From an uncultured Bacteroidia bacterium (GTDB taxonomy: Bacteria > Bacteroidota > Bacteroidia > Bacteroidales > UBA932), in the NCBI GenBank assembly GCA_902778105.1, contig CACYWN010000005.1:30866-94865 (forward strand): DNA of 64,000 nucleotides, written 5' to 3'. Shown here one piece after another: positions 1-64,000 of the stretch. The notes below the pieces were generated by a model. The model was not told where the DNA came from and searched no databases. It saw only the letters and a list, made by a program, of their open reading frames with translations. The first letter of the stretch is position 1; each line of letters begins with the position of its first letter. The translations under genes were made by a program, and so were the position numbers.

Positions 1-1144
1 TCGGGACGTGCTTGTACGCTGCCGCATGGAAAACGTATTCGGGCCGGTATTCGTCGAAGATCGCCCGCATCCGGGCCTTGTTGGTGACATTGGCGACAAT
101 CGTGGGCGCATCGATCTCCTGCCATCTCTTCTTCAATTCCAGCCGGATGTCGTGCAGGGGCGTTTCCGCGTTGTCGATGAGGATCATCTGGTAAGGGTTG
201 AACATCGCCACCTGGCGCATGATCTCGCTACCGATGGAACCGGCGGCGCCAGTGATAAGTACCCGCTTCCCCTCCAGGTGGGAGGCGATTTCCCGCATGT
301 TCAGCTTGATCGGATCCCGGCCGAGCAGGTCCTCGATCTGAACCTCCTTGACGGTCGTCCGCCGGCCGCTCTTCTGCCAGTCATCCGACACCTCGGGTGC
401 CAGGAAAATCTGGACGTTCTCCTGAAGCAGAAGGTCCGCGAAACGCGTGTCTTTCAGGCTCTCCGCCTTCGCCGGGGAAACGATGAACGCCTCCACCCGG
501 TCGCGCCGGATCCGATCGATCAGCGATTCGTCGTTGGGGTACACGTTCACGCCCATCAGCACCTTTCCGAACATGTCGGGATTGTCGGCCACGAAACCCA
601 CGATCCGGAAGCGGTTATCCGCCTCGGCGCGCAGCGACTTCGCGATGTCCACTCCCACCTGCGTTCCATATATATACGTGTTCAGCAGTTCCTTCCCGCT
701 CTGGTTGAAATGGTCGTTGAGCATCTTGATGATCATCCGAGAGGTCGCCAGGACCATGAAGCAGATGACATAGGAGATCATCAGCACGGACAGCGATGCG
801 AAGGAAGTGGTGAACAGGAACGGCCACAGGAGCGAAATCGCCCCCGCACAGAAGTAAGCCAGGGTCAACGCAACGAAGATGTGCATCACATCGACGAAGG
901 AAGACAGGCGAAGGATATTCGAATAAGTATGGAAGATCTTGAAAAACAGGATATTCAGCGTAATGACGACCAGGAAGGTCCAGCGCATCTCCGAGCCCAT
1001 CGTCGCGGCGGATGCCAGTCCGAACCGGATGATGTAGGCCAGGACAACGGAAATGACGACGATAATCAGGTCGAACAACAAAATCGTCCAGGAAGGGAGG
1101 ATCCTGGACGAGAATAACTTGCGAAAGAAACCGTATTCCTTCAT
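1..1144 (-). CDS. FlaA1/WbpM-type nucleoside-diphosphate-sugar 4,6-dehydratase/epimerase (3' end outside window)
   Basis: Membrane-bound sugar-nucleotide dehydratase of the CapD/WbpM/FlaA1 family, which usually makes a 4-keto-6-deoxy UDP-HexNAc for surface glycans. Only the first 381 codons are in the window. The protein starts MKEYGFFRKLF, has hydrophobic segments expected of the four-helix membrane domain, a CoA-binding-like region, and then the NAD-binding motif VLITGAAGSIGSE (about residue 300) followed by ETPLHDI and FHAAAYKHVP, all typical of the family. The ATG at 1144 follows a well-formed promoter. The missing C-terminus prevents checking the SMK or YxxxK catalytic triad, so dehydratase versus epimerase is undecided. 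Confidence 0.88.
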   Translation of the reverse strand, partial: MKEYGFFRKLFSSRILPSWTILLFDLIIVVISVVLAYIIRFGLASAATMGSEMRWTFLVVITLNILFFKIFHTYSNILRLSSFVDVMHIFVALTLAYFCAGAISLLWPFLFTTSFASLSVLMISYVICFMVLATSRMIIKMLNDHFNQSGKELLNTYIYGTQVGVDIAKSLRAEADNRFRIVGFVADNPDMFGKVLMGVNVYPNDESLIDRIRRDRVEAFIVSPAKAESLKDTRFADLLLQENVQIFLAPEVSDDWQKSGRRTTVKEVQIEDLLGRDPIKLNMREIASHLEGKRVLITGAAGSIGSEIMRQVAMFNPYQMILIDNAETPLHDIRLELKKRWQEIDAPTIVANVTNKARMRAIFDEYRPEYVFHAAAYKHVP

Positions 1145-1174
1145 ATCTGGTGCAGCATCTATCAATCGGGACTG

Positions 1175-1205
1175 CAAAGATAGGACATTTTCACGAATAA
1201 TCAAA
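1175..1205 (-). promoter_or_regulatory. Bacteroidetes-type promoter for the FlaA1/WbpM-like gene
   Basis: On the minus strand TTTG (1205-1202), a 19-base spacer and TATCTTTG (1182-1175) match the Bacteroides -33/-7 consensus TTTG-N19-21-TAnnTTTG exactly. The -33 box lies inside the last codons of the upstream DUF4954 gene. The predicted 5' leader is about 25 bases. Confidence 0.7.
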
Positions 1206-3180
1206 GACACAGCCGGCCTAGCAGTTCGTCCCCCAAGGCCTCCTTCACCCGGATATGCTCTAAAACTGCCTGAACGAATGAGTTCGACTCGAAATCGCCC
1301 CGGACCTGCTCGAAGTCCAGCTGTTTCACTTCCCGGGAGCCATCGGCTCCGAAGCCGGTCATCGAAGCCAGGCTGAACTCCTTTTTCGCATCCTCGTACA
1401 GCATCCGGTCCAGGCCGATGACCGCCTCCTTCCATCTCTCCACGATTTCCCGCACCTCGGAAGCCGTGATCCGCTCCAGGGGATACCCGAAGAATTCGGC
1501 ATACTTGTCATAAGCCCAGGTCCATTCAAGCCGGTAGTAATCCGCATGCATCTGCCGGAAATCCGCATCCACCGTCTCCAGATCCTTCGCCTCCCCCGAC
1601 TCGATGCGGTCCAGGAGCGCATCCACCAGGCCTTTCGGTGCAATGAGTCCACCCAGGTCGGTCCATTTTCCCTTTCCGCCTTCCCTTTCCGGCCGGAGCA
1701 TCACCCGGATTTCCTCATCCGACGCTCCCGCGGGCAGGTTTTCCAGTTTCTTGATGATGGAATTCCCCAAAAACTTGGTAATGGCCGTCCGATACAACTC
1801 GATTCCCTTCCGGAGCGAACTGTTCCTGATCTTCGCGCTATGGAAAGCGTAAACATCCGAAAGTTCACCGGAGGAATACTGCAGGTTCTGGAGCAGTTTG
1901 ATGCCTTTGAACATCTTCTGGATGGTATACGGGCTCAGCAGGTTGAAATTGATGCAGTCCAGGCGGTCCGGATCCTTGCGGGCGTCGCGCTTGGGCCACT
2001 TCTGGGCGTCGCGGATCGTGCCCACACTGCGGAGATTCACCCCTGGAACCAAATAGGTAGTATTCTGCTGCTCAATAAGATAGGAGAACGGAAGGGCGGT
2101 CGTGTCGGAATGGTTCACATGCCGGCCCATGACCAATGAGAAGGCGCCCACGCGGGAGGGCCAAAGGATGTAGGAATCGGAGGCCGTCTTGGACCCCCGC
2201 TCCAGGATGCCCTGGTGGATGGGGCCCAGTTTGTACATGTGGTTAGACTGGTTGGACCCGCTGCCTGCGTTCATGAAGGAAAAGAGGCCGGCGATCAGGA
2301 GCGTAGACTTGTGATGGGTCACGGTGAAAGGCCCCGCAAAGATGGCGCAAGCCTCCCCGTTCTCTCCCTGGCAGTTGGAGAAAAAAAGGGAATCCGATGC
2401 GCTGTAGCCATGGCCGAAATGACATGCCTGACCGATAAAACAGCGCGTAAGTGTCGTATTGTCCGTAATATGCGAGCCGCTCGAAATGATGAAATCGTCA
2501 GCGATCACCCCATGGCTGATGGTCACAGGGGCGGCCTCGTTACTGTTCACGCTGCCGTTGCGGAGCCGGTTCACGCCGCTGAGGACCGCATAGTCTCCCA
2601 CCCGTACCCCACTGAGGAAACGGGTATTCCGTATGGTGACATGGCTGCCGATGGAACCGACGGAAGACTCCTGCTTCGAGGCATAGTCGTCCACCATCGC
2701 ATCCAGGGCTTTCACCAGTTCCGGCCGGTGGCGGTACATCGCCATCACATAGGCTATCTGGGCGCTCAGCCTGTCGTAGATCTTCACCTCCCGGCCGCCC
2801 GTCTCGTTCATCACGGACACCACCACCCCGTTGCCGAACCGGCACGGACCGTCGGTCAGCACCAGGTCCACATTCTCCAGGACGGTATCGTGGCCGATGG
2901 AGTAATTGGCGATATAATTGGACACATTCTCAATCAAGCAGTCATCCCCTACCGTCACATTGTGGAGCGTCGCGTCGCGAATCCCGGCGTGCTTCCTGAG
3001 CCCGCCGGGAAACTCGAATACCCGGTCAAACCGGCCGAAACGCACCGTCCCGGAAAACCGCACCCGGCAGATGTGGTCCACCTCCGGCGCGTCCGTAAAC
3101 ACCGTTCCCCAATCGTCCGCCTCGCAGCCAGCAGCCACGAGCCGCTCAATCTCCTTCTGCGTAAGATTTCTGTAAGCCAT
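1201..3180 (-). CDS. DUF4954 family left-handed beta-helix protein
   Basis: A 659-residue protein that I recognise as the DUF4954 family of Bacteroidetes, whose biochemical role is not established. The N-terminal 350 residues contain hexapeptide-like turns (for example VGDDCLIENV, IGHDTVLENV, VRVGDYAVLSGV) typical of a left-handed beta-helix as in nucleotidyltransferases and acyltransferases. The C-terminal third is helical and ends in a segment possibly matching DUF6819. No signal peptide is visible, so it is probably cytoplasmic. The start at 3180 is one base downstream of the ABC transporter stop, so it is co-transcribed with the exporter. The beta-helix suggests binding of a sugar nucleotide or phosphosugar, but that is inference. 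Confidence 0.82.
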   Translation of the reverse strand: MAYRNLTQKEIERLVAAGCEADDWGTVFTDAPEVDHICRVRFSGTVRFGRFDRVFEFPGGLRKHAGIRDATLHNVTVGDDCLIENVSNYIANYSIGHDTVLENVDLVLTDGPCRFGNGVVVSVMNETGGREVKIYDRLSAQIAYVMAMYRHRPELVKALDAMVDDYASKQESSVGSIGSHVTIRNTRFLSGVRVGDYAVLSGVNRLRNGSVNSNEAAPVTISHGVIADDFIISSGSHITDNTTLTRCFIGQACHFGHGYSASDSLFFSNCQGENGEACAIFAGPFTVTHHKSTLLIAGLFSFMNAGSGSNQSNHMYKLGPIHQGILERGSKTASDSYILWPSRVGAFSLVMGRHVNHSDTTALPFSYLIEQQNTTYLVPGVNLRSVGTIRDAQKWPKRDARKDPDRLDCINFNLLSPYTIQKMFKGIKLLQNLQYSSGELSDVYAFHSAKIRNSSLRKGIELYRTAITKFLGNSIIKKLENLPAGASDEEIRVMLRPEREGGKGKWTDLGGLIAPKGLVDALLDRIESGEAKDLETVDADFRQMHADYYRLEWTWAYDKYAEFFGYPLERITASEVREIVERWKEAVIGLDRMLYEDAKKEFSLASMTGFGADGSREVKQLDFEQVRGDFESNSFVQAVLEHIRVKEALGDELLGRLCL

Positions 3181-3181
3181 T

Positions 3182-5065
3182 CTATGTTATCTGATTACCG
3201 GTATACAATTCATAATACTTGCCCTTCTGCTCCAGGAGTTCGAAGTGCTTGCCGCGCTCGATGATGCGACCGTGGTCCATGACGGCGATGTAATCGGCAT
3301 TCTGGACCGTGGAAAGCCGATGGGCAATCACGAAGGTCGTGCGCCCCTTCATCAGGGAATCCATCCCCTGCTGGATGAGCCGCTCCGTACGCGTATCGAT
3401 GGAGGACGTCGCCTCATCCAGGATGAGTACCGGCGGGTCGGCCACGGCAGCGCGGGCAATGGCGAGGAGTTGCCGCTCACCCTGCGAGAGGTTGCCGCCG
3501 TCGGCATCCAGCACCGTGTCGTACCCGTTGGGAAGGCGGCGGATAAACGCGTCGGCATGCACCAATCGTGCGGAGTCGCGGCACTCCTCGTCCGTGGCGT
3601 CCAGGCGGCCATACCGGATGTTGTCCAGCACCGAGCCGCTGAAGAGTTTCGTTTCCTGCAGGACAATGCCGAGGGAACGGCGCAAATCTGCCTTTTTGAT
3701 ACCCGCCACACTGAATCCGTCGTATGTGATGGTCCCGTCCTGGATCTCGTAGAACCGGTTGATCAGGTTCGTGATGGTCGTCTTTCCCGCTCCGGTTCCG
3801 CCGACGAAGGCGATCTTCTGACCCGGATAAGCCGTTAAGGTTATGTCGTAAAGCACCTGTTTTTCAGGCACATAACTGAAGTCGACCTCCTTCAGTTCCA
3901 CCAGACCTTCCAGCTTCCGCTGCGCCCCGCTCTCCTCCTTCCAGGCCCAACTGTCCTTCCCTTCTTTCTTCAGCGTCACCGTTCCCTCATCCACCTCGGA
4001 CGTCTCGTCCAGGACGGCATACACGCGGTCGCTGCCTGCGGTCGCCATCACGATGGAATTGATTTCGTTGGAGATCTGCGTGACCGGACGCGTGAAATTG
4101 CGCTGGAGGGTCAGGAAGGACACCAGCGTACCCAGCGTAAGCGTTGCGAAAGGAACATGTCCGAGGGCGATCAAAGAGCCGACGATGGCCAGCAGTACGT
4201 ACATGAAGTTGCCGATATTGGAGTTGATCGGCATGATGATGTTGCCGATCTTGTTGGCATTGTACACGCTGGCGCGGAGCTTCTCATTCAGTTCCCCGAA
4301 CTGCTCCAGGGCCTTCTCCTCGTGGCAGTACACCTTCACGACCTTCTGGCCGGAAACCATTTCCTCGATGAATCCGTTGACTTTGCCCAGGTTCTGCTGC
4401 CTTTCCACGAAATACTTTTTCGACAGCTTTCCCAGAGCGGTCGTGACCTTGTACATCAGGAAGGCCATCAAAACGGAGACGACCGTGAGCGGAACACTCA
4501 GCACGAGCATGCTCACAAAGGTCGCCAGGATGGTCACCACCGACCGGAACAGGCTGGGGATGCTGTTTCCGATCACCTGCCGCAGCGTGTCCACATCATT
4601 GGTATACACCGACATGATGTCGCCGTGCGAATGGTTGTCGAAGTACTTGAGCGGCAGCGTCTCCATATGGGAGAACAGGTCCTTGCGGATGCTCAGCATC
4701 GTCCCCTGCCCCACATGGATCATGATGAGCGACTGCACATAGCCGGCGATGATGCCCACGAGGATGATGGCGCCCAGTTTCACGAGCGCCACGGCCAGGG
4801 GCGCGTAGTCCGGCGCCGCAGCGGCCGTCATCGGCGTAATGTAGTCGTCGATGAGGCTGCGCGTGAACAGCGACGACGCGAGAGAGGTCAGCGAAGACAC
4901 CACGATGCACAGGAGCACCACGATGAAATTGACCTTGTAGTTCCTGAAGATATAACGGAACAGCCGGAAGACTGTCGAGTCCTTCTTGATATCCCTGAGG
5001 GAGGCGCCCATCCGCGGTCCGCGGTCCCCGCCTCCGCCGCGCATGTTTCCAAATCCAGGTGGCAT
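3182..5065 (-). CDS. ABC exporter half-transporter, catalytic subunit of a heteromeric pair
   Basis: A 627-residue fused membrane/ATPase subunit of the MdlB/MsbA type. A Gly/Arg-rich N-terminus precedes six membrane helices (about residues 45-330). The ATPase domain has Walker A GGTGAGKTT, signature LSQGERQ and Walker B LILDEATSS with the catalytic Glu. The signature deviates from LSGGQ while the Walker B is intact, the pattern of the catalytic subunit in heterodimeric exporters such as TM287/288. It starts 3 bases after its partner gene stops, so the two are very likely one transporter. The substrate is unknown; lipid, drug or peptide export are all possible. Confidence 0.93.
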   Translation of the reverse strand: MPPGFGNMRGGGGDRGPRMGASLRDIKKDSTVFRLFRYIFRNYKVNFIVVLLCIVVSSLTSLASSLFTRSLIDDYITPMTAAAAPDYAPLAVALVKLGAIILVGIIAGYVQSLIMIHVGQGTMLSIRKDLFSHMETLPLKYFDNHSHGDIMSVYTNDVDTLRQVIGNSIPSLFRSVVTILATFVSMLVLSVPLTVVSVLMAFLMYKVTTALGKLSKKYFVERQQNLGKVNGFIEEMVSGQKVVKVYCHEEKALEQFGELNEKLRASVYNANKIGNIIMPINSNIGNFMYVLLAIVGSLIALGHVPFATLTLGTLVSFLTLQRNFTRPVTQISNEINSIVMATAGSDRVYAVLDETSEVDEGTVTLKKEGKDSWAWKEESGAQRKLEGLVELKEVDFSYVPEKQVLYDITLTAYPGQKIAFVGGTGAGKTTITNLINRFYEIQDGTITYDGFSVAGIKKADLRRSLGIVLQETKLFSGSVLDNIRYGRLDATDEECRDSARLVHADAFIRRLPNGYDTVLDADGGNLSQGERQLLAIARAAVADPPVLILDEATSSIDTRTERLIQQGMDSLMKGRTTFVIAHRLSTVQNADYIAVMDHGRIIERGKHFELLEQKGKYYELYTGNQIT

Positions 5066-5068
5066 AGG

Positions 5069-6814
5069 CTATTGCGTAGGTTGGTCGAAATCGCCCGAGC
5101 CGCCGCTCGTCTGCATTTCGTAGATTTCCTGATAGATCTTGTTGGTCCTGAGGAGGTTCTCGTGGGTATCGAACCCGTCGACCCGGCCGTTTTCCATCAC
5201 GACGATGCGGTCGGCCTCCTGGATGGAGAGAATGCGCTGGGAGATAATCAGCTTCGTCGTACCCGGGATGCGGGCGTTGAATGTGGAGCGGATGGCGGCG
5301 TCCGTCGCCGTATCCACCGCGCTCGTGGAATCGTCCAGCACAAGCACCTTCGGATGCTTCAGCAGCGCACGTGCGATGCACAGGCGCTGCCGCTGGCCGC
5401 CGGAAACGTTGGTACCGCCCTGGTCGATGACCGTATCGTACTTGTCCGGGAAGCCCTCTATGAACTCATCGGCACAAGCCTGCCGGCAGGCCTCCTGGCA
5501 CTCCTCCAGCGTCGCGTCCTCCTTGCCCCAGCGGAGATTGTCGAGGATGGTCCCGGAGAAGAGCGTACTCTTCTGGAGCACCATCGCAACCTCATTCCGG
5601 AGCGTCTTCATGTCGTATTTCCGCACGTCGATGCCACCTACTTCCACGGACCCCTCGCTGACATCGTACAGGCGCGCCACCAGGTTCGCCAAAGAGGACT
5701 TGCCGCTGCCGGTACCGCCGATGATGCCGATGGTTTCTCCTGCGTTGATATGGAGATCGATGTCCTCGAGCGCATAGTCTCCGCCCCGCTTGTAAGAGAA
5801 GAAAACGTGGTTGAAATCGATGCGCCCGTCAGGAACCGTCGTGATGGGTTCCTCCGGATTGTCCATGTCCGGCTCTTCGTCAATCACCTCGGCGATACGC
5901 GCCGCACTGGCCGCACTCTGCGTAAGCTGGACGAAAATCATCGACAGCATCATCAGCGAAGTCAGTACCGTCATGATATAGCTGAAGAGCGAAGTGAGCT
6001 GACCGGTTGTAAGACTCCCTTCCACAATGAAATGCGCACCCCACCAGCTCAAGGCGATGATGCACGCGTTCACGATCAGGTTCATCACCGGTCCGTTCAG
6101 CGCCATCAGCGTTTCCGCCTTGACGTTCAGGGTGAACAGACCCACCGCCGCCCGGTCGAACTTCCCCATCTCATGGTCCTCCCGCACGAAAGCCTTCACC
6201 ACCCGGATGGCATCCACATTCTCCTGCACGACACCGTTCAGGGCATCCACCTGCAGCAGAATCTTTTTGAACAGCTTCGCCGCCCGCGTAATCAGGACAG
6301 CCAGGAACGCACTGAGGATGACCATCGCCACCAGGAAGATGATACTCAGCTTCTTATGGATCAGGAAACACATCGCCAGCGCCGACACCATATTCAGCGG
6401 AGCACGGAACGAGGTGCGCAGCAGCATCTGGAACGCATTCTGGATGCTGGAAACATCCGTCGTCATCCGCGTCACCAACCCTGCCGTCGAAAACTTGTCG
6501 ATGTCGGAGAACGAAAAACGCTGAATGTTGGTATACATCGCCTCACGCAGGTTCGCCGCCAGCCCGGTGCTGCTATACGCCGCGAACCGCCCGGCGAGGA
6601 TACCGAACAGAAGGCTCAGGCACGCAATCCCCACCATCATCGCCCCATACCTGTATACCGCCGGCAAACTCCCCGCCGAAATTCCCTTGTCGATGATGGA
6701 CGCCGTCACATACGGAATCAGCACCCCCATGATCACCTCCAAGGTCGTCCACACCGGCGTCAGCAGCGCCGCTGTCTTATACTGCCTGACTTGCTTGAGT
6801 ATCGTCTTGAACAT
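5069..6814 (-). CDS. ABC exporter half-transporter, degenerate-site subunit
   Basis: A 581-residue ABC half-transporter of the MdlA type: six membrane helices in residues 15-300, then an ATPase domain with Walker A GGTGSGKSS, signature VSGGQRQ and Walker B LVLDDSTSAVD. Asp replaces the catalytic Glu after Walker B, which in heterodimeric exporters marks the non-hydrolysing site. The signature here is canonical and would complete the active site of the neighbouring subunit. The start at 6814 is supported by a TAnnTTTG element ending 5 bases before the ATG. It is the first gene of a unit with the downstream exporter subunit and DUF4954 gene. Confidence 0.93.
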   Translation of the reverse strand: MFKTILKQVRQYKTAALLTPVWTTLEVIMGVLIPYVTASIIDKGISAGSLPAVYRYGAMMVGIACLSLLFGILAGRFAAYSSTGLAANLREAMYTNIQRFSFSDIDKFSTAGLVTRMTTDVSSIQNAFQMLLRTSFRAPLNMVSALAMCFLIHKKLSIIFLVAMVILSAFLAVLITRAAKLFKKILLQVDALNGVVQENVDAIRVVKAFVREDHEMGKFDRAAVGLFTLNVKAETLMALNGPVMNLIVNACIIALSWWGAHFIVEGSLTTGQLTSLFSYIMTVLTSLMMLSMIFVQLTQSAASAARIAEVIDEEPDMDNPEEPITTVPDGRIDFNHVFFSYKRGGDYALEDIDLHINAGETIGIIGGTGSGKSSLANLVARLYDVSEGSVEVGGIDVRKYDMKTLRNEVAMVLQKSTLFSGTILDNLRWGKEDATLEECQEACRQACADEFIEGFPDKYDTVIDQGGTNVSGGQRQRLCIARALLKHPKVLVLDDSTSAVDTATDAAIRSTFNARIPGTTKLIISQRILSIQEADRIVVMENGRVDGFDTHENLLRTNKIYQEIYEMQTSGGSGDFDQPTQ

Positions 6815-6819
6815 GAGTG

Positions 6820-6827
6820 CAAAGATA
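6820..6827 (-). promoter_or_regulatory. -7 promoter element (TATCTTTG) of the ABC exporter operon
   Basis: TATCTTTG on the minus strand fits TAnnTTTG and ends 5 bases before the ATG at 6814, implying a leaderless or nearly leaderless message. I found no matching TTTG at the usual distance upstream. Confidence 0.5.
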
Positions 6828-6838
6828 GCAAAAAAATG

Positions 6839-7783
6839 CTACCGCTCAGCACGCATGGGGTTGTTCAGGAAGTCGGTGTAAGCGAGGCGGATACCGTCCT
6901 CGAGTTCGGTGTGGTAAGTCCAGCCGAGGGAGGTGGCTTTGGAGACGTCGAGGAGTTTGCGCGGGGTGCCGTTGGGGCGGGTAGTGTCCCATTCGATGCG
7001 GCCTTCATAGCCGACCACCCGGGCGACAAGCTCTGTCAATTCCTTGATACTCAACTCCTTTCCAGTCCCGGCATTCACCGTTTCATTCCCACTGTAGTTA
7101 TTCATCAGGAACACGCACAGGTTCGCGAGGTCGTCGACATAGAGGAACTCGCGCAAGGGAGAACCGTCCCCCCAGCAGGTGACGGACTCCAGCCCGGCCA
7201 CTTTCGCTTCGTGGAAGCGGCGGATCAAGGCAGGCAGCACATGGGAATGCTCCGGATGGTAATTGTCATTGGGCCCGTACAGGTTCGTAGGCATCACGGA
7301 AATGTAATCCGTACCATACTGCCTATTCAAAAACTCGCAGTACTTCAGCCCCGAAATCTTCGCCAATGCATACGCCTCGTTCGTCTTCTCCAGCGCACCC
7401 GTCAGGAGGCAGTCCTCCTTCATCGGCTGGGGAGCCAGACGCGGGTAAATACAGGACGATCCCAGGAACTCGAGCTTCCGGCAGCCATTCTTCCAAGCCG
7501 CATGTATCACGTTCATTTCCAAGATCATATTCTCGTACATGAAGTCCGCGAGGGCGCTCTGGTTGGCGACGATGCCGCCCACCTTGGCCGCTGCAAGGAA
7601 CACGTACTCCGGCTTCTCGGCGGCGAAAAACGCCTCCACATCGACCTGTCGGGTCAAATCCAATTCCTTGTGCGTGCGCAGGACCAGGTTCGTGTACCCC
7701 TGGCGCTGCAGTTCACGCACGATGGCCGAGCCCACCATCCCCCGGTGGCCCGCCACATAAATCTTAGCGTTCAAATCCATCAT
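6839..7783 (-). CDS. fcl: GDP-L-fucose synthase
   Basis: Converts GDP-4-keto-6-deoxy-D-mannose to GDP-L-fucose by epimerisation and NADPH reduction in the cytoplasm. The 314-residue SDR protein has the Fcl N-terminus ([15 protein letters not shown]), the SSCIYP motif around residue 109, [11 protein letters not shown] with the catalytic Tyr/Lys, and [20 protein letters not shown], diagnostic of the family. Length matches the usual 310-320. The start ATGATG overlaps the previous stop by 4 bases. Together with the nearby gmd it completes de novo GDP-fucose synthesis. Confidence 0.96.
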
Positions 7784-8943
7784 AATGCTCCTCTCCTTCT
7801 GATATGCAGTTCAATAGCCCCTTCCGGGAAATGCGCCCGGTCGGCGCAGACAAGGGCGAGATAGCCCCCGCCCCCGGCGCCCGGCATCTTCCACGCCAGG
7901 ACACCGTCCATCGAACCATACTTGTCAATATACTCAGGCACCCCCGGCTGGATCATCGCCGGGAACATGGCGACCTGGGCCTCGAACGAGGCCTTGTACG
8001 CCGCCGCAAACCCGGCCAGATCACGGGCCAGAATCGCATTCCAGCACGCCTCGGCCGCAGCCGCCAACGCCTCGACCTTCGGCTTCGTGATATCCTTCCC
8101 CTCCACCACTGAGCAGCCCGGCCGGCGCGGGAACATCGGAATCATGCACAGGTGATCCTCCAGCCAGCACAATACCGCCTCGTCGTGGCAGGACTCAATC
8201 TTTTCCGGCCAAAAACGTCCTCTGTACCAATGCCTTACAAGCCCAGGCATGCAAATGCCGATGGAATCCTGCGCCCCGGAAATGATCCCGTCGGACCGCT
8301 CCGGATCATTCTCGAAGCAGAAAACCAGCTTCGCCAGTGTCTCCGGATCCATGTTCGGCAGCTGGAAAGGCCAGATCTTCCGGATCATGTTCCGGGTCGA
8401 TGTGGACAGCCCGCACCGCTCCCGCACCTCGAAAGTCGGCTCCAGGGAAATGGTCAAGGCCCATCCCGGCGCAAAGCAAGACACATACGGCTGGTCAATC
8501 CAGGTGCCCGCGAGATCCAACCGCGTCGGAATCTGGCAGGGCGTCTGCTTCAGCGCCGTGCTGGAGCGGGCTTCCAGCCCCTCCTGCGGCGTGCGCTGCA
8601 GCACAACATACCTGATTCCTCGCTCCTCGCACAGCCGACGCTTCTCCTCGCTGCACCCATCCTCGTTCACGACGAAGATATCCGGCTTCACGATATCCAG
8701 CGTCGGCACAAAGTCCATCACACCGTCCCCCGCATTGATGAACGCATCCTTCACATACCGGATCGCCTTCACCATGAACAACCGCTCGTTCTCGCTGTAA
8801 ATGGTCTTGTGATGCTTATAATGCAGGATCGTCTCGTCCGAGCCAATCCCGACATACAAGTCCCCGAACTGCGCCGCCTGCCGGAAAAACTCCACGTGCC
8901 CGCTGTGCAGCAGGTCGTAACAACCTGATACGAAAACTTTCAT
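7780..8943 (-). CDS. Nucleotidyltransferase-GHMP kinase-like fusion protein
   Basis: About 387 residues in two domains. Residues 1-130 are a cytidylyltransferase-like fold with [14 protein letters not shown] (HxGH-type motif) and a C-terminal ARSSTALK resembling the RT.G.SST motif of GCT/HldE-type enzymes. Residues 136-387 resemble the fucokinase/HddA branch of GHMP kinases: [10 protein letters not shown] is motif 1 and MPGAGGGGY motif 3. The usual phosphate loop (PxxxGLGSSSA) is not present; the corresponding stretch reads [14 protein letters not shown]. The ATG at 8943 is preferred over the TTG at 8949. Lying between gmd and fcl it probably acts on fucose, heptose or a related sugar; the substrate is unknown. 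Confidence 0.75.
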
Positions 8944-8953
8944 AATCAATGAT

Positions 8954-10261
8954 TTACTTCACGATACCCTTCTCCAGGTACTCTGCCAGATTCATCCGGA
9001 CCTTCTCCGCAGCGCCCTCGCCGGCGACCTTCGCCATGTCGTGCTCGACCATCAGCTTCACGAGCTGCTCGAAGGAGGTCTTCTGCGGATTCCAGCCCAG
9101 CTTCGCCCGGGCCTTGGTCGGGTCGCCCCACAGGTTCACGACATCGGTAGGCCGATAGAAGTCGGGACTCACCTCCACGAGGGTCTTGCCGACCAGGTCG
9201 GCAGGACCGGCGATGCAGACGCCCTTCTCATCGGCACCCTCCCCTACGAACTCCAGTTCGATGCCCACATGATGGAAAGCCAGCTGGCAGAACTCGCGCA
9301 CGCTGTGCTGCACGCCCGTCGCGATCACGAAGTCCTCCGCCTTCTTCTGCTGAAGGATCAGCCACATACATTCCACGTAGTCCTTCGCGTACCCCCAGTC
9401 GCGGAGGCTGGAAAGATTGCCAAGGTACAGTTTTTCCTGCTTACCCTGGGCGATACACGCGGCCGCCAAAGTGATCTTCCGCGTCACGAAAGTCTCGCCC
9501 CGGCGCTCGGACTCATGATTGAACAGGATACCCGAGCAGCAGTACATCCCGTAGGCCTCGCGATACTCCTTCACGATCCAGAAACCATAGAGCTTCGCCA
9601 CCGCATAAGGACTGTACGGATGGAAGGGAGTGTTCTCATTCTGAGGCACTTCCTCCACCTTTCCATAGAGCTCAGAGGTCGATGCCTGATACACCCGGCA
9701 CGTCGCGCCAAGCCCGCACTGCCGCACGGCCTCCAGCACGCGGAGGACGCCGGTCGCATCGACATTCGCCGTATATTCCGGCGAGTCGAAGCTCACCTGC
9801 ACATGGCTCTGCGCCGCCAGATTGTAGATCTCGTCCGGCCGGACCTTCGCCACCACCTGCACGAGGCTCATGGAGTCGTTCATATCGGCATAATGCAGAT
9901 GGAAATGCGGCCGCCCCTCCAGATGGGCGATGCGCTCGCGAAAGTCCACCGAACTCCGGCGGATGATCCCGTGCACGTCATACCCCTTCTCCAGCAGGAA
10001 CTCCGACAGGTACGAACCGTCCTGGCCCGTCACGCCCGTAATCAATGCAGTCTTCATAGGATGATGTCTATCTTTTGTCAAGTTGATTTCCAAGGCCGAT
10101 TCAATCTGCCGCAGACTCCGCGCGCCGATGCCGACCTTTCCCGCGAGCCACCGGCTCACCACCGTCTCGTCCTTCCCGAGCCTTTCGGCTAATTCCCGCT
10201 GAGAAACGCCCTTTCCAGCCAATGCAGCCTTGATTTTGCCGATAATTTCATAATCTACCAT
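8954..10261 (-). CDS. gmd: GDP-mannose 4,6-dehydratase with an N-terminal XRE-type helix-turn-helix domain
   Basis: Residues 69-435 (from the internal ATG at 10057) are a full-length Gmd: [39 protein letters not shown] with the catalytic Tyr/Lys, and VLxA-type C-terminus. It converts GDP-mannose to GDP-4-keto-6-deoxymannose for Fcl. Residues 1-68 are a complete Cro/C1-type helix-turn-helix ([20 protein letters not shown]) joined in frame with no stop through LTKDRHHP. The ATG at 10261 is chosen because an ideal promoter ends 5 bases before it; a longer in-frame extension back to 10309 or 10339 would overlap the promoter. Separate translation of Gmd from the internal ATG is possible. The operator-like repeats upstream suggest autoregulation (inference). 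Confidence 0.9.
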
Positions 10262-10266
10262 AGGCA

Positions 10267-10297
10267 CAAAGTTACGCCATTCGCCCGACTTGACAAA
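10267..10297 (-). promoter_or_regulatory. Bacteroidetes-type promoter of the HTH-gmd gene
   Basis: Minus strand TTTG (10297-10294), 19 bases, TAACTTTG (10274-10267): an exact match to the consensus. The -7 box ends 5 bases before the ATG at 10261, so the message should be leaderless or nearly so. A CTTGAC half-site (10289-10294) touches the -33 box, a position suited to repression. Confidence 0.72.
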
Positions 10298-10317
10298 ATT
10301 TTCCGCCATAAAAATAA

Positions 10318-10342
10318 TGCTTGACAAAACAATAGTCAAGCA
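10318..10342. promoter_or_regulatory. Perfect inverted repeat upstream of HTH-gmd, candidate operator
   Basis: TGCTTGAC, nine bases, GTCAAGCA. The half-site with its flank, CTTGACAAAA, recurs at 10289-10298 (at the -33 box) and, in opposite orientation, at 10073-10082 just ahead of the internal gmd ATG. The arrangement fits a dimeric HTH regulator binding its own promoter; binding by the fused HTH domain is inference. Confidence 0.55.
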
Positions 10343-10356
10343 TTCCGTTCATTGTT

Positions 10357-10431
10357 GGACATCGGACAGGGGGATGGACCTCCGAAAAAAGTCGGCCCAT
10401 CCCCCTGTCCGATGTCCTTCCCCGAAGGGAA
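10357..10431 (-). terminator. Large hairpin plus UUCG-loop hairpin after the aspartokinase-like gene
   Basis: Just past the stop codon at 10436 the minus strand first forms a small hairpin TTCCC-TTCG-GGGAA (10431-10418, a UUCG tetraloop) and then a perfect 21-base-pair stem (10417-10397 with 10377-10357) around a 19-base loop containing six T. No T-tract follows the large stem, so termination efficiency is uncertain; it may also insulate the gmd promoter. Confidence 0.55.
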
Positions 10432-10435
10432 ATGT

Positions 10436-11698
10436 TTACAGGATCGACAGCGCTTCCTCGGCGGCGGCGAGGTCAGAGTTGCGGATCACGAAGGAGATCG
10501 TGAGTTCGTCACCGCCCTGGGCGGCGGAGATGATGTTCACGCCGTAGGCGCCGAGGGCCGAGTAGATGCGGCCGGAGGTGCCGGGAACTTCCCGCATGCC
10601 GTTGCCGCAGACCGACAGGAGGCAGACGTCCTCCACGATGTCAGTCGCATCGTCCAGCGAGACCTGGCCGTCCTTGTACAGGCCGGAAAGGGCCTCACGG
10701 GCGACCGGCAGGTCCGCCGCAGTAACCGCTAGCGTGATGCAGAACTCGGAAGAAGGCTGGGAGATGAAGCGGATGTTCACGCCGGCGCGGGCCAGGGCGC
10801 CGAAGATGGACGAAGAAACGCCCACCTTGCCCACCAGCCCGGTACCACGGACATTGATGAGGGCGAAACCCTCCTCCACGACATAGCCTGTGACCGCATG
10901 TTCAGAGACAGGTTTCCGGTCGGAGACGATGGTCATCCGGGACGGGTTCGCCAGGTCCTTGAACAGGATGGGCAGGCCCGCCTTCATCATGGGCAGGATC
11001 GCGGCCGGAGCCATCGAACCATCCTCGACCGAACAGAACACCGCAGCCTCCTCATAGGTCAAGGCCGGCATCTCCAGGATCTTGTCTTTCAGGACATAGA
11101 CCTCGGCAGGCTCATGTCCCTGCGCAGCGACGGTCATGGCCATCAGGTCTTCGCCCCGACGGCCCAGGCGGATGCTGTAGCCGAAGGCATTGTGCCCGTA
11201 GCCGCTGGACAGGACATACAGTCCCGGGGCAGCCGTACGCGCACGGAGGCGTTCCATCGACGTCTCCCAATCCACGCGGAGCGCACCCTGGTCCTCCTCA
11301 CACACCATGATCTCGGCGCCGTCGACAAAGGTGCCGCCCACGACTGCATGGACCGTCTCCGCACACAGGCGCGCACACTTGCCCAGCACATAATCGCGGA
11401 TGGTCGAGAAAGCAGGCCGATAGACCAGCCCCTCGTCCACATAGTGGCGGAGCGCCTCCAGTTCGGCATCGATCTTCCCGCCGAAGGCCGGATCCGGCAC
11501 CATCCCTTTGAAATAAGCGCCGATGGCGTCGAAGGCCGGCTTCGTGTCCGCACGCTCGTACAAGGCCTGTTCCAGCACGTCGATGAACATCTGACGCACC
11601 TTGTGTTCGGATTTCACAACCAGGATGGCATCCCCCTTCGGGAGATTGCCCAGATACTTTGCCGACGCCTCGGTCAGCTTGAAAATGCGCGTGATCAT
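10436..11698 (-). CDS. Aspartokinase-like protein with two ACT domains, kinase motifs degenerate
   Basis: A 420-residue protein laid out like a monofunctional aspartate kinase. The C-terminal 130 residues form two good ACT domains (VGVSSSIFGALARAGVNI; NGMREVPGTSGRIYSALGAYGVNI), close to those of ThrA/LysC. The kinase half is divergent: the N-terminal KFGGTS motif is absent, the usual GRGGSD is GRRGED (residues 179-184) and the TDVDG loop reads LKDKI. It may be a catalytically impaired paralogue acting as an amino-acid sensor, or a divergent active enzyme. It follows the mutarotase gene with a 37-base gap and ends at a strong hairpin. Confidence 0.75.
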   Translation of the reverse strand: MITRIFKLTEASAKYLGNLPKGDAILVVKSEHKVRQMFIDVLEQALYERADTKPAFDAIGAYFKGMVPDPAFGGKIDAELEALRHYVDEGLVYRPAFSTIRDYVLGKCARLCAETVHAVVGGTFVDGAEIMVCEEDQGALRVDWETSMERLRARTAAPGLYVLSSGYGHNAFGYSIRLGRRGEDLMAMTVAAQGHEPAEVYVLKDKILEMPALTYEEAAVFCSVEDGSMAPAAILPMMKAGLPILFKDLANPSRMTIVSDRKPVSEHAVTGYVVEEGFALINVRGTGLVGKVGVSSSIFGALARAGVNIRFISQPSSEFCITLAVTAADLPVAREALSGLYKDGQVSLDDATDIVEDVCLLSVCGNGMREVPGTSGRIYSALGAYGVNIISAAQGGDELTISFVIRNSDLAAAEEALSIL

Positions 11699-11735
11699 AG
11701 CTTCCAGGTTTAATTATGCAGCATAAAGTTAACAA

Positions 11736-12083
11736 TTATTTTTGATTCGGGACCTCGAGTTGGAAAATCCTTTCCATCAGCCTCCACTTGTCGGTGCTGG
11801 GGGCCGAAGGGTCACAACCTTGGAACTGAGCCACATACGCTTCCCATTCGGCCTGACGCGGCAGTGTGGCGAGGCGGGCATTGTCGGCCACGAAATCGAA
11901 GTCGTCCACCGTATCCATGATCATGAACAGCCGCGTCCCCAGGCGGTAGATCTGCATGTCCAGGATTCCGACCTCCCGGATACCGGCCTGGATTTCCGGC
12001 CACACGTGGGCATGGGCCTCGCAGTACTTCCCGATCATCTCCGGATCGTCCCGGAGTTCGAGGGTCTGGCAATAGCGTTTCAT
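11736..12083 (-). CDS. L-rhamnose/L-fucose mutarotase family protein
   Basis: A 115-residue alpha/beta-barrel protein of the RhaM (DUF718) family, which interconverts the alpha and beta anomers of 6-deoxyhexoses in the cytoplasm. MKRYCQTLELRDD at the start, YCEAHAHVWPEI with the catalytic His, and the WEAYVAQFQ/KWRLMERIFQLE tail are characteristic; length is normal (104-120). Its setting between UDP-uronate and GDP-fucose genes does not decide between rhamnose and fucose as substrate. Confidence 0.88.
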   Translation of the reverse strand: MKRYCQTLELRDDPEMIGKYCEAHAHVWPEIQAGIREVGILDMQIYRLGTRLFMIMDTVDDFDFVADNARLATLPRQAEWEAYVAQFQGCDPSAPSTDKWRLMERIFQLEVPNQK

Positions 12084-12108
12084 CTGAAATTAAATGTGGA
12101 TCAGAAAA

Positions 12109-13146
12109 CTACCCGTAATACTCCTTATACCACCGCGCAAACTTCCGCAGTCCCTCGCGCAGGGTAATCTTCGGCGTGAACCCGAAATCGCGCTCGAGGG
12201 CCGATGAGTCCGCATACGTCGTGGGGACATCACCCGGTTGCATGGGGACGAGTTCCTTGTGGGCGTCGAAATCGTAGTCGGCCGGAAGAACGCCCGCGGA
12301 GACCAGTTCCTCCTGGAGGATGTTCACGAAGTCCAGCAGATTCTCCGGCTGGCCTCCGCCGATATTGTAGACGGCATAGGGTGGAATCGGGAGACCGTCC
12401 TCCCCTTTCCGGCGCTCCGGCGCCTTGGCCATCACGCGGACGATGCCCTCGACGATATCGTCGACATAGGTGAAATCCCGGCGGCAGTTGCCGTAGTTGA
12501 AAATCTGGATGGTCTTGCCGGCAAGAAGCTTGTCGGTAAAGCCGAAGTAGGCCATGTCCGGCCGTCCGGCGGGGCCATACACCGTGAAAAAGCGCAGGCC
12601 CGTGGACGGAATGTCGTAAAGCTTTGCGTAGCAATGTGCCATCAACTCGTTGCTCTTCTTCGTCGCCGCATACAGCGACACCGGATTGTCCACCCGGTCG
12701 TCCGTGCTGAACGGCACTTTCCTGTTGCCGCCGTAGACGCTCGAAGACGAAGCATAGACCAGATGCTCCACCGGATGGTGCCGGCACGCCTCCAGGATGT
12801 TGTAGAAACCGATGATGTTGCTTTCGATGTACACATCCGGGTTCTCGATCGAATACCGCACCCCCGCCTGCGCGGCCAGGTTCACGACGACATCGAACTT
12901 ATACTCTTCAAAGAGCCTGTCAATCAGTCCCTTGTCGGCGATGTTCCCCTTCACGAAGCGATAATCGATTCCGGCGGGGCGGGCCTTCTCCAGCTCCTGC
13001 AGCCGGTATTCCTTCAGCGACGGATCATAATAATCATTGAGGTTGTCAACGCCCACGACAACGCCCTCCTCCAGATCCCGGAAGAGGCGCTTCACCAGAT
13101 TGGCTCCGATAAATCCGGCACTGCCGGTAACGAGTATGCTCTTCAT
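12109..13146 (-). CDS. UDP-glucuronate 4-epimerase
   Basis: SDR epimerase of 345 residues that interconverts UDP-glucuronate and UDP-galacturonate. It shows the NAD-binding LVTGSAGFIGANL, NLAAQAGVRYSIENP, ASSSSVYGGN, and the family hallmark VSLYAATKKSNELMAH with the catalytic Tyr and Lys. The gene lies next to UDP-glucose 6-dehydrogenase, which makes its substrate. Together they supply UDP-galacturonate for the exopolysaccharide. Confidence 0.93.
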   Translation of the reverse strand: MKSILVTGSAGFIGANLVKRLFRDLEEGVVVGVDNLNDYYDPSLKEYRLQELEKARPAGIDYRFVKGNIADKGLIDRLFEEYKFDVVVNLAAQAGVRYSIENPDVYIESNIIGFYNILEACRHHPVEHLVYASSSSVYGGNRKVPFSTDDRVDNPVSLYAATKKSNELMAHCYAKLYDIPSTGLRFFTVYGPAGRPDMAYFGFTDKLLAGKTIQIFNYGNCRRDFTYVDDIVEGIVRVMAKAPERRKGEDGLPIPPYAVYNIGGGQPENLLDFVNILQEELVSAGVLPADYDFDAHKELVPMQPGDVPTTYADSSALERDFGFTPKITLREGLRKFARWYKEYYG

Positions 13147-13164
13147 GCGATTTTCTTCAGTTGC

Positions 13165-14400
13165 TTAATCCGTTCCGCCATTGTACTTTTCCAGCGCCTT
13201 CGAAAGAATAAAGAGCGAGCGCTGGATGTCGTGCTTATTGAGGACGTAGGCCAGGCGGACCTGGTTGCGGCCCATGCCCGGGGTCGAGTAGAAACCGGCG
13301 GCGGGGGCCATCATGATGGTCTCGCCGGCGCAGTCAGCCGGGGTCTTCTCGTCCTTCCACGAGAAGTCGGTGAGGCACCACGCACAGAAATCCTCGGCAT
13401 CCTCGACGGGAAGCTGGGCGACCGTGTAGAACGCACCCATCGGAACGGGCGTGTAGCATCCGGGAATGCGGTTGACGCCGTCGATCAGGCTCTTGCGCCG
13501 CTCGACATACTCGTCATAGACCTCACGGGAGTATTGCTCCGTTCCTTCGATGGAGGCTTCGGCGATCATCTGACCGATGAGCGGCGGAGACAGCCGCGCC
13601 TGGCAGAACTTCATCACCGTCTTCCGGACCTCGGCATTCTTGGTGATGAGCGCTCCGATGCGGATGCCGCACTCGGAATAGCGCTTGGACACCGAATCGA
13701 TGAGGACCACGTTCTGCTCGATCCCCTCCAGGTGCATCGCCGAGATATACGGCGAACCCGTGTAGATGAACTCGCGGTACACCTCATCCGAGAAAAGGTA
13801 CAGGTTGTACTTCTTCACCAGGTCCCGGATCCGGTTCATCTCCTTCTGCGTATAGAGATAGCCGGTCGGATTATTCGGATTGCAGATCAGGATGGCCTTC
13901 GTGCGCTCGTTGATCAGTTCCTCGAACTTCTCCACCTTCGGCAGGCAGAAGCCCTCCTCGATGGTTGTCGTCACAGTCCGGATCACGGCGCCGGCCGAGA
14001 CCGCGAAGGACATGTAATTGGCGTAGGCCGGTTCCGGGACAATGATCTCGTCCCCCGGATTCAGGCAGCTGAGGAATGCGAACAGGACGGCCTCGCTGCC
14101 GCCGCTGGTAATGATGATCTCGTCGGCCCGGAGCTTGATCTGGTACCGGTCGTAGTAGTTCACCAGCGCCTGCCGCAACGAACGATATCCCTGCGACGGG
14201 CTGTATTCCAAGGTCTTACGGTCAATGTGCTTCAGTACGTCCAACGCCTTCTGCGGCGTCGGCAAATCCGGCTGGCCGATATTCAGCCGATAGATCTTCA
14301 CGCCCCGGTCCTGGGCCGCATAAGCGAGGGGAGCCAGCTTCCGGATCGGGGATTCGGGCATTTCCATGCCGCGAAGGGATATGCTAAGTCCGTTATTCAT
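13165..14400 (-). CDS. Class I/II PLP-dependent aminotransferase (aspartate aminotransferase-like)
   Basis: A 411-residue fold-type I aminotransferase: NIGQPDLPTP, TSGGSEAVLFAF, NPNNPTGYLY, and SVSKRYSECGIRIG containing the PLP-binding lysine. It most resembles AspB/AspC-like enzymes of Bacteroidetes acting on aspartate or aromatic amino acids. The ATG at 14400 is used because the more upstream in-frame start would overlap the preceding gene by 50 bases. Its place among sugar-nucleotide genes could mean a sugar aminotransferase, but the motifs are those of amino-acid enzymes rather than DegT-type sugar aminotransferases. Confidence 0.88.
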   Translation of the reverse strand: MNNGLSISLRGMEMPESPIRKLAPLAYAAQDRGVKIYRLNIGQPDLPTPQKALDVLKHIDRKTLEYSPSQGYRSLRQALVNYYDRYQIKLRADEIIITSGGSEAVLFAFLSCLNPGDEIIVPEPAYANYMSFAVSAGAVIRTVTTTIEEGFCLPKVEKFEELINERTKAILICNPNNPTGYLYTQKEMNRIRDLVKKYNLYLFSDEVYREFIYTGSPYISAMHLEGIEQNVVLIDSVSKRYSECGIRIGALITKNAEVRKTVMKFCQARLSPPLIGQMIAEASIEGTEQYSREVYDEYVERRKSLIDGVNRIPGCYTPVPMGAFYTVAQLPVEDAEDFCAWCLTDFSWKDEKTPADCAGETIMMAPAAGFYSTPGMGRNQVRLAYVLNKHDIQRSLFILSKALEKYNGGTD

Positions 14401-14410
14401 GTCAATCGTT

Positions 14411-15739
14411 TTAATCTCTCTTGAAAATATCCCGGGTGTACACCTTGTCCAGTACGTCATCCAGTGCCGGGTCGTACCGGTTGGCGATGATGGCGTCGGC
14501 CTGGGACTTGAAGGCAGCGAGGTCGTTCACCACCCGGCTGCCGAAGAAGGTGATACCGTCGGCGAGGGTAGGCTCGTACACAATGACCTTGGCCCCCTTC
14601 GCCTTGATACGCTTCATGATGCCCTGGATGGCGCTCTGGCGGAAGTTGTCGGAGTTCGACTTCATCGTCAGGCGGAACACGCCCACAATGACCTCGCGCT
14701 CCTTTGCCGGATCGAACGCGCTGTTGGCGCTGTAGAAGCCGGCCTTCTCCAGTACACGGTCCGCGATATAATCCTTCCGCGTCCGGTTACTGTCCACGAT
14801 GGCCTTGATCAGGTTTTCGGGCACATCGTTGAAATTCGCCAGCAGCTGTTTCGTATCCTTAGGCAGGCAGTACCCGCCATACCCGAAACTCGGATTGTTA
14901 TAGTGCGCCCCGATCCGGGGATCCAGGCACACGCCTTCGATAATCGCCTGCGTATCAAGCCCTTTCATCTCGGCATACGTATCCAGCTCGTTAAAATAAC
15001 TGACCCGCAGCGCCAGATACGTGTTCGCAAACAACTTCACCGCTTCCGCCTCCGTCGTCCCCATGAACAGCACCGGCACGTCCTCCTTGAGGGCACCAGC
15101 CTTGATGAGTTCCGCAAAAGCCTCTGCGGCTTGCTTCATGGACGGCATGGCTTCGGATTCCGGGGCATGGACACTCTTTTCAGCCCCTGGATTCGGATCC
15201 ACCCCGTCCTCATCAAACCCGACGATAATTCTCGAAGGATAGAGGTTATCATACAGTGCTTTGGATTCTCTCAGGAACTCCGGGGCAAAAAGGATCCTGG
15301 GGGTGACAACCTTCATTTTGCCGTCAGCCTGCCGTTCCCGGTAAGAGAACTTCTCCCTTGCCGCCCTTGTATAGCCTACGGGAACGGTGGATTTGATCAC
15401 CATCACGGCATCGGGATTGACCTCCAGGACCAGTTCGATGACCTCCTCCACGTGGGAGGTGTCGAAGAAGTTCTTCTTGGGGTCGTAATTGGTGGGGGCG
15501 GCGATGACCACGAAGTCAGCGTCGCGGTAGGCAGCGCGACCGTCCAGCGTAGCCATGAGTTGCAAGGGCTTGCCGGCCAAGTATTTCTCGATGTATTCGT
15601 CCTGGATGGGGCTCTGGCGGCGGTTGATCTTCTCCACCTTCTCGGGGATGACGTCCACGGCCACCACCTCGTTCCGCTGCGCAAGCAGCGTAGCGATGCT
15701 CAGTCCAACATAGCCGGTTCCGGCAACTGCGATTTTCAT
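14411..15739 (-). CDS. ugd: UDP-glucose 6-dehydrogenase
   Basis: Oxidises UDP-glucose to UDP-glucuronate with two NAD+. The 442-residue protein has [20 protein letters not shown] at the N-terminus, [21 protein letters not shown], and [13 protein letters not shown] with the catalytic cysteine. It carries an acidic insertion around residues 176-205 between the NAD and dimerisation domains compared with short bacterial Ugd. It is read after a leader of about 130 bases and feeds the epimerase two genes downstream. Confidence 0.94.
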
Positions 15740-15883
15740 ACGTCGTTCAATTAGGAATAACTATCCTCGTCCCTCACCGCCTTTAAGTTCCAACGAGGAA
15801 CCCACCGGAACGGGCCTGTTCCATTCCAGGGAAAAACCCGCACGGGACAGCCTTTCAGAAGGATTTTAAAGTCCGCAAATATA
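15740..15883 (-). promoter_or_regulatory. ugd promoter element and 5' leader
   Basis: TATATTTG on the minus strand (15883-15876) fits the -7 consensus and would give a leader of about 130 bases before ugd. The leader contains GC-rich short inverted repeats (for example GGAAC/GTTCC around 15793-15812) and a TTTTT run near 15824, so an attenuator is conceivable but not demonstrated. No -33 TTTG is evident. Confidence 0.4.
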
Positions 15884-15938
15884 CGGAATAAAAACCGGAA
15901 TAGCTAATAAATGGCCTGAGAACCCGTCTGACTGAAAT

Positions 15939-16697
15939 CTATTTGCCATACTTTCGTTTCGCCTCTTCATACGATTCCAGGGACCCGATGTCAAATCGCG
16001 CGCCAGGCATTTCGAAAGCATGGACCGGAGTCCGGGTGGCCAGCCAGGCGATAAAGCTGCCGGGGGCGTCCACGCCGCAGCCGCTGTCGATTCCGACTTT
16101 TACGAGCGGCACGTCGCTGCGGCGATAAAAGTAGAACGGCGGGCAGCACCAGTGGCTCTTAGGCTCGGCGGGTTTCTCTTCCATCTGCAGGATCAGATCG
16201 TTTTCGTCGACCGTGGCGACGCCCGTTTTATGCAGTCTTTCCACGGATGGTTCATAATACCGCATGACGCAGGAAGTGCCTTTGGAACGGGCATAATTGA
16301 TAAAACTCACCAAACTGAAATCCAGCAGGTTATCCCCCGCCATCACAAGCAAGTCATCATCCAGTTCCAGTTGCTCGATGGCAAACTGGATATCACGCAC
16401 GGCCCCCAGGCGGGTCTCGTTCGACGAGGTTCCGTCGTCCAGGACAGTGATCTTCCGGGCCCCTGAACCGGCCGAAGGGCCCGCCAATGCCGAAGCCTTC
16501 GCCCACTCTTCAAAAATCCCCGCGAACCGGTGGTTCGAGATGACCACATACTCATCGACCAGCCCGGCGGCGTCAATGTCGTCGATCAACCAGTCCAGGA
16601 TGGTTTTTCCCCCGACTTCCAGGAGGGGTTTGGGGAAATTCTTCGTCAACGGATAGAGCCGCGTCGCATAGCCCGCGGCAAGGATCAGGCATTTCAT
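15939..16697 (-). CDS. Sugar-1-phosphate nucleotidyltransferase
   Basis: A 252-residue NTP-transferase. LAAGYATRLYPLTKNFPKPL is the nucleotide-binding signature; AGDNLLDFSL supplies the metal-binding Asp, and [11 protein letters not shown] the sugar-phosphate loop. It overlaps the adjacent sugar-1-kinase gene by 4 bases (ATGA), so the two probably catalyse consecutive steps: phosphorylation at C1 and activation to an NDP-sugar. The sugar is probably a uronic acid if the kinase assignment is right; HddC-like or mannose-1-phosphate enzymes are alternatives. Confidence 0.88.
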   Translation of the reverse strand: MKCLILAAGYATRLYPLTKNFPKPLLEVGGKTILDWLIDDIDAAGLVDEYVVISNHRFAGIFEEWAKASALAGPSAGSGARKITVLDDGTSSNETRLGAVRDIQFAIEQLELDDDLLVMAGDNLLDFSLVSFINYARSKGTSCVMRYYEPSVERLHKTGVATVDENDLILQMEEKPAEPKSHWCCPPFYFYRRSDVPLVKVGIDSGCGVDAPGSFIAWLATRTPVHAFEMPGARFDIGSLESYEEAKRKYGK

Positions 16698-17866
16698 AGG
16701 GAGAGTCCGTCAGCGCTGTCACAAATATACACGCCGTACTTGTCGGCCAGGCGCGGGAAATCTTTCAGGTAGGCGCGGGTCACCTCGTCGGCGATCTGAT
16801 CGGCATAGGCGGGGTCGATCAGGGCCATGCAGCACCCCTTGAAGCCGGCACCGGAGAAGCGGCCGCCATAGATGCCTTCGGTCTGGGTCATGATGTCGTA
16901 CAGGCGGATCTGCTCCGGGGCGCCGGATTCCCAGTTGTGGATGCTGCTCCAGCCGGATTCGAAGGAAAGCCGGCCGTACGTGTCGATATCACCCCGCCGC
17001 CAGGCTTCGGCACCTTCCTGCACGCGCTCGAATTCCGTATACCAATGCTCGCAGCGCTTGCGCCACGGCACCGGCAGACGGTCCTTGTAAGTCTCATACA
17101 CTTCGCGCGGTACGTTCCTCGCCGCCGCCTGGTTGAATTTGCCATAGTCCATTCCCGCGAAGGCCTGCAGGGCATAGATCCCGGCACGGAGCTCGTCCAC
17201 GCGCATGTTGTACTTGGACCCGGCCAGGCTGTGCTCGAGCCCCGAGAAGAAGATGGCGATCTTGTACGGCTTCATGTCCGGATGCTGCGGAATGAGTTCA
17301 TACGAACCATTCAAGGTGTCCAGGTACAGGAGATGGTTGGCCTTGCTGAGCACCTCGCAGCTCTGGTCCAGCTTGCCCACCGACACCCCCACATAGTTCA
17401 ACTCCGCATCATACGCCAGGTCAATCAGTTCCTGCTGCTCCAGCCGGATGCCGTTGACCCGGGCCAACGCCGTCAGAAACACAATGGTCACCGCGGCCGA
17501 TGAAGACAGCCCGCCGATGGGCAGCGTACCCTCCAGCACACCGCAGATTCCCACCCTCAGCCGATGCTCGCGCTCAAGGGCGAGGGTGGCGCCGCGGAGG
17601 TAATCGGCCCAGTCCCCCTCCTTCCGGGGCGGCACATTCTCGATATGCCACTGCGCCCGTTTCGGGAACTGCAACGACGAAACCTCCACCACCCCGTTCT
17701 GCTTGGCCGCATAAGCGAAATGGATTCCCTTGTCGATGGCCAGCCCCGTGATCTTCCCGAAGTTATGGTCCGAATGGGCCCCGATCGGGCATATGCGGTA
17801 AGGACAGAACGCGAGGCCGTCATAATCCCTTCCATAAGTCTCGTAAAACCTATCTTCGCAGCGCAT
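16694..17866 (-). CDS. GHMP sugar-1-kinase, galacturonokinase-like
   Basis: A 390-residue galactokinase-family GHMP kinase. Motif 1 reads CPYRICPIGAHSDH rather than the PGRVNLIGEHTDY of galactokinases; the PYRICPxGAHxDH form is what I recall from plant galacturonokinase. Motif 2 LPIGGLSSSAAV (about residue 115) and motif 3 FSGAGFKGCCMAL (about 350) are intact, so it should be active. With the adjoining nucleotidyltransferase it could salvage a free uronic acid into a UDP-sugar for polymer synthesis. Galactokinase or another C1 kinase remains possible. Confidence 0.82.
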   Translation of the reverse strand: MRCEDRFYETYGRDYDGLAFCPYRICPIGAHSDHNFGKITGLAIDKGIHFAYAAKQNGVVEVSSLQFPKRAQWHIENVPPRKEGDWADYLRGATLALEREHRLRVGICGVLEGTLPIGGLSSSAAVTIVFLTALARVNGIRLEQQELIDLAYDAELNYVGVSVGKLDQSCEVLSKANHLLYLDTLNGSYELIPQHPDMKPYKIAIFFSGLEHSLAGSKYNMRVDELRAGIYALQAFAGMDYGKFNQAAARNVPREVYETYKDRLPVPWRKRCEHWYTEFERVQEGAEAWRRGDIDTYGRLSFESGWSSIHNWESGAPEQIRLYDIMTQTEGIYGGRFSGAGFKGCCMALIDPAYADQIADEVTRAYLKDFPRLADKYGVYICDSADGLSL

Positions 17867-17899
17867 AGTTACTGTATTTCCAAAAATGTATAAACAACC

Positions 17900-18964
17900 T
17901 TACCAGCCGATAAACACGGGACGCTCAACGGTCAGGGAACTGACGTAGGATAGCAGACCCGTAGCGGCGTCGCGGGAATAGATCTCGATGGAATCGTTGT
18001 CGCGGCAGGCGACGAGAACGTATTTGCCGTTCGGGGTGATATTGAAATTGCGCGGGTGCGGGCCGGTGGCCTGGTATCCGGCGTAGGCCAGCGTACCGTC
18101 AGAGGCAACGGAGAACACCACCAGGCCGTCGCCCTTGAGACGGAGGCTTGCGTACAGGAACCGGCCGTCCGGGGAGAGGTGGATGTCGGCAGCGCCGCGG
18201 GCGTCCAGCCGGTCGGCCTGGATGACCTGGCGTTCGGTCAGGGAACCGCCGGCATAATCGAACACAGTGATATCGCCGGAGAGTTCGCCGATCACATACA
18301 GGTGCTTCCCGGAAGCGTCGAACAGCAGGTGCCGAGGGCCGTAGTCCGGGTGCAGGGTGGCCGCGCGGCAATAGTTCCGGACACGGCCGGCGACGACGTC
18401 CAGCCGGCCAATCTCGTCGGCGCTGAACTCACTGAACAACAAGTGCTTGCCATCAGGTGTAAAGACAGCGCAATGCGCGTGGGGCGTCCGTTGCCGACCC
18501 AGGTCGGGGCCGCCGACGCCGGTGATCAGCAGCGAGTCCAGCGGGGCGATGCTTCCGTCATCGTGGAGACGGAAAGCCGCGACGGTGCCGCCGGAGTAAT
18601 TGGCAACCGCCAGGACCGTTCCGTCGGTAGACACGTAGCACGGATCCTCACCGTGCGCCGGAGTCCCCGTCGCCTCCTTGTTCAAGAACTCAAATCCATT
18701 ACCGAGCCACTTCCAGGCCCATACTGAGGCAGTGGAATCGGGCATTTCGGAGACAGCGTAGACACGGTTTTCACAGACGGCCAGATAGGACGGATTGGGC
18801 ATTTCCGCCTTCGCTACCGGCCCGTCGCCGACAAATGAACCTGCATTCTGGTCGAACTCGTAAGCATAGAAACCGTCCGAATAGGTGCCGACGAACAGCG
18901 TCATCACGTCGGGACGGCTGCAGGAAGCGAGGATAAGCGCGAGGAGGAAGAAAAAACGTTTCAT
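17900..18964 (-). CDS. Lactonase-family beta-propeller lipoprotein
   Basis: A 354-residue protein of the YbhE/6-phosphogluconolactonase seven-bladed propeller family (repeated motifs such as [57 protein letters not shown]). The N-terminus [15 protein letters not shown] is a lipoprotein signal, so unlike cytoplasmic Pgl it is exported to the periplasm or outer membrane. The TPHAHCAVF stretch carries family-conserved histidines. It overlaps rfbA by 4 bases. A role on lactones of aldonic or uronic acids is possible; the substrate is unknown. Confidence 0.85.
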
Positions 18965-19827
18965 AATAATCCAAGCAGGTATTGTCCGTACTGGTTCTTC
19001 CGCATCGGGAAAGCGACTTCCCGGAGCTTTTCCGGGGTGATCCAGCCGCTGCGCCAGGCAATCTCCTCCAGGCAGGCAATCTTGAGACCCTGCCGCTTCT
19101 CGATGACCTCGATATAGGTCGAAGCCTCCGCGAGGGATTCATGGGTGCCGGTGTCCAGCCAGGCGAAACCGCGGCCGAGGGTCTGGACGAGCAGTTCCCC
19201 GTCGGAGAGGAAGGCCTGGTTCACGGAGGTGATCTCCAGCTCGCCGCGGGCGGAAGGCTTCACCGCCGCCGCCACGTCCACGACCTTGTTGGGATAGAAA
19301 TACAGGCCCGTCACGGCATAGTTGGACTTGGGTTCAGCCGGTTTCTCCTCGATGGAGACGCACTTGCCGTCGGCATCGAATTCCGCCACGCCGTAGCGCT
19401 GCGGATCGGATACCCAGTAACCGAACACTGTGGCAAGGCCACGCTCCGCATCGGTCACCGCCTGCCTGAGCTGGCCTTCGAAGCCGGATCCATGGAAGAT
19501 ATTGTCACCCAGCACCATACAGACCGTGTCATCCCCGATGAACTCCCGGCCGATGATGAAGGCCTGGGCGAGGCCGTCCGGAGACGGCTGCTCGGCATAG
19601 GAGAAGTGCACGCCGTAGTCGGAGCCGTCTCCGAGAAGCCGCTTGAAACCCGGCAGGTCGTACGGGGTGGAGATGATGAGGATGTCCCGGATGCCCGCCA
19701 TCATCAGGACGGAAACCGGATAATAGATCATGGGCTTGTCATAGATGGGCAGGAGCTGCTTGGATACTCCCTTGGTGATGGGATACAGGCGTGTGCCGCT
19801 GCCGCCGGCGAGAACGATTCCTTTCAT
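18961..19827 (-). CDS. rfbA: Glucose-1-phosphate thymidylyltransferase
   Basis: RmlA/RfbA makes dTDP-glucose from glucose 1-phosphate and dTTP, the first step to dTDP-rhamnose. The 288-residue protein has [43 protein letters not shown], and [19 protein letters not shown]. The ATG at 19827 begins MKGIVLAGG; the longer in-frame extension runs through the promoter and is rejected. The partners rfbB, rfbC and rfbD lie about 15 kb away in the glycosyltransferase operon. Confidence 0.96.
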
Positions 19828-19846
19828 AATTGATGCATAAAACAAA

Positions 19847-19854
19847 CAAATATA
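19847..19854 (-). promoter_or_regulatory. -7 promoter element (TATATTTG) for rfbA
   Basis: Minus strand TATATTTG fits TAnnTTTG and lies 19 bases before the rfbA ATG. It is back-to-back with the divergent wcaJ-like promoter. No clear -33 TTTG. Confidence 0.45.
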
Positions 19855-19865
19855 TGAAAAATTAG

Positions 19866-19873
19866 TAACTTTG
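19866..19873 (+). promoter_or_regulatory. -7 promoter element (TAACTTTG) for the WcaJ-like gene
   Basis: TAACTTTG fits TAnnTTTG and ends 21 bases before the ATG at 19895, giving a short leader. No TTTG at the expected -33 distance. Confidence 0.5.
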
Positions 19874-19894
19874 CCTTGCGCTGAACCCGTTTTT

Positions 19895-21322
19895 ATGCTG
19901 AGCATCATCAAGACCGCCACCAAGGAGTCCCTTTTCTACAAGTTTCCGACGCTTGTAGGCGAGATTGCCATCCAGTGCGGCGTCCTGTCCTACCTCCTGT
20001 ACGGGACGGAGATGGTGCGCGAGAAAAACCTGGCCATCTATGAGAAAACGGGGGCATGGTTCCTCCTCGTGGTCAGTTGCCTCCTCACCGCCTGGATCCT
20101 GGGCATCAAGGTGAGCGAACGCGGCCGGTCCGCCGTGAACATCGCGAACCGCGCCATCCTGAGCGCCGCCCTGACCTTCATCCTGTACAACGGCTTGATG
20201 GCCATTATATACGAGCTCGTCCTTCAGGGCAAGCTCCTGGGCCTGCAAGCGCTCCTGACGGGCTTCCTGTACGTGGTCTGGGTGCTTTTCGTCCGTGCAC
20301 TCATCGGCCGCTTCCGCCGGAAGGGTGCCAACAACTACACGGTGGTTATGGTAGGTTCAGAGCCCAACATGCTGCAGGTCTGCCAGTTCCTGACCGGTTC
20401 CTATACGGACAAGGGCTACAAGGTCCTGGGCATGTTCACCGACAAACCTTGGGAGATTCCCGCCGGTGTCTTTTGCCTGGGCGCTCCGGAAGACGCCCTC
20501 TCTTACATCGACATGCACCGCGACTTCGTGAAGGAGGTCTTCTGCAGCCTCAACCCCGCCACCCAGACGGAATTCGTCAACCGCCTGGTTGCCACCTGTG
20601 AAAGCCACATGGTCCGGTTCACATACGTCCCGGGCATGGAAGGCTACCCCAAACGGAAGATGAACATCTCCCAGTTGGGTTCCGTCAATGTCATCAGCCT
20701 CCATGAGGAACCGCTGAACACACCGCTGGCGAAGCTCATCAAGCGGTCGGCGGACATCTTCTTTTCCGGTCTGTTCCTCATCACCCTTTTCCCGCTGGTC
20801 TGGCTCGTCTGCGCCATCGGCATCAAACTGTCCTCCCCCGGCCCGGTATTCTTCAAGCAGAAGCGTACGGGGTACGAGGGCAAGGAATTCTGGTGCTACA
20901 AGTTCCGGTCGATGCACCCGAGCGCCGACGCCGATACCAAACAGGCCGTCAAGGGCGACAGCCGGGTGTTCCCGTTCGGGGAATTCCTCCGGAAGAGTTC
21001 CATCGACGAACTTCCGCAGTTCATCAACGTCTTCCGCGGGGACATGTCCATCATCGGCCCCCGCCCCCACATGGTCCACCATACCGACATCTACTCCGAA
21101 CTCATCGGCGACTACATGATCCGCCACCTGGCCAAGCCTGGCATCACGGGATGGGCGCAGGTGAACGGTTGCCGCGGGGAAACCCGCGAACTGTCGGAGA
21201 TGAAGGACCGCGTGGAAAAGGACATCTGGTACATCGAGCACTGGTCTGTGGAACTGGACGTTTCCATCTTCTTCATGACCATCTGGCAGCTCCTCCGCCA
21301 CACTGACCAGAAAGCCTATTAG
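19895..21322 (+). CDS. Polyprenyl-phosphate glycosylphosphotransferase (WcaJ-like initiating transferase)
   Basis: Transfers a sugar-1-phosphate to undecaprenyl phosphate and starts the exopolysaccharide repeat unit at the inner membrane. The 475-residue protein has four N-terminal membrane helices, a CoA-binding-like domain ([13 protein letters not shown]), a fifth hydrophobic segment near 290, and the C-terminal transferase with [44 protein letters not shown] and [12 protein letters not shown]. This full-length WcaJ architecture usually transfers glucose or galactose phosphate. The ATG at 19895 is preferred over an upstream TTG inside the promoter. Confidence 0.94.
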
Positions 21323-21326
21323 CCCC

Positions 21327-22046
21327 ATGAGAATCAGAGATTTGAACCTGGTCCGATCCCGCGCGGAGATGGCCTCCTGGCCGGAAGGAAAATTCCTCAT
21401 CGACACCATCAACGCGCACTCCTTCGTCCTTGCCCGGAACGACGAGGCCTTCGAAAGCGCCCTCCTGGATGCCGACGCCCTCCTGCCTGACGGGATCAGC
21501 ATCGTGAAGGCCTGCCGGTGGCTCCAATGCGAAAACGCGCCGGACGAAAAGATCGCCGGCGCGGACTTGTTCGCGTATGAGATGGAAAAGTTGAACGGGA
21601 AGGGTGGAACCTGCTTCTTCCTGGGCAGCACCCCGGAAACCTTGGCCCTCATCGAGAAGAAGGCGGCGAAAGTCTATCCGAACATCACGGTCAAGTCCTA
21701 CTCCCCTCCCTTCTCGGCCAGTTTCAGCCGCAGTGAGAGCCAGGCGATGGTCGATGCCGTGAATGCGGTGGACCCGGACCTCCTCTGGGTGGGCATGACG
21801 GCCCCCAAGCAGGAAAAATGGCTCTATGACCATTGGCACGAACTGGACATCCACTGTCACACCGGTGCCATCGGGGCCGTCTTCGATTTCTTCGCCGGTA
21901 CGGTCTCCCGCGCCCCCCAGGGCTGGATCAGGCTCGGTCTCGAGTGGCTGTACCGCCTTATCAAAGAACCGCGCCGCACATGGCGGCGCTATCTGGTGAA
22001 CAATCCGGTCTTCCTCTGGCTCGTCCTGAAGGAAAAGCTCTCCTAA
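21327..22046 (+). CDS. WecG/TagA/CpsF family glycosyltransferase
   Basis: A 239-residue GT26 enzyme of the type that adds the second sugar (for example ManNAc, ManNAcA or glucose) to the polyprenyl-linked first sugar. Recognised by INAHSFVLA, LLPDGISIVKA, FFLGSTPETLALIE, DLLWVGMTAPKQEKWLYD and GAVFDFFAGTVSRAPQG. It starts 4 bases after the WcaJ-like gene ends, forming a two-gene initiation unit transcribed away from rfbA and towards gmhA. It ends in a palindromic repeat. Confidence 0.93.
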   Translation: MRIRDLNLVRSRAEMASWPEGKFLIDTINAHSFVLARNDEAFESALLDADALLPDGISIVKACRWLQCENAPDEKIAGADLFAYEMEKLNGKGGTCFFLGSTPETLALIEKKAAKVYPNITVKSYSPPFSASFSRSESQAMVDAVNAVDPDLLWVGMTAPKQEKWLYDHWHELDIHCHTGAIGAVFDFFAGTVSRAPQGWIRLGLEWLYRLIKEPRRTWRRYLVNNPVFLWLVLKEKLS

Positions 22047-22057
22047 CCTTTTTTACT

Positions 22058-22169
22058 TTGTGGCGCCTAAATGCTTCACTGTCAGTGATTTGAATAGGTA
22101 TGCCCTGTGCATCTAAACACAGGGCATACCACCTTTTTCGTCTGATTACCAATCACTTAAGCGCCACAA
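22058..22169. repeat. Palindromic intergenic repeat, copy A
   Basis: Nested inverted repeats between convergent tagA-like and gmhA. Outer arms are TTGTGGCGC (22058-22066) and GCGCCACAA (22161-22169); the inner hairpin is GGTATGCCCTGTG (22097-22109) with CACAGGGCATACC (22118-22130) around 8 bases. Inner arms and most of the outer arm recur in copy B at 53640-53751. On the plus strand the inner hairpin is followed by CCTTTTT, so it can also work as a terminator. Confidence 0.75.
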
Positions 22170-22225
22170 GAAAACACTCGCTGCAGGTTTTCGCTCCACT
22201 TCGTTCCGCGTTTTGCCCGGAAGAA

Positions 22226-22807
22226 CTACGCAAACAGTTCCTGCTCCACGATGTAGCAGAGGATGTGCCCGATGAGCGTCTGGCACTCCTGGATGCGGGG
22301 CGTTACCGTGGATGGAACGTGGATGACGTAGTCGTAATCGTCCATCGGACAAGGATTTGCGCCGACGATGGCAACGGAAGTGATGCCCTTGGCGCGGCAG
22401 GCGGCCAGGGCGTTCACGAGGTTCGGTGACTTGCCGGACGTGGATATCCCGATAAACACATCGCCCGGGCATCCCTGGGCTTCCACCTGGCGGGCGAAGA
22501 GCCGGTCGAAACCGTAGTCGTTGCCCACGGCCGTGATGATGGAGGTGTCGGTGGAGAGGGACAGGGCTGCAAGGCCGGGCCGGTCGAAAGTGAACTTGTT
22601 CACCAGTTCCCCGGCCATGTGCTGCGCATCGGCCGCACTGCCGCCGTTGCCGGCCCAGAGCGTCTTGTGGCCGGCCTTGTAGGCCTCCACCACAACTCCG
22701 GCGATCCGGGCGATCCGGCTCATCAGGGCTTCATCGGAGAGGAGCATCTGCTTGGTGCGGACGGATTCCTCGATGTGTAAACGGATATCACGCAAAAACT
22801 TATCCAT
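22226..22807 (-). CDS. gmhA: SIS-domain phosphosugar isomerase, GmhA family (sedoheptulose-7-phosphate isomerase)
   Basis: A 193-residue single-SIS protein with the GmhA layout: WAGNGGSAADAQHMAGELV, the FTFDRPGLAALSLSTDTS loop, NDYGFDRLFARQV, GISTSGKSPNLVNAL, and QECQTLIGHILCYIVE with Zn-ligand-like Glu/His. GmhA converts sedoheptulose 7-phosphate to heptose 7-phosphate for ADP- or GDP-heptose. It is the last gene of the long minus-strand operon. No dedicated heptose kinase is obvious in the window unless it is the fusion at 7780-8943. Confidence 0.9.
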   Translation of the reverse strand: MDKFLRDIRLHIEESVRTKQMLLSDEALMSRIARIAGVVVEAYKAGHKTLWAGNGGSAADAQHMAGELVNKFTFDRPGLAALSLSTDTSIITAVGNDYGFDRLFARQVEAQGCPGDVFIGISTSGKSPNLVNALAACRAKGITSVAIVGANPCPMDDYDYVIHVPSTVTPRIQECQTLIGHILCYIVEQELFA

Positions 22808-22813
22808 GGTTCT

Positions 22814-23704
22814 TCATTTGATGGTTGTCACTTCATAGGGGTGGAGGCAGGCCTGATGCGCCGCCTCGCGGCAAATCTTCGCCACTTCCTCCGGGACCGA
22901 GGCAGGACGATAGGGATTCTCCCGGACATCCTGGCCGGAAAAGGTCTCGAACCAGACACAGGCAGCCAGGAATCGGCCATATGTCAATTCCAGATGCAGT
23001 CCGTCGCGGTTGAGTTTGTCGCCCAGACGGGTCCGGGCGTTCTGGACGGCCGTGCCGGCAGGGATGACGATCCGGATGCCGCACGCCTCTACCGCCCGTT
23101 TCACGGCATCCATAATGGCCTCATACATAGCCTGTTGGTCATTGCCATAATTGGCAAAGGCCTCGTGGGTGGAGTTCGCCGGATAGGCCCAGGTCTGATG
23201 GAAGACGATCTCCGCGTCGGACCGCTCTCCAATCCAGGTCATCAGGTCGGGAAGATACGGGAAATAGGTATCATACAGGCCTGACAGGTCGCTCGCTTGC
23301 TGAAGGGAAATAAAGTCCCAAGGCTCATCCTGAACGCCCTGCAGCAGCGTCTGGGTCTCCAAGGTGGCACTCCCTTTATCCGTGCGTTTGAAATAGCGGT
23401 ATTCCGGACTTCCGGCCACGGCCCGCTTCCAATGATGGACGAGGTAACTTCCCGGTGCAGAGACATTTCCGATGACGGCGGGAATGCCGGCTTCGTGGAA
23501 AAGTTCCCACAGATTCTGCTCCACGGCATCGGAGGAGAAACTGTTGCCGATGGCCAGGATCCGGAGGGTGTCCGGAGGTGTCGGGGCGGGCGGATCCGGA
23601 GTAGGATTGTCCGGAATAACCGGGTCATCCTGGACAGGAACGTCCGGCCTCGAACAACTGCAGAGGATGGGCAGTAACAGCAGGATGGACAGGAGTTTTC
23701 TCAT
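22814..23704 (-). CDS. DUF4886 family lipoprotein (SGNH-hydrolase-like)
   Basis: A 296-residue exported protein: lipoprotein signal MRKLLSILLLLPILCSC, a Pro/Asp-rich linker (residues 20-45), then a DUF4886 domain. ILAIGNSFSSDAVEQN resembles SGNH block I with the nucleophilic Ser, ISLQQASD block III, and DGLHLELTYGRFLAA the Asp-x-x-His of block V. Such folds often deacetylate glycans; here it may remove acyl groups from the exopolysaccharide, which is inference. It overlaps the upstream glycosyltransferase gene by 4 bases. Confidence 0.85.
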   Translation of the reverse strand: MRKLLSILLLLPILCSCSRPDVPVQDDPVIPDNPTPDPPAPTPPDTLRILAIGNSFSSDAVEQNLWELFHEAGIPAVIGNVSAPGSYLVHHWKRAVAGSPEYRYFKRTDKGSATLETQTLLQGVQDEPWDFISLQQASDLSGLYDTYFPYLPDLMTWIGERSDAEIVFHQTWAYPANSTHEAFANYGNDQQAMYEAIMDAVKRAVEACGIRIVIPAGTAVQNARTRLGDKLNRDGLHLELTYGRFLAACVWFETFSGQDVRENPYRPASVPEEVAKICREAAHQACLHPYEVTTIK

Positions 23705-24699
23705 CGTAATCCCTTCAAAAGAGTCGAGAAACAGGTGGCGAACCGGTCCGGATGCAGGTTATCCCGCAGGGTCAGGGACCGCCCGTCAGGGAATCCGTCC
23801 AGCAGGGAGGAAAGGTATTCGGTCATCATGGGAACATCCATAGGATCAACGTCATAGCCGTTGAAACTGACGCGGACGAGGGCGGATGAGCCGGCCTTCC
23901 GGGACACGATGACCTTGGCTCCGGCCATCAACGCCTCCCCCGTCACGGCACCGTAAGCTTCCTGCGTGCTGGGGAGCACGAGGATGTCGATCAGGTTGTA
24001 CCAGGCGAGTAGCTCATCGCCGGACAGCATTCCGGTGAAAAGGGCCTCTGGGGCCATGGCCTCCAGGGACGCCCGGTCCGGTCCATCGCCGATGATTACG
24101 AGCGTCGCCCGATCCTTCAAAGGTTCGAAGGCGCGGATCAGGGTCGGGACATTCTTCAGCCCCACCAGCCGGCCAACGAAGGCGACAACAGGCTTTTCCG
24201 AAGGTCTCATCCGCTCTGACAAGGGCAAGACACGCTCGAGTTCCGGACGGATGCGTCGCTCGTCGGCCAGGATGGGCATCACCAGGCCTTTCCCGTAATG
24301 CTTCCGGTACCATTCTGCCACCTCCGGGCTGTGTAGGATGATGTTGTCCAGCCATTTGGGAACGATCCGGCGGGCCAGGTGGTGCTTCCACCCGAAGTCG
24401 TGGCCCTGGATCATGTCCATGCTGCAGTCACAGAAGGATACCACTTTGAATCCCAAACTTTTACGAAGCCATAACGCCAGGATGGCCGCCGCGGAAAACT
24501 CCGGGACGAAGACAATCCTGGGCCGCGCCTGACGGAAGAGTGCCGGCAAGGTCCGCAGGGACCAGGGACGCACGTCCAGCCCGGGGACTCCTTCCCGGAC
24601 TTCCTCGAAGCAGATGACACAGTCCAGCTCCTGCGCCAGGGAGCGGTACAGGTCCATCCGGTAAGGGGCCGGCATATTCGACAGGTACAGGTTAGGCAT
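23701..24699 (-). CDS. Family 4-type glycosyltransferase
   Basis: A 332-residue GT-B enzyme: SNMPAPYRMDLYRSLAQEL at the N-terminus, VAFVGRLVGLKNVPTLIRAF and VIIGDGPDRASLEAMA in the nucleotide-sugar half, and STQEAYGAVTGEALMAGAKVIVS, the ExxxxxxxE region of GT4. It acts on the cytoplasmic side of the membrane, adding one sugar of the repeat unit; donor and acceptor cannot be told. The ATG at 24699 overlaps the upstream stop by 8 bases (ATGCCTAA), a junction type repeated in this operon. Confidence 0.9.
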   Translation of the reverse strand: MPNLYLSNMPAPYRMDLYRSLAQELDCVICFEEVREGVPGLDVRPWSLRTLPALFRQARPRIVFVPEFSAAAILALWLRKSLGFKVVSFCDCSMDMIQGHDFGWKHHLARRIVPKWLDNIILHSPEVAEWYRKHYGKGLVMPILADERRIRPELERVLPLSERMRPSEKPVVAFVGRLVGLKNVPTLIRAFEPLKDRATLVIIGDGPDRASLEAMAPEALFTGMLSGDELLAWYNLIDILVLPSTQEAYGAVTGEALMAGAKVIVSRKAGSSALVRVSFNGYDVDPMDVPMMTEYLSSLLDGFPDGRSLTLRDNLHPDRFATCFSTLLKGLR

Positions 24700-25780
24700 C
24701 GAGTTCTTGCTGTAGGATGCCGACCAGGCGGGATTCGAAGACATCGGCCGTAAACGCTTCCAGGAAGCGTCGATGGCCACACGCTCCCATCTCTTTTCTC
24801 AGACTACTGTCCATCAATAGCTTGCGGATGGCATCCGCCACGGATTGCGGGTCATGGACCGGGCAGATGAAACCATTTTCCCCATCCCGGACGATATCGG
24901 GGATGGCCCCTTCATCCGTCGTGACGACAGGCAGTCCGGCCGCCATCGCTTCCAGCAACACCAGCGGGAAGCAGTCCAACCAGGAAGGGAACACGAAGAC
25001 GTCGGCGCCGGACAGGGCGGACCACTTGTCCGCGCCGTATTTCGGGCCGGCATAACGGACCCGGCCATCCAGGCCTTTTTCGTGTATCTCCGCATCCAAC
25101 GAGGCCGCCGAATAATCTTCCGTCTCCTTCCCGACCAGTTCGCAGTCAAAGTCAAGTCCTTCATCCTGAAGGATTTTGAAGGCATCCAGCAGGACCGGAA
25201 CGCCCTTGGAGCGGATCAGGTTAGACAGGAAAAGCAGGCGGGGACGCACAGGCTCATCGCTCTGGGGAATCACCGGCACAGCGATGCCGTTCGCGCAGTA
25301 AGACACCCGCTCTGCGGGGACATACTTCTGCATATCGGGATACAACCGAGGTGAGAGCAAAATGACACGCGCTCGACGGAACAGACGATGGTACAGGAAG
25401 TTATCCAGTAACCGCCCCTGCCGCTCCGCCACGCCTTTGTTGTGGAAATGCAGCACGACCTTCGCTCTCTCCACGCAGCGTTTTACCAGCACATCTTTCA
25501 GCAGGCCAGGCATCGTCGACGAAGGCGTAAGGTACACCAGGTCCGGCTTCCATTCGCGGACTTCCTTCCGCACCTGACAAAGCAGGCGGAAGAGGACCGT
25601 CAGTTTCTTCCAGGCAAAACGGCCGACCTCCTCGATGGACTGCGAGGCGGAAAGGTTGACATACCGCGTCTCGAAGGCCTCGTTCACCCGGGCGCTTTTC
25701 CGGATCAGACGGCCCATCTCCGCCGCCCCGTGACAGGGAGGCGGGAGGTGCAGGACAAACAGGACCTTCGGCTTACTCAT
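24692..25780 (-). CDS. Family 4 glycosyltransferase
   Basis: A 362-residue GT4 enzyme starting MSKPKVLFVLHLPPPCHGAAEM. The Rossmann-like C-terminal half has LLFLSNLIRSKGVPVLLDAF, VFVFPSWLDCFPLVLLEAMAAGLPVV (Glu pair of GT4) and DGENGFICPVHD. Probably adds a residue to the lipid-linked repeat unit. The start at 25780 overlaps the stop of the beta-helix gene by 8 bases (ATGAGTAA), preferred over an in-frame GTG or ATG further upstream. Confidence 0.92.
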   Translation of the reverse strand: MSKPKVLFVLHLPPPCHGAAEMGRLIRKSARVNEAFETRYVNLSASQSIEEVGRFAWKKLTVLFRLLCQVRKEVREWKPDLVYLTPSSTMPGLLKDVLVKRCVERAKVVLHFHNKGVAERQGRLLDNFLYHRLFRRARVILLSPRLYPDMQKYVPAERVSYCANGIAVPVIPQSDEPVRPRLLFLSNLIRSKGVPVLLDAFKILQDEGLDFDCELVGKETEDYSAASLDAEIHEKGLDGRVRYAGPKYGADKWSALSGADVFVFPSWLDCFPLVLLEAMAAGLPVVTTDEGAIPDIVRDGENGFICPVHDPQSVADAIRKLLMDSSLRKEMGACGHRRFLEAFTADVFESRLVGILQQELDA

Positions 25781-27218
25781 CGCGGTTCCAGAAGCGGATG
25801 TCGCCATCTACTGTATTGTTTTCCAATGTATTACCCACATTGACCTTCCGGATGGCCGAGGCGGGGTCGTTCTCGATGGAGAGCATCTTCCGCAGGTCGA
25901 TGCAATAATAGTTCCGGATCCGGAGCACCCGGTTCCCGACGATATGGACATTCACGGTCCCGTCGTCGCAGAAGATGCCCCGGTTCTGGCCGTAGCCGCC
26001 GATGTCGTGGATATAATTGTCCCGGATGGTGACATCGCGGTTGATGGTCCAGGTGTACACGGCGCCGGAATCCATCAGGTAGCGGTTGAACGACGGCGTG
26101 CAGAACAACTCGTTCTTCTCCATCACGCCGGATGCAGAAGCCGGCATCGGGTCCTTCCAATGGGTGCCGATGCCCACCGCCCCGTAGGTGAAATCCTTGA
26201 ACACGTTTCCATGGACCAGGAAATGCCCACCCCGGAGCTGGAGGCAGAACGAATTCTCCATCAGTAACCCGGTGTCTGTGAACCGGTTATCTGCGAATTC
26301 CGCACCCGAAGAGAAAGAATCCACGGTGATGCCTTGCCGCCAGCTATGCTCCACATCGTTCTCCCGGAACAGGAAGTTGTTCGTCCGCTGGACATGGATG
26401 ATGTCGCTGTGGATATGCTCGAACCGGCAGCCGGAAACTTCGATGGAAGTGGCGTCATTCGCATAGAACTGCATCAGGCAATCCTCTCCCCCATTGCCGA
26501 GGAAACGGGCTCCGTGGAGGCGGAAGGAACCGATGTAGCAGTTGAACATCGTCAGGAACTTGCAGGCCGTACCGCGGTGCAGGTTCGCGGGAGCCTTGCG
26601 GGAATCCAGCAGGGAGTAGCGGGGCAAAACCTTCTCGAACTTGAAGTCCGCATCAATGTCATGATTGGGATCGCCATCAGAAGTGACCCCTTGCGCAGTG
26701 AAATAGATATACCCGCCCTGTATCTTCTGAACCGGATACCGGCCACTCCGATACCACTGAGTCAGAATCACATACAATCCATTTGCATCTTTCTCCGTCA
26801 GATCCTTTCCGCCGGTCATGACCCGGCAGAGACCCGATTTCCGGTTGACGATTTCAGGACGTTTCTTCACCTGGATGGGAGCGCTCAGACGGTCCTTGCA
26901 GGAAAGGTCCTTCAGCGAAAGGAGTACGTCCCCGTACGAATGGGACCCCAGATCGGCAGGAATGAACACGGCACCCTCGCACTCCAGTGAAAGTCTCAGG
27001 GTCGATGCCGACAAGTTCTTGAATTCCAGCTGGTTCTCCTTGAACTGATACGTCCCTTTCGCGAAACGCACCGTGATCTCTTTCGCGCCTGATTTCGCCA
27101 GGGTCGTAATCCGGGCGGACAGGACATCGAAATCGGCCTGGGAGGACACGGTCACCGTCTCCGCGGCAAGGACGGCAGGGAGCAGGAGAAGCAGGAGGGA
27201 AAGGAGTCGCTTAACCAT
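25773..27218 (-). CDS. Secreted right-handed parallel beta-helix protein
   Basis: A 481-residue exported protein (signal MVKRLLSLLLLLLPAVLAAE, no lipobox). Residues 25-120 form an N-terminal cap (VRFAKGTYQFKEN); residues 220-460 contain beta-helix coils (NNFLFRENDVEH, GVMEKNELF, DVTIRDNYIHDI, VNVHIVGNRVLRI). It is a clear paralogue of the protein at 29201-30700, sharing NYIHDIxG, NRGIFxDDGxVNV and VNVGN. Beta-helix enzymes include lyases, hydrolases and C5-epimerases; a role on the nascent exopolysaccharide in the periplasm is inferred from its place between glycosyltransferase genes. Confidence 0.88.
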   Translation of the reverse strand: MVKRLLSLLLLLLPAVLAAETVTVSSQADFDVLSARITTLAKSGAKEITVRFAKGTYQFKENQLEFKNLSASTLRLSLECEGAVFIPADLGSHSYGDVLLSLKDLSCKDRLSAPIQVKKRPEIVNRKSGLCRVMTGGKDLTEKDANGLYVILTQWYRSGRYPVQKIQGGYIYFTAQGVTSDGDPNHDIDADFKFEKVLPRYSLLDSRKAPANLHRGTACKFLTMFNCYIGSFRLHGARFLGNGGEDCLMQFYANDATSIEVSGCRFEHIHSDIIHVQRTNNFLFRENDVEHSWRQGITVDSFSSGAEFADNRFTDTGLLMENSFCLQLRGGHFLVHGNVFKDFTYGAVGIGTHWKDPMPASASGVMEKNELFCTPSFNRYLMDSGAVYTWTINRDVTIRDNYIHDIGGYGQNRGIFCDDGTVNVHIVGNRVLRIRNYYCIDLRKMLSIENDPASAIRKVNVGNTLENNTVDGDIRFWNRDE

Positions 27219-28095
27219 AGATCAGATACATCAGGCGGGACCAGGCCCGGCGGACCGGGGAATGATAGCGGAGGGCGGAACGACGGAGGGAAGGGACGGT
27301 TTCCACCGCGGACGGGAATCGGAAAGACTCCTTTTCCGCCGCGGCCATGTCGAACTTGAAGCGGCTGTATTTGTGGCAGTTGGTTCCGTCCCCTTCGAAG
27401 CCGGCGGACGGATCCACGAGGCTCCGGACCGGGAACAGGGAGGCCTTTCCTTGGATGAACTGACTGTAACAGAAGCGGATAGCCCACGACTGGTTGCGTC
27501 CTTCCATCCAGTCCCGGAGCATTTTCGCGCAGTCGGAGCCGCCCCAGCGGTTGAAGGCCCGGGCGTTCTTCTGCAGGGAGGCCGGCGTCGGATTCCAGTC
27601 CACGGACTGCCAACGGTCCCGCCAGGTGCCCCAGCCCCAGGAGGAGCTGCGGGGGCCGAAATAGGCATCGAAACCATATCCTTCGGGAACGGTAACCCGG
27701 TTCGTATAGCCGCAGACCGAGAAAACTTCCGGCTCCGAAGCGTAACGCGCCAGCGCCTGGTTCATATAGGCCAGGAAAGCCGGATGGACAAGGAGGTCGT
27801 CCTCCACGACAATCACGGTATCACTGACTTCCAGTACGCGCTCGACACCGGCGATGACCGAGGCGGCGAGGCCGCGGTTTTCCGGGGCACAGGTGACCTC
27901 CACGGAGCGAAAACCTTTTGCCTCCCGGGCAACAGCCCGGACGGCATCCGCCTTCTCCGCATCCGCCGGCCCCTTGGGCCCGTCGATCCGGACATAAAGG
28001 TCGGTATCGGCAGCCATATCATTGGCAGCCAAGGCTTCCAGGGCCTTTCTCAAGGCCTCCGGACGGTTATAGGCGACGAGGACGACTGGGGTCAT
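27211..28095 (-). CDS. Glycosyltransferase, GT2/GNT-I-like
   Basis: A 294-residue GT-A enzyme. PVVLVAYNRPEALRKALEAL begins the domain, VIVVEDDLLVHPAFLAYMNQAL contains the EDD metal-binding motif seen in the GNT-I (GT13-like) group, and GPRSSSWGWGTWRDRW is a conserved acceptor-side motif of bacterial relatives. It overlaps the next gene by 8 bases (ATGGTTAA) and the previous one by 4. Adds an unknown sugar to the repeat unit. Confidence 0.88.
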   Translation of the reverse strand: MTPVVLVAYNRPEALRKALEALAANDMAADTDLYVRIDGPKGPADAEKADAVRAVAREAKGFRSVEVTCAPENRGLAASVIAGVERVLEVSDTVIVVEDDLLVHPAFLAYMNQALARYASEPEVFSVCGYTNRVTVPEGYGFDAYFGPRSSSWGWGTWRDRWQSVDWNPTPASLQKNARAFNRWGGSDCAKMLRDWMEGRNQSWAIRFCYSQFIQGKASLFPVRSLVDPSAGFEGDGTNCHKYSRFKFDMAAAEKESFRFPSAVETVPSLRRSALRYHSPVRRAWSRLMYLIYG

Positions 28096-29204
28096 GCTTG
28101 CATCAGTTTACGGAGGCGTTCCACGCCCGCCTCAAAGGAGAAGATCCGGTCATACAGCTCCCGGCACCGGACAGGGTCGCTGTCACAGGAAAGGAGTCCG
28201 GAAAGCGCCTTCCGGAAGCTGGCCGGGTCGTCATACACGAACAGCGAAAGGCCCTCAAAGGCTTCATATCCGCGGGCGGACACGCGATGCACGAGGGCCG
28301 GCAAGCCCTCGCGGAGACCGTCCATCACGCGGAGTTTCACCCCGCCTCCGCAGTCCACGGGACACAGATAATACCGGGCTCGCGCAAGGACGGCGGACAT
28401 ATCGGCCGGGGTGTCGACAAATTCAGCACCCACCTCGGAAAGTCGTTGCTGCAGGGCCGTGGAAGCCTCTTTTCCAGCGACGAGAAGCCGGGCATCAGGG
28501 ACCATTTCCTTCAGGATGGGATAGTAATCGGACAGCCAGGGAAGCAGGGATGAAACGGTCTGCCGGGCACCCAGGTTGCCCGTGATGGCGAACACAGGTT
28601 CGCACACGGCCACAGATGCCCGCGGCTGGGAAGGGCCGTATTCGAAAGTGCCCCACAGGGAGATGTTCCCCCCGTACTTCGACTCAAACAGGCGGGCATC
28701 GTCCGGGGTCAGGACCAGATTGAGGTCCGCAGTACGGACGGCCTCCCGCTCGGTCCGGACCGTCGCCGGAAGCAGGATCGGACGCAGCAGGACCGGCGTA
28801 TTGTCCCGGGTGTACTCCTGCTCAAAATTGTCGTGGACCACGACGATCCGGGCTCCCGATGCGCGGGCGTCCCGGATGATGCGGGAGGAGCACTTGCTGT
28901 TCTGGAACACGATGAGGTCGAAGTGCTCCCGGGCCAAAAGTTCCCGGAACGGCTTCTCAAAACGGTGCAGGATCCCCTTAAAGAAAATGCGGGCCAGTTT
29001 CGCGGGACGCGGAGCCGGATCGGTGACGCCGATTTTCCGGATTTCTTCCCGCAGTCCGTCGGGCCCAGTCTCCCCTTTCCGGACAGGATACAACAAGGTA
29101 ACATCTTCATACAGAGCCGAGAAGGCGTTAATATAAGCCCGGGCTCCGAAGGCGCCGCCCCCGTATCCGGTCAGGTAATTGTATGTGACGATCAGGACTT
29201 TCAT
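28092..29204 (-). CDS. Family 4-type glycosyltransferase
   Basis: A 370-residue GT-B protein starting MKVLIVTYNYLTGYGGGAFG, with the C-terminal half AITGNLGARQTVSSLLPWL and a VDCGGGVKLRVMDGLREGLPALVHRVSARG region equivalent to the GT4 donor-binding loop. The usual first Glu of the E-x7-E motif is replaced in this region, so GT4 membership is by overall pattern. The ATG at 29204 forms a 4-base ATGA overlap with the upstream stop; an in-frame ATG at 29222 is less likely. Confidence 0.85.
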   Translation of the reverse strand: MKVLIVTYNYLTGYGGGAFGARAYINAFSALYEDVTLLYPVRKGETGPDGLREEIRKIGVTDPAPRPAKLARIFFKGILHRFEKPFRELLAREHFDLIVFQNSKCSSRIIRDARASGARIVVVHDNFEQEYTRDNTPVLLRPILLPATVRTEREAVRTADLNLVLTPDDARLFESKYGGNISLWGTFEYGPSQPRASVAVCEPVFAITGNLGARQTVSSLLPWLSDYYPILKEMVPDARLLVAGKEASTALQQRLSEVGAEFVDTPADMSAVLARARYYLCPVDCGGGVKLRVMDGLREGLPALVHRVSARGYEAFEGLSLFVYDDPASFRKALSGLLSCDSDPVRCRELYDRIFSFEAGVERLRKLMQA

Positions 29205-30700
29205 CGGTTCCTGCTTTTCCATTCGCGGACCACCGTTTCCCGGTCATATCCCTCGGAAAGATGGATGTTTTCTCCCTTGAAACTCGTCGGATCATCCTTG
29301 CGGACATAGAACCGGCCCGGTCCGTCCAGGATGTTCCCGTCCATACGGTTGCCCACATTGACCCGCCGAATCATGCAGTTCCGTTTCCGTTCCACCCGGA
29401 AAGCGCGCCGCAGGTCGATATCCCTTCCACCGGGGATGTTCAGGAGCAGATTCCCGGACACCTCCACATTCACGGCCCCGTCGTCAGCAAAGATGCCGCG
29501 GTTGCCGTGCGGCCCGTCGATATCGTGGATATAATTGTTGCGGATGGCCACATCCTTGTTCTGCGTCCACACGTAAATGGCCCCTCCATCAATCAGTTCC
29601 CGGGGAACCCCGCTCCGGAAAGCTTCGGACATGCAGATTTCGTTGTCCTCCACCACCCCGGAGGTGATGCAGCCGGTACTGTCCGAAAAATGCAGTCCCA
29701 CGCCCACGGCGGAATAGGAGAAATCTTCGAAATAGTTTTCCCGGACTACGAAGCCTTGTCCCTTGCAGTCCACGATGGGGGTATTGGTCATCTGGAGACC
29801 GTTGTCGATGAAGCGGTTCCCTTCCACGAGGGCGTCATCCACGCCGGCCGAAAGCCGGACCGCACCCAGGTAACAATCCTGGAACAAGCTGTTCCTCAAT
29901 CGGATATGGTCGGTACTGTCCGCCTGGAACACTTGGGATCTCATTCCTTCGAACCGGCAACTGTCCACCCGGACCGAATCCGCATGGACATCGCGGAAAT
30001 CCAGCAGCGGCTTCCCGGCGCCATTGCCCAGGAAATGAAGTCCGGCCAAACGGACCTCCCCCAGGCGTGCGTTTTCCACAGTAAGGAAATTCGAGGCGGC
30101 ACAGGGATAGGCCGATGCGGCCTTCCGCGGGGAGAACAGCATATAGCGGGGCAGGCAGCGGCCGAACCGCAACTCGGACCAGATGCGGGTCCGGTACGGG
30201 ACACGGCGGAACCAGACCCATCCCCGGGAGATCTTGACTACATCGTAAACGGCCCCCACAAACCACTGGGACAAAATGAGTTTCATCCCAGCCGCATCGG
30301 CCTCGGAAACGTCGGATTCGCCCTTGCAACGAAGGACATAGAGCCCTTTCCGGAACGGAATGCGAACCGGCCAGAAACCGGCCTTTCTCACGGGAGGCAA
30401 GGCGTCGACGGCCTTCCGCTTCTCCAAGTCCACGAATCCGTTCTCGAACTTCGGTTCCGTCCCGTCCCGGGCTCCCACCAGGACGGCACCGTTTCCTTGA
30501 AGGCGCAGGACCATTTCCGGTGCCTGGACCCCCGAAAAGCACAGGTGGCCTTCCCGGAAGAAATAGGTTCCAGGCGCAAAACGGACATCCATCTCCCGCT
30601 CCCCCGCTACCAAGGCGGAGTCGATCCGCTCCCCCAGCCGGTCGAAATCCTGCTGGCCGGTCACGGAAAAGACGACGGAAAGAAGAAGGGCTAGGAGCAT
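29201..30700 (-). CDS. Secreted right-handed parallel beta-helix protein, paralogue
   Basis: A 499-residue protein with a short cleavable signal (MLLALLLSVVFSVTG) and the same plan as the protein at 25773-27218: N-terminal cap with VRFAPGTYFFREG, central coils (FVVRENYFEDFSYSAVGVG, DVAIRNNYIHDIDG, NRGIFADDGAVNVEVSGN) and C-terminal VNVGN. The pair has diverged strongly outside these motifs, suggesting different substrates rather than a recent duplication. It lies 1 base downstream of a GT2 gene. The function is unknown; polymer modification or binding is inferred from context. Confidence 0.87.
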   Translation of the reverse strand: MLLALLLSVVFSVTGQQDFDRLGERIDSALVAGEREMDVRFAPGTYFFREGHLCFSGVQAPEMVLRLQGNGAVLVGARDGTEPKFENGFVDLEKRKAVDALPPVRKAGFWPVRIPFRKGLYVLRCKGESDVSEADAAGMKLILSQWFVGAVYDVVKISRGWVWFRRVPYRTRIWSELRFGRCLPRYMLFSPRKAASAYPCAASNFLTVENARLGEVRLAGLHFLGNGAGKPLLDFRDVHADSVRVDSCRFEGMRSQVFQADSTDHIRLRNSLFQDCYLGAVRLSAGVDDALVEGNRFIDNGLQMTNTPIVDCKGQGFVVRENYFEDFSYSAVGVGLHFSDSTGCITSGVVEDNEICMSEAFRSGVPRELIDGGAIYVWTQNKDVAIRNNYIHDIDGPHGNRGIFADDGAVNVEVSGNLLLNIPGGRDIDLRRAFRVERKRNCMIRRVNVGNRMDGNILDGPGRFYVRKDDPTSFKGENIHLSEGYDRETVVREWKSRNR

Positions 30701-30701
30701 C

Positions 30702-31529
30702 TTATCGTTTTACGCTGAGTATCAGGCGATAAATCCATCCGGCCAGCGTGGTCTGCCAGACCGGATAGCCTTTGTACCGACGATAGAAATAGGCGTCGCT
30801 CTGGAATCGGAGCCAGGCCGCCTTCGTCCGGTCGATATGGGAGCGGATCGTCGCCCCGTGTTCGTGGACAACGGTGACGGACGGCAGGAAATAAACCTTT
30901 TTCCCGATGGCGTTCATCCGCTCGCTGAGGATGGATTCCTCGGCATACAGGAAGGTGTGCGGGTCCATCCCGCCGGCCCTCTCCCAGTCCTCCCTCCGGC
31001 AAAGGAAGAAGGAACCCATCACGCGATAATGACACCCTTCCTGGGCCTCCTCGGAGGCATCCAGCAGGAACTTCCGCCGCTTGGCCTCTTTGGAAAGGAA
31101 AGGCGTGCTCAGGTACATCCACACGTAGCGGTTCCAAAGGCCCATATAGGGCTCCGGTGACTGCCTGCGTCCGTCCAGGCCCACGACCTCCGGACCGATG
31201 ACACCGATCTCCGGATCCGCTTCCAGCTTCGTTACCAAGGCTTCTACAACGTTGTCGGAAGCGAGGTGCAGGTCGGAATTCGTAAACAGAAGATACTCAG
31301 CATCTTTCAATGCCTCCGCCCCGGCATTGCAGCCAGCGGCGAACCCGTCGTTGGGCCGCACCAGGACTTCCGCCCCGGTCCGCTCCCTCAGCGTCCGGGC
31401 CTGCGCTTCATCGCCCCCGTTATCCACGACCACCAGCCGGTACGGCATCCGGATACGGGAGACTTCCTCCCGTATGAACCGTTCCGTTCGGTCATACTCA
31501 CGATAATTGACGATAATGATACCGAGCAT
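30702..31529 (-). CDS. Family 2 glycosyltransferase (rhamnosyltransferase-like)
   Basis: A 275-residue GT-A enzyme of the WbbL/RfbF type: IIIVNYREYDRTERFI, VVVDNGGDE, PNDGFAAGCNAGAEAL, YLLFTNSDLHLAS (DxD-equivalent) and GSFFLCRREDWERAGGMD with the FLYAEE motif of rhamnosyltransferases. dTDP-rhamnose is made by the rfb genes of the same operon, so transfer of rhamnose is a reasonable guess. It overlaps the polymerase gene by 32 bases. Confidence 0.9.
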   Translation of the reverse strand: MLGIIIVNYREYDRTERFIREEVSRIRMPYRLVVVDNGGDEAQARTLRERTGAEVLVRPNDGFAAGCNAGAEALKDAEYLLFTNSDLHLASDNVVEALVTKLEADPEIGVIGPEVVGLDGRRQSPEPYMGLWNRYVWMYLSTPFLSKEAKRRKFLLDASEEAQEGCHYRVMGSFFLCRREDWERAGGMDPHTFLYAEESILSERMNAIGKKVYFLPSVTVVHEHGATIRSHIDRTKAAWLRFQSDAYFYRRYKGYPVWQTTLAGWIYRLILSVKR

Positions 31530-32874
31530 TGAACTTGTTCTGTTGATAGCGAACCCATTTCCAGCTCTCGTTCTGGATCATGCGGAGGAACATGCCCAGC
31601 ACCAGCAGCGTGGGCGGCAGGCTCTTCAGCTCGCCGGTCATGTGGGCGAAGGTCATGTACATCACGAGCAGGCACAGCGCGGCGGCCGCCTCCTCCCGGT
31701 TGGACTTCCGGTGCCGCCAGATGTAGGAGAAGAGCAGCAAATAGAAGATGAGGTACATCGCATAGCCGATGATACCCCGTTCCAGAAGGTATTTCAGGTG
31801 TACGCCTTCCAGTCCGAGCAGGTCGGGATCCAGGGAATACTGCTGTCCTTCGGAGAACTGGAGGTCAATCCAGAAGAAGTCGTATCCCCGGCCCATCCAG
31901 AGATCGTCCTTGATGTAGTAGAAGACACGGAGCAGCTGGACGGTACGGCTTTCGATGTCGCTGCCGCCGATCTCATTGTCCCGGTCGGTAAAGACACTGA
32001 GCGCAAATTCCACCTTGGACCGGAAGAAGGAGGAATAGGTGTACAGCAGGGTGATGCCGATGATGGCGACGCCGATGTAGATCGGCACCCGGTTCCCTTT
32101 CAGGTACAGGAAGGCATAGGCCAGGGTGCTCAGGACGAAGCAGTAGATGACGGTCCGGCAGCCGCAGGTCAGGACGCCGAACAGGCTCATCAGGGCGACG
32201 GCGGTCAGCCGCTTCCTCCCGACCAGGCCCCGCGTATACCCATACACCGTTACCAGCAGGATGATCAGGCACATATATCCGTAATCGAACGGCTGGATGA
32301 ACAGAGACTGGGTCCGGAAACGTGTTTCTGCAGTGAACAGGCCGCCTACGGAGGTTTCGCGCTTGGTAGCGCCGCCCGTGATCAGGTCCAGCATCGTGGA
32401 CTCCTTCGTGATGTAGTTGATGATTCCGAAGACCGTAAGGATGACCAGGGAGATGAACGCAACCTGGAGGAAGGGTTTGAACGTCTTCACGCTCTTCAGC
32501 GAGAAGAAGCCCACCACCAGGATGAAATACGTAGTGATGCACTCCCGGAACAGGAGGGTGACGAACTGCGGCACGCTTCCCCAGTAATGCGGACTGTTCG
32601 CGTAATTGTACAGGAAGGAGATGAGGAAGACGATGAGTGCCAGCACCAACTCCTTGATCCTGAAGCTCTTGATCATTTCCTTGAAGCGGAGTCCTTCCGT
32701 GAAGATGTAGAAGATGGGCAGGAAGAACACCGTGTTGCCCATGGGCAGCGGAAGGGACACTTCCGACAGCACCGCGTAGCCGAAGATGAACACAGCCGGC
32801 TTGTACTCCCGCTTGAGCACGAGCATGCACAGGCAGCAGAGGATCAGGATGGCTTTGAACAGGGCGGCTACCAT
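31498..32874 (-). CDS. wzy: O-antigen polymerase-like membrane protein (Wzy)
   Basis: A 458-residue integral membrane protein with about 11-12 predicted helices. A long periplasmic loop around residues 290-360 carries GRGYDFFWIDLQF and EGVHLKYLLERGIIGYAMYL, the pattern of the Wzy_C/O-antigen ligase superfamily loop (GxGxx...NxxL). It should polymerise lipid-linked repeat units at the periplasmic face. Position beside the flippase supports this. Ligase (WaaL) is an alternative, less likely in a Wza/Wzc locus. Confidence 0.85.
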   Translation of the reverse strand: MVAALFKAILILCCLCMLVLKREYKPAVFIFGYAVLSEVSLPLPMGNTVFFLPIFYIFTEGLRFKEMIKSFRIKELVLALIVFLISFLYNYANSPHYWGSVPQFVTLLFRECITTYFILVVGFFSLKSVKTFKPFLQVAFISLVILTVFGIINYITKESTMLDLITGGATKRETSVGGLFTAETRFRTQSLFIQPFDYGYMCLIILLVTVYGYTRGLVGRKRLTAVALMSLFGVLTCGCRTVIYCFVLSTLAYAFLYLKGNRVPIYIGVAIIGITLLYTYSSFFRSKVEFALSVFTDRDNEIGGSDIESRTVQLLRVFYYIKDDLWMGRGYDFFWIDLQFSEGQQYSLDPDLLGLEGVHLKYLLERGIIGYAMYLIFYLLLFSYIWRHRKSNREEAAAALCLLVMYMTFAHMTGELKSLPPTLLVLGMFLRMIQNESWKWVRYQQNKFNARYHYRQLS

Positions 32875-34304
32875 CGGCGGCGAAGGAGCGACAGGACGGT
32901 TTCGTCCTTCTTGACGAAAAGGACGTAGACGGCGGTATAGATCCCCATCACGGCGGTGACGGCACCGAACCGGATCCAGGGATCAGGAATCAGGTAATAC
33001 AGCAGGGCGCACAGGATGGCGGCCGGAAGATAGGCCAGCAGGCCGGTTCCGAGTTTCCGCCACGGGAAGGCGATCCCGTCTCCCGTGCGGGAGAAATGGG
33101 AGGCCAGCACAAGCACGGTCGTCTCGCAGGAAAGCCACACGATGGCCGATCCGACGGCTTGCAACCGGCTTACCAGCAGGAGGTTGAGCAGGATGCCCAT
33201 CGCCGCTCCCGCACAGGAGTTGAGGAAGATGGACCGGTCCCGCTTGTTGGGCATCAGGATCTGGATGACGAATACCTGCTCCAGGCCCACGACCAGGATG
33301 AGGGGCATCATGATCCGGGCGGGCACGTAGGCACCCTCGTAGCCGGAACCGGCGAAGATCCGGACAATCTCCGGGGCGCACAGGCAAGCGTAGATCACCA
33401 GCGGGATGGCGAAGGTCATCAGGATGTCGAAGGTTTTGTCGATCATCCGCCGGAACTCCCCGATCCGGTTCTCCGACACCAGGGAACTCATCCGCGGCAG
33501 CATCACCCCCGTGAAGGCCGAGAAGAAAGCGATGACGATGCTGTACAGCTTGGATGCGGTGGAATAGTACCCTACCTGCTCATCACCGGCCACAAAGCCC
33601 AGGTAGGTCACATTCAAGGTGACATACAACGAGGTCAGGACCATGTACATGCCCAGCATCAGGAAAGGCTTCAGGTAATGGGACGGCGTAAGCCCCTGGA
33701 GGGTCAAAGAGACCGAGCGGCGGGCATAGAACAGGTTGATCAGGGCGTTCCCGACCAGCATCAGAACGGTCAGGAGGTAGTACACCGGATAGTCTTCCGC
33801 TTTCCGGATGAACAGGAACACCGCCGCCACGTACAGGATCTTCACGAAGATGGTCCGTCCGGTGATGTACCGGAAATCCTCGGTCCCCCGGAAGTACCAG
33901 TCAATGCAGAAATAGTTGGCGAACAGCTTCAATACGCCGATATACAGGAGCTTCCGGTAGACGAACAGCTTGGGCACCGTAAAGATGGCGACCAGGAGTC
34001 CCGCCGCGGCCAGCACGGTGGTCGCGAGGTTGAGCAGCATCAGTTCCGAGAAGGAGCGGTTGCGCCTTTCCCGGTCGTCCCCGATCGCCGCCATCTCCCG
34101 GTTTCCCAGAATGGTCATCCCCATCATCGAGACCAGGATGAACCAGTGGACGATGCTGTCCACGAAATTGCAGATGCCGATGTTGGACACGCCGAGCACC
34201 CTCGACACGTAGGGGTATACGATCAAGGGGAAAATGTAGTTGGACAGCGTCAGGACGCTGTTATACAAAAAGTTGCGTTTAACGCCCGGCTTCCCGTCTT
34301 TCAA
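32868..34304 (-). CDS. wzx: Lipid-linked oligosaccharide flippase (Wzx, PST family)
   Basis: A 478-residue polysaccharide transporter with 12-14 membrane helices. KRNFLYNSVLTLSNYIFPLIVYPYVSRVLG is the typical start (shown here only as the opening of residues 9-37), and VGYYSTASKLYSIVIAFFSA is a central helix. It flips the completed repeat unit across the inner membrane. No ATG is available near the start; a TTG at 34304 overlaps the acyltransferase stop as TTGA, so it is taken as the start. Overlaps wzy by 7 bases. Confidence 0.93.
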   Translation of the reverse strand: MKDGKPGVKRNFLYNSVLTLSNYIFPLIVYPYVSRVLGVSNIGICNFVDSIVHWFILVSMMGMTILGNREMAAIGDDRERRNRSFSELMLLNLATTVLAAAGLLVAIFTVPKLFVYRKLLYIGVLKLFANYFCIDWYFRGTEDFRYITGRTIFVKILYVAAVFLFIRKAEDYPVYYLLTVLMLVGNALINLFYARRSVSLTLQGLTPSHYLKPFLMLGMYMVLTSLYVTLNVTYLGFVAGDEQVGYYSTASKLYSIVIAFFSAFTGVMLPRMSSLVSENRIGEFRRMIDKTFDILMTFAIPLVIYACLCAPEIVRIFAGSGYEGAYVPARIMMPLILVVGLEQVFVIQILMPNKRDRSIFLNSCAGAAMGILLNLLLVSRLQAVGSAIVWLSCETTVLVLASHFSRTGDGIAFPWRKLGTGLLAYLPAAILCALLYYLIPDPWIRFGAVTAVMGIYTAVYVLFVKKDETVLSLLRRRW

Positions 34305-34996
34305 TAGATCCGCTTGCTTTTTCCGTTAAACTCATAGCGCAGGTCGCGCGGACGCTCCCCCACCTTCTTCGCCGGCACGCCGGCCACCACGGCGTAGGGT
34401 TCCACGTCCTTCGTCACCACGCATCCGCCGCAGCATACGGCGCCCTCTCCGATGACAACACCGGGAAGGACCATCACGTTGCTGCCCAGCCAGGCCCGGT
34501 CTCCGATCTCCACAGAACGCTTGCCTTGCTTGCTGCGGAAATAGGGGTCGCGATGGTCGTGCTGACCGGTATAGATGACCACGTTGGAGGACAGGTTCAC
34601 GTTCTTGCCCATCGTCAGCCCGTTATGGGCATCCAGCAGGGCGTTGTCCCCGATGACCGTCCCCTCTCCCAACTTGAGGAGGAACGGGTCCCGGATCTCC
34701 GTCCGGAAATGGAAAACCACCTTCTTGCCGCATTCGCAGCCCAGGCCCCGGTACAACGCCTTCCGCAGGTGGTTGGAAGGGATCGTCGACATCTGGTACA
34801 GGCTGAAACGCTGCCATCCTCCCCGCCAGATCTTCTCCCACAGGGCAAACGGGGCTCCCAGGACCTTCCAGACCGTTTTTTTCGTCTTCCGGTACTGGTA
34901 ATGGAAGGCCTGCCACGGATACACCAGGGCGATGAGGATCCATTTCAGGTACAGGATTCCCACCAGGACGGACAGGATGAGGAGGGCGGTTTTCAT
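34301..34996 (-). CDS. Membrane-anchored hexapeptide-repeat acyltransferase
   Basis: A 231-residue protein: an N-terminal hydrophobic helix (residues 3-25) and a left-handed beta-helix acyltransferase domain of the WcaF/maltose O-acetyltransferase type (VIGDNALLDAHNGLTMG, GQHDHRDPYF, IGDRAWLGSNVMVLPGVVIGEGAV, VVAGVPAKKVGERP). The conserved His in GQHDHRD is the likely catalytic base. It probably O-acetylates a sugar of the repeat unit. The ATG at 34996 overlaps rfbB by 4 bases. Confidence 0.88.
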   Translation of the reverse strand: MKTALLILSVLVGILYLKWILIALVYPWQAFHYQYRKTKKTVWKVLGAPFALWEKIWRGGWQRFSLYQMSTIPSNHLRKALYRGLGCECGKKVVFHFRTEIRDPFLLKLGEGTVIGDNALLDAHNGLTMGKNVNLSSNVVIYTGQHDHRDPYFRSKQGKRSVEIGDRAWLGSNVMVLPGVVIGEGAVCCGGCVVTKDVEPYAVVAGVPAKKVGERPRDLRYEFNGKSKRIY

Positions 34997-36132
34997 CGGC
35001 CTTTGTACATTTCGTCGTAATACTTCTGGTAGTCTCCGCTGGTGACGTTGTCCAGCCATTCCTGGTTGTCCAGGTACCACTGGATGGTCTTCTCGATGCC
35101 TTCCTCGAACTGGAGCGACGGCTCCCAGCCCAGTTCCCGCTGGAGTTTGGTGCTGTCGATGGCATAGCGGAGGTCGTGCCCAGCACGGTCGGTCACGTAG
35201 GTGATGAGGTCGTCATCGGCACCTTCCGGACGGCCGAGCAGCCGGTCAGTCACGCGGATGAGGGTCTTCACGATGTCAATGTTCTTCCACTCGTTGAACC
35301 CGCCGATGTTGTACGTCTCGGCAACCTTCCCTTCGTGGAAGATCAGGTCGATCGCACGGGCGTGGTCCTCCACATACAGCCAGTCACGCACGTTCTCTCC
35401 CTTCCCGTACACCGGAAGCGGCTTGCGGTGCCGGATGTTATTGACAAACAGCGGGATAAGCTTCTCCGGGAACTGGTACGGACCGTAGTTGTTCGAGCAG
35501 TTCGTGACGATGGTAGGCATCCCGTATGTATCATGGAAGGCGCGCACGAAGTGGTCGCTGGAAGCCTTCGCCGCGCTGTAGGGGCTGTGCGGCTGGTACT
35601 TCAGGTCCTCCGTGAAGAACTTCTCGCCATATGCCAGGTGATGCTCCCCGCTGGACGCCTTTGTCGTGAAAGGCGGTTCGATTCCCTCGGGATGCGTCAT
35701 CTCCAGCGCCCCGTACACCTCGTCGGTGGAGATGTGGTAGAAGCGCTTTCCGGCGTACTTCTCCGGAAGGCTCTCCCAGTAAGCCTTGGCGGCCTGGAGC
35801 ATGGACAGGGTACCCATGACATTGGTCCGGGCGAAGGTGAAGGGGTCCTTGATGGAACGGTCCACGTGGGACTCGGCCGCAAGGTGGATGACACCGTCCA
35901 CCTGCTCCTCCTGCATCAGGGCAAGCACACCCTCGAAATCGCAGATATCCATCTTGACGAACCGGTAGTTGGGCCGGTCCTCGATATCCTTGAGGTTCGC
36001 CAGGTTCCCGGCGTACGTCAGCTTGTCCAGGTTGATGATCCGGTAGTCCGGATATTTGTTCACGAACAGCCGCACGACGTGGCTGCCGATGAAACCGGCT
36101 CCGCCGGTAATGAGAATGGTTTTATTGCTCAT
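34993..36132 (-). CDS. rfbB: dTDP-glucose 4,6-dehydratase
   Basis: Second step to dTDP-L-rhamnose. The 379-residue SDR enzyme has ILITGGAGFIGSHVVRLFV, HLAAESHVDRSIKDP, the catalytic STDEVYG, PYSAAKASSDHFVRAFH with Tyr/Lys, TNCSNNYGPYQFPEKLIPL and the tail WYLDNQEWLDNVTSGDYQKYY. All diagnostic residues are present. It overlaps rfbC by 11 bases. Confidence 0.97.
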   Translation of the reverse strand: MSNKTILITGGAGFIGSHVVRLFVNKYPDYRIINLDKLTYAGNLANLKDIEDRPNYRFVKMDICDFEGVLALMQEEQVDGVIHLAAESHVDRSIKDPFTFARTNVMGTLSMLQAAKAYWESLPEKYAGKRFYHISTDEVYGALEMTHPEGIEPPFTTKASSGEHHLAYGEKFFTEDLKYQPHSPYSAAKASSDHFVRAFHDTYGMPTIVTNCSNNYGPYQFPEKLIPLFVNNIRHRKPLPVYGKGENVRDWLYVEDHARAIDLIFHEGKVAETYNIGGFNEWKNIDIVKTLIRVTDRLLGRPEGADDDLITYVTDRAGHDLRYAIDSTKLQRELGWEPSLQFEEGIEKTIQWYLDNQEWLDNVTSGDYQKYYDEMYKGR

Positions 36133-36658
36133 ATAGGAACGGATGATGTTTGTCTTTTTCGGAAAGGATGACGTCCGCTGCGGGGATACGCCAGTCGATG
36201 GCCAGCACGGGATCGTTCCAGGCTACGGCTCCTTCAGCCGCCGGACAATAGAGGTTGTCGCACTTGTACTGGAACACAACCTCTTCCGACAGCACGCTGA
36301 ACCCGTGGGCGAACCCCCTCGGAATGAACATCATCCGATGGTTCTCCCCCGTCAGTTCTTCCGCATGCCATTTTCCGTAAGTCGGCGATCCCTCGCGCAG
36401 ATCCACCGCTACATCCAGCACGGCTCCGCTCACCACGCGGACCAGCTTCGCCTGCGCGAACTCACCCTTCTGGAAATGCAGTCCCCGTACGACCCCGTAC
36501 CGGGACTTGCTCTCATTGTCCTGAACGAACCGCACAGGACCCACCTTCCCGGTAAACTCCCTTTCATTGAAACTCTCGAAAAAATACCCCCGATCGTCCC
36601 CGAACACCTTCGGTTCGATGACGACGACGCCTTCGATTTCAGTCTTGATAACTTCCAT
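36122..36658 (-). CDS. rfbC: dTDP-4-dehydrorhamnose 3,5-epimerase
   Basis: Third step to dTDP-L-rhamnose; a cupin-fold epimerase of 178 residues. Recognised by FGDDRGYFFESFNEREF, the FVQDNESKSRYGVVRGLHFQ catalytic-His region, DVAVDLREGSPTYGKW, and FIPRGFAHGFSVLSE. The usual Tyr is in YKCDNLYCPAAEGAV. Length is normal (about 180). Confidence 0.96.
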   Translation of the reverse strand: MEVIKTEIEGVVVIEPKVFGDDRGYFFESFNEREFTGKVGPVRFVQDNESKSRYGVVRGLHFQKGEFAQAKLVRVVSGAVLDVAVDLREGSPTYGKWHAEELTGENHRMMFIPRGFAHGFSVLSEEVVFQYKCDNLYCPAAEGAVAWNDPVLAIDWRIPAADVILSEKDKHHPFLYEQ

Positions 36659-36670
36659 AGGTTGATTTCT

Positions 36671-37543
36671 TTATAGTCTCTCCATACACTTTTTCAGTGA
36701 TACATACCAGTGCGGGACCTCGATGCCGAAGGTCTCCTTGACCTTGGTCTTGTCGAGCACGGAGAAGTGCGGGCGACGGACCTTGGAAGGAAATTCATCG
36801 CTATGGCAAGGAATTATGTCACAGGTGTTTCCAGAGAGGTCGCGGATAGCGCAGGCAAAATCATACCAGGAGCAGACACCTTCGTCGGAGAAGTGGAAAA
36901 TGCCCTGCCGGTCCAGCCGGCGTTCCGTGATGACCTTGCAGATCAGCGCCGCCAGGTCCGCGGCATAGGTGGGCGTTCCCACCTGGTCAAAGACCACCTT
37001 CAGCGCCGGACGTTCGGAAGTGAGCTGACGCATCGTCTTCACGAAATTCTTGCCGTACGGGGAATAGAGCCAGGCCGTTCGGAAGATCTGCCAGCTGCAG
37101 CCCGATTCCTGGACCGCCTGCTCGCCCTGCAGCTTGGTCGCGCCGTACACGCCGTTCGGCTGGACCGGCCAGTTTTCCCGGCAAGGCAGGGCGATGTCGC
37201 CCTGGAAGACATAGTCCGTGGAGATGTGGATCAGGTGCGCCCCCTGCCCGGCCGCGACGGCGGCGAGGATACCGGGAGCCTGGTGGTTGAGGAGGTCGGC
37301 CATCGCGAGGTCATCCTCAGCCTTGTCCACGTTGGTGTAAGCCGCGCAGTTCACGATGACGTCCACCTTCTCGGACTGACAGATAAGCCGGACCGCATCC
37401 CGGTTGGTGATGTCCAGATAGACCGTATCCACTCCGGGCAGGGAGGTGACGTCGGTGAAGATATAACGGTCGGACGAGCCTGCGGAGACATTCCGCATCT
37501 CAGTTCCCAACTGACCGTTGGCGCCGGTGACCAGTATGTTCAT
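36671..37543 (-). CDS. rfbD: dTDP-4-dehydrorhamnose reductase
   Basis: Final NADPH-dependent step to dTDP-L-rhamnose. The 290-residue SDR protein starts MNILVTGANGQLGTEMRN, and has VNCAAYTNVDKAEDD, HISTDYVFQGD, GVYGATKLQGEQAV with the catalytic Tyr/Lys, and TAWLYSPYGKNFVKTM. With rfbA (18961-19827), rfbB and rfbC the rhamnose pathway is complete in this window. Confidence 0.96.
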   Translation of the reverse strand: MNILVTGANGQLGTEMRNVSAGSSDRYIFTDVTSLPGVDTVYLDITNRDAVRLICQSEKVDVIVNCAAYTNVDKAEDDLAMADLLNHQAPGILAAVAAGQGAHLIHISTDYVFQGDIALPCRENWPVQPNGVYGATKLQGEQAVQESGCSWQIFRTAWLYSPYGKNFVKTMRQLTSERPALKVVFDQVGTPTYAADLAALICKVITERRLDRQGIFHFSDEGVCSWYDFACAIRDLSGNTCDIIPCHSDEFPSKVRRPHFSVLDKTKVKETFGIEVPHWYVSLKKCMERL

Positions 37544-37596
37544 AATAGTATATGTTTATATTCCTCCGCCTATTTTACATAAGCGGAGCAGAAAAG

Positions 37597-37634
37597 CCGG
37601 AGGCCGTTTCCTGTCCAGGAAACGGGATCTCCGG
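37597..37634 (-). terminator. Terminator hairpin after the tyrosine phosphatase gene
   Basis: Two bases below the phosphatase stop (37636), the minus strand forms CCGGAG/CTCCGG and CCGTTTCCTG/CAGGAAACGG arms (37634-37616 with 37613-37597, two unpaired bases) followed by CTTTTCTG. This probably ends the wza-wzc-phosphatase transcript, though some read-through into rfbD is likely because I see no clear promoter for rfbD. Confidence 0.6.
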
Positions 37635-37635
37635 A

Positions 37636-38361
37636 CTATATTTCGCCCAGGTGACCGCCCATCAGGGGGGCGAGTTTCCGGAGCGTATCCTTCTTGAGCT
37701 CCTTCGCCGCGTACTGGGCCTGGATGGCCCGGAAGCGGTGGCAGTCGGAGCCCACCATCCTGTACCAACCCTTGTCCAGCAGGTCCAAGGCCCGCTCGCG
37801 GGCGGATTCACCATAGAATCCGACAATGGAAGGGAGGTTCATCTGCAGGAGGCAACCCATTTCGTAAAGACGCTTGTAATCAGCCTTCTCCATATAGCGG
37901 TAGCGTTCGGGATGGGCGATGAGAGGGCGGTAACCCGCCTTGCGCATCGACTCCAGGACTTCCCATAAATTGATGGGAGGGGCGACCGCAGAGGTTTCCA
38001 CCAGGACCGTATCATCTCCATGGGTCAGGAGGTCACGGTTGGCGAGGCGTTCCTCGAAAAGGGTATCGATCATGTATTCGGCAGCCAGATGGAAACTGAG
38101 ACCACCCTGGTAGACGGCCTTCAGTTCCGCAAACCGGGCCCGGATGCCTTCCGTCGTATTGGGAACATCCTCCATCACATGGGGGGTGAACCAGACTTCG
38201 GAAACACCCTGTTCCTCCAGGAAACGGAGGATGGCCAGGGAGTCCTCCTGCGTCTTGACACCATCATCCAGACCATACAGGATGTGACTGTGGTTATCCA
38301 CCGCTCCTTTCAGGAGTCCGCTTTCCAGGATGGATTTACGCCGGTTGAACAGTCCGAACAT
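37636..38361 (-). CDS. PHP-type protein-tyrosine phosphatase (CpsB/YwqE-like)
   Basis: A 241-residue metal-dependent phosphatase that removes phosphate from the C-terminal tyrosines of the BY-kinase. Metal-binding motifs of the PHP fold are visible: DNHSHIL (residues 22-28), TPHVMED, the Glu in AAEYMID, LIAHPERY and SDCHRF. It is translationally linked to wzc through a TGATG junction. Kinase and phosphatase together cycle Wzc phosphorylation to control chain length and export. Confidence 0.93.
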   Translation of the reverse strand: MFGLFNRRKSILESGLLKGAVDNHSHILYGLDDGVKTQEDSLAILRFLEEQGVSEVWFTPHVMEDVPNTTEGIRARFAELKAVYQGGLSFHLAAEYMIDTLFEERLANRDLLTHGDDTVLVETSAVAPPINLWEVLESMRKAGYRPLIAHPERYRYMEKADYKRLYEMGCLLQMNLPSIVGFYGESARERALDLLDKGWYRMVGSDCHRFRAIQAQYAAKELKKDTLRKLAPLMGGHLGEI

Positions 38362-40790
38362 CAGGCCTTCTTGTCGTCTTCGTTTCCGTAGCCATAGCCA
38401 TAGCCGTAACCATAGCCGTAGCCATAACCGTAACCATGGCGGCCGGAGTAGGATTCGACACCGTTGAGGATGATGGCCATCCGGTTGTACTTGCCGTCGT
38501 TGTACATCTGCTCCACGGCCGGGAGGGCGCGCTTGTCAAACAGGCCGGCACGGACGACGAATATGGTGATGTCGGCGTGCGGGGCAATGATGCTCGTATC
38601 CGCGACCAGGTCGATAGGCGGGCAGTCCATGAACACGTAGTCGTAGTGCTGCTTCATCGCTTCCACCAGCATGGCGAGCCGCTCGGAAACCAGGAGTTCA
38701 GCCGGGTTCGGCGGGATGGAGCCCACCGGCAGGAGGTCGAGGTTCCCCTGGATGTTGATCACGTGCTCGAGCGGATCCTCGTACTTGGCGTTCAGGTAAG
38801 AGGCGACGCCGGTGGCATTCTTGCCCAGGGCCTTGGACAGGGTAGCCTTGCGCAGGTCCAGATCCAGGATGATCACCCGTTTGTTGCCCTTGAGGGCCAT
38901 TGAAGCCGCCAGGTTCATCAGCGTGAACGTCTTACCGGCGTTCGGGTTGAAGGAGGTGATCATAATGGCCTGCGTTTCCGTCTCCTTATGGATCATCAGG
39001 TCCAGGTTCGTACGGAGGACGCGGAAAGCCTCGTTCATGGAGTCGCGCTTACCGTGCTCCACGAGGATGCGGGTATTCTTGTTGTCAAAACGATTCAGGC
39101 GCAGGCGTTCCCAGTAGTTGGCGGTAACGCCCATCTGCGGCAGTTCAGCCAGGAACGGAACGGAGAGCTTGCCCAGGTCGTTCCGGCTCTTGACGGTCGT
39201 ATCGAGCACCTTCATCACGTAGAAGATGGCGAACGGGATGCCGAATCCCAGGATGAGGGCGACCAGCAGGATCATCATCCTGTTCGGGGCGACCGGGGCG
39301 CTGGCGCCGGTGGCACGCTGGATGAGACGGGTGTTCCCCACGGTCAGAAGGCCCTGGAGTTCGTTCTCCTCGCGCTTCTGAAGAAGGAAGATATACAGCT
39401 GTTCCTTCACCTTCTGCTGACGTTCGATGGAAAGGAGTTCCAGTTCCTGTCCAGAAGTGGAGGACAGACGGCCGAGGATGGCGTTTTCCTGTGCCTCGAT
39501 CTTGTTCACCTGCAGCTGCAGGGTGGAGATCAGGTTGTCGATGGAACGGTTCACAGCCAGCTTGTACATCTCCAGGCTCTTGTTGAGGTCCTGGACGTAC
39601 GGGTTGTTCTCACTGGAAAGGTTGAGAGAACGGTCGCGCTCGAGGAGGGCGTTGTTGTACTCGCGGATCTGCGACTCGATGTTGGCGCTGGACAAGCCGG
39701 AGTTCGCAGGCATCAGGTCGTTCACATGGGCGGGATCGTTGATGAACTGCTTGATCATCTTGGCGATCGCGAGCTGGTTGGACGCCTCGAAGCCCTGGGC
39801 AGAATAGGCCGTGGACTGCTGCATGTAGGCGTTGCCCACCTGCTGTACGTTCGTGATGTTGTGACTCTGCTTGTAGTCCTTGAGGTCCTGCTCGATGCCG
39901 CCCAGTTCCCGTTCAATGACATTCAGACGGTCATTGATGAACAGGGACGTGTTCCGCACGGACTGGTTCTTGTTTTCCACCCATTCCTCGTTGTAGATGT
40001 CCAGGAGGGTTCCCAGGACGGCTTCGGCGCGGGCCGGGAACACGTCCTTCAGGGAGAGGACCACGACGGAGGACTGCTTGCTGGAGAGTCCGGCGGACAG
40101 GCGGGAGCAATAGGACTTCGCCCGGCGGGCGGCATTGACCCAGGAGACCGTGATGTCATTGTGCCACTTGTCGAAGCTGAGGGACGGGTAGATGATGATG
40201 TTGCCGACAGGGGTCTCGAGGGTGTCCTTCAGATGGCCGGTGGCCTTGAAACCCTTGAACTCTTCGGCCCCCACGAAGAAGTCGCGGACGACGAAGGTGC
40301 TGTCCTTCCCCTTGGAGATATTGAAGGAAAAACTGGAGGCGGCGATTTCCCCGGGCAACTGCAGTTCGATGGGACTGTTCTTGTACATCTCCCGCACCCG
40401 GAGGAACTGGTTGTCCACGTAGGAAGTCTCGAGACCCAGGCGGGTGACAACCTTCTGCATCAGGTCCGGAGCGCTGAACGCCTCGATTTCGTTGTCCACG
40501 TTCGTACCGGAACTGTACCGGCGCGCCGTCCCGGCGAAGGAGGTGAGGTCACGCATCATCGAAGCCTGGGAATCCTCGTCCACGATCACCTTTTCGGTTC
40601 GGCTGTAGGTCTTCGGAGTCTTGTACAGATAGAATCCGGCGATGACCAGGGCCGTGAGGATACAGAAAACGTACCACCACTTGTTGTCCCAGATGAGGGC
40701 CCAGAGGTCGGTCAGCTGGAGGGTCTGCTCCTCCTCGGAGTTTCCCTGTCCGTTGAAGACGGGATAGTTATTCTGATTGCTTTCTGCCAT
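38361..40790 (-). CDS. wzc: Wzc-type polysaccharide co-polymerase with tyrosine autokinase domain
   Basis: An 809-residue inner-membrane protein. Helix 1 at about 33-53 and helix 2 at about 505-527 flank a periplasmic Wzz/GNVR domain with coiled-coil stretches. The cytoplasmic BY-kinase has Walker A NPNAGKTFT (about 616-624), Walker A' ILDLDLRKA and Walker B YVFMDCPPID. The tail (785-801) is eight consecutive Gly-Tyr pairs, an extreme version of the usual tyrosine cluster that is autophosphorylated. It starts 4 bases after wza stops. Confidence 0.95.
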   Translation of the reverse strand: MAESNQNNYPVFNGQGNSEEEQTLQLTDLWALIWDNKWWYVFCILTALVIAGFYLYKTPKTYSRTEKVIVDEDSQASMMRDLTSFAGTARRYSSGTNVDNEIEAFSAPDLMQKVVTRLGLETSYVDNQFLRVREMYKNSPIELQLPGEIAASSFSFNISKGKDSTFVVRDFFVGAEEFKGFKATGHLKDTLETPVGNIIIYPSLSFDKWHNDITVSWVNAARRAKSYCSRLSAGLSSKQSSVVVLSLKDVFPARAEAVLGTLLDIYNEEWVENKNQSVRNTSLFINDRLNVIERELGGIEQDLKDYKQSHNITNVQQVGNAYMQQSTAYSAQGFEASNQLAIAKMIKQFINDPAHVNDLMPANSGLSSANIESQIREYNNALLERDRSLNLSSENNPYVQDLNKSLEMYKLAVNRSIDNLISTLQLQVNKIEAQENAILGRLSSTSGQELELLSIERQQKVKEQLYIFLLQKREENELQGLLTVGNTRLIQRATGASAPVAPNRMMILLVALILGFGIPFAIFYVMKVLDTTVKSRNDLGKLSVPFLAELPQMGVTANYWERLRLNRFDNKNTRILVEHGKRDSMNEAFRVLRTNLDLMIHKETETQAIMITSFNPNAGKTFTLMNLAASMALKGNKRVIILDLDLRKATLSKALGKNATGVASYLNAKYEDPLEHVINIQGNLDLLPVGSIPPNPAELLVSERLAMLVEAMKQHYDYVFMDCPPIDLVADTSIIAPHADITIFVVRAGLFDKRALPAVEQMYNDGKYNRMAIILNGVESYSGRHGYGYGYGYGYGYGYGYGNEDDKKA
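38385..38435 (-). repeat. Hexanucleotide-type repeat encoding (Gly-Tyr)8 in wzc
   Basis: Seventeen codons alternate GGN and TAY (GGY/GGA TAC or TAT). At DNA level the repeat is imperfect (TAC and TAT, GGC and GGT mix) with a six-base period, so slipped-strand changes in steps of one Gly-Tyr pair are possible and would keep the frame. Confidence 0.8.
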
Positions 40791-40794
40791 AATG

Positions 40795-41628
40795 CTATTT
40801 GTTGCTCTTGGCCCGGTTGGTAAGGGCGATGATGAAATTGACCGTTGTCATGGAAATGGAGGCGAGGGAAATCCAGAAGCTGCCGGACTTGAAATAGTTC
40901 TCGTTGATCTCGCCCTGTCCTGCACGTACCTTGGAGGGCGTCACGTACACGACGTCGTTCTGCTGGAGATAATAGGCCTGCGACTTGAAAATGTCGGAAT
41001 TCGTCAGGTCCAGCGTATAGATGTGCCGGCGGCCGTTCTGCTCACGGATGACCTGGACGTTCTCACGCTGGCCGTAGATGGTGAGGTCGCGGGCCAGTGC
41101 CAGGGCCTGGAAGATGGTGATCTTGTCGCCGGTGACGCTGTAGGTGCCCGGCGCAGTGACTTCCCCGAGGACGGAGACCTTGAAATTCAGGAATTCGACC
41201 GTGACGACGGCATCGCGCAGAAGGCCCTCGTCCGCCAGTTTGTCCTTGATCAGGTCCTGCAGTTCCCACCGGTTGAGGCCGGCCACATGGACGGAGCCCA
41301 GGGAAGGGAACGTAATGTCTCCCTCATTGTTCACCACATACCCAGTGATGCGCTGGCTGGCGCCGCCGCTGGATGACAGCTCGGAGCCGGTGTAGAACGT
41401 GGACACGGAAAGGTTGAACGGAACGGCCATTTTGGGATCGCGGCTGGTCACGATGATGGACAGCTGGTCCTGGGGCTGGATGATGATGCCGTTGTTCACT
41501 TTCATCGTCATCGTCGTATCCTGTCGGACGTCCTGCAGGTAGTTGATTTTCTTGTAGGTTTCCGGGTTGCAGGAAACCAGGGCCGTGACGGCGGCGGCCA
41601 CAGCCGCTATGAGCAGTATTTTCTTCAT
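40795..41628 (-). CDS. wza: Polysaccharide export lipoprotein (Wza family)
   Basis: A 277-residue outer-membrane export protein. Lipoprotein signal MKKILLIAAVAAAVTALVSC, then a Poly_export domain (IIQPQDQLSIIVTSRDPKM) and SLBB-like segments (ITFPSLGSVHVAGLNRWELQ, VLGEVTAPGTYSVTGDKITI), and a C-terminal amphipathic or membrane helix (about 255-270). The ATG at 41628 is supported by the promoter 25 bases upstream; the longer in-frame extension would run through that promoter. First gene of the wza-wzc-phosphatase unit. Confidence 0.94.
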   Translation of the reverse strand: MKKILLIAAVAAAVTALVSCNPETYKKINYLQDVRQDTTMTMKVNNGIIIQPQDQLSIIVTSRDPKMAVPFNLSVSTFYTGSELSSSGGASQRITGYVVNNEGDITFPSLGSVHVAGLNRWELQDLIKDKLADEGLLRDAVVTVEFLNFKVSVLGEVTAPGTYSVTGDKITIFQALALARDLTIYGQRENVQVIREQNGRRHIYTLDLTNSDIFKSQAYYLQQNDVVYVTPSKVRAGQGEINENYFKSGSFWISLASISMTTVNFIIALTNRAKSNK

Positions 41629-41652
41629 ATTCTCAGGTACGTATAAAGCGTA

Positions 41653-41684
41653 CAAAATTACGGTTTTTCCTTTAGGAAAGCAAA
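41653..41684 (-). promoter_or_regulatory. Bacteroidetes-type promoter of the wza operon
   Basis: Minus strand TTTG (41684-41681), 20 bases, TAATTTTG (41660-41653): exact match to the consensus spacing. Predicted leader about 20 bases. This is the only complete promoter for the minus-strand exopolysaccharide genes that I can see. Confidence 0.72.
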
Positions 41685-41702
41685 TTATTGACCGGAAAGT
41701 AC

Positions 41703-41710
41703 TATCTTTG
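41703..41710 (+). promoter_or_regulatory. -7 promoter element (TATCTTTG) of rnhA
   Basis: TATCTTTG ends 5 bases before the rnhA ATG, so the message is probably leaderless. It is divergent from the wza promoter; no TTTG at the standard -33 distance. Confidence 0.5.
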
Positions 41711-41715
41711 CATAC

Positions 41716-42201
41716 ATGGAACCGAAAAGACCCCCCATATTCCTGTACACCGACGGCGCCGCCAGCGGAAATCCCGGTCCCGGCGGATACGGTGTCGTCC
41801 TGCGCTGTGCGGGACGGGAAAAGGAAATGTCGGAAGGGTTCCGCCTCACCACCAACAACCGGATGGAGCTCCTCGCCGTGATCAAGGGCCTGGAAGCCAT
41901 CAAGTGGGACAATGCGGAAGTCCACGTGTGGAGCGACTCCTCATACGTGGTCAAGGCCATCAACGAAGGCTGGCTGGAAAGATGGAAACGGTCAGGGTTC
42001 GCGAAAAAGAAGAACGTGGACCTGTGGCTCCGTTTCGACGCCGTCTACCATCGCCACCGCGTTTCCTTCAACTGGCTCAAGGGCCACGCCGGCCACCCCG
42101 AGAACGAGCGCTGCGACCAGTTGGCCGTAGCGGCCTACAATGGGGACAATCTCCAGGAAGATACCGGTTATATCGCTGAAAATCAAGGAACAATCATATG
42201 A
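41716..42201 (+). CDS. rnhA: Ribonuclease HI
   Basis: Degrades RNA in RNA-DNA hybrids. The 161-residue protein shows the full catalytic set: YTDGAASGNPG (Asp), NNRMELLAVIKGLEAI (Glu), WSDSSYVVKAINEGW (Asp) and GHAGHPENERCDQLA (His loop and Asp). The C-terminus is extended slightly beyond E. coli RNase HI. It overlaps pdxA by 4 bases (ATGA). Confidence 0.96.
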   Translation: MEPKRPPIFLYTDGAASGNPGPGGYGVVLRCAGREKEMSEGFRLTTNNRMELLAVIKGLEAIKWDNAEVHVWSDSSYVVKAINEGWLERWKRSGFAKKKNVDLWLRFDAVYHRHRVSFNWLKGHAGHPENERCDQLAVAAYNGDNLQEDTGYIAENQGTII

Positions 42202-43220
42202 GCAAGCCCAAACTCGTCGTCGGCATCACCCAGGGTGACAGCAACGGCATCGGATATGAAGTCATCATCAAGTCCCTCGCGGACTCCCGCATTCTGGAAT
42301 CCTTCACCCCCGTGGTTTACGGATCCTCGAAGATCTTCGGGTTTTACCGGAAGCAGGTCCACGACCTCGACCAGATGGAAACCTACGTCATCCACTCCGC
42401 GAAGGACGTCCACCAGAAACGGATCAACATCGTCAACTGCCTGCCGGACCACTTTTACGCCGAGCCCGGCCAGTCCACCGCGGATTCCGCGAAAGCCGCG
42501 ATGCTCTCGCTGGAGGCAGCTGTGAAGGACTTGAAAGACGGCTATATCGACGTCCTGGTGACCGCCCCCATCAACAAGCGGGCGATGACCTCCGAAGGCT
42601 TCGGCTATACCGGGCACACGGAATACCTGCAGGACGCCTTCCAGGCCAGGGACATCACGATGCTGATGGTTTCCCCCCAGCTCAAGGTCGGCGTGGTTAC
42701 CGGCCACATTCCCCTCAAGGACGTTCCCGGCTCCCTGACCAGGGAGGGCATCCTTTCCAAACTCCGGCTGATGGACGCCTCGCTGAAGCGGGATTTCGGC
42801 ATCCTGAACCCGAAAATCGCCGTCCTGGGTCTCAACCCGCACTGCGGCGACGGCGGCCTGCTGGGTGACGAGGAGAAGGAAATCATCCTTCCGGCCGTCC
42901 AGGAGGCACAGGCGGAGGGCATCCTCGCCTTCGGCCCCTACTCCGCCGACGGATTCTTCGGCATGGGCAATTACGGGCGGTTCGACGCCACGCTGGCCAT
43001 GTACCACGACCAGGGCCTGGCTCCGTTCAAGGCGCTCGCGTTCTCGGAGGGAGTGAACTTCACCGCCGGACTTCCGGTCGTACGCACGTCACCGGACCAC
43101 GGAACGGCCTACGACATGGCCGGCCGCGACCAGGCGGACCCGCATTCCATGCTGCACGCCATCTACATGGCCATCGACATTTTCAACCACAGACTGGAAT
43201 ACGACCAGTTGCACGGTTAG
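42198..43220 (+). CDS. pdxA: 4-hydroxythreonine-4-phosphate dehydrogenase
   Basis: Oxidises 4-phosphohydroxy-L-threonine in pyridoxal 5'-phosphate synthesis. The 340-residue protein has GITQGDSNGIGYEVI, TAPINKRAM, GYTGHTEYL, VTGHIPLKDVP, LGLNPHCGDGGLLG and MYHDQGLAPFKALAF with the metal-binding histidines. Length is as usual (about 330-360). Its stop overlaps that of the convergent ABC transporter gene by 4 bases. Confidence 0.96.
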   Translation: MSKPKLVVGITQGDSNGIGYEVIIKSLADSRILESFTPVVYGSSKIFGFYRKQVHDLDQMETYVIHSAKDVHQKRINIVNCLPDHFYAEPGQSTADSAKAAMLSLEAAVKDLKDGYIDVLVTAPINKRAMTSEGFGYTGHTEYLQDAFQARDITMLMVSPQLKVGVVTGHIPLKDVPGSLTREGILSKLRLMDASLKRDFGILNPKIAVLGLNPHCGDGGLLGDEEKEIILPAVQEAQAEGILAFGPYSADGFFGMGNYGRFDATLAMYHDQGLAPFKALAFSEGVNFTAGLPVVRTSPDHGTAYDMAGRDQADPHSMLHAIYMAIDIFNHRLEYDQLHG

Positions 43221-44857
43221 GACAGCCGGTCGATCCGGCAGGTCCGGTCGCAATAGCCCGCAATCTTCTCGCGGTGGGTAATGAAGATCATCGTCTTACC
43301 TGCCGCTTTTTTCGTGAGGTTTTCCATCAGTTTCGCCTCAGTCTCGGGATCGAGCGAGGAACTGAACTCGTCCAGCAGCAGGATGCTGCCGGGACGCAGC
43401 AGGCCGCGGGCGATGGCGATGCGCTGGGCCTGGCCTTCGCTCAGCCCGGCGCCTCCTTCCCCGCAGAGGGTGTCCAGGCCGTCGTGGAGTTCAAAGACGA
43501 AACCCGCCACGGCCGTCTGGAGAGCCTCATACATCTGCTCTTCCGTCGCTTCGGGATCGCCCATCAGGAGGTTTTCGCGGATGGTTCCGCTGAACAGGGT
43601 ATTTCCCTGCGGGACGTAGACCAGGTTGCATCGGGTGGCGGCGGATGCCGGCACTTCCTGCCGGCCATCATACAGGGTCACGCTTCCTTCCACGGGTTTG
43701 AGTAGGGAAAGCATCAAGCGGATGAGGGTACTTTTTCCCGCTCCGGTCTCGCCTACGATGGCCGTCCGGGACGTGGGCGGGAAGTCGAAGGTCAAATCCT
43801 TCAGGATCATCCGCTTACCATCCGGATACCGATAGCCTAGCCCCGTCACCCGGATGCCGGTCGGACCGGCGAGTTTAATGGATTCCACCGAATTGTCCTT
43901 GGGGGCGTCCTCCAGTTCCATGAGACGGTCGATGGAGGTGGTGGAATACACGAGGGAAGGGATCTGCCGGGTCAGGCTCACCAGCGGACGCTGGACCTGC
44001 CCCACGAGCTGCAGGAAAGCGGTCATGACGCCGAAGGTCAGGGAGCCCTTGGAAATGCCGTACACGCCCCATAGGAAAGCGGCTATATAGCCGAAGGAGA
44101 AAGCGGCGCTCACCATCGTCCGGGCAAAGATGTTGAAGCGGGTACGCTCCTTGATCTGGCCGAATTCCCGGTCCTGGAGGTCGTCCAGGCGGTCTTCCAT
44201 CCGGCCTTCGTTCTCCATGGACTGGATCACCATCCGGTGCTGGAGGCTCTCCTGCAGGTGGCTCTGGACCTGGCTTTCCGTTTCCCGGATACCGCGGGTC
44301 ATTTCCCTGAGGCGCCGGACAAAGACCTTGCTGAACAAAATGAAAAGCGGCGTGACGAGCACCAGCAGCGCGGCCAGGCGCCACTCCATCGTGCACAGGA
44401 AGACGATGGCGGCGACCATCTGGACCGATGTGGTGAAAATCTGCGGGACGTCCGAAACGATGACGTTCGTGACATTGCTCACGTCGGATTCGAGGCGGTT
44501 CACGGTGTCACCCGTATGGCGCTTCTCCTTCCCGAGCCATTCGGCATAGAGGAGGTTGGAATAGAGGCCCTTCCGAATGATGAAATTCATCTTGGAGTTG
44601 GTGAGGTTCTCTACGCGGACGTTGACGGCGGAGATGACGAGCCGGAGAACGACGACGACAAGGACGACGGCCGTGTACCAGCCCAGGCTTCCAGGGACGA
44701 CTCCTGTAGCGATGTCCACCAGGCGCTTGCACAGGAAGATGAAAACCAGGTTGAGGCCGACGTTCAGGGAGCCGAGCAGGATGTTCACGAGAACCGCCGC
44801 CCGCGCTCCGACGGAGTGCGACCAAAGCCAGCGCAAATATTTAAGTATATCTTTCAT
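43217..44857 (-). CDS. ABC transporter with fused membrane and ATPase domains
   Basis: A 546-residue half-exporter: six membrane helices (about 15-300), then Walker A GETGAGKST, signature LSEGQAQ and Walker B ILLLDEFSSSLD with the catalytic Glu, so a homodimer could hydrolyse ATP. There is no N-terminal C39 peptidase domain. It is the last gene of a four-gene cassette with NTP_transf_5, PqqD-like and S26-type peptidase genes, all overlapping. That setting hints at export of a modified peptide; the substrate is not identifiable. Confidence 0.92.
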   Translation of the reverse strand: MKDILKYLRWLWSHSVGARAAVLVNILLGSLNVGLNLVFIFLCKRLVDIATGVVPGSLGWYTAVVLVVVVLRLVISAVNVRVENLTNSKMNFIIRKGLYSNLLYAEWLGKEKRHTGDTVNRLESDVSNVTNVIVSDVPQIFTTSVQMVAAIVFLCTMEWRLAALLVLVTPLFILFSKVFVRRLREMTRGIRETESQVQSHLQESLQHRMVIQSMENEGRMEDRLDDLQDREFGQIKERTRFNIFARTMVSAAFSFGYIAAFLWGVYGISKGSLTFGVMTAFLQLVGQVQRPLVSLTRQIPSLVYSTTSIDRLMELEDAPKDNSVESIKLAGPTGIRVTGLGYRYPDGKRMILKDLTFDFPPTSRTAIVGETGAGKSTLIRLMLSLLKPVEGSVTLYDGRQEVPASAATRCNLVYVPQGNTLFSGTIRENLLMGDPEATEEQMYEALQTAVAGFVFELHDGLDTLCGEGGAGLSEGQAQRIAIARGLLRPGSILLLDEFSSSLDPETEAKLMENLTKKAAGKTMIFITHREKIAGYCDRTCRIDRLS

Positions 44858-45978
44858 TCGCCATTTGCAAGTCTTTGAAGTCCATAGCCAAAGGCTCCCA
44901 TGAAAAAGCGGAAGGATTCCTTGGGAAACACCCGGAAATGACGCAATCGGTCGGCCACCGTCAGTCGCCAGAATGAATGGATTTTCCGGATGAGATAAGG
45001 TTTATCGCTCCGGGTCCGGTCTTTGTTCTTGCCGAAATTGCCGGAGCGGCGGATATAGTTCCAGATACGGGCGTTCTTCGCCGGGTCCGGACGGGCGGCC
45101 AGCGGCAGTTTCTCCGCCGGGCAGCCGAGGTACTCCTGGACGAAACCTGTAAACACCTGCCAGAGATGCTTGAGGCCCAACTTGTCCAGGGTCTGTTCCA
45201 ACAGCACGGGATGGATGTCCCGCTTGTGGACGGAAATGAACGTCATCCAGTCCACGAGCTGCCGGAGCCCCACGCCGCCGGACCAGTAGTGATGCAGGAA
45301 ATGGACGAAGATATATACCGCGTTGAAACCGGCCTCCGGGACTGGAATCTCCGCTCCGTCAATGGAAACCGCAGGCAGTGCACGACCGTCGAACTGTTCC
45401 TCGAGCAGGACGGCGAGCTGTCGGTCCAACTTCCTGGACATCAGCGTGGAGATGCTCCCGTGAACCTCGACCTCGATGCTGTGGAAATGCATCCCCTGAT
45501 GGAAGGTTTCCCGGTCTTCCCCAGCCACTTTCGTCGCCTTGGGCAGCAGGATGGCCTTCGCCGCTTCATAGGAAGCGGGCAGGAGCAGGAGGTCGATGTC
45601 ACCGGGCATCCGATGACCGGGATCGGAATAGTCACAGGCCAGGGACTGGCCCTTGACCAGGACGACGGGAATCTCCCGCAAGGCCTTGAATACCTTGGGA
45701 ATGAAGGCGTTCAGTTTGGCATTCCGCTGGGAAGTGGCCATCAGGTCCCCCAGGAAGGGGTCCAGCCGCTCGGGTTCGGAGGGCAGGAACTCCGGCGGAA
45801 GATGGTTGATACCATCGGTCACGTGACCGACGACGGTCTGTTCGAAGGACAGGCGGTACAGGGCTTCCCAGTCGATCCCCCCGTCCATCAGCGCCCGGTC
45901 CGGGACTTCGTTCCAAAGTCCGGACCGCAGGAGCGCGAAGAACTGCGTCTCTAAGCGATGAGTCCGATCTCCTTCCAT
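44854..45978 (-). CDS. Nucleotidyltransferase family protein (NTP_transf_5-like)
   Basis: A 374-residue cytoplasmic protein of the Pol-beta-like NTP_transf_5 group. VVLVKGQSLACDYSDPGHRMPGDIDLLL contains the GDID metal-binding pair (here described around residues 105-132), and a third acidic residue is likely in VEVHGSI. An all-helical C-terminal half follows (EAGFNAVYIFVHFLHHYW). Such proteins occur in lasso-peptide and other RiPP clusters, where they may modify leader or product, and also in glycan loci. The start overlaps the PqqD-like gene by 28 bases. Confidence 0.85.
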   Translation of the reverse strand: MEGDRTHRLETQFFALLRSGLWNEVPDRALMDGGIDWEALYRLSFEQTVVGHVTDGINHLPPEFLPSEPERLDPFLGDLMATSQRNAKLNAFIPKVFKALREIPVVLVKGQSLACDYSDPGHRMPGDIDLLLLPASYEAAKAILLPKATKVAGEDRETFHQGMHFHSIEVEVHGSISTLMSRKLDRQLAVLLEEQFDGRALPAVSIDGAEIPVPEAGFNAVYIFVHFLHHYWSGGVGLRQLVDWMTFISVHKRDIHPVLLEQTLDKLGLKHLWQVFTGFVQEYLGCPAEKLPLAARPDPAKNARIWNYIRRSGNFGKNKDRTRSDKPYLIRKIHSFWRLTVADRLRHFRVFPKESFRFFMGAFGYGLQRLANGE

Positions 45979-46217
45979 TGGTCGCAGAGGGCTGCGGCAT
46001 CCTTGATGGCGGTCTCCCGGTCTACGTCATACTCGTTGAGGAGCAGGTCGGCGAGGGTTTCCGCAGTAAAATCGATTCCCTGCGCAGCCTCGAAGAGGTA
46101 GGCCGCGGTGTCGTTGAGGCTCACCAGCTTGGAGAAGTTCACGTTGCCGGTTCCCTCTCCCGAGACGACGTGCTGTCCGCAGATCGTCCTGAGTACAAAT
46201 CCTTCCTTGATTTTCAT
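45951..46217 (-). CDS. PqqD-like peptide-binding protein
   Basis: An 88-residue winged-helix protein of the PqqD/RRE type that binds leader peptides for RiPP-modifying enzymes. KIKEGFVLRTICGQHVVSG, VSLNDTAAYLFEAAQG, and ETLADLLLNEYDVDRETAIKDA match the family pattern of strand-strand-helix-helix. It overlaps the peptidase gene by 4 bases. In this cassette the leader-bearing partner is not apparent. Confidence 0.88.
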   Translation of the reverse strand: MKIKEGFVLRTICGQHVVSGEGTGNVNFSKLVSLNDTAAYLFEAAQGIDFTAETLADLLLNEYDVDRETAIKDAAALCDQWKEIGLIA

Positions 46218-46705
46218 ATCGTTACATTTTCTTTAATCCAACTTCTGTTCCATGGCAGGTGCCGGTATACGAACAGGATGTACCGCCGCAGCGGCCGGAT
46301 CCCCTGCCAAAAATGGACCAGGCGGAGCTGCCCCGGGCTGTAAGGGTCCACGGAGCGCTTGCCGCCCCGGAGGATTTCCACGGCCTTGGCAAGGATCTGG
46401 TGCCGGCGGACGTGCTCGTGATTCTCCGGAACGCCGTCGCCCATGATATCTACGGCATCGCCGTCAATGGAGAGGATGCGGTGCATCACGTACCGTCCTC
46501 CATCGTCGGGACCGACATGGAAAAGGACGATATCATCAGCTTTCAGGACATCCCCGGCCTTTTCCAGCACGACGAGGTCCTTGCCCCCGCGAATGAAGGG
46601 AAGCATACTGAACCCCTTCACGGGAATCGTCACCCGGCTGCCCTGTCCCAGGACCCGGAGCACGTCGGCAAAGAACGTGTCGTTATCGACTACCATCTTT
46701 TCCAT
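46214..46705 (-). CDS. S24/S26-type signal peptidase-like protein (Ser-His type)
   Basis: A 163-residue protein with KGFSMLPFIRGGKDLVVL (catalytic Ser) and RYVMHRILSIDGDAV, where His occupies the place of the catalytic Lys, as in SipW/ER-type signal peptidases. Residues 20-110 form the beta-rich catalytic core; a basic C-terminus follows. No convincing transmembrane helix at the N-terminus is visible. The ATG at 46705 lies 6 bases after a TAnnTTTG box. First gene of the PqqD cassette; it could cleave a leader peptide. Confidence 0.85.
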   Translation of the reverse strand: MEKMVVDNDTFFADVLRVLGQGSRVTIPVKGFSMLPFIRGGKDLVVLEKAGDVLKADDIVLFHVGPDDGGRYVMHRILSIDGDAVDIMGDGVPENHEHVRRHQILAKAVEILRGGKRSVDPYSPGQLRLVHFWQGIRPLRRYILFVYRHLPWNRSWIKENVTI

Positions 46706-46711
46706 AGGATG

Positions 46712-46719
46712 CAAAGTTA
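46712..46719 (-). promoter_or_regulatory. -7 promoter element (TAACTTTG) of the peptidase-PqqD cassette
   Basis: Minus strand TAACTTTG ends 6 bases before the ATG at 46705. It is 12 bases from the divergent recG element, so the two promoters probably compete. Confidence 0.5.
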
Positions 46720-46731
46720 CGAAAGATTTAT

Positions 46732-46739
46732 TATTTTTG
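46732..46739 (+). promoter_or_regulatory. -7 promoter element (TATTTTTG) of recG
   Basis: TATTTTTG fits TAnnTTTG and ends 4 bases before the recG ATG at 46744, implying a leaderless message. No -33 TTTG at standard distance. Confidence 0.45.
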
Positions 46740-46743
46740 TGCT

Positions 46744-48879
46744 ATGAAGACGGCGATGGATACGGATATCCAGTACCTTCCGGGGGTAGGCCCGCGGAGG
46801 GCGGCGCTTCTCAGGAACGAACTGGGTGTGAACACGGTCGGAGACCTCGTGCGTCTGTATCCTTTCCGGTACATCGACCGCAGCACCGTCCAGAAAATCG
46901 CAGACATCCATCCCGACCAGGCTTACATCCAGGTGATCGGCACGGTCCTGAAAGCCCGGCTGTTCGCCAAGAACGGGGCGGAAATCACCGCCGAACAGGT
47001 CAAGTACAATCTTGCACACCGGCTCTCGGTCATCATCGGCGACGACAGCGGGGAGATGGAGGTCGTCTTCTTCAAGGGCATCAAGTGGATGCAACCCCGG
47101 CTGGTCCCGGGATCGACCTTCCTGTTCTTCGGCAAGCCGCAGACCTTCAACGGACGGATCAACATGGTCCATCCGGAATTCGACGCCCCGGATGCGGCGC
47201 GCTCCGGCGTACTGACCGGCGTCTATACTTCCACGGAGAAGCTCAAGACGGGCGGCATCACGGGAAAGCTGATGCTCAAACTGGTATCGTCGGCCCTCGA
47301 ACTGGTCCTTCCCACGCTGGAGGAGAGTCTGCCGGATTACATCCTGCAGGAAAAGGGGCTGGTTCCGCTGAGTTTCGCGCTGCGCCAGATCCACTTTCCG
47401 ACGGACCAGAATGCCCTGGCCAAGGCTACGTACCGGCTCAAGTTCGAGGAACTGTTCTATCTGCAGCTGTCGCTCCTGAAGCAGAAATACATCCGCAGCC
47501 GCAATGCCGTCGGCTTTGCAATGCCCCGCGTGGGCGAGGCATTCAACCGCTGCTACCAGGCACTCCCCTACGAGCTCACCGGCGCCCAGAAACGGGTCAT
47601 CAAGGAAATCCGCGAGGACCTCAAGGGCGGACACCAGATGAACCGGCTCCTGCAGGGAGACGTGGGCAGCGGAAAAACGATGGTGGCCGTCCTGTCTGCC
47701 CTCATCGCGATCGGGAATGGTTACCAGGCCTGTTTGATGGCTCCTACAGAGGTACTTGCAAATCAGCATTTCAACAATATCTCCAAGTATCTGGCGCCTA
47801 CGGGCGTGAAGGCGGCCCTTCTCACCGGATCCACCGGCGCGGCTGCCCGGCGGGAGATCCACGCCGGCCTCCAGGACGGCAGCATCGGCCTCATCGTGGG
47901 CACCCATGCCCTCATCGAAGACACGGTCGTATTCAAGGCCCTGGGGCTGGCCATTGTGGATGAGCAGCACCGTTTCGGCGTGGAACAGCGGGCACGGCTG
48001 TGGTCGAAAGGCGCCGGCGGCATCGCCCCGCACGTCCTTGTGATGACGGCAACCCCGATCCCCCGCACCCTGGCGATGACCCTGTATGGCGACCTGGACG
48101 TCTCCGTCATTGACGAAATGCCCCCCGGACGCAAACCGGTCCAGACCCTGTGCGTGGGCGAGAACAAGCGTATCGCCATGTACAATTTCATCCGTGACGA
48201 AATTGCCAAGGGGCGCCAGGCCTTCATCGTGTATCCCCTGATCTTCGAAAGTGAAAAACTGGACTACAAGAACCTGGAACTGGGATATGAGGAAGTGATC
48301 AAGCAGTTCCCGCAACCCAGATACCAGGTGGCCATCGTCCATGGGCAGCAGTCTGCCGAGGACAAGGCTTTCCACATGGCGGCGTTCGTCGCCGGGCGGG
48401 CCAACATCCTCGTTTCCACCACGGTCATCGAAGTGGGTGTGGATGTCCCCAATGCCTCGGTGATGGTCATAGAAAGCGCGGAACGGTTCGGGCTCAGCCA
48501 GTTACACCAGCTTCGCGGTCGCGTAGGCCGGGGTGCGGAACGGTCTTTCTGCATCCTCATGAAGGGGTACAAGGTCTCCAAGGAATCGCAGAAGCGGCTG
48601 GACCTCATGTGCGCCACGGAAAACGGATTCGAGATAGCCGAGGAAGACATGAAGATGCGCGGTCCCGGGGATCTGGAGGGCACCCAGCAGTCCGGCCTCC
48701 CCATCACCCTGAACATCGCCTCCCTCGCCCGTGACGGCATCATCCTCTCCGACGCCCGGGGGTACGCCTCCCATATCCTTGATCTCGACCCGACATTGGA
48801 AAAGCCCGGCAACGCGGTTCTCGCGGCCGAGCTTCGGAAAGACAAATACGTCCGGAAGGACTATTCCAAGATTTCCTGA
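46744..48879 (+). CDS. recG: ATP-dependent DNA helicase RecG
   Basis: Remodels stalled replication forks and Holliday junctions. The 711-residue protein begins with the helix-hairpin-like LPGVGPRRAALLRNELGV and DLVRLYPFRYIDRS, then the OB-fold wedge domain. Helicase motifs: RLLQGDVGSGKTMVAV (I), LMAPTEVLANQHF (Ia), VDEQHRFGVEQR (II), VMTATPIPRTLAMT (III), VSTTVIEVGVDVPNA (V) and QLRGRVGRGAERSFC (VI). It starts leaderless by position and ends directly next to the convergent S9 peptidase gene. Confidence 0.97.
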   Translation: MKTAMDTDIQYLPGVGPRRAALLRNELGVNTVGDLVRLYPFRYIDRSTVQKIADIHPDQAYIQVIGTVLKARLFAKNGAEITAEQVKYNLAHRLSVIIGDDSGEMEVVFFKGIKWMQPRLVPGSTFLFFGKPQTFNGRINMVHPEFDAPDAARSGVLTGVYTSTEKLKTGGITGKLMLKLVSSALELVLPTLEESLPDYILQEKGLVPLSFALRQIHFPTDQNALAKATYRLKFEELFYLQLSLLKQKYIRSRNAVGFAMPRVGEAFNRCYQALPYELTGAQKRVIKEIREDLKGGHQMNRLLQGDVGSGKTMVAVLSALIAIGNGYQACLMAPTEVLANQHFNNISKYLAPTGVKAALLTGSTGAAARREIHAGLQDGSIGLIVGTHALIEDTVVFKALGLAIVDEQHRFGVEQRARLWSKGAGGIAPHVLVMTATPIPRTLAMTLYGDLDVSVIDEMPPGRKPVQTLCVGENKRIAMYNFIRDEIAKGRQAFIVYPLIFESEKLDYKNLELGYEEVIKQFPQPRYQVAIVHGQQSAEDKAFHMAAFVAGRANILVSTTVIEVGVDVPNASVMVIESAERFGLSQLHQLRGRVGRGAERSFCILMKGYKVSKESQKRLDLMCATENGFEIAEEDMKMRGPGDLEGTQQSGLPITLNIASLARDGIILSDARGYASHILDLDPTLEKPGNAVLAAELRKDKYVRKDYSKIS

Positions 48880-51117
48880 TCACTCATTCCCGGTCGGTGA
48901 ACTTGCCGGACCGAGCCATCGGGCCAGCCAGTCGAAGTAACTGCGATGCCAGTAGAGGGCATTCTGCGGCTGGAGGATCCAGTGGTTCTCACCCGGGAAG
49001 ACGATGAGTTTGGAGGGAACGCCCATCATCTGGGCGGCGTTGAAGGCGGCCATGCCCTCGTCATACGGGACGCGGAAGTCCATTCCGCCGTGGATGCACA
49101 GGATCGGAGTATGCCAGTTCTTGACGAGTTTGTGCGGAGAGTTGGCATAGTGGCGTACGGCCTTCGGGGCGTTGGACCACGGGGAGCCGGCCTGCTGGAG
49201 GCCGCCGAAGGTGATGCCGTCGCCGGCAGCGCCCATCTGGCCTTCTTCGTAGGCGAACTCGTGCGGAATGCCACCGTTGTCCCAGTTCGGGAACCACATC
49301 TCCTCGGTGGTCATATACATGTGCTCCTCGTTGAAAATGCCCGCATGGGAGATGAAGCAGTCATACAGGTCGCCGTGTATACCAGCCAGATAATAAACGC
49401 TGTAGCCACCATAGGAAGCACCGCATGCAGCGAGCTTACCGACGAAGGGCTCATCCTTGATCATCTTGCCGGCAGCCAGATAATCCTGCATGTTCAGACC
49501 GATGTAGTCACCGGAGATCTGCTCACACCAGGGCTGGCCGAAAGCGGTCGTGCCGTGGCGGTTCGGAAGGACGACGACGTACCCCTGATGGGCCATCAGG
49601 CAGTAGTTCCAGCGGTAGGACCAGCCTTGGGAAAGGGTGCCCTGGGGACCGCCGAGGCAGATTTCGATGGCGGGATATTCCTTGGTCCGGTCGAACTTCG
49701 GAGGATACAGAACCCAGGTGAGCATCTCGCCGCCGTCGGCGGTCGGGACCATCCGGGCCTCAGTCTCATGCTTGTCCAGCTGGTCCAGGATATGGGCGTT
49801 TTCGAAAGTGAGCTGATGGATGGAATTGTCATTGACCGAGACCAGTTCGGTCGGGAAGTCCATCGAGCAATAGGTGGTAAGGAGGGTTCCGTCCTGAAGG
49901 ACGGCGAACGGAGAGCCGAAATCGAACCAGAGGGTCGGGGCGGTGAGGCGGAAGAAAGCCGTCTCGGGATCGGCGATCACATTGAAGATGCCCTGGACAC
50001 CCTCCACGAGGGAATTGAAATACAGTGACTTGCTGTCGGCCGCCCAGACGGGGCCGTCGGCATTGTAGGCGAAGTCGGCGGTCAGGTCTGTGATATTTTC
50101 GATGGCGGGATTGGCGGTCTGGCCCTCCCCTTCCGGCCCGTAGACGACGTCGGCGACCATCAGGCGCACCTTGTCGGCCTCATAGCCGTTACGTGCCATC
50201 GACAGCCAGGCAAGTTTGCTGCCGTCGGGGCTCCAGACAGGGACGGTATCGTAGCCGCCGCCCATCGGGATGACGGTGGTTTCCCCGGTCAGGATGCAGT
50301 AAACGTAGATTTCGGTATCGGTGGAGAAAGCATATTCCTTTCCTTCCTTTTTCTTGCAGGAATAGGCGATGTAACGGCCGTCGGGGCTCCAGCAGAGGTT
50401 TTCGATACCGCCGAAGGGGCCGTTCGGAAGCTGATACCGTACGTCCGGTCCGCCCAGGATATCCAGGCCTTCCGTGATGATTCCATTGGACAGGGGCGCC
50501 ACATAGGTATGGTTGATGTCCTCCACCCAGTGGTCCCAGTGGCGGTACATCAAGTCTTCGGTCGCATAGGCATCGGCCTTGTCCAGCATCGGGTCGGTGT
50601 CGACGGGACGCTCGACGGCGCTGTGGACGGAGCTGACAAACATCAGTTGGGAGCCGTCCGGGGAGAGGGAGAATTCTTCGACACCTTTGGGAACGTTGGT
50701 GACCTGGACACGGGCGCCGAGCTTGCCGGCCGTGTAAGGCGCCTTCCAGACCTGGCCTCCCTGGAGGAAATAGATGGACTCACCGTCCGGGGACCAGCGG
50801 GCGTTATTGATGCTCTTGCCGTCCATCGTAAGCTGGGTCTTTTCCCCTCCATCCAAAGGAATCGTGAAGAGGTTGCGGACGCTGCGGTTGTCCTGGATGG
50901 AAGTGTAGCTTACGCCGTAAAGGATGGTCTTTCCATCGGGTGAAAGCTGGGGATCCGACAGCCGGCCGAGGGACAGCAGGACCTCGGGAGACATCCGGCC
51001 GTCCGGGACCTGGATGTCGGAGGGTCCGATGTAGCCTTGCTCTGGTTTCATGGCAGTTTGGGTGCACGCGAGGAGGCCAAAAGCCGCCGCCGCGATGGTT
51101 AACATTTTTGTTTTCAT
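48880..51117 (-). CDS. S9 family peptidase lipoprotein (prolyl oligopeptidase/acylaminoacyl-peptidase-like)
   Basis: About 745 residues. Signal peptide MKTKMLTIAAAAFGLLAC is lipoprotein-type, placing it in the periplasm or on the outer membrane. Residues 60-440 contain TolB-like propeller repeats (LSPDGKTILYG, WSPDGRYIAYSC, WSPDGSKLAWLS). The C-terminal alpha/beta-hydrolase domain has the nucleophile in CGASYGGYSVYY, the acid in HGGMDFRVP and the His in GENHWI. The ATG at 51117 gives a clean signal peptide; the in-frame ATG at 51141 overlaps the WYL gene stop by 8 bases and is a real alternative. Confidence 0.92.
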   Translation of the reverse strand: MKTKMLTIAAAAFGLLACTQTAMKPEQGYIGPSDIQVPDGRMSPEVLLSLGRLSDPQLSPDGKTILYGVSYTSIQDNRSVRNLFTIPLDGGEKTQLTMDGKSINNARWSPDGESIYFLQGGQVWKAPYTAGKLGARVQVTNVPKGVEEFSLSPDGSQLMFVSSVHSAVERPVDTDPMLDKADAYATEDLMYRHWDHWVEDINHTYVAPLSNGIITEGLDILGGPDVRYQLPNGPFGGIENLCWSPDGRYIAYSCKKKEGKEYAFSTDTEIYVYCILTGETTVIPMGGGYDTVPVWSPDGSKLAWLSMARNGYEADKVRLMVADVVYGPEGEGQTANPAIENITDLTADFAYNADGPVWAADSKSLYFNSLVEGVQGIFNVIADPETAFFRLTAPTLWFDFGSPFAVLQDGTLLTTYCSMDFPTELVSVNDNSIHQLTFENAHILDQLDKHETEARMVPTADGGEMLTWVLYPPKFDRTKEYPAIEICLGGPQGTLSQGWSYRWNYCLMAHQGYVVVLPNRHGTTAFGQPWCEQISGDYIGLNMQDYLAAGKMIKDEPFVGKLAACGASYGGYSVYYLAGIHGDLYDCFISHAGIFNEEHMYMTTEEMWFPNWDNGGIPHEFAYEEGQMGAAGDGITFGGLQQAGSPWSNAPKAVRHYANSPHKLVKNWHTPILCIHGGMDFRVPYDEGMAAFNAAQMMGVPSKLIVFPGENHWILQPQNALYWHRSYFDWLARWLGPASSPTGNE

Positions 51118-51133
51118 ATTAAACATATTTGTT

Positions 51134-52042
51134 TCATTCATACATTTTCAATGCGTTATTTAGCTCATCGATTACTTGCTGCCGTAAAGCCTCCGGAGAC
51201 ACAACTTCCAGCCTGGACCCCCGTTTGCACAGCTCCATCACGAGGTCCGGATTCGGAATCACGCGGAAAACGAAGAGGCTCCGGCCGTCACTGTCCTCCC
51301 CCAGATACACCTGGCTGGGGTGGATCGGGAGGTCCTTGAGATAGGCGGCCTCGCGGGGTGTCGTCCGGACCGTCACCAGCACGGGCGGCTCGTCTTCGGG
51401 CGGGTAGATACCATAGCTTGCCTCGAACATTTCGTCCACTTTGAACTCCCGCGGCATCCGGAATCTCTCCCCCGTCGGCGTGAGCGAAAGGATACGGTCC
51501 ATCGCATAGACGCGAAGGGCGCCGGCCTCCTCGCTGAAGGCGACGATGTACCAACGCTTGGCGTATTCCTTGACGGCGTACGGACGGATGTGCCGGACTT
51601 CCTCGCCCTCGCTCATATACTTATGGTACCGTAGTTCCATGACGGCGTCGTCCAGCATCGCCTGCATCACGGGAACAAGGAATTTCTGCCCGGAAGGGAT
51701 GTCCTCCACGGCCACCCGGCCGGACAGGCGCTCCTTTCCCAGGGACAGGAGACTGTTCACCGTAAAGGTATTGATCAGCCAGTCCACGGACTGACGCTTG
51801 TCCACGGCACTCTCCCCCGCATCGATATAATAGCAGTTCGTACTGCGGTTACACGCGATTTCGATACCGAATACCTCGGCAATGGCGGCCCGGTGGTTGT
51901 TGAATGAGCGGCGCGGGTAATCGCTCCCACCGTACCGGTCGGTCCAACGACGGGACAGTTCCTGCAACGAAAGGCCCTGCGGACCTGCGTCGACGAAGGT
52001 CTGCACCAGCCAGATATACTTGTCAATGAGTTCGGAGACCAT
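51134..52042 (-). CDS. WYL-domain transcriptional regulator
   Basis: A 302-residue DNA-binding protein: N-terminal winged helix (residues 1-75, LQELSRRWTDRYGGSDYPRRSF), a central WYL domain (AVKEYAKRWYIVAFSEEAGALRVYAMDRI) and a C-terminal WCX-like region (ETVRTTPREAAYLKDLPIHPSQ-type segment with VTVRTTPREAAYLKDLPIH). WYL proteins sense nucleic-acid or nucleotide ligands and often control stress or defence genes; no defence system is nearby. It may regulate itself or the downstream S9 peptidase gene. Confidence 0.9.
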   Translation of the reverse strand: MVSELIDKYIWLVQTFVDAGPQGLSLQELSRRWTDRYGGSDYPRRSFNNHRAAIAEVFGIEIACNRSTNCYYIDAGESAVDKRQSVDWLINTFTVNSLLSLGKERLSGRVAVEDIPSGQKFLVPVMQAMLDDAVMELRYHKYMSEGEEVRHIRPYAVKEYAKRWYIVAFSEEAGALRVYAMDRILSLTPTGERFRMPREFKVDEMFEASYGIYPPEDEPPVLVTVRTTPREAAYLKDLPIHPSQVYLGEDSDGRSLFVFRVIPNPDLVMELCKRGSRLEVVSPEALRQQVIDELNNALKMYE

Positions 52043-52062
52043 TTGATTGTGCTTCTCTTTGG

Positions 52063-52070
52063 CAAATGTA
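52063..52070 (-). promoter_or_regulatory. -7 promoter element (TACATTTG) of the WYL regulator gene
   Basis: Minus strand TACATTTG fits TAnnTTTG and ends 20 bases before the ATG. An imperfect -33 (ATTG, 52094-52091) is 20 bases upstream and falls in a CAATTT-C-AAATTG palindrome (52091-52103). Confidence 0.45.
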
Positions 52071-52090
52071 CGGAAAAAACGGAAGAATCA

Positions 52091-52246
52091 CAATTTCAAA
52101 TTGAAAGGTCACTCCCGGCTCGTGAAAGAACGAATTAATAATAATATAATTAGCTGATAATCAGTAATATATATTATCTGTTCATATTTTTTTAGATTAT
52201 TTTCGGTGCAAAATGTGCCGACTATTAAAAAAATTTATTATGTTTG
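52091..52246 (+). promoter_or_regulatory. AT-rich gdhA upstream region with promoter element and palindromes
   Basis: About 150 bases much richer in A/T than the rest of the window. It holds a CAATTT-C-AAATTG palindrome (52091-52103), CTGAT-A-ATCAG (52154-52164), and the -7 element TATGTTTG (52239-52246), which sits 30 bases before the gdhA ATG. An imperfect -33 (TGTG, 52214-52217) lies 21 bases above it. The palindromes are candidate binding sites for a nitrogen or WYL-type regulator. Confidence 0.45.
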
Positions 52247-52276
52247 TAAACGGTTAATCTTAGCAGTGTATATAAA

Positions 52277-53632
<1,356 letters not shown>

Positions 53633-53639
53633 GCGCTTC

Positions 53640-53751
53640 TGTGGCGCTTAACTCGCTAAGAATCAGCAACAAGAATAGGTATGCCCTGTGATTCGAATCA
53701 CAGGGCATACCTATTTAAAACGCTGCCAATCAGGAATATAGCCGCCACAAG
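53640..53751. repeat. Palindromic intergenic repeat, copy B
   Basis: A second copy of the element at 22058-22169, again between convergent genes (gdhA and the pectinesterase gene). The core is a perfect palindrome with 21-base arms and no loop, AATAGGTATGCCCTGTGATTC (53674-53694, first arm) and its complement (53695-53715). Outer arms TGTGGCG (53640-53646) and CGCCACA (53743-53749) match those of copy A. Probably REP-like and able to terminate both genes. Confidence 0.75.
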
Positions 53752-55518
53752 TTACCAGCCGAGGACGGCCTCGCGCGAGGAGAAGGGCGCGGCTTCCGAA
53801 TCGGTTAGGACCTTACCGGAGGCGTTATGGCCTGTGATGGCCTTCCCCGACGGGTCCACGGAGCCGTACTCACGCCAGCCGGAAGCTGCGGTGGGCGTGG
53901 ACGGGTTGGGAACCGGAGAGGTGTGCCAGCCGGCCGGAGCGATGACGGAACCCATTGTGCATCCAACGAATACGACATTGTCGTAGTAGTCCGCAGAGCC
54001 CCCGGAACGCGCCAGGTACATCTTTCCGTCGGCCACGCCATCTTCGGCCGTCAAACGGCAGTTCAGGAACACGAATCCTTTGTCGGTGACCTTGTTGATG
54101 CGGGCCTGGACAATGTAGCCGCCCGCACGGGAGCGGATTTCACAGTCCTCGAACAGACAAGCTTCGGGATAGCCCCAGATATAGTCCACGTGCCCGGCTA
54201 TCAAGGAGTTGTGTACCCATACCTTTCCCTTGCACAGGAAGGTGTCCTGCCAGGAAATCAGGGAGCAATCCTCCACTGTGAGCCGATACTGGGAGTTGAA
54301 GTAGATGGTCTCCGCCTGGCCTTTGTGTGAAGGGATGGAATACGTATTCTCGATGGTCAGGTTCTCCAGGACCAGGTTGTCGCAGCCTTCCACGAGGAAA
54401 ACGCTGCGTCCGCCGGATTTGCCGATGGACTTGCCCAAGGCGGGACGGGCCGATACGGACGCTCCGGAACCGGTCTCGTAAGAGTCATTGTTGGGGTAGG
54501 CGATGACGGTCTTCTCCCGGGACGCACCCTGGATGGTCACGTTGTTCTTATTGCGGAGGAACAGCAGTTCCCGATAGGTTCCCTCGCCAATCTCGATGGT
54601 AACGGCGTCATCCTTCCCTACCGCACGGCTGATGTGGCTCAACGCCCCCTGCACGGTGCAAAAATCGCCGGACCCGTCGGCCGCAACCTTGAACACCTTC
54701 CCGGAGGGGGCTGCCTTCACGGTGAAGGGCATGTCGTCCTTCCCTACAGCCTTGCCCGCAACAGACTCATCCACCGTCACATAATAGCTCTCACCGAAAG
54801 CAAGGGCTTCATTGTGCAACTTGATCTCCAGCGTCTTACCAACAACCCGGAAAGGGGTATAATGGACAATGCGGTACTGGTTGCTGTGGAGGGCATCCAT
54901 GAAGGTGTGGAAAGAAGAGTCATTGTTGATGGCGATCATGCCGGCGTCCGCATCGGCCCCTTTGGGGATCATCGTGCCGTCGGAGAGCATCTCCACCTTG
55001 GAGATATCGGCCAGGTCAATCCTGTCCACCAGGGTTCCGTCGCTCTTGAACACCTGCACGAGGCCGGATGTACCGAGAACAGGCGCCTTGTCGAACGGGA
55101 TGACCAGCGGGGCGTCCACGCACAGGACCGTAGCGGACGGATCCGGCGGCAAAGGCTGAGTTCCCTCCGTTTTCGCCTGGATGGGCGTACTGTAGGCCGA
55201 TGAGCCAGAAGCGTTAGTGGCGCAGACAGAGAAGGTGTATACGGTTCCTTTCTCCAGCGAGTTCACCGTACAGTTCCGGGTCTTTTCAGTATTCTCGGCT
55301 ACCGTGGTCCCGTCCTTCGCTAGTTTCCAGCCATAGGACACAGCGCCAACAACCGGGTCCCACTGGAAGGTCAGGCTCGTCTCGCCCGCCTTGTTCAGTT
55401 TCACGTTCTGCGGAACGGAAGGAACCGGCTGCTCCGGGTTCGGAGTGACCGGTTCCTCTCCTTTTCCGCAGGCGCTGACGGCGACTATCGCCATCAGGGC
55501 TGCGAATACGTTTCTCAT
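53752..55518 (-). CDS. Pectinesterase lipoprotein with fibronectin type III domain
   Basis: Demethylates pectin. The 588-residue protein starts MRNVFAALMAIVAVSAC (lipoprotein signal), then an FN3 domain (about 35-120), a middle domain of unknown type (130-270), and a pectin methylesterase beta-helix (about 280-560): FKVAADGSGDFCTVQGAL, ENTYS, SWQDTFLCKGKVW (about 420), GHVDYIWGYPEACLFEDCEI (about 445, DxIxG acid) and MYLARSGGS (about 500), where Arg is kept but the usual LGRPW is changed. The start forms TAATG with the transporter gene; longer in-frame extension is a shadow of that gene. Confidence 0.92.
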   Translation of the reverse strand: MRNVFAALMAIVAVSACGKGEEPVTPNPEQPVPSVPQNVKLNKAGETSLTFQWDPVVGAVSYGWKLAKDGTTVAENTEKTRNCTVNSLEKGTVYTFSVCATNASGSSAYSTPIQAKTEGTQPLPPDPSATVLCVDAPLVIPFDKAPVLGTSGLVQVFKSDGTLVDRIDLADISKVEMLSDGTMIPKGADADAGMIAINNDSSFHTFMDALHSNQYRIVHYTPFRVVGKTLEIKLHNEALAFGESYYVTVDESVAGKAVGKDDMPFTVKAAPSGKVFKVAADGSGDFCTVQGALSHISRAVGKDDAVTIEIGEGTYRELLFLRNKNNVTIQGASREKTVIAYPNNDSYETGSGASVSARPALGKSIGKSGGRSVFLVEGCDNLVLENLTIENTYSIPSHKGQAETIYFNSQYRLTVEDCSLISWQDTFLCKGKVWVHNSLIAGHVDYIWGYPEACLFEDCEIRSRAGGYIVQARINKVTDKGFVFLNCRLTAEDGVADGKMYLARSGGSADYYDNVVFVGCTMGSVIAPAGWHTSPVPNPSTPTAASGWREYGSVDPSGKAITGHNASGKVLTDSEAAPFSSREAVLGW

Positions 55519-56972
55519 TACACCTCGATCGGCTTGTACTTCGGCACCAGCGCCTTCATGATGGACCAGGCGATCAGGTAGGCCACACCACAGAAGCAGA
55601 ACATGATGAAGTAGCCCGCCGGCTTGCCTTCGAATCCGAGGAAGTGGAAGGCGGCTCCGGCGTTCTCGGCATAGGTGAACAGGTTGCCTGCCACCTTCTG
55701 GATGATCATGGAGCCCACGCCGCCCGCCATGGCACCGATGCCGGTGATGGTGGCGATGGTGCTCTTCGGGAACATGTCGCCGATGGTGGAGAACAGGTTC
55801 GCGCTCCAGGCCTGATGGCCCGCACCGGCGAGGCCGATGAGGATGGCCGGCCACCACGGGGAATTCAGGTTTACGCCGAGGGGCTGCGCAAACAGCGCGG
55901 CAATCGGGAAGAAGGCGAAGATAAGCATCGCAAGCATACGGCCCGCATACGGGTTCATCCCCTTCTTTTCCACGAAGATCTTGGGCAGGTAGCCGCCGAA
56001 GATGGAGATCACGGTCACGATGGCGTAGAGCGTGAAGATCAGGCCCTGGCCCAGGCCGGAAGTCGCGGGAGCGTTGAACTGGTTGCTGAAATAGGAAGGC
56101 GCCCAGAACAGGAAGAACCACCACACGCCGTCGGTGAAGAACTTGCCGGCGATGAAGGACCAGGTCTGCCTGTACTTGAAGCACTGGAGCATCGGGATGG
56201 ACTTCTCCTCGGCGAGGGCAGCCTTTTCGGCCGCCTCGGCGGCATCGTCCTGATGGATATACTCGAGCTCGGCTTCGTTCACGTGCTTGCTCGTCTCGGG
56301 CTTGTCGTACATGAAGGCCCAGAAGAACATCCAGATGAAGCCCAGGCCGCCGATGATGATGAAGGCCCACTCCCAGCCGAACTTGACGGCCAGCGGCGGG
56401 ATCAGCAGCGGAGCGGCCAGCGCGCCCACGGAGGCGCCGGCATTGAAGATGGAGGTCGCGAAGGCGCGGTCCTTCTTCGGGAAATACTCGGCCGTCACCT
56501 TGATGGCCGCCGGGAAGTTGCCGGATTCACCGAGGGCGAGGATGCCCCGGCACAGGAGGAACAGGTACACGGAAGTCGTTGACACGGCCAGGGCGGCTTT
56601 GCTGCCGACCTCCACGGCACGCATCGCGGCCACGCTGTCCAGGCCGGTCAGATGGGCGGTCGCCCAGCCGCAGGCGGCATGGAGGCACGCGCCGGCGGAC
56701 CATACGCCGATGGAGATCAGGTAACCCTTCTTGGTACCCATCCAGTCCACAAATTTGCCGGCGAACAGGCAGCAGATGGCGTAGAAGATGGAGAAGAACG
56801 AAGTGATGGTACCGTAATTGGCATCGGTCCAATGGAATTCCGGCTTGATAAACTCCTCGTACGTGAGGGACAGGACCTGGCGGTCCAGGTAGTTGACCGT
56901 CGTTGCCACGAAGAGCAGCGAACACAGCCACCAGCGCCAGTTGGTCATCAGTTTTTTCTGTGTTTCACCCAT
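55518..56972 (-). CDS. Hexuronate MFS transporter (ExuT-like)
   Basis: A 484-residue major facilitator protein of the anion:cation symporter group with 12 membrane helices. NYLDRQVLSLTYEEFIKPEF and GKFVDWMGTKKGYLISIGVW are the conserved opening, and GNFPAAIKVTAEYFPKKDRAFA the family motif after helix 4. It brings galacturonate or glucuronate released by the pectinases into the cytoplasm. A cytoplasmic loop of about 45 residues (235-280) is longer than in E. coli ExuT. It lies between uxaB and the pectinesterase gene. Confidence 0.93.
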   Translation of the reverse strand: MGETQKKLMTNWRWWLCSLLFVATTVNYLDRQVLSLTYEEFIKPEFHWTDANYGTITSFFSIFYAICCLFAGKFVDWMGTKKGYLISIGVWSAGACLHAACGWATAHLTGLDSVAAMRAVEVGSKAALAVSTTSVYLFLLCRGILALGESGNFPAAIKVTAEYFPKKDRAFATSIFNAGASVGALAAPLLIPPLAVKFGWEWAFIIIGGLGFIWMFFWAFMYDKPETSKHVNEAELEYIHQDDAAEAAEKAALAEEKSIPMLQCFKYRQTWSFIAGKFFTDGVWWFFLFWAPSYFSNQFNAPATSGLGQGLIFTLYAIVTVISIFGGYLPKIFVEKKGMNPYAGRMLAMLIFAFFPIAALFAQPLGVNLNSPWWPAILIGLAGAGHQAWSANLFSTIGDMFPKSTIATITGIGAMAGGVGSMIIQKVAGNLFTYAENAGAAFHFLGFEGKPAGYFIMFCFCGVAYLIAWSIMKALVPKYKPIEV

Positions 56973-56987
56973 ATCTTGTCAGATTTT

Positions 56988-57027
56988 AGATTTCTCCACT
57001 TCGCTACGCTTCGGTCGAAATGACAGA
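56988..57027. repeat. REP-like sequence overlapping the end of uxaB
   Basis: CTCCACTTCGCTACGCTTCG with GGTCGAAATGACAGA following. This resembles a dispersed sequence I have seen at many intergenic sites of Bacteroidetes and other genomes (CATTTCGACCGAAGCG...AGTGGAG). It supplies the last eight codons and stop of uxaB. Recognition is from memory. Confidence 0.45.
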
Positions 57028-58455
57028 ACGGACGGCAGCGCGCATTCCCTCGGCCTGGATCAGGGCCAGGTCGGCGCACAGAAGGTCAGTGAGACCCGGG
57101 ATGGCATTGAGGTCCTCGCCCCAGATGAACTCGTCGGCCAGGACGCCCTCGGCCACCTTGCGTACATCTCCGGTCGCCCAGAGGTCCTTCAGGAGCTGCA
57201 TGATCTTCGGGTCGTCGTTCGGGACGATCTCGTCCTCTCCCCGCTTGCCGCCCTTGTAGTAGGTGCAGATGGCGGCGAGGCCCAGGACGATGCCCTTGGG
57301 GAGTTCGCCCTTGCGCTCGAGATAGGTCTTGAGACCAGGCAGGTCGCGCGTCTTGAACTTCGGGAAGGAATTGAGCATGATGCTCGTCACGAAATGCTTC
57401 ACGAACGGGTTGCGGAAGCGTTCCATCACGTCGCAGCCGAACTTCTCGAGTTCTTCTTTCGGGAGATTGCAGGTCGGGAGGAGTTCCTCGAACATGACCT
57501 TCTTCACGAACGGGCCCACTTCGGGATCCTCGCAGCACTCTTTCACGGTGTTCAGGCCGCTCAGATAGCCCACGGGCGACAGAACGGTGTGGGGACCGTT
57601 CAGCAGCGTCACCTTCCGCTCGTGATAAGGGGCCTCGGACGGCACGAATAGCACGTGCAGGGCAGCCTTGTCGGCCGGGAACTCGGCGGCAACTTCCTGC
57701 GGCGCCTCAATCACCCACAGGTGGAAGATCTCGGCCTTGTCCAGCAGATGGTCGTCATAACCCACGCGCTCGCAAAGCTGGGCGGCGGTGTCGCGCGGAT
57801 AACCCGGAACAATGCGGTCCACGAGCGTCGAATACACACCGCAAGCCGTCTCGAACCAATTCCGGAAACCTTCTCCCAGATTCCACAGGTCGATATACTG
57901 GCGGATGCACTCCTTCAGGTGCTTGCCGTTTTCGAAGATAAGCTCGCACGGGAAAATGATGAATCCCTTGTCCATCGCACCGTTGAAGTACTGATACCGA
58001 TGGTACAGCAGCTGCGTGAGTTTGCCGGGGTAGGACGCGGCGGGAGCATCGTCCAGCTTGCAGGCCGGATCGAAGGCGATGCCCGCCTCCGTCGTGTTGG
58101 AGATGACAAAGCGCATCTGAGGCTGTTCGGCCAGTTTCAGGTAGGCCTGGAAGTCCTCATAAGGGTTGATACCCCGGCTGATAACGTCGATGAGGTCCAC
58201 GCTGTCCACGGGCTGGCCGTCCTGCAGGCCCTGGAGGTTCAGATGATACAGGCCGTCCTGCTCGTTGAGCCAGCCGACCATGCCCTTCTCGATGGGCTGG
58301 ACCACCACTACGGAGCCGTTGAAGTCCGTCTTCTGGTTGGTCTTCCAGATGATCCACTCGATGAACGCCCGGAGGAAGTTTCCTTCGCCGAATTGGATGA
58401 CCTTTTCGGTGTACTGCTTCGCCTGCGGGGCGGAAGTTCTGTTCAGTCTTTCCAT
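57004..58455 (-). CDS. uxaB: Tagaturonate reductase (altronate oxidoreductase)
   Basis: NAD-dependent interconversion of tagaturonate and altronate, second step of galacturonate breakdown. The 483-residue long-chain mannitol dehydrogenase-type protein has VIQFGEGNFLRAFIEWII, SNTTEAGIAFDPACKLDDAP, FPGKLTQLL-like SYPGKLTQLLYHRY, and HVLFVPSEAPYHERKVTLLNGPHT with catalytic Lys/His region. Length equals the E. coli enzyme. The final residues RSVISTEA and stop come from a REP-like sequence, so the C-terminal tail is unlikely to be conserved. Confidence 0.94.
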   Translation of the reverse strand: MERLNRTSAPQAKQYTEKVIQFGEGNFLRAFIEWIIWKTNQKTDFNGSVVVVQPIEKGMVGWLNEQDGLYHLNLQGLQDGQPVDSVDLIDVISRGINPYEDFQAYLKLAEQPQMRFVISNTTEAGIAFDPACKLDDAPAASYPGKLTQLLYHRYQYFNGAMDKGFIIFPCELIFENGKHLKECIRQYIDLWNLGEGFRNWFETACGVYSTLVDRIVPGYPRDTAAQLCERVGYDDHLLDKAEIFHLWVIEAPQEVAAEFPADKAALHVLFVPSEAPYHERKVTLLNGPHTVLSPVGYLSGLNTVKECCEDPEVGPFVKKVMFEELLPTCNLPKEELEKFGCDVMERFRNPFVKHFVTSIMLNSFPKFKTRDLPGLKTYLERKGELPKGIVLGLAAICTYYKGGKRGEDEIVPNDDPKIMQLLKDLWATGDVRKVAEGVLADEFIWGEDLNAIPGLTDLLCADLALIQAEGMRAAVRSVISTEA

Positions 58456-58473
58456 ATTGTATTGATTAATAGT

Positions 58474-60708
58474 TTATTCGCTTTCTGTAACGACGACCAG
58501 GATGACCGCCTGTTCCTTGTTCTTTTGCTTGATGGTGTATTCCACTCCCTTCTCCAATGCAATCACTCCGGAGTCGGCATAAGCATCGAAAGGCGTGTCG
58601 AAAACCGTCGCTGTACCGCCGGCGGGAATCAGCTGCATCTGAGCCGCCGTATCCGCTTCCTTCCTGCGGGCGGAATAGAACTGGATGGTCGAGTTCAGCG
58701 TGCCGGAAGTGGTAAAGGTGATATAACCGCTGCTGTCCATCTTGAAACCGCGCTGATAGGTGGTTCCGTCAATGATGAACGGTCCGTTGTATTTGTCCGA
58801 GGCGGGATTGCGGAAATCCGCGGCCGAAGTGGAATATGTGAAATACGTGCTGCCGGACTTCCCGTCCACCGTGGAAACCACCGAGGCGGAATCGTTCATA
58901 CAGATGACATACGTATGGGCCCCGGAGGGATCGTCCGGGTCCTCGGGATCGTCCGGATCCGGATCTACGGGATCGTCCGAACCGTTGAAGTCCGTAATGC
59001 CGCCGTTGTTCACGGCGACGGGGGCTTCCGTCCAGCCGAGCTTGCCGTAACCGGCACCGCCACGGACCACCTCGGGCACATCTTCGGCCGGGGTGACGAC
59101 ATAGCTGTACGCCGGCTTGAAATCGGCATAGGTGAGCGGCGTGATGGTCTCTCCGCCGTAGGACTTGTACTTGACATTCGTCAGCGGATACGGGTCCTTC
59201 GCCTTGGCCGGACGGTTCACGAAGACATCCTGCGTCGCATACAGATACCCGGCCACGGAGCCCTGGAGGTTGGACTCGTTGCTCTCCTTGGCGGGATAGG
59301 TGCAGATGTCGGTCGGGAGCTGGACGCTGTCGAAGTAGTTGTACTCCACCAGGACCTTTGCGCCATAGGCCGAGCCTACGCCGTAAGTCGTACAACCGTC
59401 GAAGAGGTTGTTGTATACGTGAGCCTTGCCATAACGCACGCGCGGATGGCGCGAACTGGACTGGTCGAACCAGTTGTGATGGAAGGTCGCGGTGATGGCG
59501 ACATCGGCCAACGCGCTGTTGGAATGGCCCACCAGGCAGGACTTCTGGGTCTTGATGAACCGGCACCAGCTCACGGTCACGTTCTTGGACTCGTGGGTGA
59601 TGTCGCAGGAACCGTCTTCGTAGTCCTTGGTCTGGTTGAGGGAGGTGAAGGTGCAATGGTCCACCCACACGCCGTCGCAATCCTGCATGGACACGGCATC
59701 GGCCCCATTGTTGGCCTTCGGTTGCTGGAAGTTGATGTTCCGGATGATGATGTTGCTGGCCCGAACACAGAAGATGCCGATCCGGTCCATGACGAAACCG
59801 TCGGTCCCGTAGAAGCTCAGGTTGGAGACCTCCTTGACGTCGAACCAGGGATGTGCTTCGGAGAAATCGCGGCCGTCATCCGGCTTGAAAGTTCCGCTGA
59901 GCCAGATGGTTACAGGCGTATGGTCACCATTCTTCTCGGCCTTGGTCCTGGTCAGGAGCCAAGTCTGCAGGGCCTTGCCGCTGTTAAAATGGAGGACATT
60001 GGCCGACGTGGCCGCATCGCCGCCGGTCACGCCCGTGGCATAGCCGTACAGTTTGTCCAGCGGCACGTCCCCAGTTTCCGGAAGTGTCTCCGAAACGGGC
60101 TCTGCAGGCTTCTCTGCCGCTTCCTGTTCCACGGTTACCGACTCGGAACCGGCCTCGTTGGTGAAGGTAATCGTCCCGGCCCTGGGTTCATCGGCCTCAT
60201 TGGCTGTGACCGTGAACTGGAACGTCGATTCTTCCAGGCCACGGGTAGAGACGGCCTGGATCCAATCCACAGACGAAGCAGCCGTCACACCAGAATTAGC
60301 CTTCACTACGATGGAGAGGGTCTCCCCTTCCGCCGGAACGGTATAAGCCAGGGTGGAAAGGATCAGGGCTCCCTTCTGCTTTTGGGTAACGGCGATGGTA
60401 GCCGAAACAGACTCACTCTTGACCGTCAGCGTAGCCGAACGTCCGTCATACCCTTCATTTGACGCAGCGGAAACTTGGATTTCCACCTTTCCGGCCGCAC
60501 CGGAAGCCGGGCTCACCGTGACCCAGTCCGCATCGGACGAAACGGTCCACGCAAGTGCTGACGTAAAGGAAACGGTCTGCGTCCCACCCGCCTCGGAATA
60601 GGTCAGCGAAGACGGGGAAAGGGAACTGATGGACGCAGGCTGTTCCTTGCCCTGGCACGCAAGGGCCAGGACAGAGGTCAGCAGCATGATGAATGACCGG
60701 ATTCTCAT
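58474..60708 (-). CDS. Pectate lyase (PL1) lipoprotein with two BACON domains
   Basis: A 744-residue surface or periplasmic enzyme cleaving polygalacturonate by beta-elimination. Signal MRIRSFIMLLTSVLALAC; BACON domains at about 25-112 (WTVSSDADWVTVSPASGAAG) and 113-200 (AASSVDWIQAVSTRGLEES); PL1 beta-helix about 210-520 with DGVWVDHCTF (about 350) and the catalytic SSRHPRVRYGKAHVYNNLF (about 418-436). A Pro/Asp-rich linker (about 578-594) leads to a C-terminal beta domain of about 120 residues that I cannot name. It lies 4 bases downstream of uxaA. Confidence 0.92.
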   Translation of the reverse strand: MRIRSFIMLLTSVLALACQGKEQPASISSLSPSSLTYSEAGGTQTVSFTSALAWTVSSDADWVTVSPASGAAGKVEIQVSAASNEGYDGRSATLTVKSESVSATIAVTQKQKGALILSTLAYTVPAEGETLSIVVKANSGVTAASSVDWIQAVSTRGLEESTFQFTVTANEADEPRAGTITFTNEAGSESVTVEQEAAEKPAEPVSETLPETGDVPLDKLYGYATGVTGGDAATSANVLHFNSGKALQTWLLTRTKAEKNGDHTPVTIWLSGTFKPDDGRDFSEAHPWFDVKEVSNLSFYGTDGFVMDRIGIFCVRASNIIIRNINFQQPKANNGADAVSMQDCDGVWVDHCTFTSLNQTKDYEDGSCDITHESKNVTVSWCRFIKTQKSCLVGHSNSALADVAITATFHHNWFDQSSSRHPRVRYGKAHVYNNLFDGCTTYGVGSAYGAKVLVEYNYFDSVQLPTDICTYPAKESNESNLQGSVAGYLYATQDVFVNRPAKAKDPYPLTNVKYKSYGGETITPLTYADFKPAYSYVVTPAEDVPEVVRGGAGYGKLGWTEAPVAVNNGGITDFNGSDDPVDPDPDDPEDPDDPSGAHTYVICMNDSASVVSTVDGKSGSTYFTYSTSAADFRNPASDKYNGPFIIDGTTYQRGFKMDSSGYITFTTSGTLNSTIQFYSARRKEADTAAQMQLIPAGGTATVFDTPFDAYADSGVIALEKGVEYTIKQKNKEQAVILVVVTESE

Positions 60709-60712
60709 CTCA

Positions 60713-62242
60713 CTACAAGGTTACGCCACTCTTGAAGATCGCGATCTCGCGCCAGCCGTTCTTTTCGTTGTTCACCGGGGAGCCGGAGGCAGCGGCGAGA
60801 ACGAAGTCGATGAAGCGGGCGGAAACGTCCGCCATCGGTTCACCCTCCGCGAGAACGCCGGCGTTGAAGTCGATCCAGTTGCCCTTCTTCTCGAACAGGG
60901 GCGTGTTGGTGGAAATCTTCATCGTGGGGACAAAACTCCCGAACGGCGTGCCGCGGCCGGTGGTGAACAGGACGATCTGGCAGCCGGAGGCGGCCAGGGC
61001 CGTGGAGGCCACGAGGTCGTTGCCCGGGGCGCTGAGGAGGTTGAGTCCCTTGACACTCAGGCGCTCGCCGTATTTCAGGACGCCGCGGACGATGCTCTTT
61101 CCGCACTTCTGGGTGCAGCCGAGGGATTTTTCCTCCAGGGTGGAGATGCCACCGGCCTTGTTGCCCGGCGAGGGGTTCTCGTAAACCGGCATCCCCTGTT
61201 TCATGAAGTACTCCTTGAAGTCGTTGATCAAATGGACTGTCTTATCGAAAGTTGCCACATCCTGGCAACGGTTCATCAGAATCGTCTCCGCGCCGAACAT
61301 CTCGGGAACCTCGGTCAGGACGGTTGTGCCGCCCTGGGCAACGATCCAATCGGAGAAGACACCGAGAAGCGGGTTCGCCGTGATGCCGCTGAGGCCGTCG
61401 GAACCGCCGCACTTGAGGCCGACGCGGAGTTCCGACACCGGAACGTCCTCGCGCTCGTCCTTCGAGCAGACGGCAAAGATCTCACGGAGCTGCTGCAAGC
61501 CGTATTCGATTTCGTCGTCCACCTTCTGGGTGACGAACATCCGCACGCGGCTTTCATCGACCGGGCCCACCAGTTCACGGAAGGCATCCAGCTGGTTGTT
61601 CTCGCATCCGAGCGAAACCACCAGCACGCCGCCTGCGTTGGGGTGGTGCACCATGTCGGCAAGGACGGTACGGGTATTCTCATGGTCCGCGCCCAGCTGG
61701 GAGCAGCCGTAGTTATGCGGGAAAGCGACGACGGCGTCGACACTCCCCTCCTTCCCGGCAATCTCCGCCTTGAAGCGTTCCACAATGGTCTGGCAGATGC
61801 CGTTCACGCAGCCCACGTTGGGGATGACCCAGATCTGGTTGCGCACGCCCACCTGTCCGTCGGTCCGGCGGAATCCTTTAAACGTAACTGTCTTTTGACC
61901 TCCGCGGACTAAAACTTTTTCCGGCTGAAGAATGCCGGAAAAAGTTTTGTCCGACTCCGGTCTGGTAAAAGACGGTTCGTACTTGTACTCCAGCAGACCT
62001 TCCAGGTTGGTCTTGACACAGGTATGGTCCACCATCGTGCCGGCAGCCGCATCGCGTGTCACGTGCCCGATCGGGAAGCCGTACTTAATGACGTTCTCCC
62101 CTGCCTTGAGGTCCTTCAGGACAATTTTATGTCCTCGTGGAATGTCCATCGACAGGGTCATGCCTTCCACGACCTCGCCCTTCACGAGATCCTGCAACGC
62201 GACCGCCACATTGTCCGACGGATTGATCTTGATGTACTTCAT
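60713..62242 (-). CDS. uxaA: Altronate dehydratase
   Basis: Dehydrates D-altronate to 2-keto-3-deoxygluconate, third step of galacturonate breakdown; iron-dependent. The 509-residue protein has the N-terminal SAF domain (residues 8-75, KYIKINPSDNVAVALQDLV) joined to the UxaA dehydratase domain: GFRRTDGQVGVRNQIWVIP, FPHNYGCSQLGADHENT, VSLGCENNQ, GLKCGGSDGLSGITANP and GRGTPFGSFVPTMKISTN. Length and domain order match E. coli UxaA. Starts at a TAATG junction with uxaC. Confidence 0.95.
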   Translation of the reverse strand: MKYIKINPSDNVAVALQDLVKGEVVEGMTLSMDIPRGHKIVLKDLKAGENVIKYGFPIGHVTRDAAAGTMVDHTCVKTNLEGLLEYKYEPSFTRPESDKTFSGILQPEKVLVRGGQKTVTFKGFRRTDGQVGVRNQIWVIPNVGCVNGICQTIVERFKAEIAGKEGSVDAVVAFPHNYGCSQLGADHENTRTVLADMVHHPNAGGVLVVSLGCENNQLDAFRELVGPVDESRVRMFVTQKVDDEIEYGLQQLREIFAVCSKDEREDVPVSELRVGLKCGGSDGLSGITANPLLGVFSDWIVAQGGTTVLTEVPEMFGAETILMNRCQDVATFDKTVHLINDFKEYFMKQGMPVYENPSPGNKAGGISTLEEKSLGCTQKCGKSIVRGVLKYGERLSVKGLNLLSAPGNDLVASTALAASGCQIVLFTTGRGTPFGSFVPTMKISTNTPLFEKKGNWIDFNAGVLAEGEPMADVSARFIDFVLAAASGSPVNNEKNGWREIAIFKSGVTL

Positions 62243-63657
62243 TAAAAATTAAAGTAGTTCTTCGCGTTGTTGTAGGAGATATCCTCGACCATCTTGCCGA
62301 TGAAATCGAGTTCGGAGGCCGGGAGCTTGCCCTGCTCGACGTCCTTTCCGATCACGTCGCAGAGGATGCGGCGGAAATACTCGTGGCGCGGGTAGCTGAT
62401 GAAGCTGCGGCTGTCCGTAAGCATGCCCACGAAGCGGCTCAGAAGGCCCAGGTTACTCAGGGAGTCCAGCTGGCGGCGCATGCCCACTTCCTGGTCCAGG
62501 AACCACCAGCCCGAGCCGAACTGCATCTTGCCTGGAACGGTTCCGTCGTTGAAGGTATAGGCCATCGTCATCATGACGGCGTTATCCTTGGGATTCAGGC
62601 AGTAGAGAATGGTCTTCGCAAGCTTTCCTTCCAGCGTGAGCCGGTCGAAGAAGCGGTGGCCGGCAGCCGCGATTTCCGGATCGTGGATGGCGTCGTAGCC
62701 CGTATCCGGGCCCACGGCGTTGAACATCCGGGTGTTGTTGTTCCGGATGGCACCGATGTGGAACTGCTGGGCCCAGCCGGCTTCGGCATCCATCACAGCC
62801 TGGTCGTGCAGGAAGGCGCTGCGGAACTTCTCCAGTTCCTTCGGATTCGGGGCGATGCCCATCAGGACCTTCTTGAAGATCAGTTCGATCTCAAGCTCCT
62901 TGTAGTCGGCGCTGTAAAAGTTCTCCAGACCGTGGTCGGAAAGCTTGCAGCCCATGGAGGCGAAGAAGTCATGCCGCTTCTGCAAAGCCTCGCAAAGGTC
63001 GCGGTAGGAGTCGATTTCCATCCCGGCGGCCTCGCCAAGCTGCTTCAGATAAGCCTTGTACGCGACAGGGTTCTCGATGGCCATCGCCTTGTCCGGACGC
63101 CAGGCGGGAATCACCTTCGTGCCGAAGGGCTTTTCCGCGATCATCTTGTGCCAACGGAGGTCGTCGGCCGGATCGTCGGTGGTGCACACCACCTCCACAT
63201 TAAACCGGCGGATGAGGGCCTGGCCCCGGAACTCGGGTGTCGCCAGCTTCGCATTGCACTCCTCGAAGATCTCACGGGCCGTCGCCGGGCAAAGAAGCTT
63301 GTCGATGCCGAACACGCGGCTCAGTTCCAGGTGGGTCCAATGATACAGCGGGTTACGCATCGTATAAGGAACCGTCTCCGCCCATTTCTCGAAGGTTTCC
63401 CAGGCGGTATGCTTGCCTCCGGTGAGATAATCCTCGGAAACACCGTTCCCGCGCATCGCGCGCCACTTGTAATGGTCTCCGTAATGCCCATCCACGAGCC
63501 ACAGCTGGGTGATGTCGCGGAACTGGATGTTCTCGGCGATCTGCTGCGGAACGAGGTGGCAGTGATAGTCGATGATGGGCATCTTTTCCGCGTGCTCATG
63601 GTACAGTTTCTTGGCGGTCTCCGTCTGGAGCATGAAGTCAGGGTTGATGAAAGTCAT
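62242..63657 (-). CDS. uxaC: Glucuronate (uronate) isomerase
   Basis: Converts galacturonate to tagaturonate and glucuronate to fructuronate. The 471-residue amidohydrolase-fold protein begins MTFINPDFMLQTETAKKLYHEH, has the IIDYHCHLVPQQIAEN motif with metal-binding histidines (about residue 29-44), TDDPADDLRWH, and GSGWWFLDQEVGMRRQLDSL near the C-terminus. First complete gene of the pectin operon in the window. No promoter box is visible in the 66 bases upstream, so the transcript may begin beyond the window. Confidence 0.96.
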   Translation of the reverse strand: MTFINPDFMLQTETAKKLYHEHAEKMPIIDYHCHLVPQQIAENIQFRDITQLWLVDGHYGDHYKWRAMRGNGVSEDYLTGGKHTAWETFEKWAETVPYTMRNPLYHWTHLELSRVFGIDKLLCPATAREIFEECNAKLATPEFRGQALIRRFNVEVVCTTDDPADDLRWHKMIAEKPFGTKVIPAWRPDKAMAIENPVAYKAYLKQLGEAAGMEIDSYRDLCEALQKRHDFFASMGCKLSDHGLENFYSADYKELEIELIFKKVLMGIAPNPKELEKFRSAFLHDQAVMDAEAGWAQQFHIGAIRNNNTRMFNAVGPDTGYDAIHDPEIAAAGHRFFDRLTLEGKLAKTILYCLNPKDNAVMMTMAYTFNDGTVPGKMQFGSGWWFLDQEVGMRRQLDSLSNLGLLSRFVGMLTDSRSFISYPRHEYFRRILCDVIGKDVEQGKLPASELDFIGKMVEDISYNNAKNYFNF

Positions 63658-63690
63658 ATCTGCTTGTGTTTTAGAATCTTGGAAGAGAGT

Positions 63691-63706
63691 CGGGGTATCA
63701 CCCCCG
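63691..63706 (-). terminator. Weak hairpin between the partial secreted-protein gene and uxaC
   Basis: CGGGG (63691-63695) pairs with CCCCG (63702-63706) around six bases. There is no T-run after it on the minus strand, so it may be an mRNA stability or processing element rather than a true terminator. Confidence 0.3.
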
Positions 63707-63723
63707 GCTCCCTTTGAAAAAAG

Positions 63724-64000
63724 CTACTTGGCCTTGAAGACGATTTCGTAGATCCAAGGCGACGTGGAGCCGCCGACTTTCACGATCTGGATCTCCTGCA
63801 CGTTCCCCGTGGTGTTCTCGATGTTCCATTCGTACACCTTGGCGTCCAGGAGAGGCTTCTCGAGGTCGTACGGTTCCAGAGCCACGTCGTCATCCGACTG
63901 AGACGTTCCATTGACCTTGATTCCGAGTTTGCAGTCCTTGCCGTCGGCAGCAACCTTGCCCTGGGTAGCCGTGATGACCAGCTTTCCGGACTTGGAAGTC
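63724..64000 (-). CDS. C-terminal end of an unidentified protein, probably secreted (5' end outside window)
   Basis: Ninety-one codons remain before the TAG at 63724-63726. The fragment is a beta-rich segment (GKLVITATQGKVAADG, CKLGIKVNGTSQSDDD, VYEWNIENTTGNVQEIQIVK) ending in WIYEIVFKAK. It resembles the jelly-roll-like C-terminal modules of Bacteroidales extracellular pectinases, but I cannot name the family. Operon position before uxaC suggests another pectin-degrading or pectin-binding protein. Confidence 0.7.
   Translation of the reverse strand, partial: TSKSGKLVITATQGKVAADGKDCKLGIKVNGTSQSDDDVALEPYDLEKPLLDAKVYEWNIENTTGNVQEIQIVKVGGSTSPWIYEIVFKAK

Follow-up and report, generated by a model that had tools for sequence, protein, structure and literature searches.

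A GDP-mannose 4,6-dehydratase with an N-terminal helix-turn-helix domain, a probable regulator of its own operon in Bacteroidales

Why should an enzyme of sugar-nucleotide metabolism begin with the domain of a transcription regulator? The question is raised by one gene in a stretch of 64,000 nucleotides from an uncultured Bacteroidia bacterium, which we call the window. A sequence-only reading of this DNA had described a complete Cro/C1-type helix-turn-helix domain (HTH) that runs in frame into a complete GDP-mannose 4,6-dehydratase (Gmd). The gene and its two parts are:

8954..10261, minus strand: HTH-Gmd fusion gene, 435 amino acids (open frame and profile matches)
10076..10234, minus strand: Cro/C1-type HTH (HTH_3), residues 10-62 (profile and predicted structure)
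8954..10057, minus strand: Gmd part, residues 69-435, with TIGR01472 at 70-410 (profile and PDB matches)

That description is borne out. From the ATG at 10261 to the stop codon at 8956-8954, the frame runs through 435 codons without interruption, with an internal ATG at 10057-10055, and both domains score above the cut-offs of their profiles. In Pfam and NCBIfam profile searches, HTH_3 (PF01381) reaches 33.4 bits in the full protein and 38.1 bits for the HTH alone, the cut-off being 23; GDP_Man_Dehyd (PF16363) matches residues 73-404 with E 1.6e-140; and TIGR01472 (gmd) matches residues 70-410 at 503.5 bits, against a cut-off of 415, over positions 1-340 of its 342. Residues G76, G79, Q80, D81, G82, T195, S196, E197, Y219 and K223 are invariant in an alignment of 11 fusions: we take the set G76-G82 to be the Rossmann GxxGxDG motif, and T195/S196-E197, Y219 and K223 to be the catalytic residues T/S-E ... 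Y-x3-K. By profile and motif residues, the gene encodes a complete GDP-mannose 4,6-dehydratase, and dehydratase activity is predicted.

The HTH is predicted to form four helices, with block-mean pLDDT values of 81-92 over residues 1-60. We used only this part of the predicted structure, because the alignment behind it, of 15 rows, lacks the depth needed for the Gmd part (mean pLDDT 61.5, pTM 0.46). From the profile match and from the promoter sites described below, we infer that the HTH binds DNA. Upstream of the ATG at 10261 the frame stays open as far as a TTG at 10339; the stretch between these two codons, variable in length and sequence among relatives, contains the promoter and the operator-like sites.

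There is always the possibility that chance read-through or an assembly artefact has joined an HTH gene to gmd: the source genome, of 2.66 Mb, lies in 48 contigs and is 84% complete. It has a single HTH-Gmd gene, its remaining matches being weak SDR relatives. The sequence-only reading had named as one refuting outcome a sequencing error at the junction, visible as a stop or a frameshift in related strains, and had proposed a search of Bacteroidales genomes for the architecture. This search finds it in 39 genomes, 17 among 400 of the window's genus and 22 through further searches, and all 39 fusion frames are free of stops.

Within 61 close genomes, the source genome included, the fusion is present in one other species, at 89% identity and ungapped at the junction. 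A query that joined the HTH to the first six residues of Gmd found fusion frames of 434-478 amino acids in 11 of 200 genomes of the genus, again counting the source genome. A profile built from 11 fusions matched 104 of 400 genus genomes at E 1e-60, and in 17 of the 400 the whole fusion is covered (profile positions 1-430 in 13 genomes, 1-420 in three, and 4-430 in one). In the family of RUG376, the HTH profile matched 47 of 261 genomes at E 1e-11; 20 of these matches lie in frames of 323-481 amino acids, 19 with Gmd, two of them cut at contig ends, and one IspD-like. The 37 genomes of the Horse_feces24 genus include three with HTH-Gmd, one of which carries HTH-Gfo/Idh as well, and two with HTH-IspD. 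A scan of public genome contigs yielded at least 45 loci, several of them from the same genomes as the genus searches. The first 15 consist of 14 HTH-Gmd fusions and one HTH-IspD fusion (L158); 19 of the 30 loci beyond L160 were inspected among the matches listed, and none is fused to such an enzyme. The titles of the records mention goat, sheep, water buffalo and horse samples, together with RUG and SRR metagenome-assembled genomes without a host, and records named Bacteroidaceae, Prevotellaceae and Candidatus Colivivens equi.

Wider samples return little. In 233 genomes of the phylum, a sample that covers HTHs like that of the window, the HTH profile at E 1e-12 finds, besides the source genome, only three frames of 104-186 amino acids. 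At the level of the order, only the source genome covers the HTH from residue 1 among the matches listed for the fusion profile (393 genomes). The HTH profile (386 genomes) gives, besides the source genome, about two dozen frames of at least 200 amino acids among the matches listed. Six of these were inspected, including all those above 250 amino acids, and none is a sugar enzyme: two are presumably XRE-peptidase-like, three S24-type-repressor-like, and one another XRE protein. A 555-residue frame in genome G081 was rejected as a fusion, its HTH being located near the end of the frame.

The two parts of the gene can also be compared codon by codon, in the 66 pairs formed by 12 close fusions. 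Codons 1-62, the HTH, have a mean pN of 0.158 and a mean pS of 0.552; for Gmd codons 71-300, the values are 0.033 and 0.559. The HTH is thus under purifying selection, though it evolves faster than the enzyme part. Since 39 genomes share the architecture and the HTH is under such selection, the fusion is not a sequencing error; with the frame conserved as well, we reject a chance or artefactual joining, whose probability is practically nil. Nor are the relatives always organised with the HTH as a separate gene, the other refuting outcome named in the sequence-only reading: a simple motif scan finds no HTH within 600 nucleotides upstream of 70 unfused gmd loci.

In a Gmd tree of 106 distinct sequences, 38 of them fused, the label "fused" changes 9 times at best count, and at least 8 changes are forced by well-supported branches. 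On this tree, the HTH has been gained, lost or exchanged several times. A phage or plasmid source for it is unsupported: two phage records match, at 34-36% identity, and a search of plasmids at E 1e-4 gives no match.

On what, then, does the HTH act? Three elements lie upstream of the start codon:

10320..10340, minus strand: distal operator-like palindrome CTTGAC-N9-GTCAAG (exact nowhere else in the 2.66-Mb genome)
10289..10298, minus strand: proximal operator-like half-site TTTTGTCAAG (overlaps what is presumably the -33 element of the promoter)
10267..10274, minus strand: -7 promoter box TAACTTTG, 5 nucleotides ahead of the HTH start codon

In order to compare these elements across fusions, the loci were labelled type A or type B by a script, from the pattern of the recognition helix. 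Type B consists of L122, L264-L267 and L269; L268 is labelled type A yet has an N-terminus that resembles type B, the label predating this observation. In the 120 nucleotides upstream of the 33 loci labelled type A, GTCAAG or CTTGAC is observed 64 times, against 1.35 expected from resampled sequence, and 32 of the 33 have at least one half-site, the exception being L268. Such a half-site is found upstream of only 2 of the 70 unfused gmd loci, which are best matches rather than a random sample; one of these two is among the 24 unfused loci from the window's genus. Because the operator-like sites accompany the fusions and are rare at unfused gmd, the HTH very probably acts on its own gene, and the earlier suggestion that the enzyme controls its own expression gains considerably: DNA-binding autoregulation by HTH-Gmd is, on these sequence comparisons, a reading in which we have high confidence. 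The six type-B loci have no GTCAAG or CTTGAC in the 120 nucleotides upstream. At these loci and at L268, neither such sites nor a clear alternative was found upstream, and the promoter-site case for autoregulation consequently excludes them.

The sites also keep their places. Leaving out L268, a TAnnTTTG box is recognisable in 30 of 32 type-A loci. The palindrome CTTGAC-N7-9-GTCAAG was searched for freely within 150 nucleotides, with 0-2 mismatches of 12: its best copy, which is exact in 5 type-A loci, lies 44-48 nucleotides ahead of the -7 box in 28 of the 30 boxed loci (the exceptions are L157 and L262), and an exact GTCAAG lies 14-17 nucleotides ahead of the box in 24 of the 30. As described in PMC7366714, the consensus of Bacteroides promoters contains a -33 TTTG element, and in our reading of the sequence the proximal half-site would fall on this position. 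These operator-like promoter sites, shared by loci with this type of HTH, are reported here for the first time.

Among 16 fusion genomes, an exact CTTGAC-N7-9-GTCAAG is found at the fusion in only 6, upstream in the source genome, G698, G120 and G141 and inside the gene in G215 and G194; it is found only elsewhere in 5, and nowhere in 5. In the source genome, as in G698, the copy at the fusion gene is the single one. Over the 16 genomes, it is no commoner than its reversed control, with 23 forward matches against 36, and we therefore claim no wider regulon. In the 64-kb window, TTGTCAAG occurs in three exact copies, all at the fusion gene: their number is ordinary, since 15 of 100 shuffles have as many, and it is their location that is unusual.

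One site lies within the coding sequence:

10073..10082, minus strand: intragenic half-site CTTGACAAAA, codons 60-63 (AAC TTG ACA unchanged among 12 close fusions)

The codons for N60-L61-T62 are AAC TTG ACA in all 12 close fusions, within the identical 11-nucleotide run AACTTGACAAA; among the 138 invariant four- or six-fold columns of these fusions, one codon is used throughout in only 6. The frozen codons point to selection at the DNA level in the window's clade. In G215 and G194, which have another Gmd subtype, CTTGAC is present at nearly the same spot in a different reading frame. A coding half-site ahead of the enzyme exists in 21 of the 33 loci labelled type A, 19 times at nucleotides 165-183, and is absent from the other 12; it exists in 3 of the 6 type-B loci, at other positions. 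DNA looping between the upstream and intragenic sites is raised here only as a possibility.

An HTH could also be kept for another purpose: having ceased to bind DNA, it would only aid the folding or the oligomerisation of Gmd. XRE domains can dimerise. The functional form of Gmd is, according to PMC9415975, a dimer or a tetramer. However, residues Q21, A25, E32, S36, R37, W38 and G41 are invariant in all 16 HTHs compared, and the operator-like sites co-occur with the fusions, so that we regard this explanation as very improbable.

Autoregulation by a fused protein supposes that the fused protein is made. The promoter box TAACTTTG at 10267-10274 is indeed 5 bases ahead of the HTH ATG, as the sequence-only reading had noted. 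Of the 17 loci in the window's genus, 13 have the box 4-5 nucleotides from the ATG; of the 22 others, 16 have it at a distance of 22-39 nucleotides. From the short distance we infer that the fusion mRNA of the window is leaderless or nearly so. This class is rare in Bacteroides, where about 3.7% of 5' UTRs are shorter than 10 nucleotides (PMC7366714), and its rarity lends some weight to the idea that two products are made, HTH-Gmd from the first ATG and, from the internal start at 10057, a plain Gmd that would do most of the catalysis. A junction ATG is present in 18 of the 39 fusions, that of the window included. However, in 21 of the 39 the last nine codons ahead of the Gmd glycine motif contain no ATG (L266 and L269, among these, have one slightly further upstream), and in 14 of the 39 they contain neither ATG, GTG nor TTG. 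A separate Gmd from an internal start cannot therefore be the general rule, though in the window it may be made. Of the earlier proposal that both a fused and a separate enzyme are made, the fused frame stands and the separate product is weakened; we consider the two-product explanation unlikely.

We now turn to the genes that an autoregulator would control. Two of them follow the fusion:

7780..8949, minus strand: second gene, with a CTP_transf_like N-terminal domain (gene map and Pfam)
6839..7783, minus strand: fcl, GDP-L-fucose synthase-like, on the same strand as the fusion

The second gene sits between gmd and fcl, and its C-terminal part of about 250 residues has no Pfam match at E 1e-5. 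The fcl product scores 478.0 bits against NF047922, slightly below the cut-off of 500. A gene-order map shows an fcl match on the same strand in 18 of the 19 relatives' loci that include Gmd; the match in G775 has only 47% identity, and G120 has no fcl in its stretch. Farther downstream, at 1201-3180, the window encodes a DUF4954 and DUF6819 protein. Several relatives have this gene in the same position downstream of the fusion, together with two ABC transporter genes.

In four relatives (G173, G003, G784 and G748), a GC-rich hairpin with a T-run, identified by eye, separates the upstream gene from the sites, and so the fusion is probably the first gene of its own transcription unit; a terminator scan finds none at that place in the window itself. 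There, at 10358-10420, between an ACT-domain aspartate-kinase-like gene and the operator-like sites, one sees by eye a long, nearly perfect inverted repeat whose loop contains a T-run. In some relatives this position is taken by ordinary terminator-like hairpins.

It is natural to conjecture that one polypeptide serves both as enzyme and as autoregulator of the GDP-fucose operon to which it belongs, a "trigger enzyme", and we hold this to be probable. HTHs brought together by Gmd oligomers would bind CTTGACA half-sites at the distal palindrome, at the proximal half-site by the -33 element and, within the window's clade, at the intragenic site. Binding would block RNA polymerase, and HTH-Gmd would then repress its own GDP-fucose operon; the binding could be tuned by the state of the pathway, with GDP-fucose, GDP-mannose or NADP(H) bound to the Gmd part. 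We lean towards repression with moderate confidence, since the proximal site occupies the -33 position; activation would be the less likely sign. Control by a nucleotide sugar or a cofactor is put forward more tentatively. Somoza et al. (2000) are said to have found that E. coli Gmd is regulated by GDP-fucose, and it is from this regulation that we guess at control by a ligand; GDP-fucose, the end product of the pathway, would be at least as likely a ligand as GDP-mannose or NADP(H).

Autoregulation might equally proceed without any sensing: the fusion would tie the amount of repressor to the amount of enzyme, a form of operon homeostasis in which metabolites are irrelevant. The operator-like sites at the fusion's own promoter, with an exact palindrome nowhere else in the source genome, suit this explanation, and so does the company that related HTHs keep. 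They are fused to Gmd of two subtypes, to an IspD/TarI-like cytidylyltransferase in two genomes (L158:6001-6957 and L241:1501-2430), and to a Gfo/Idh/MocA oxidoreductase in one, G810 (L252:1480-2640), which carries an HTH-Gmd fusion as well. As these enzymes have different substrates, a common ligand is unlikely. However, a separate small HTH gene would serve homeostasis equally well, and the fused state changes at least eight times on the Gmd tree, which suggests that joining adds something. Regulation without sensing is, in our estimate, a little short of an even bet.

The second HTH subtype on Gmd (L122, L264-L269) has an N-terminus like MTREEK, mostly the motif EAE[VI]SRW, and a linker that is mostly longer; CTTGAC and GTCAAG are absent upstream. 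TTGTTAA-like sites occur 4 times upstream of L122, L158 and L241, against 0.39 expected, in a count over three loci picked after looking; five other loci with EAE, ETE or ESE have one in all. A TTGTTAA-like second operator for such HTHs is a lead only. At L252, the 200 nucleotides upstream contain neither TTGTCAA nor TTGTTAA.

A bolder generalisation, to which we give distinctly less than even credence, is that in Bacteroidales an XRE domain and its own operator sites form a movable control cassette, repeatedly joined to enzymes of surface-sugar operons (two subtypes of Gmd, an IspD-like cytidylyltransferase and a Gfo/Idh oxidoreductase). Each enzyme would have become a repressor of its own operon, gated by a metabolite, and this repressor would, in the window's clade, bridge the upstream palindrome and an intragenic operator. 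Related HTHs joined to different enzymes could show how the ligand state of an enzyme is coupled to a DNA-binding domain.

The control of capsules in Bacteroides is known mostly through invertible promoters and antitermination factors. If HTH-Gmd acts as we propose, fucose-containing surface sugars of gut Bacteroidales would in addition be under direct metabolic control by an enzyme that carries its own repressor domain. In the PMC literature, no title among those listed points to a Gmd or other sugar enzyme with a DNA-binding domain.

Both parts of the protein have counterparts of known structure. The whole enzyme part, residues 70-410, is like E. coli Gmd (PDB 1db3, E 9.6e-136), but among the best 60 of 101 matches the Gmd chains of the PDB align from residue 66 or later, and not over the HTH. 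The solved chain nearest to the HTH is 3bs3, of Cro/C1 type (XRE), which shares with it the HTH_3 profile and the four helices, predicted in our case. The PDB matches of the HTH are mostly small DNA-binding proteins, antitoxins and MBF1-like proteins, whereas in the fusion the domain forms the amino-terminal end of an enzyme.

The closest analogues in function are trigger enzymes with a DNA-binding domain, of which PMC8249747 describes PutA, NadR and BirA. Here too, an enzyme and a DNA-binding domain are found in one conserved polypeptide, with 39 fusions and an HTH under purifying selection. As in these three proteins, a metabolic enzyme and a transcription regulator would be combined, the regulation by HTH-Gmd being proposed from its promoter sites. 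PutA, a regulator with a single target, works on the stretch between its own gene and putP (PMC8249747). The enzymes themselves differ: PutA is a proline dehydrogenase, NadR an NMN adenylyltransferase and BirA a biotin ligase, whereas the window's enzyme is an SDR sugar-nucleotide dehydratase with a DNA-binding domain of the XRE type.
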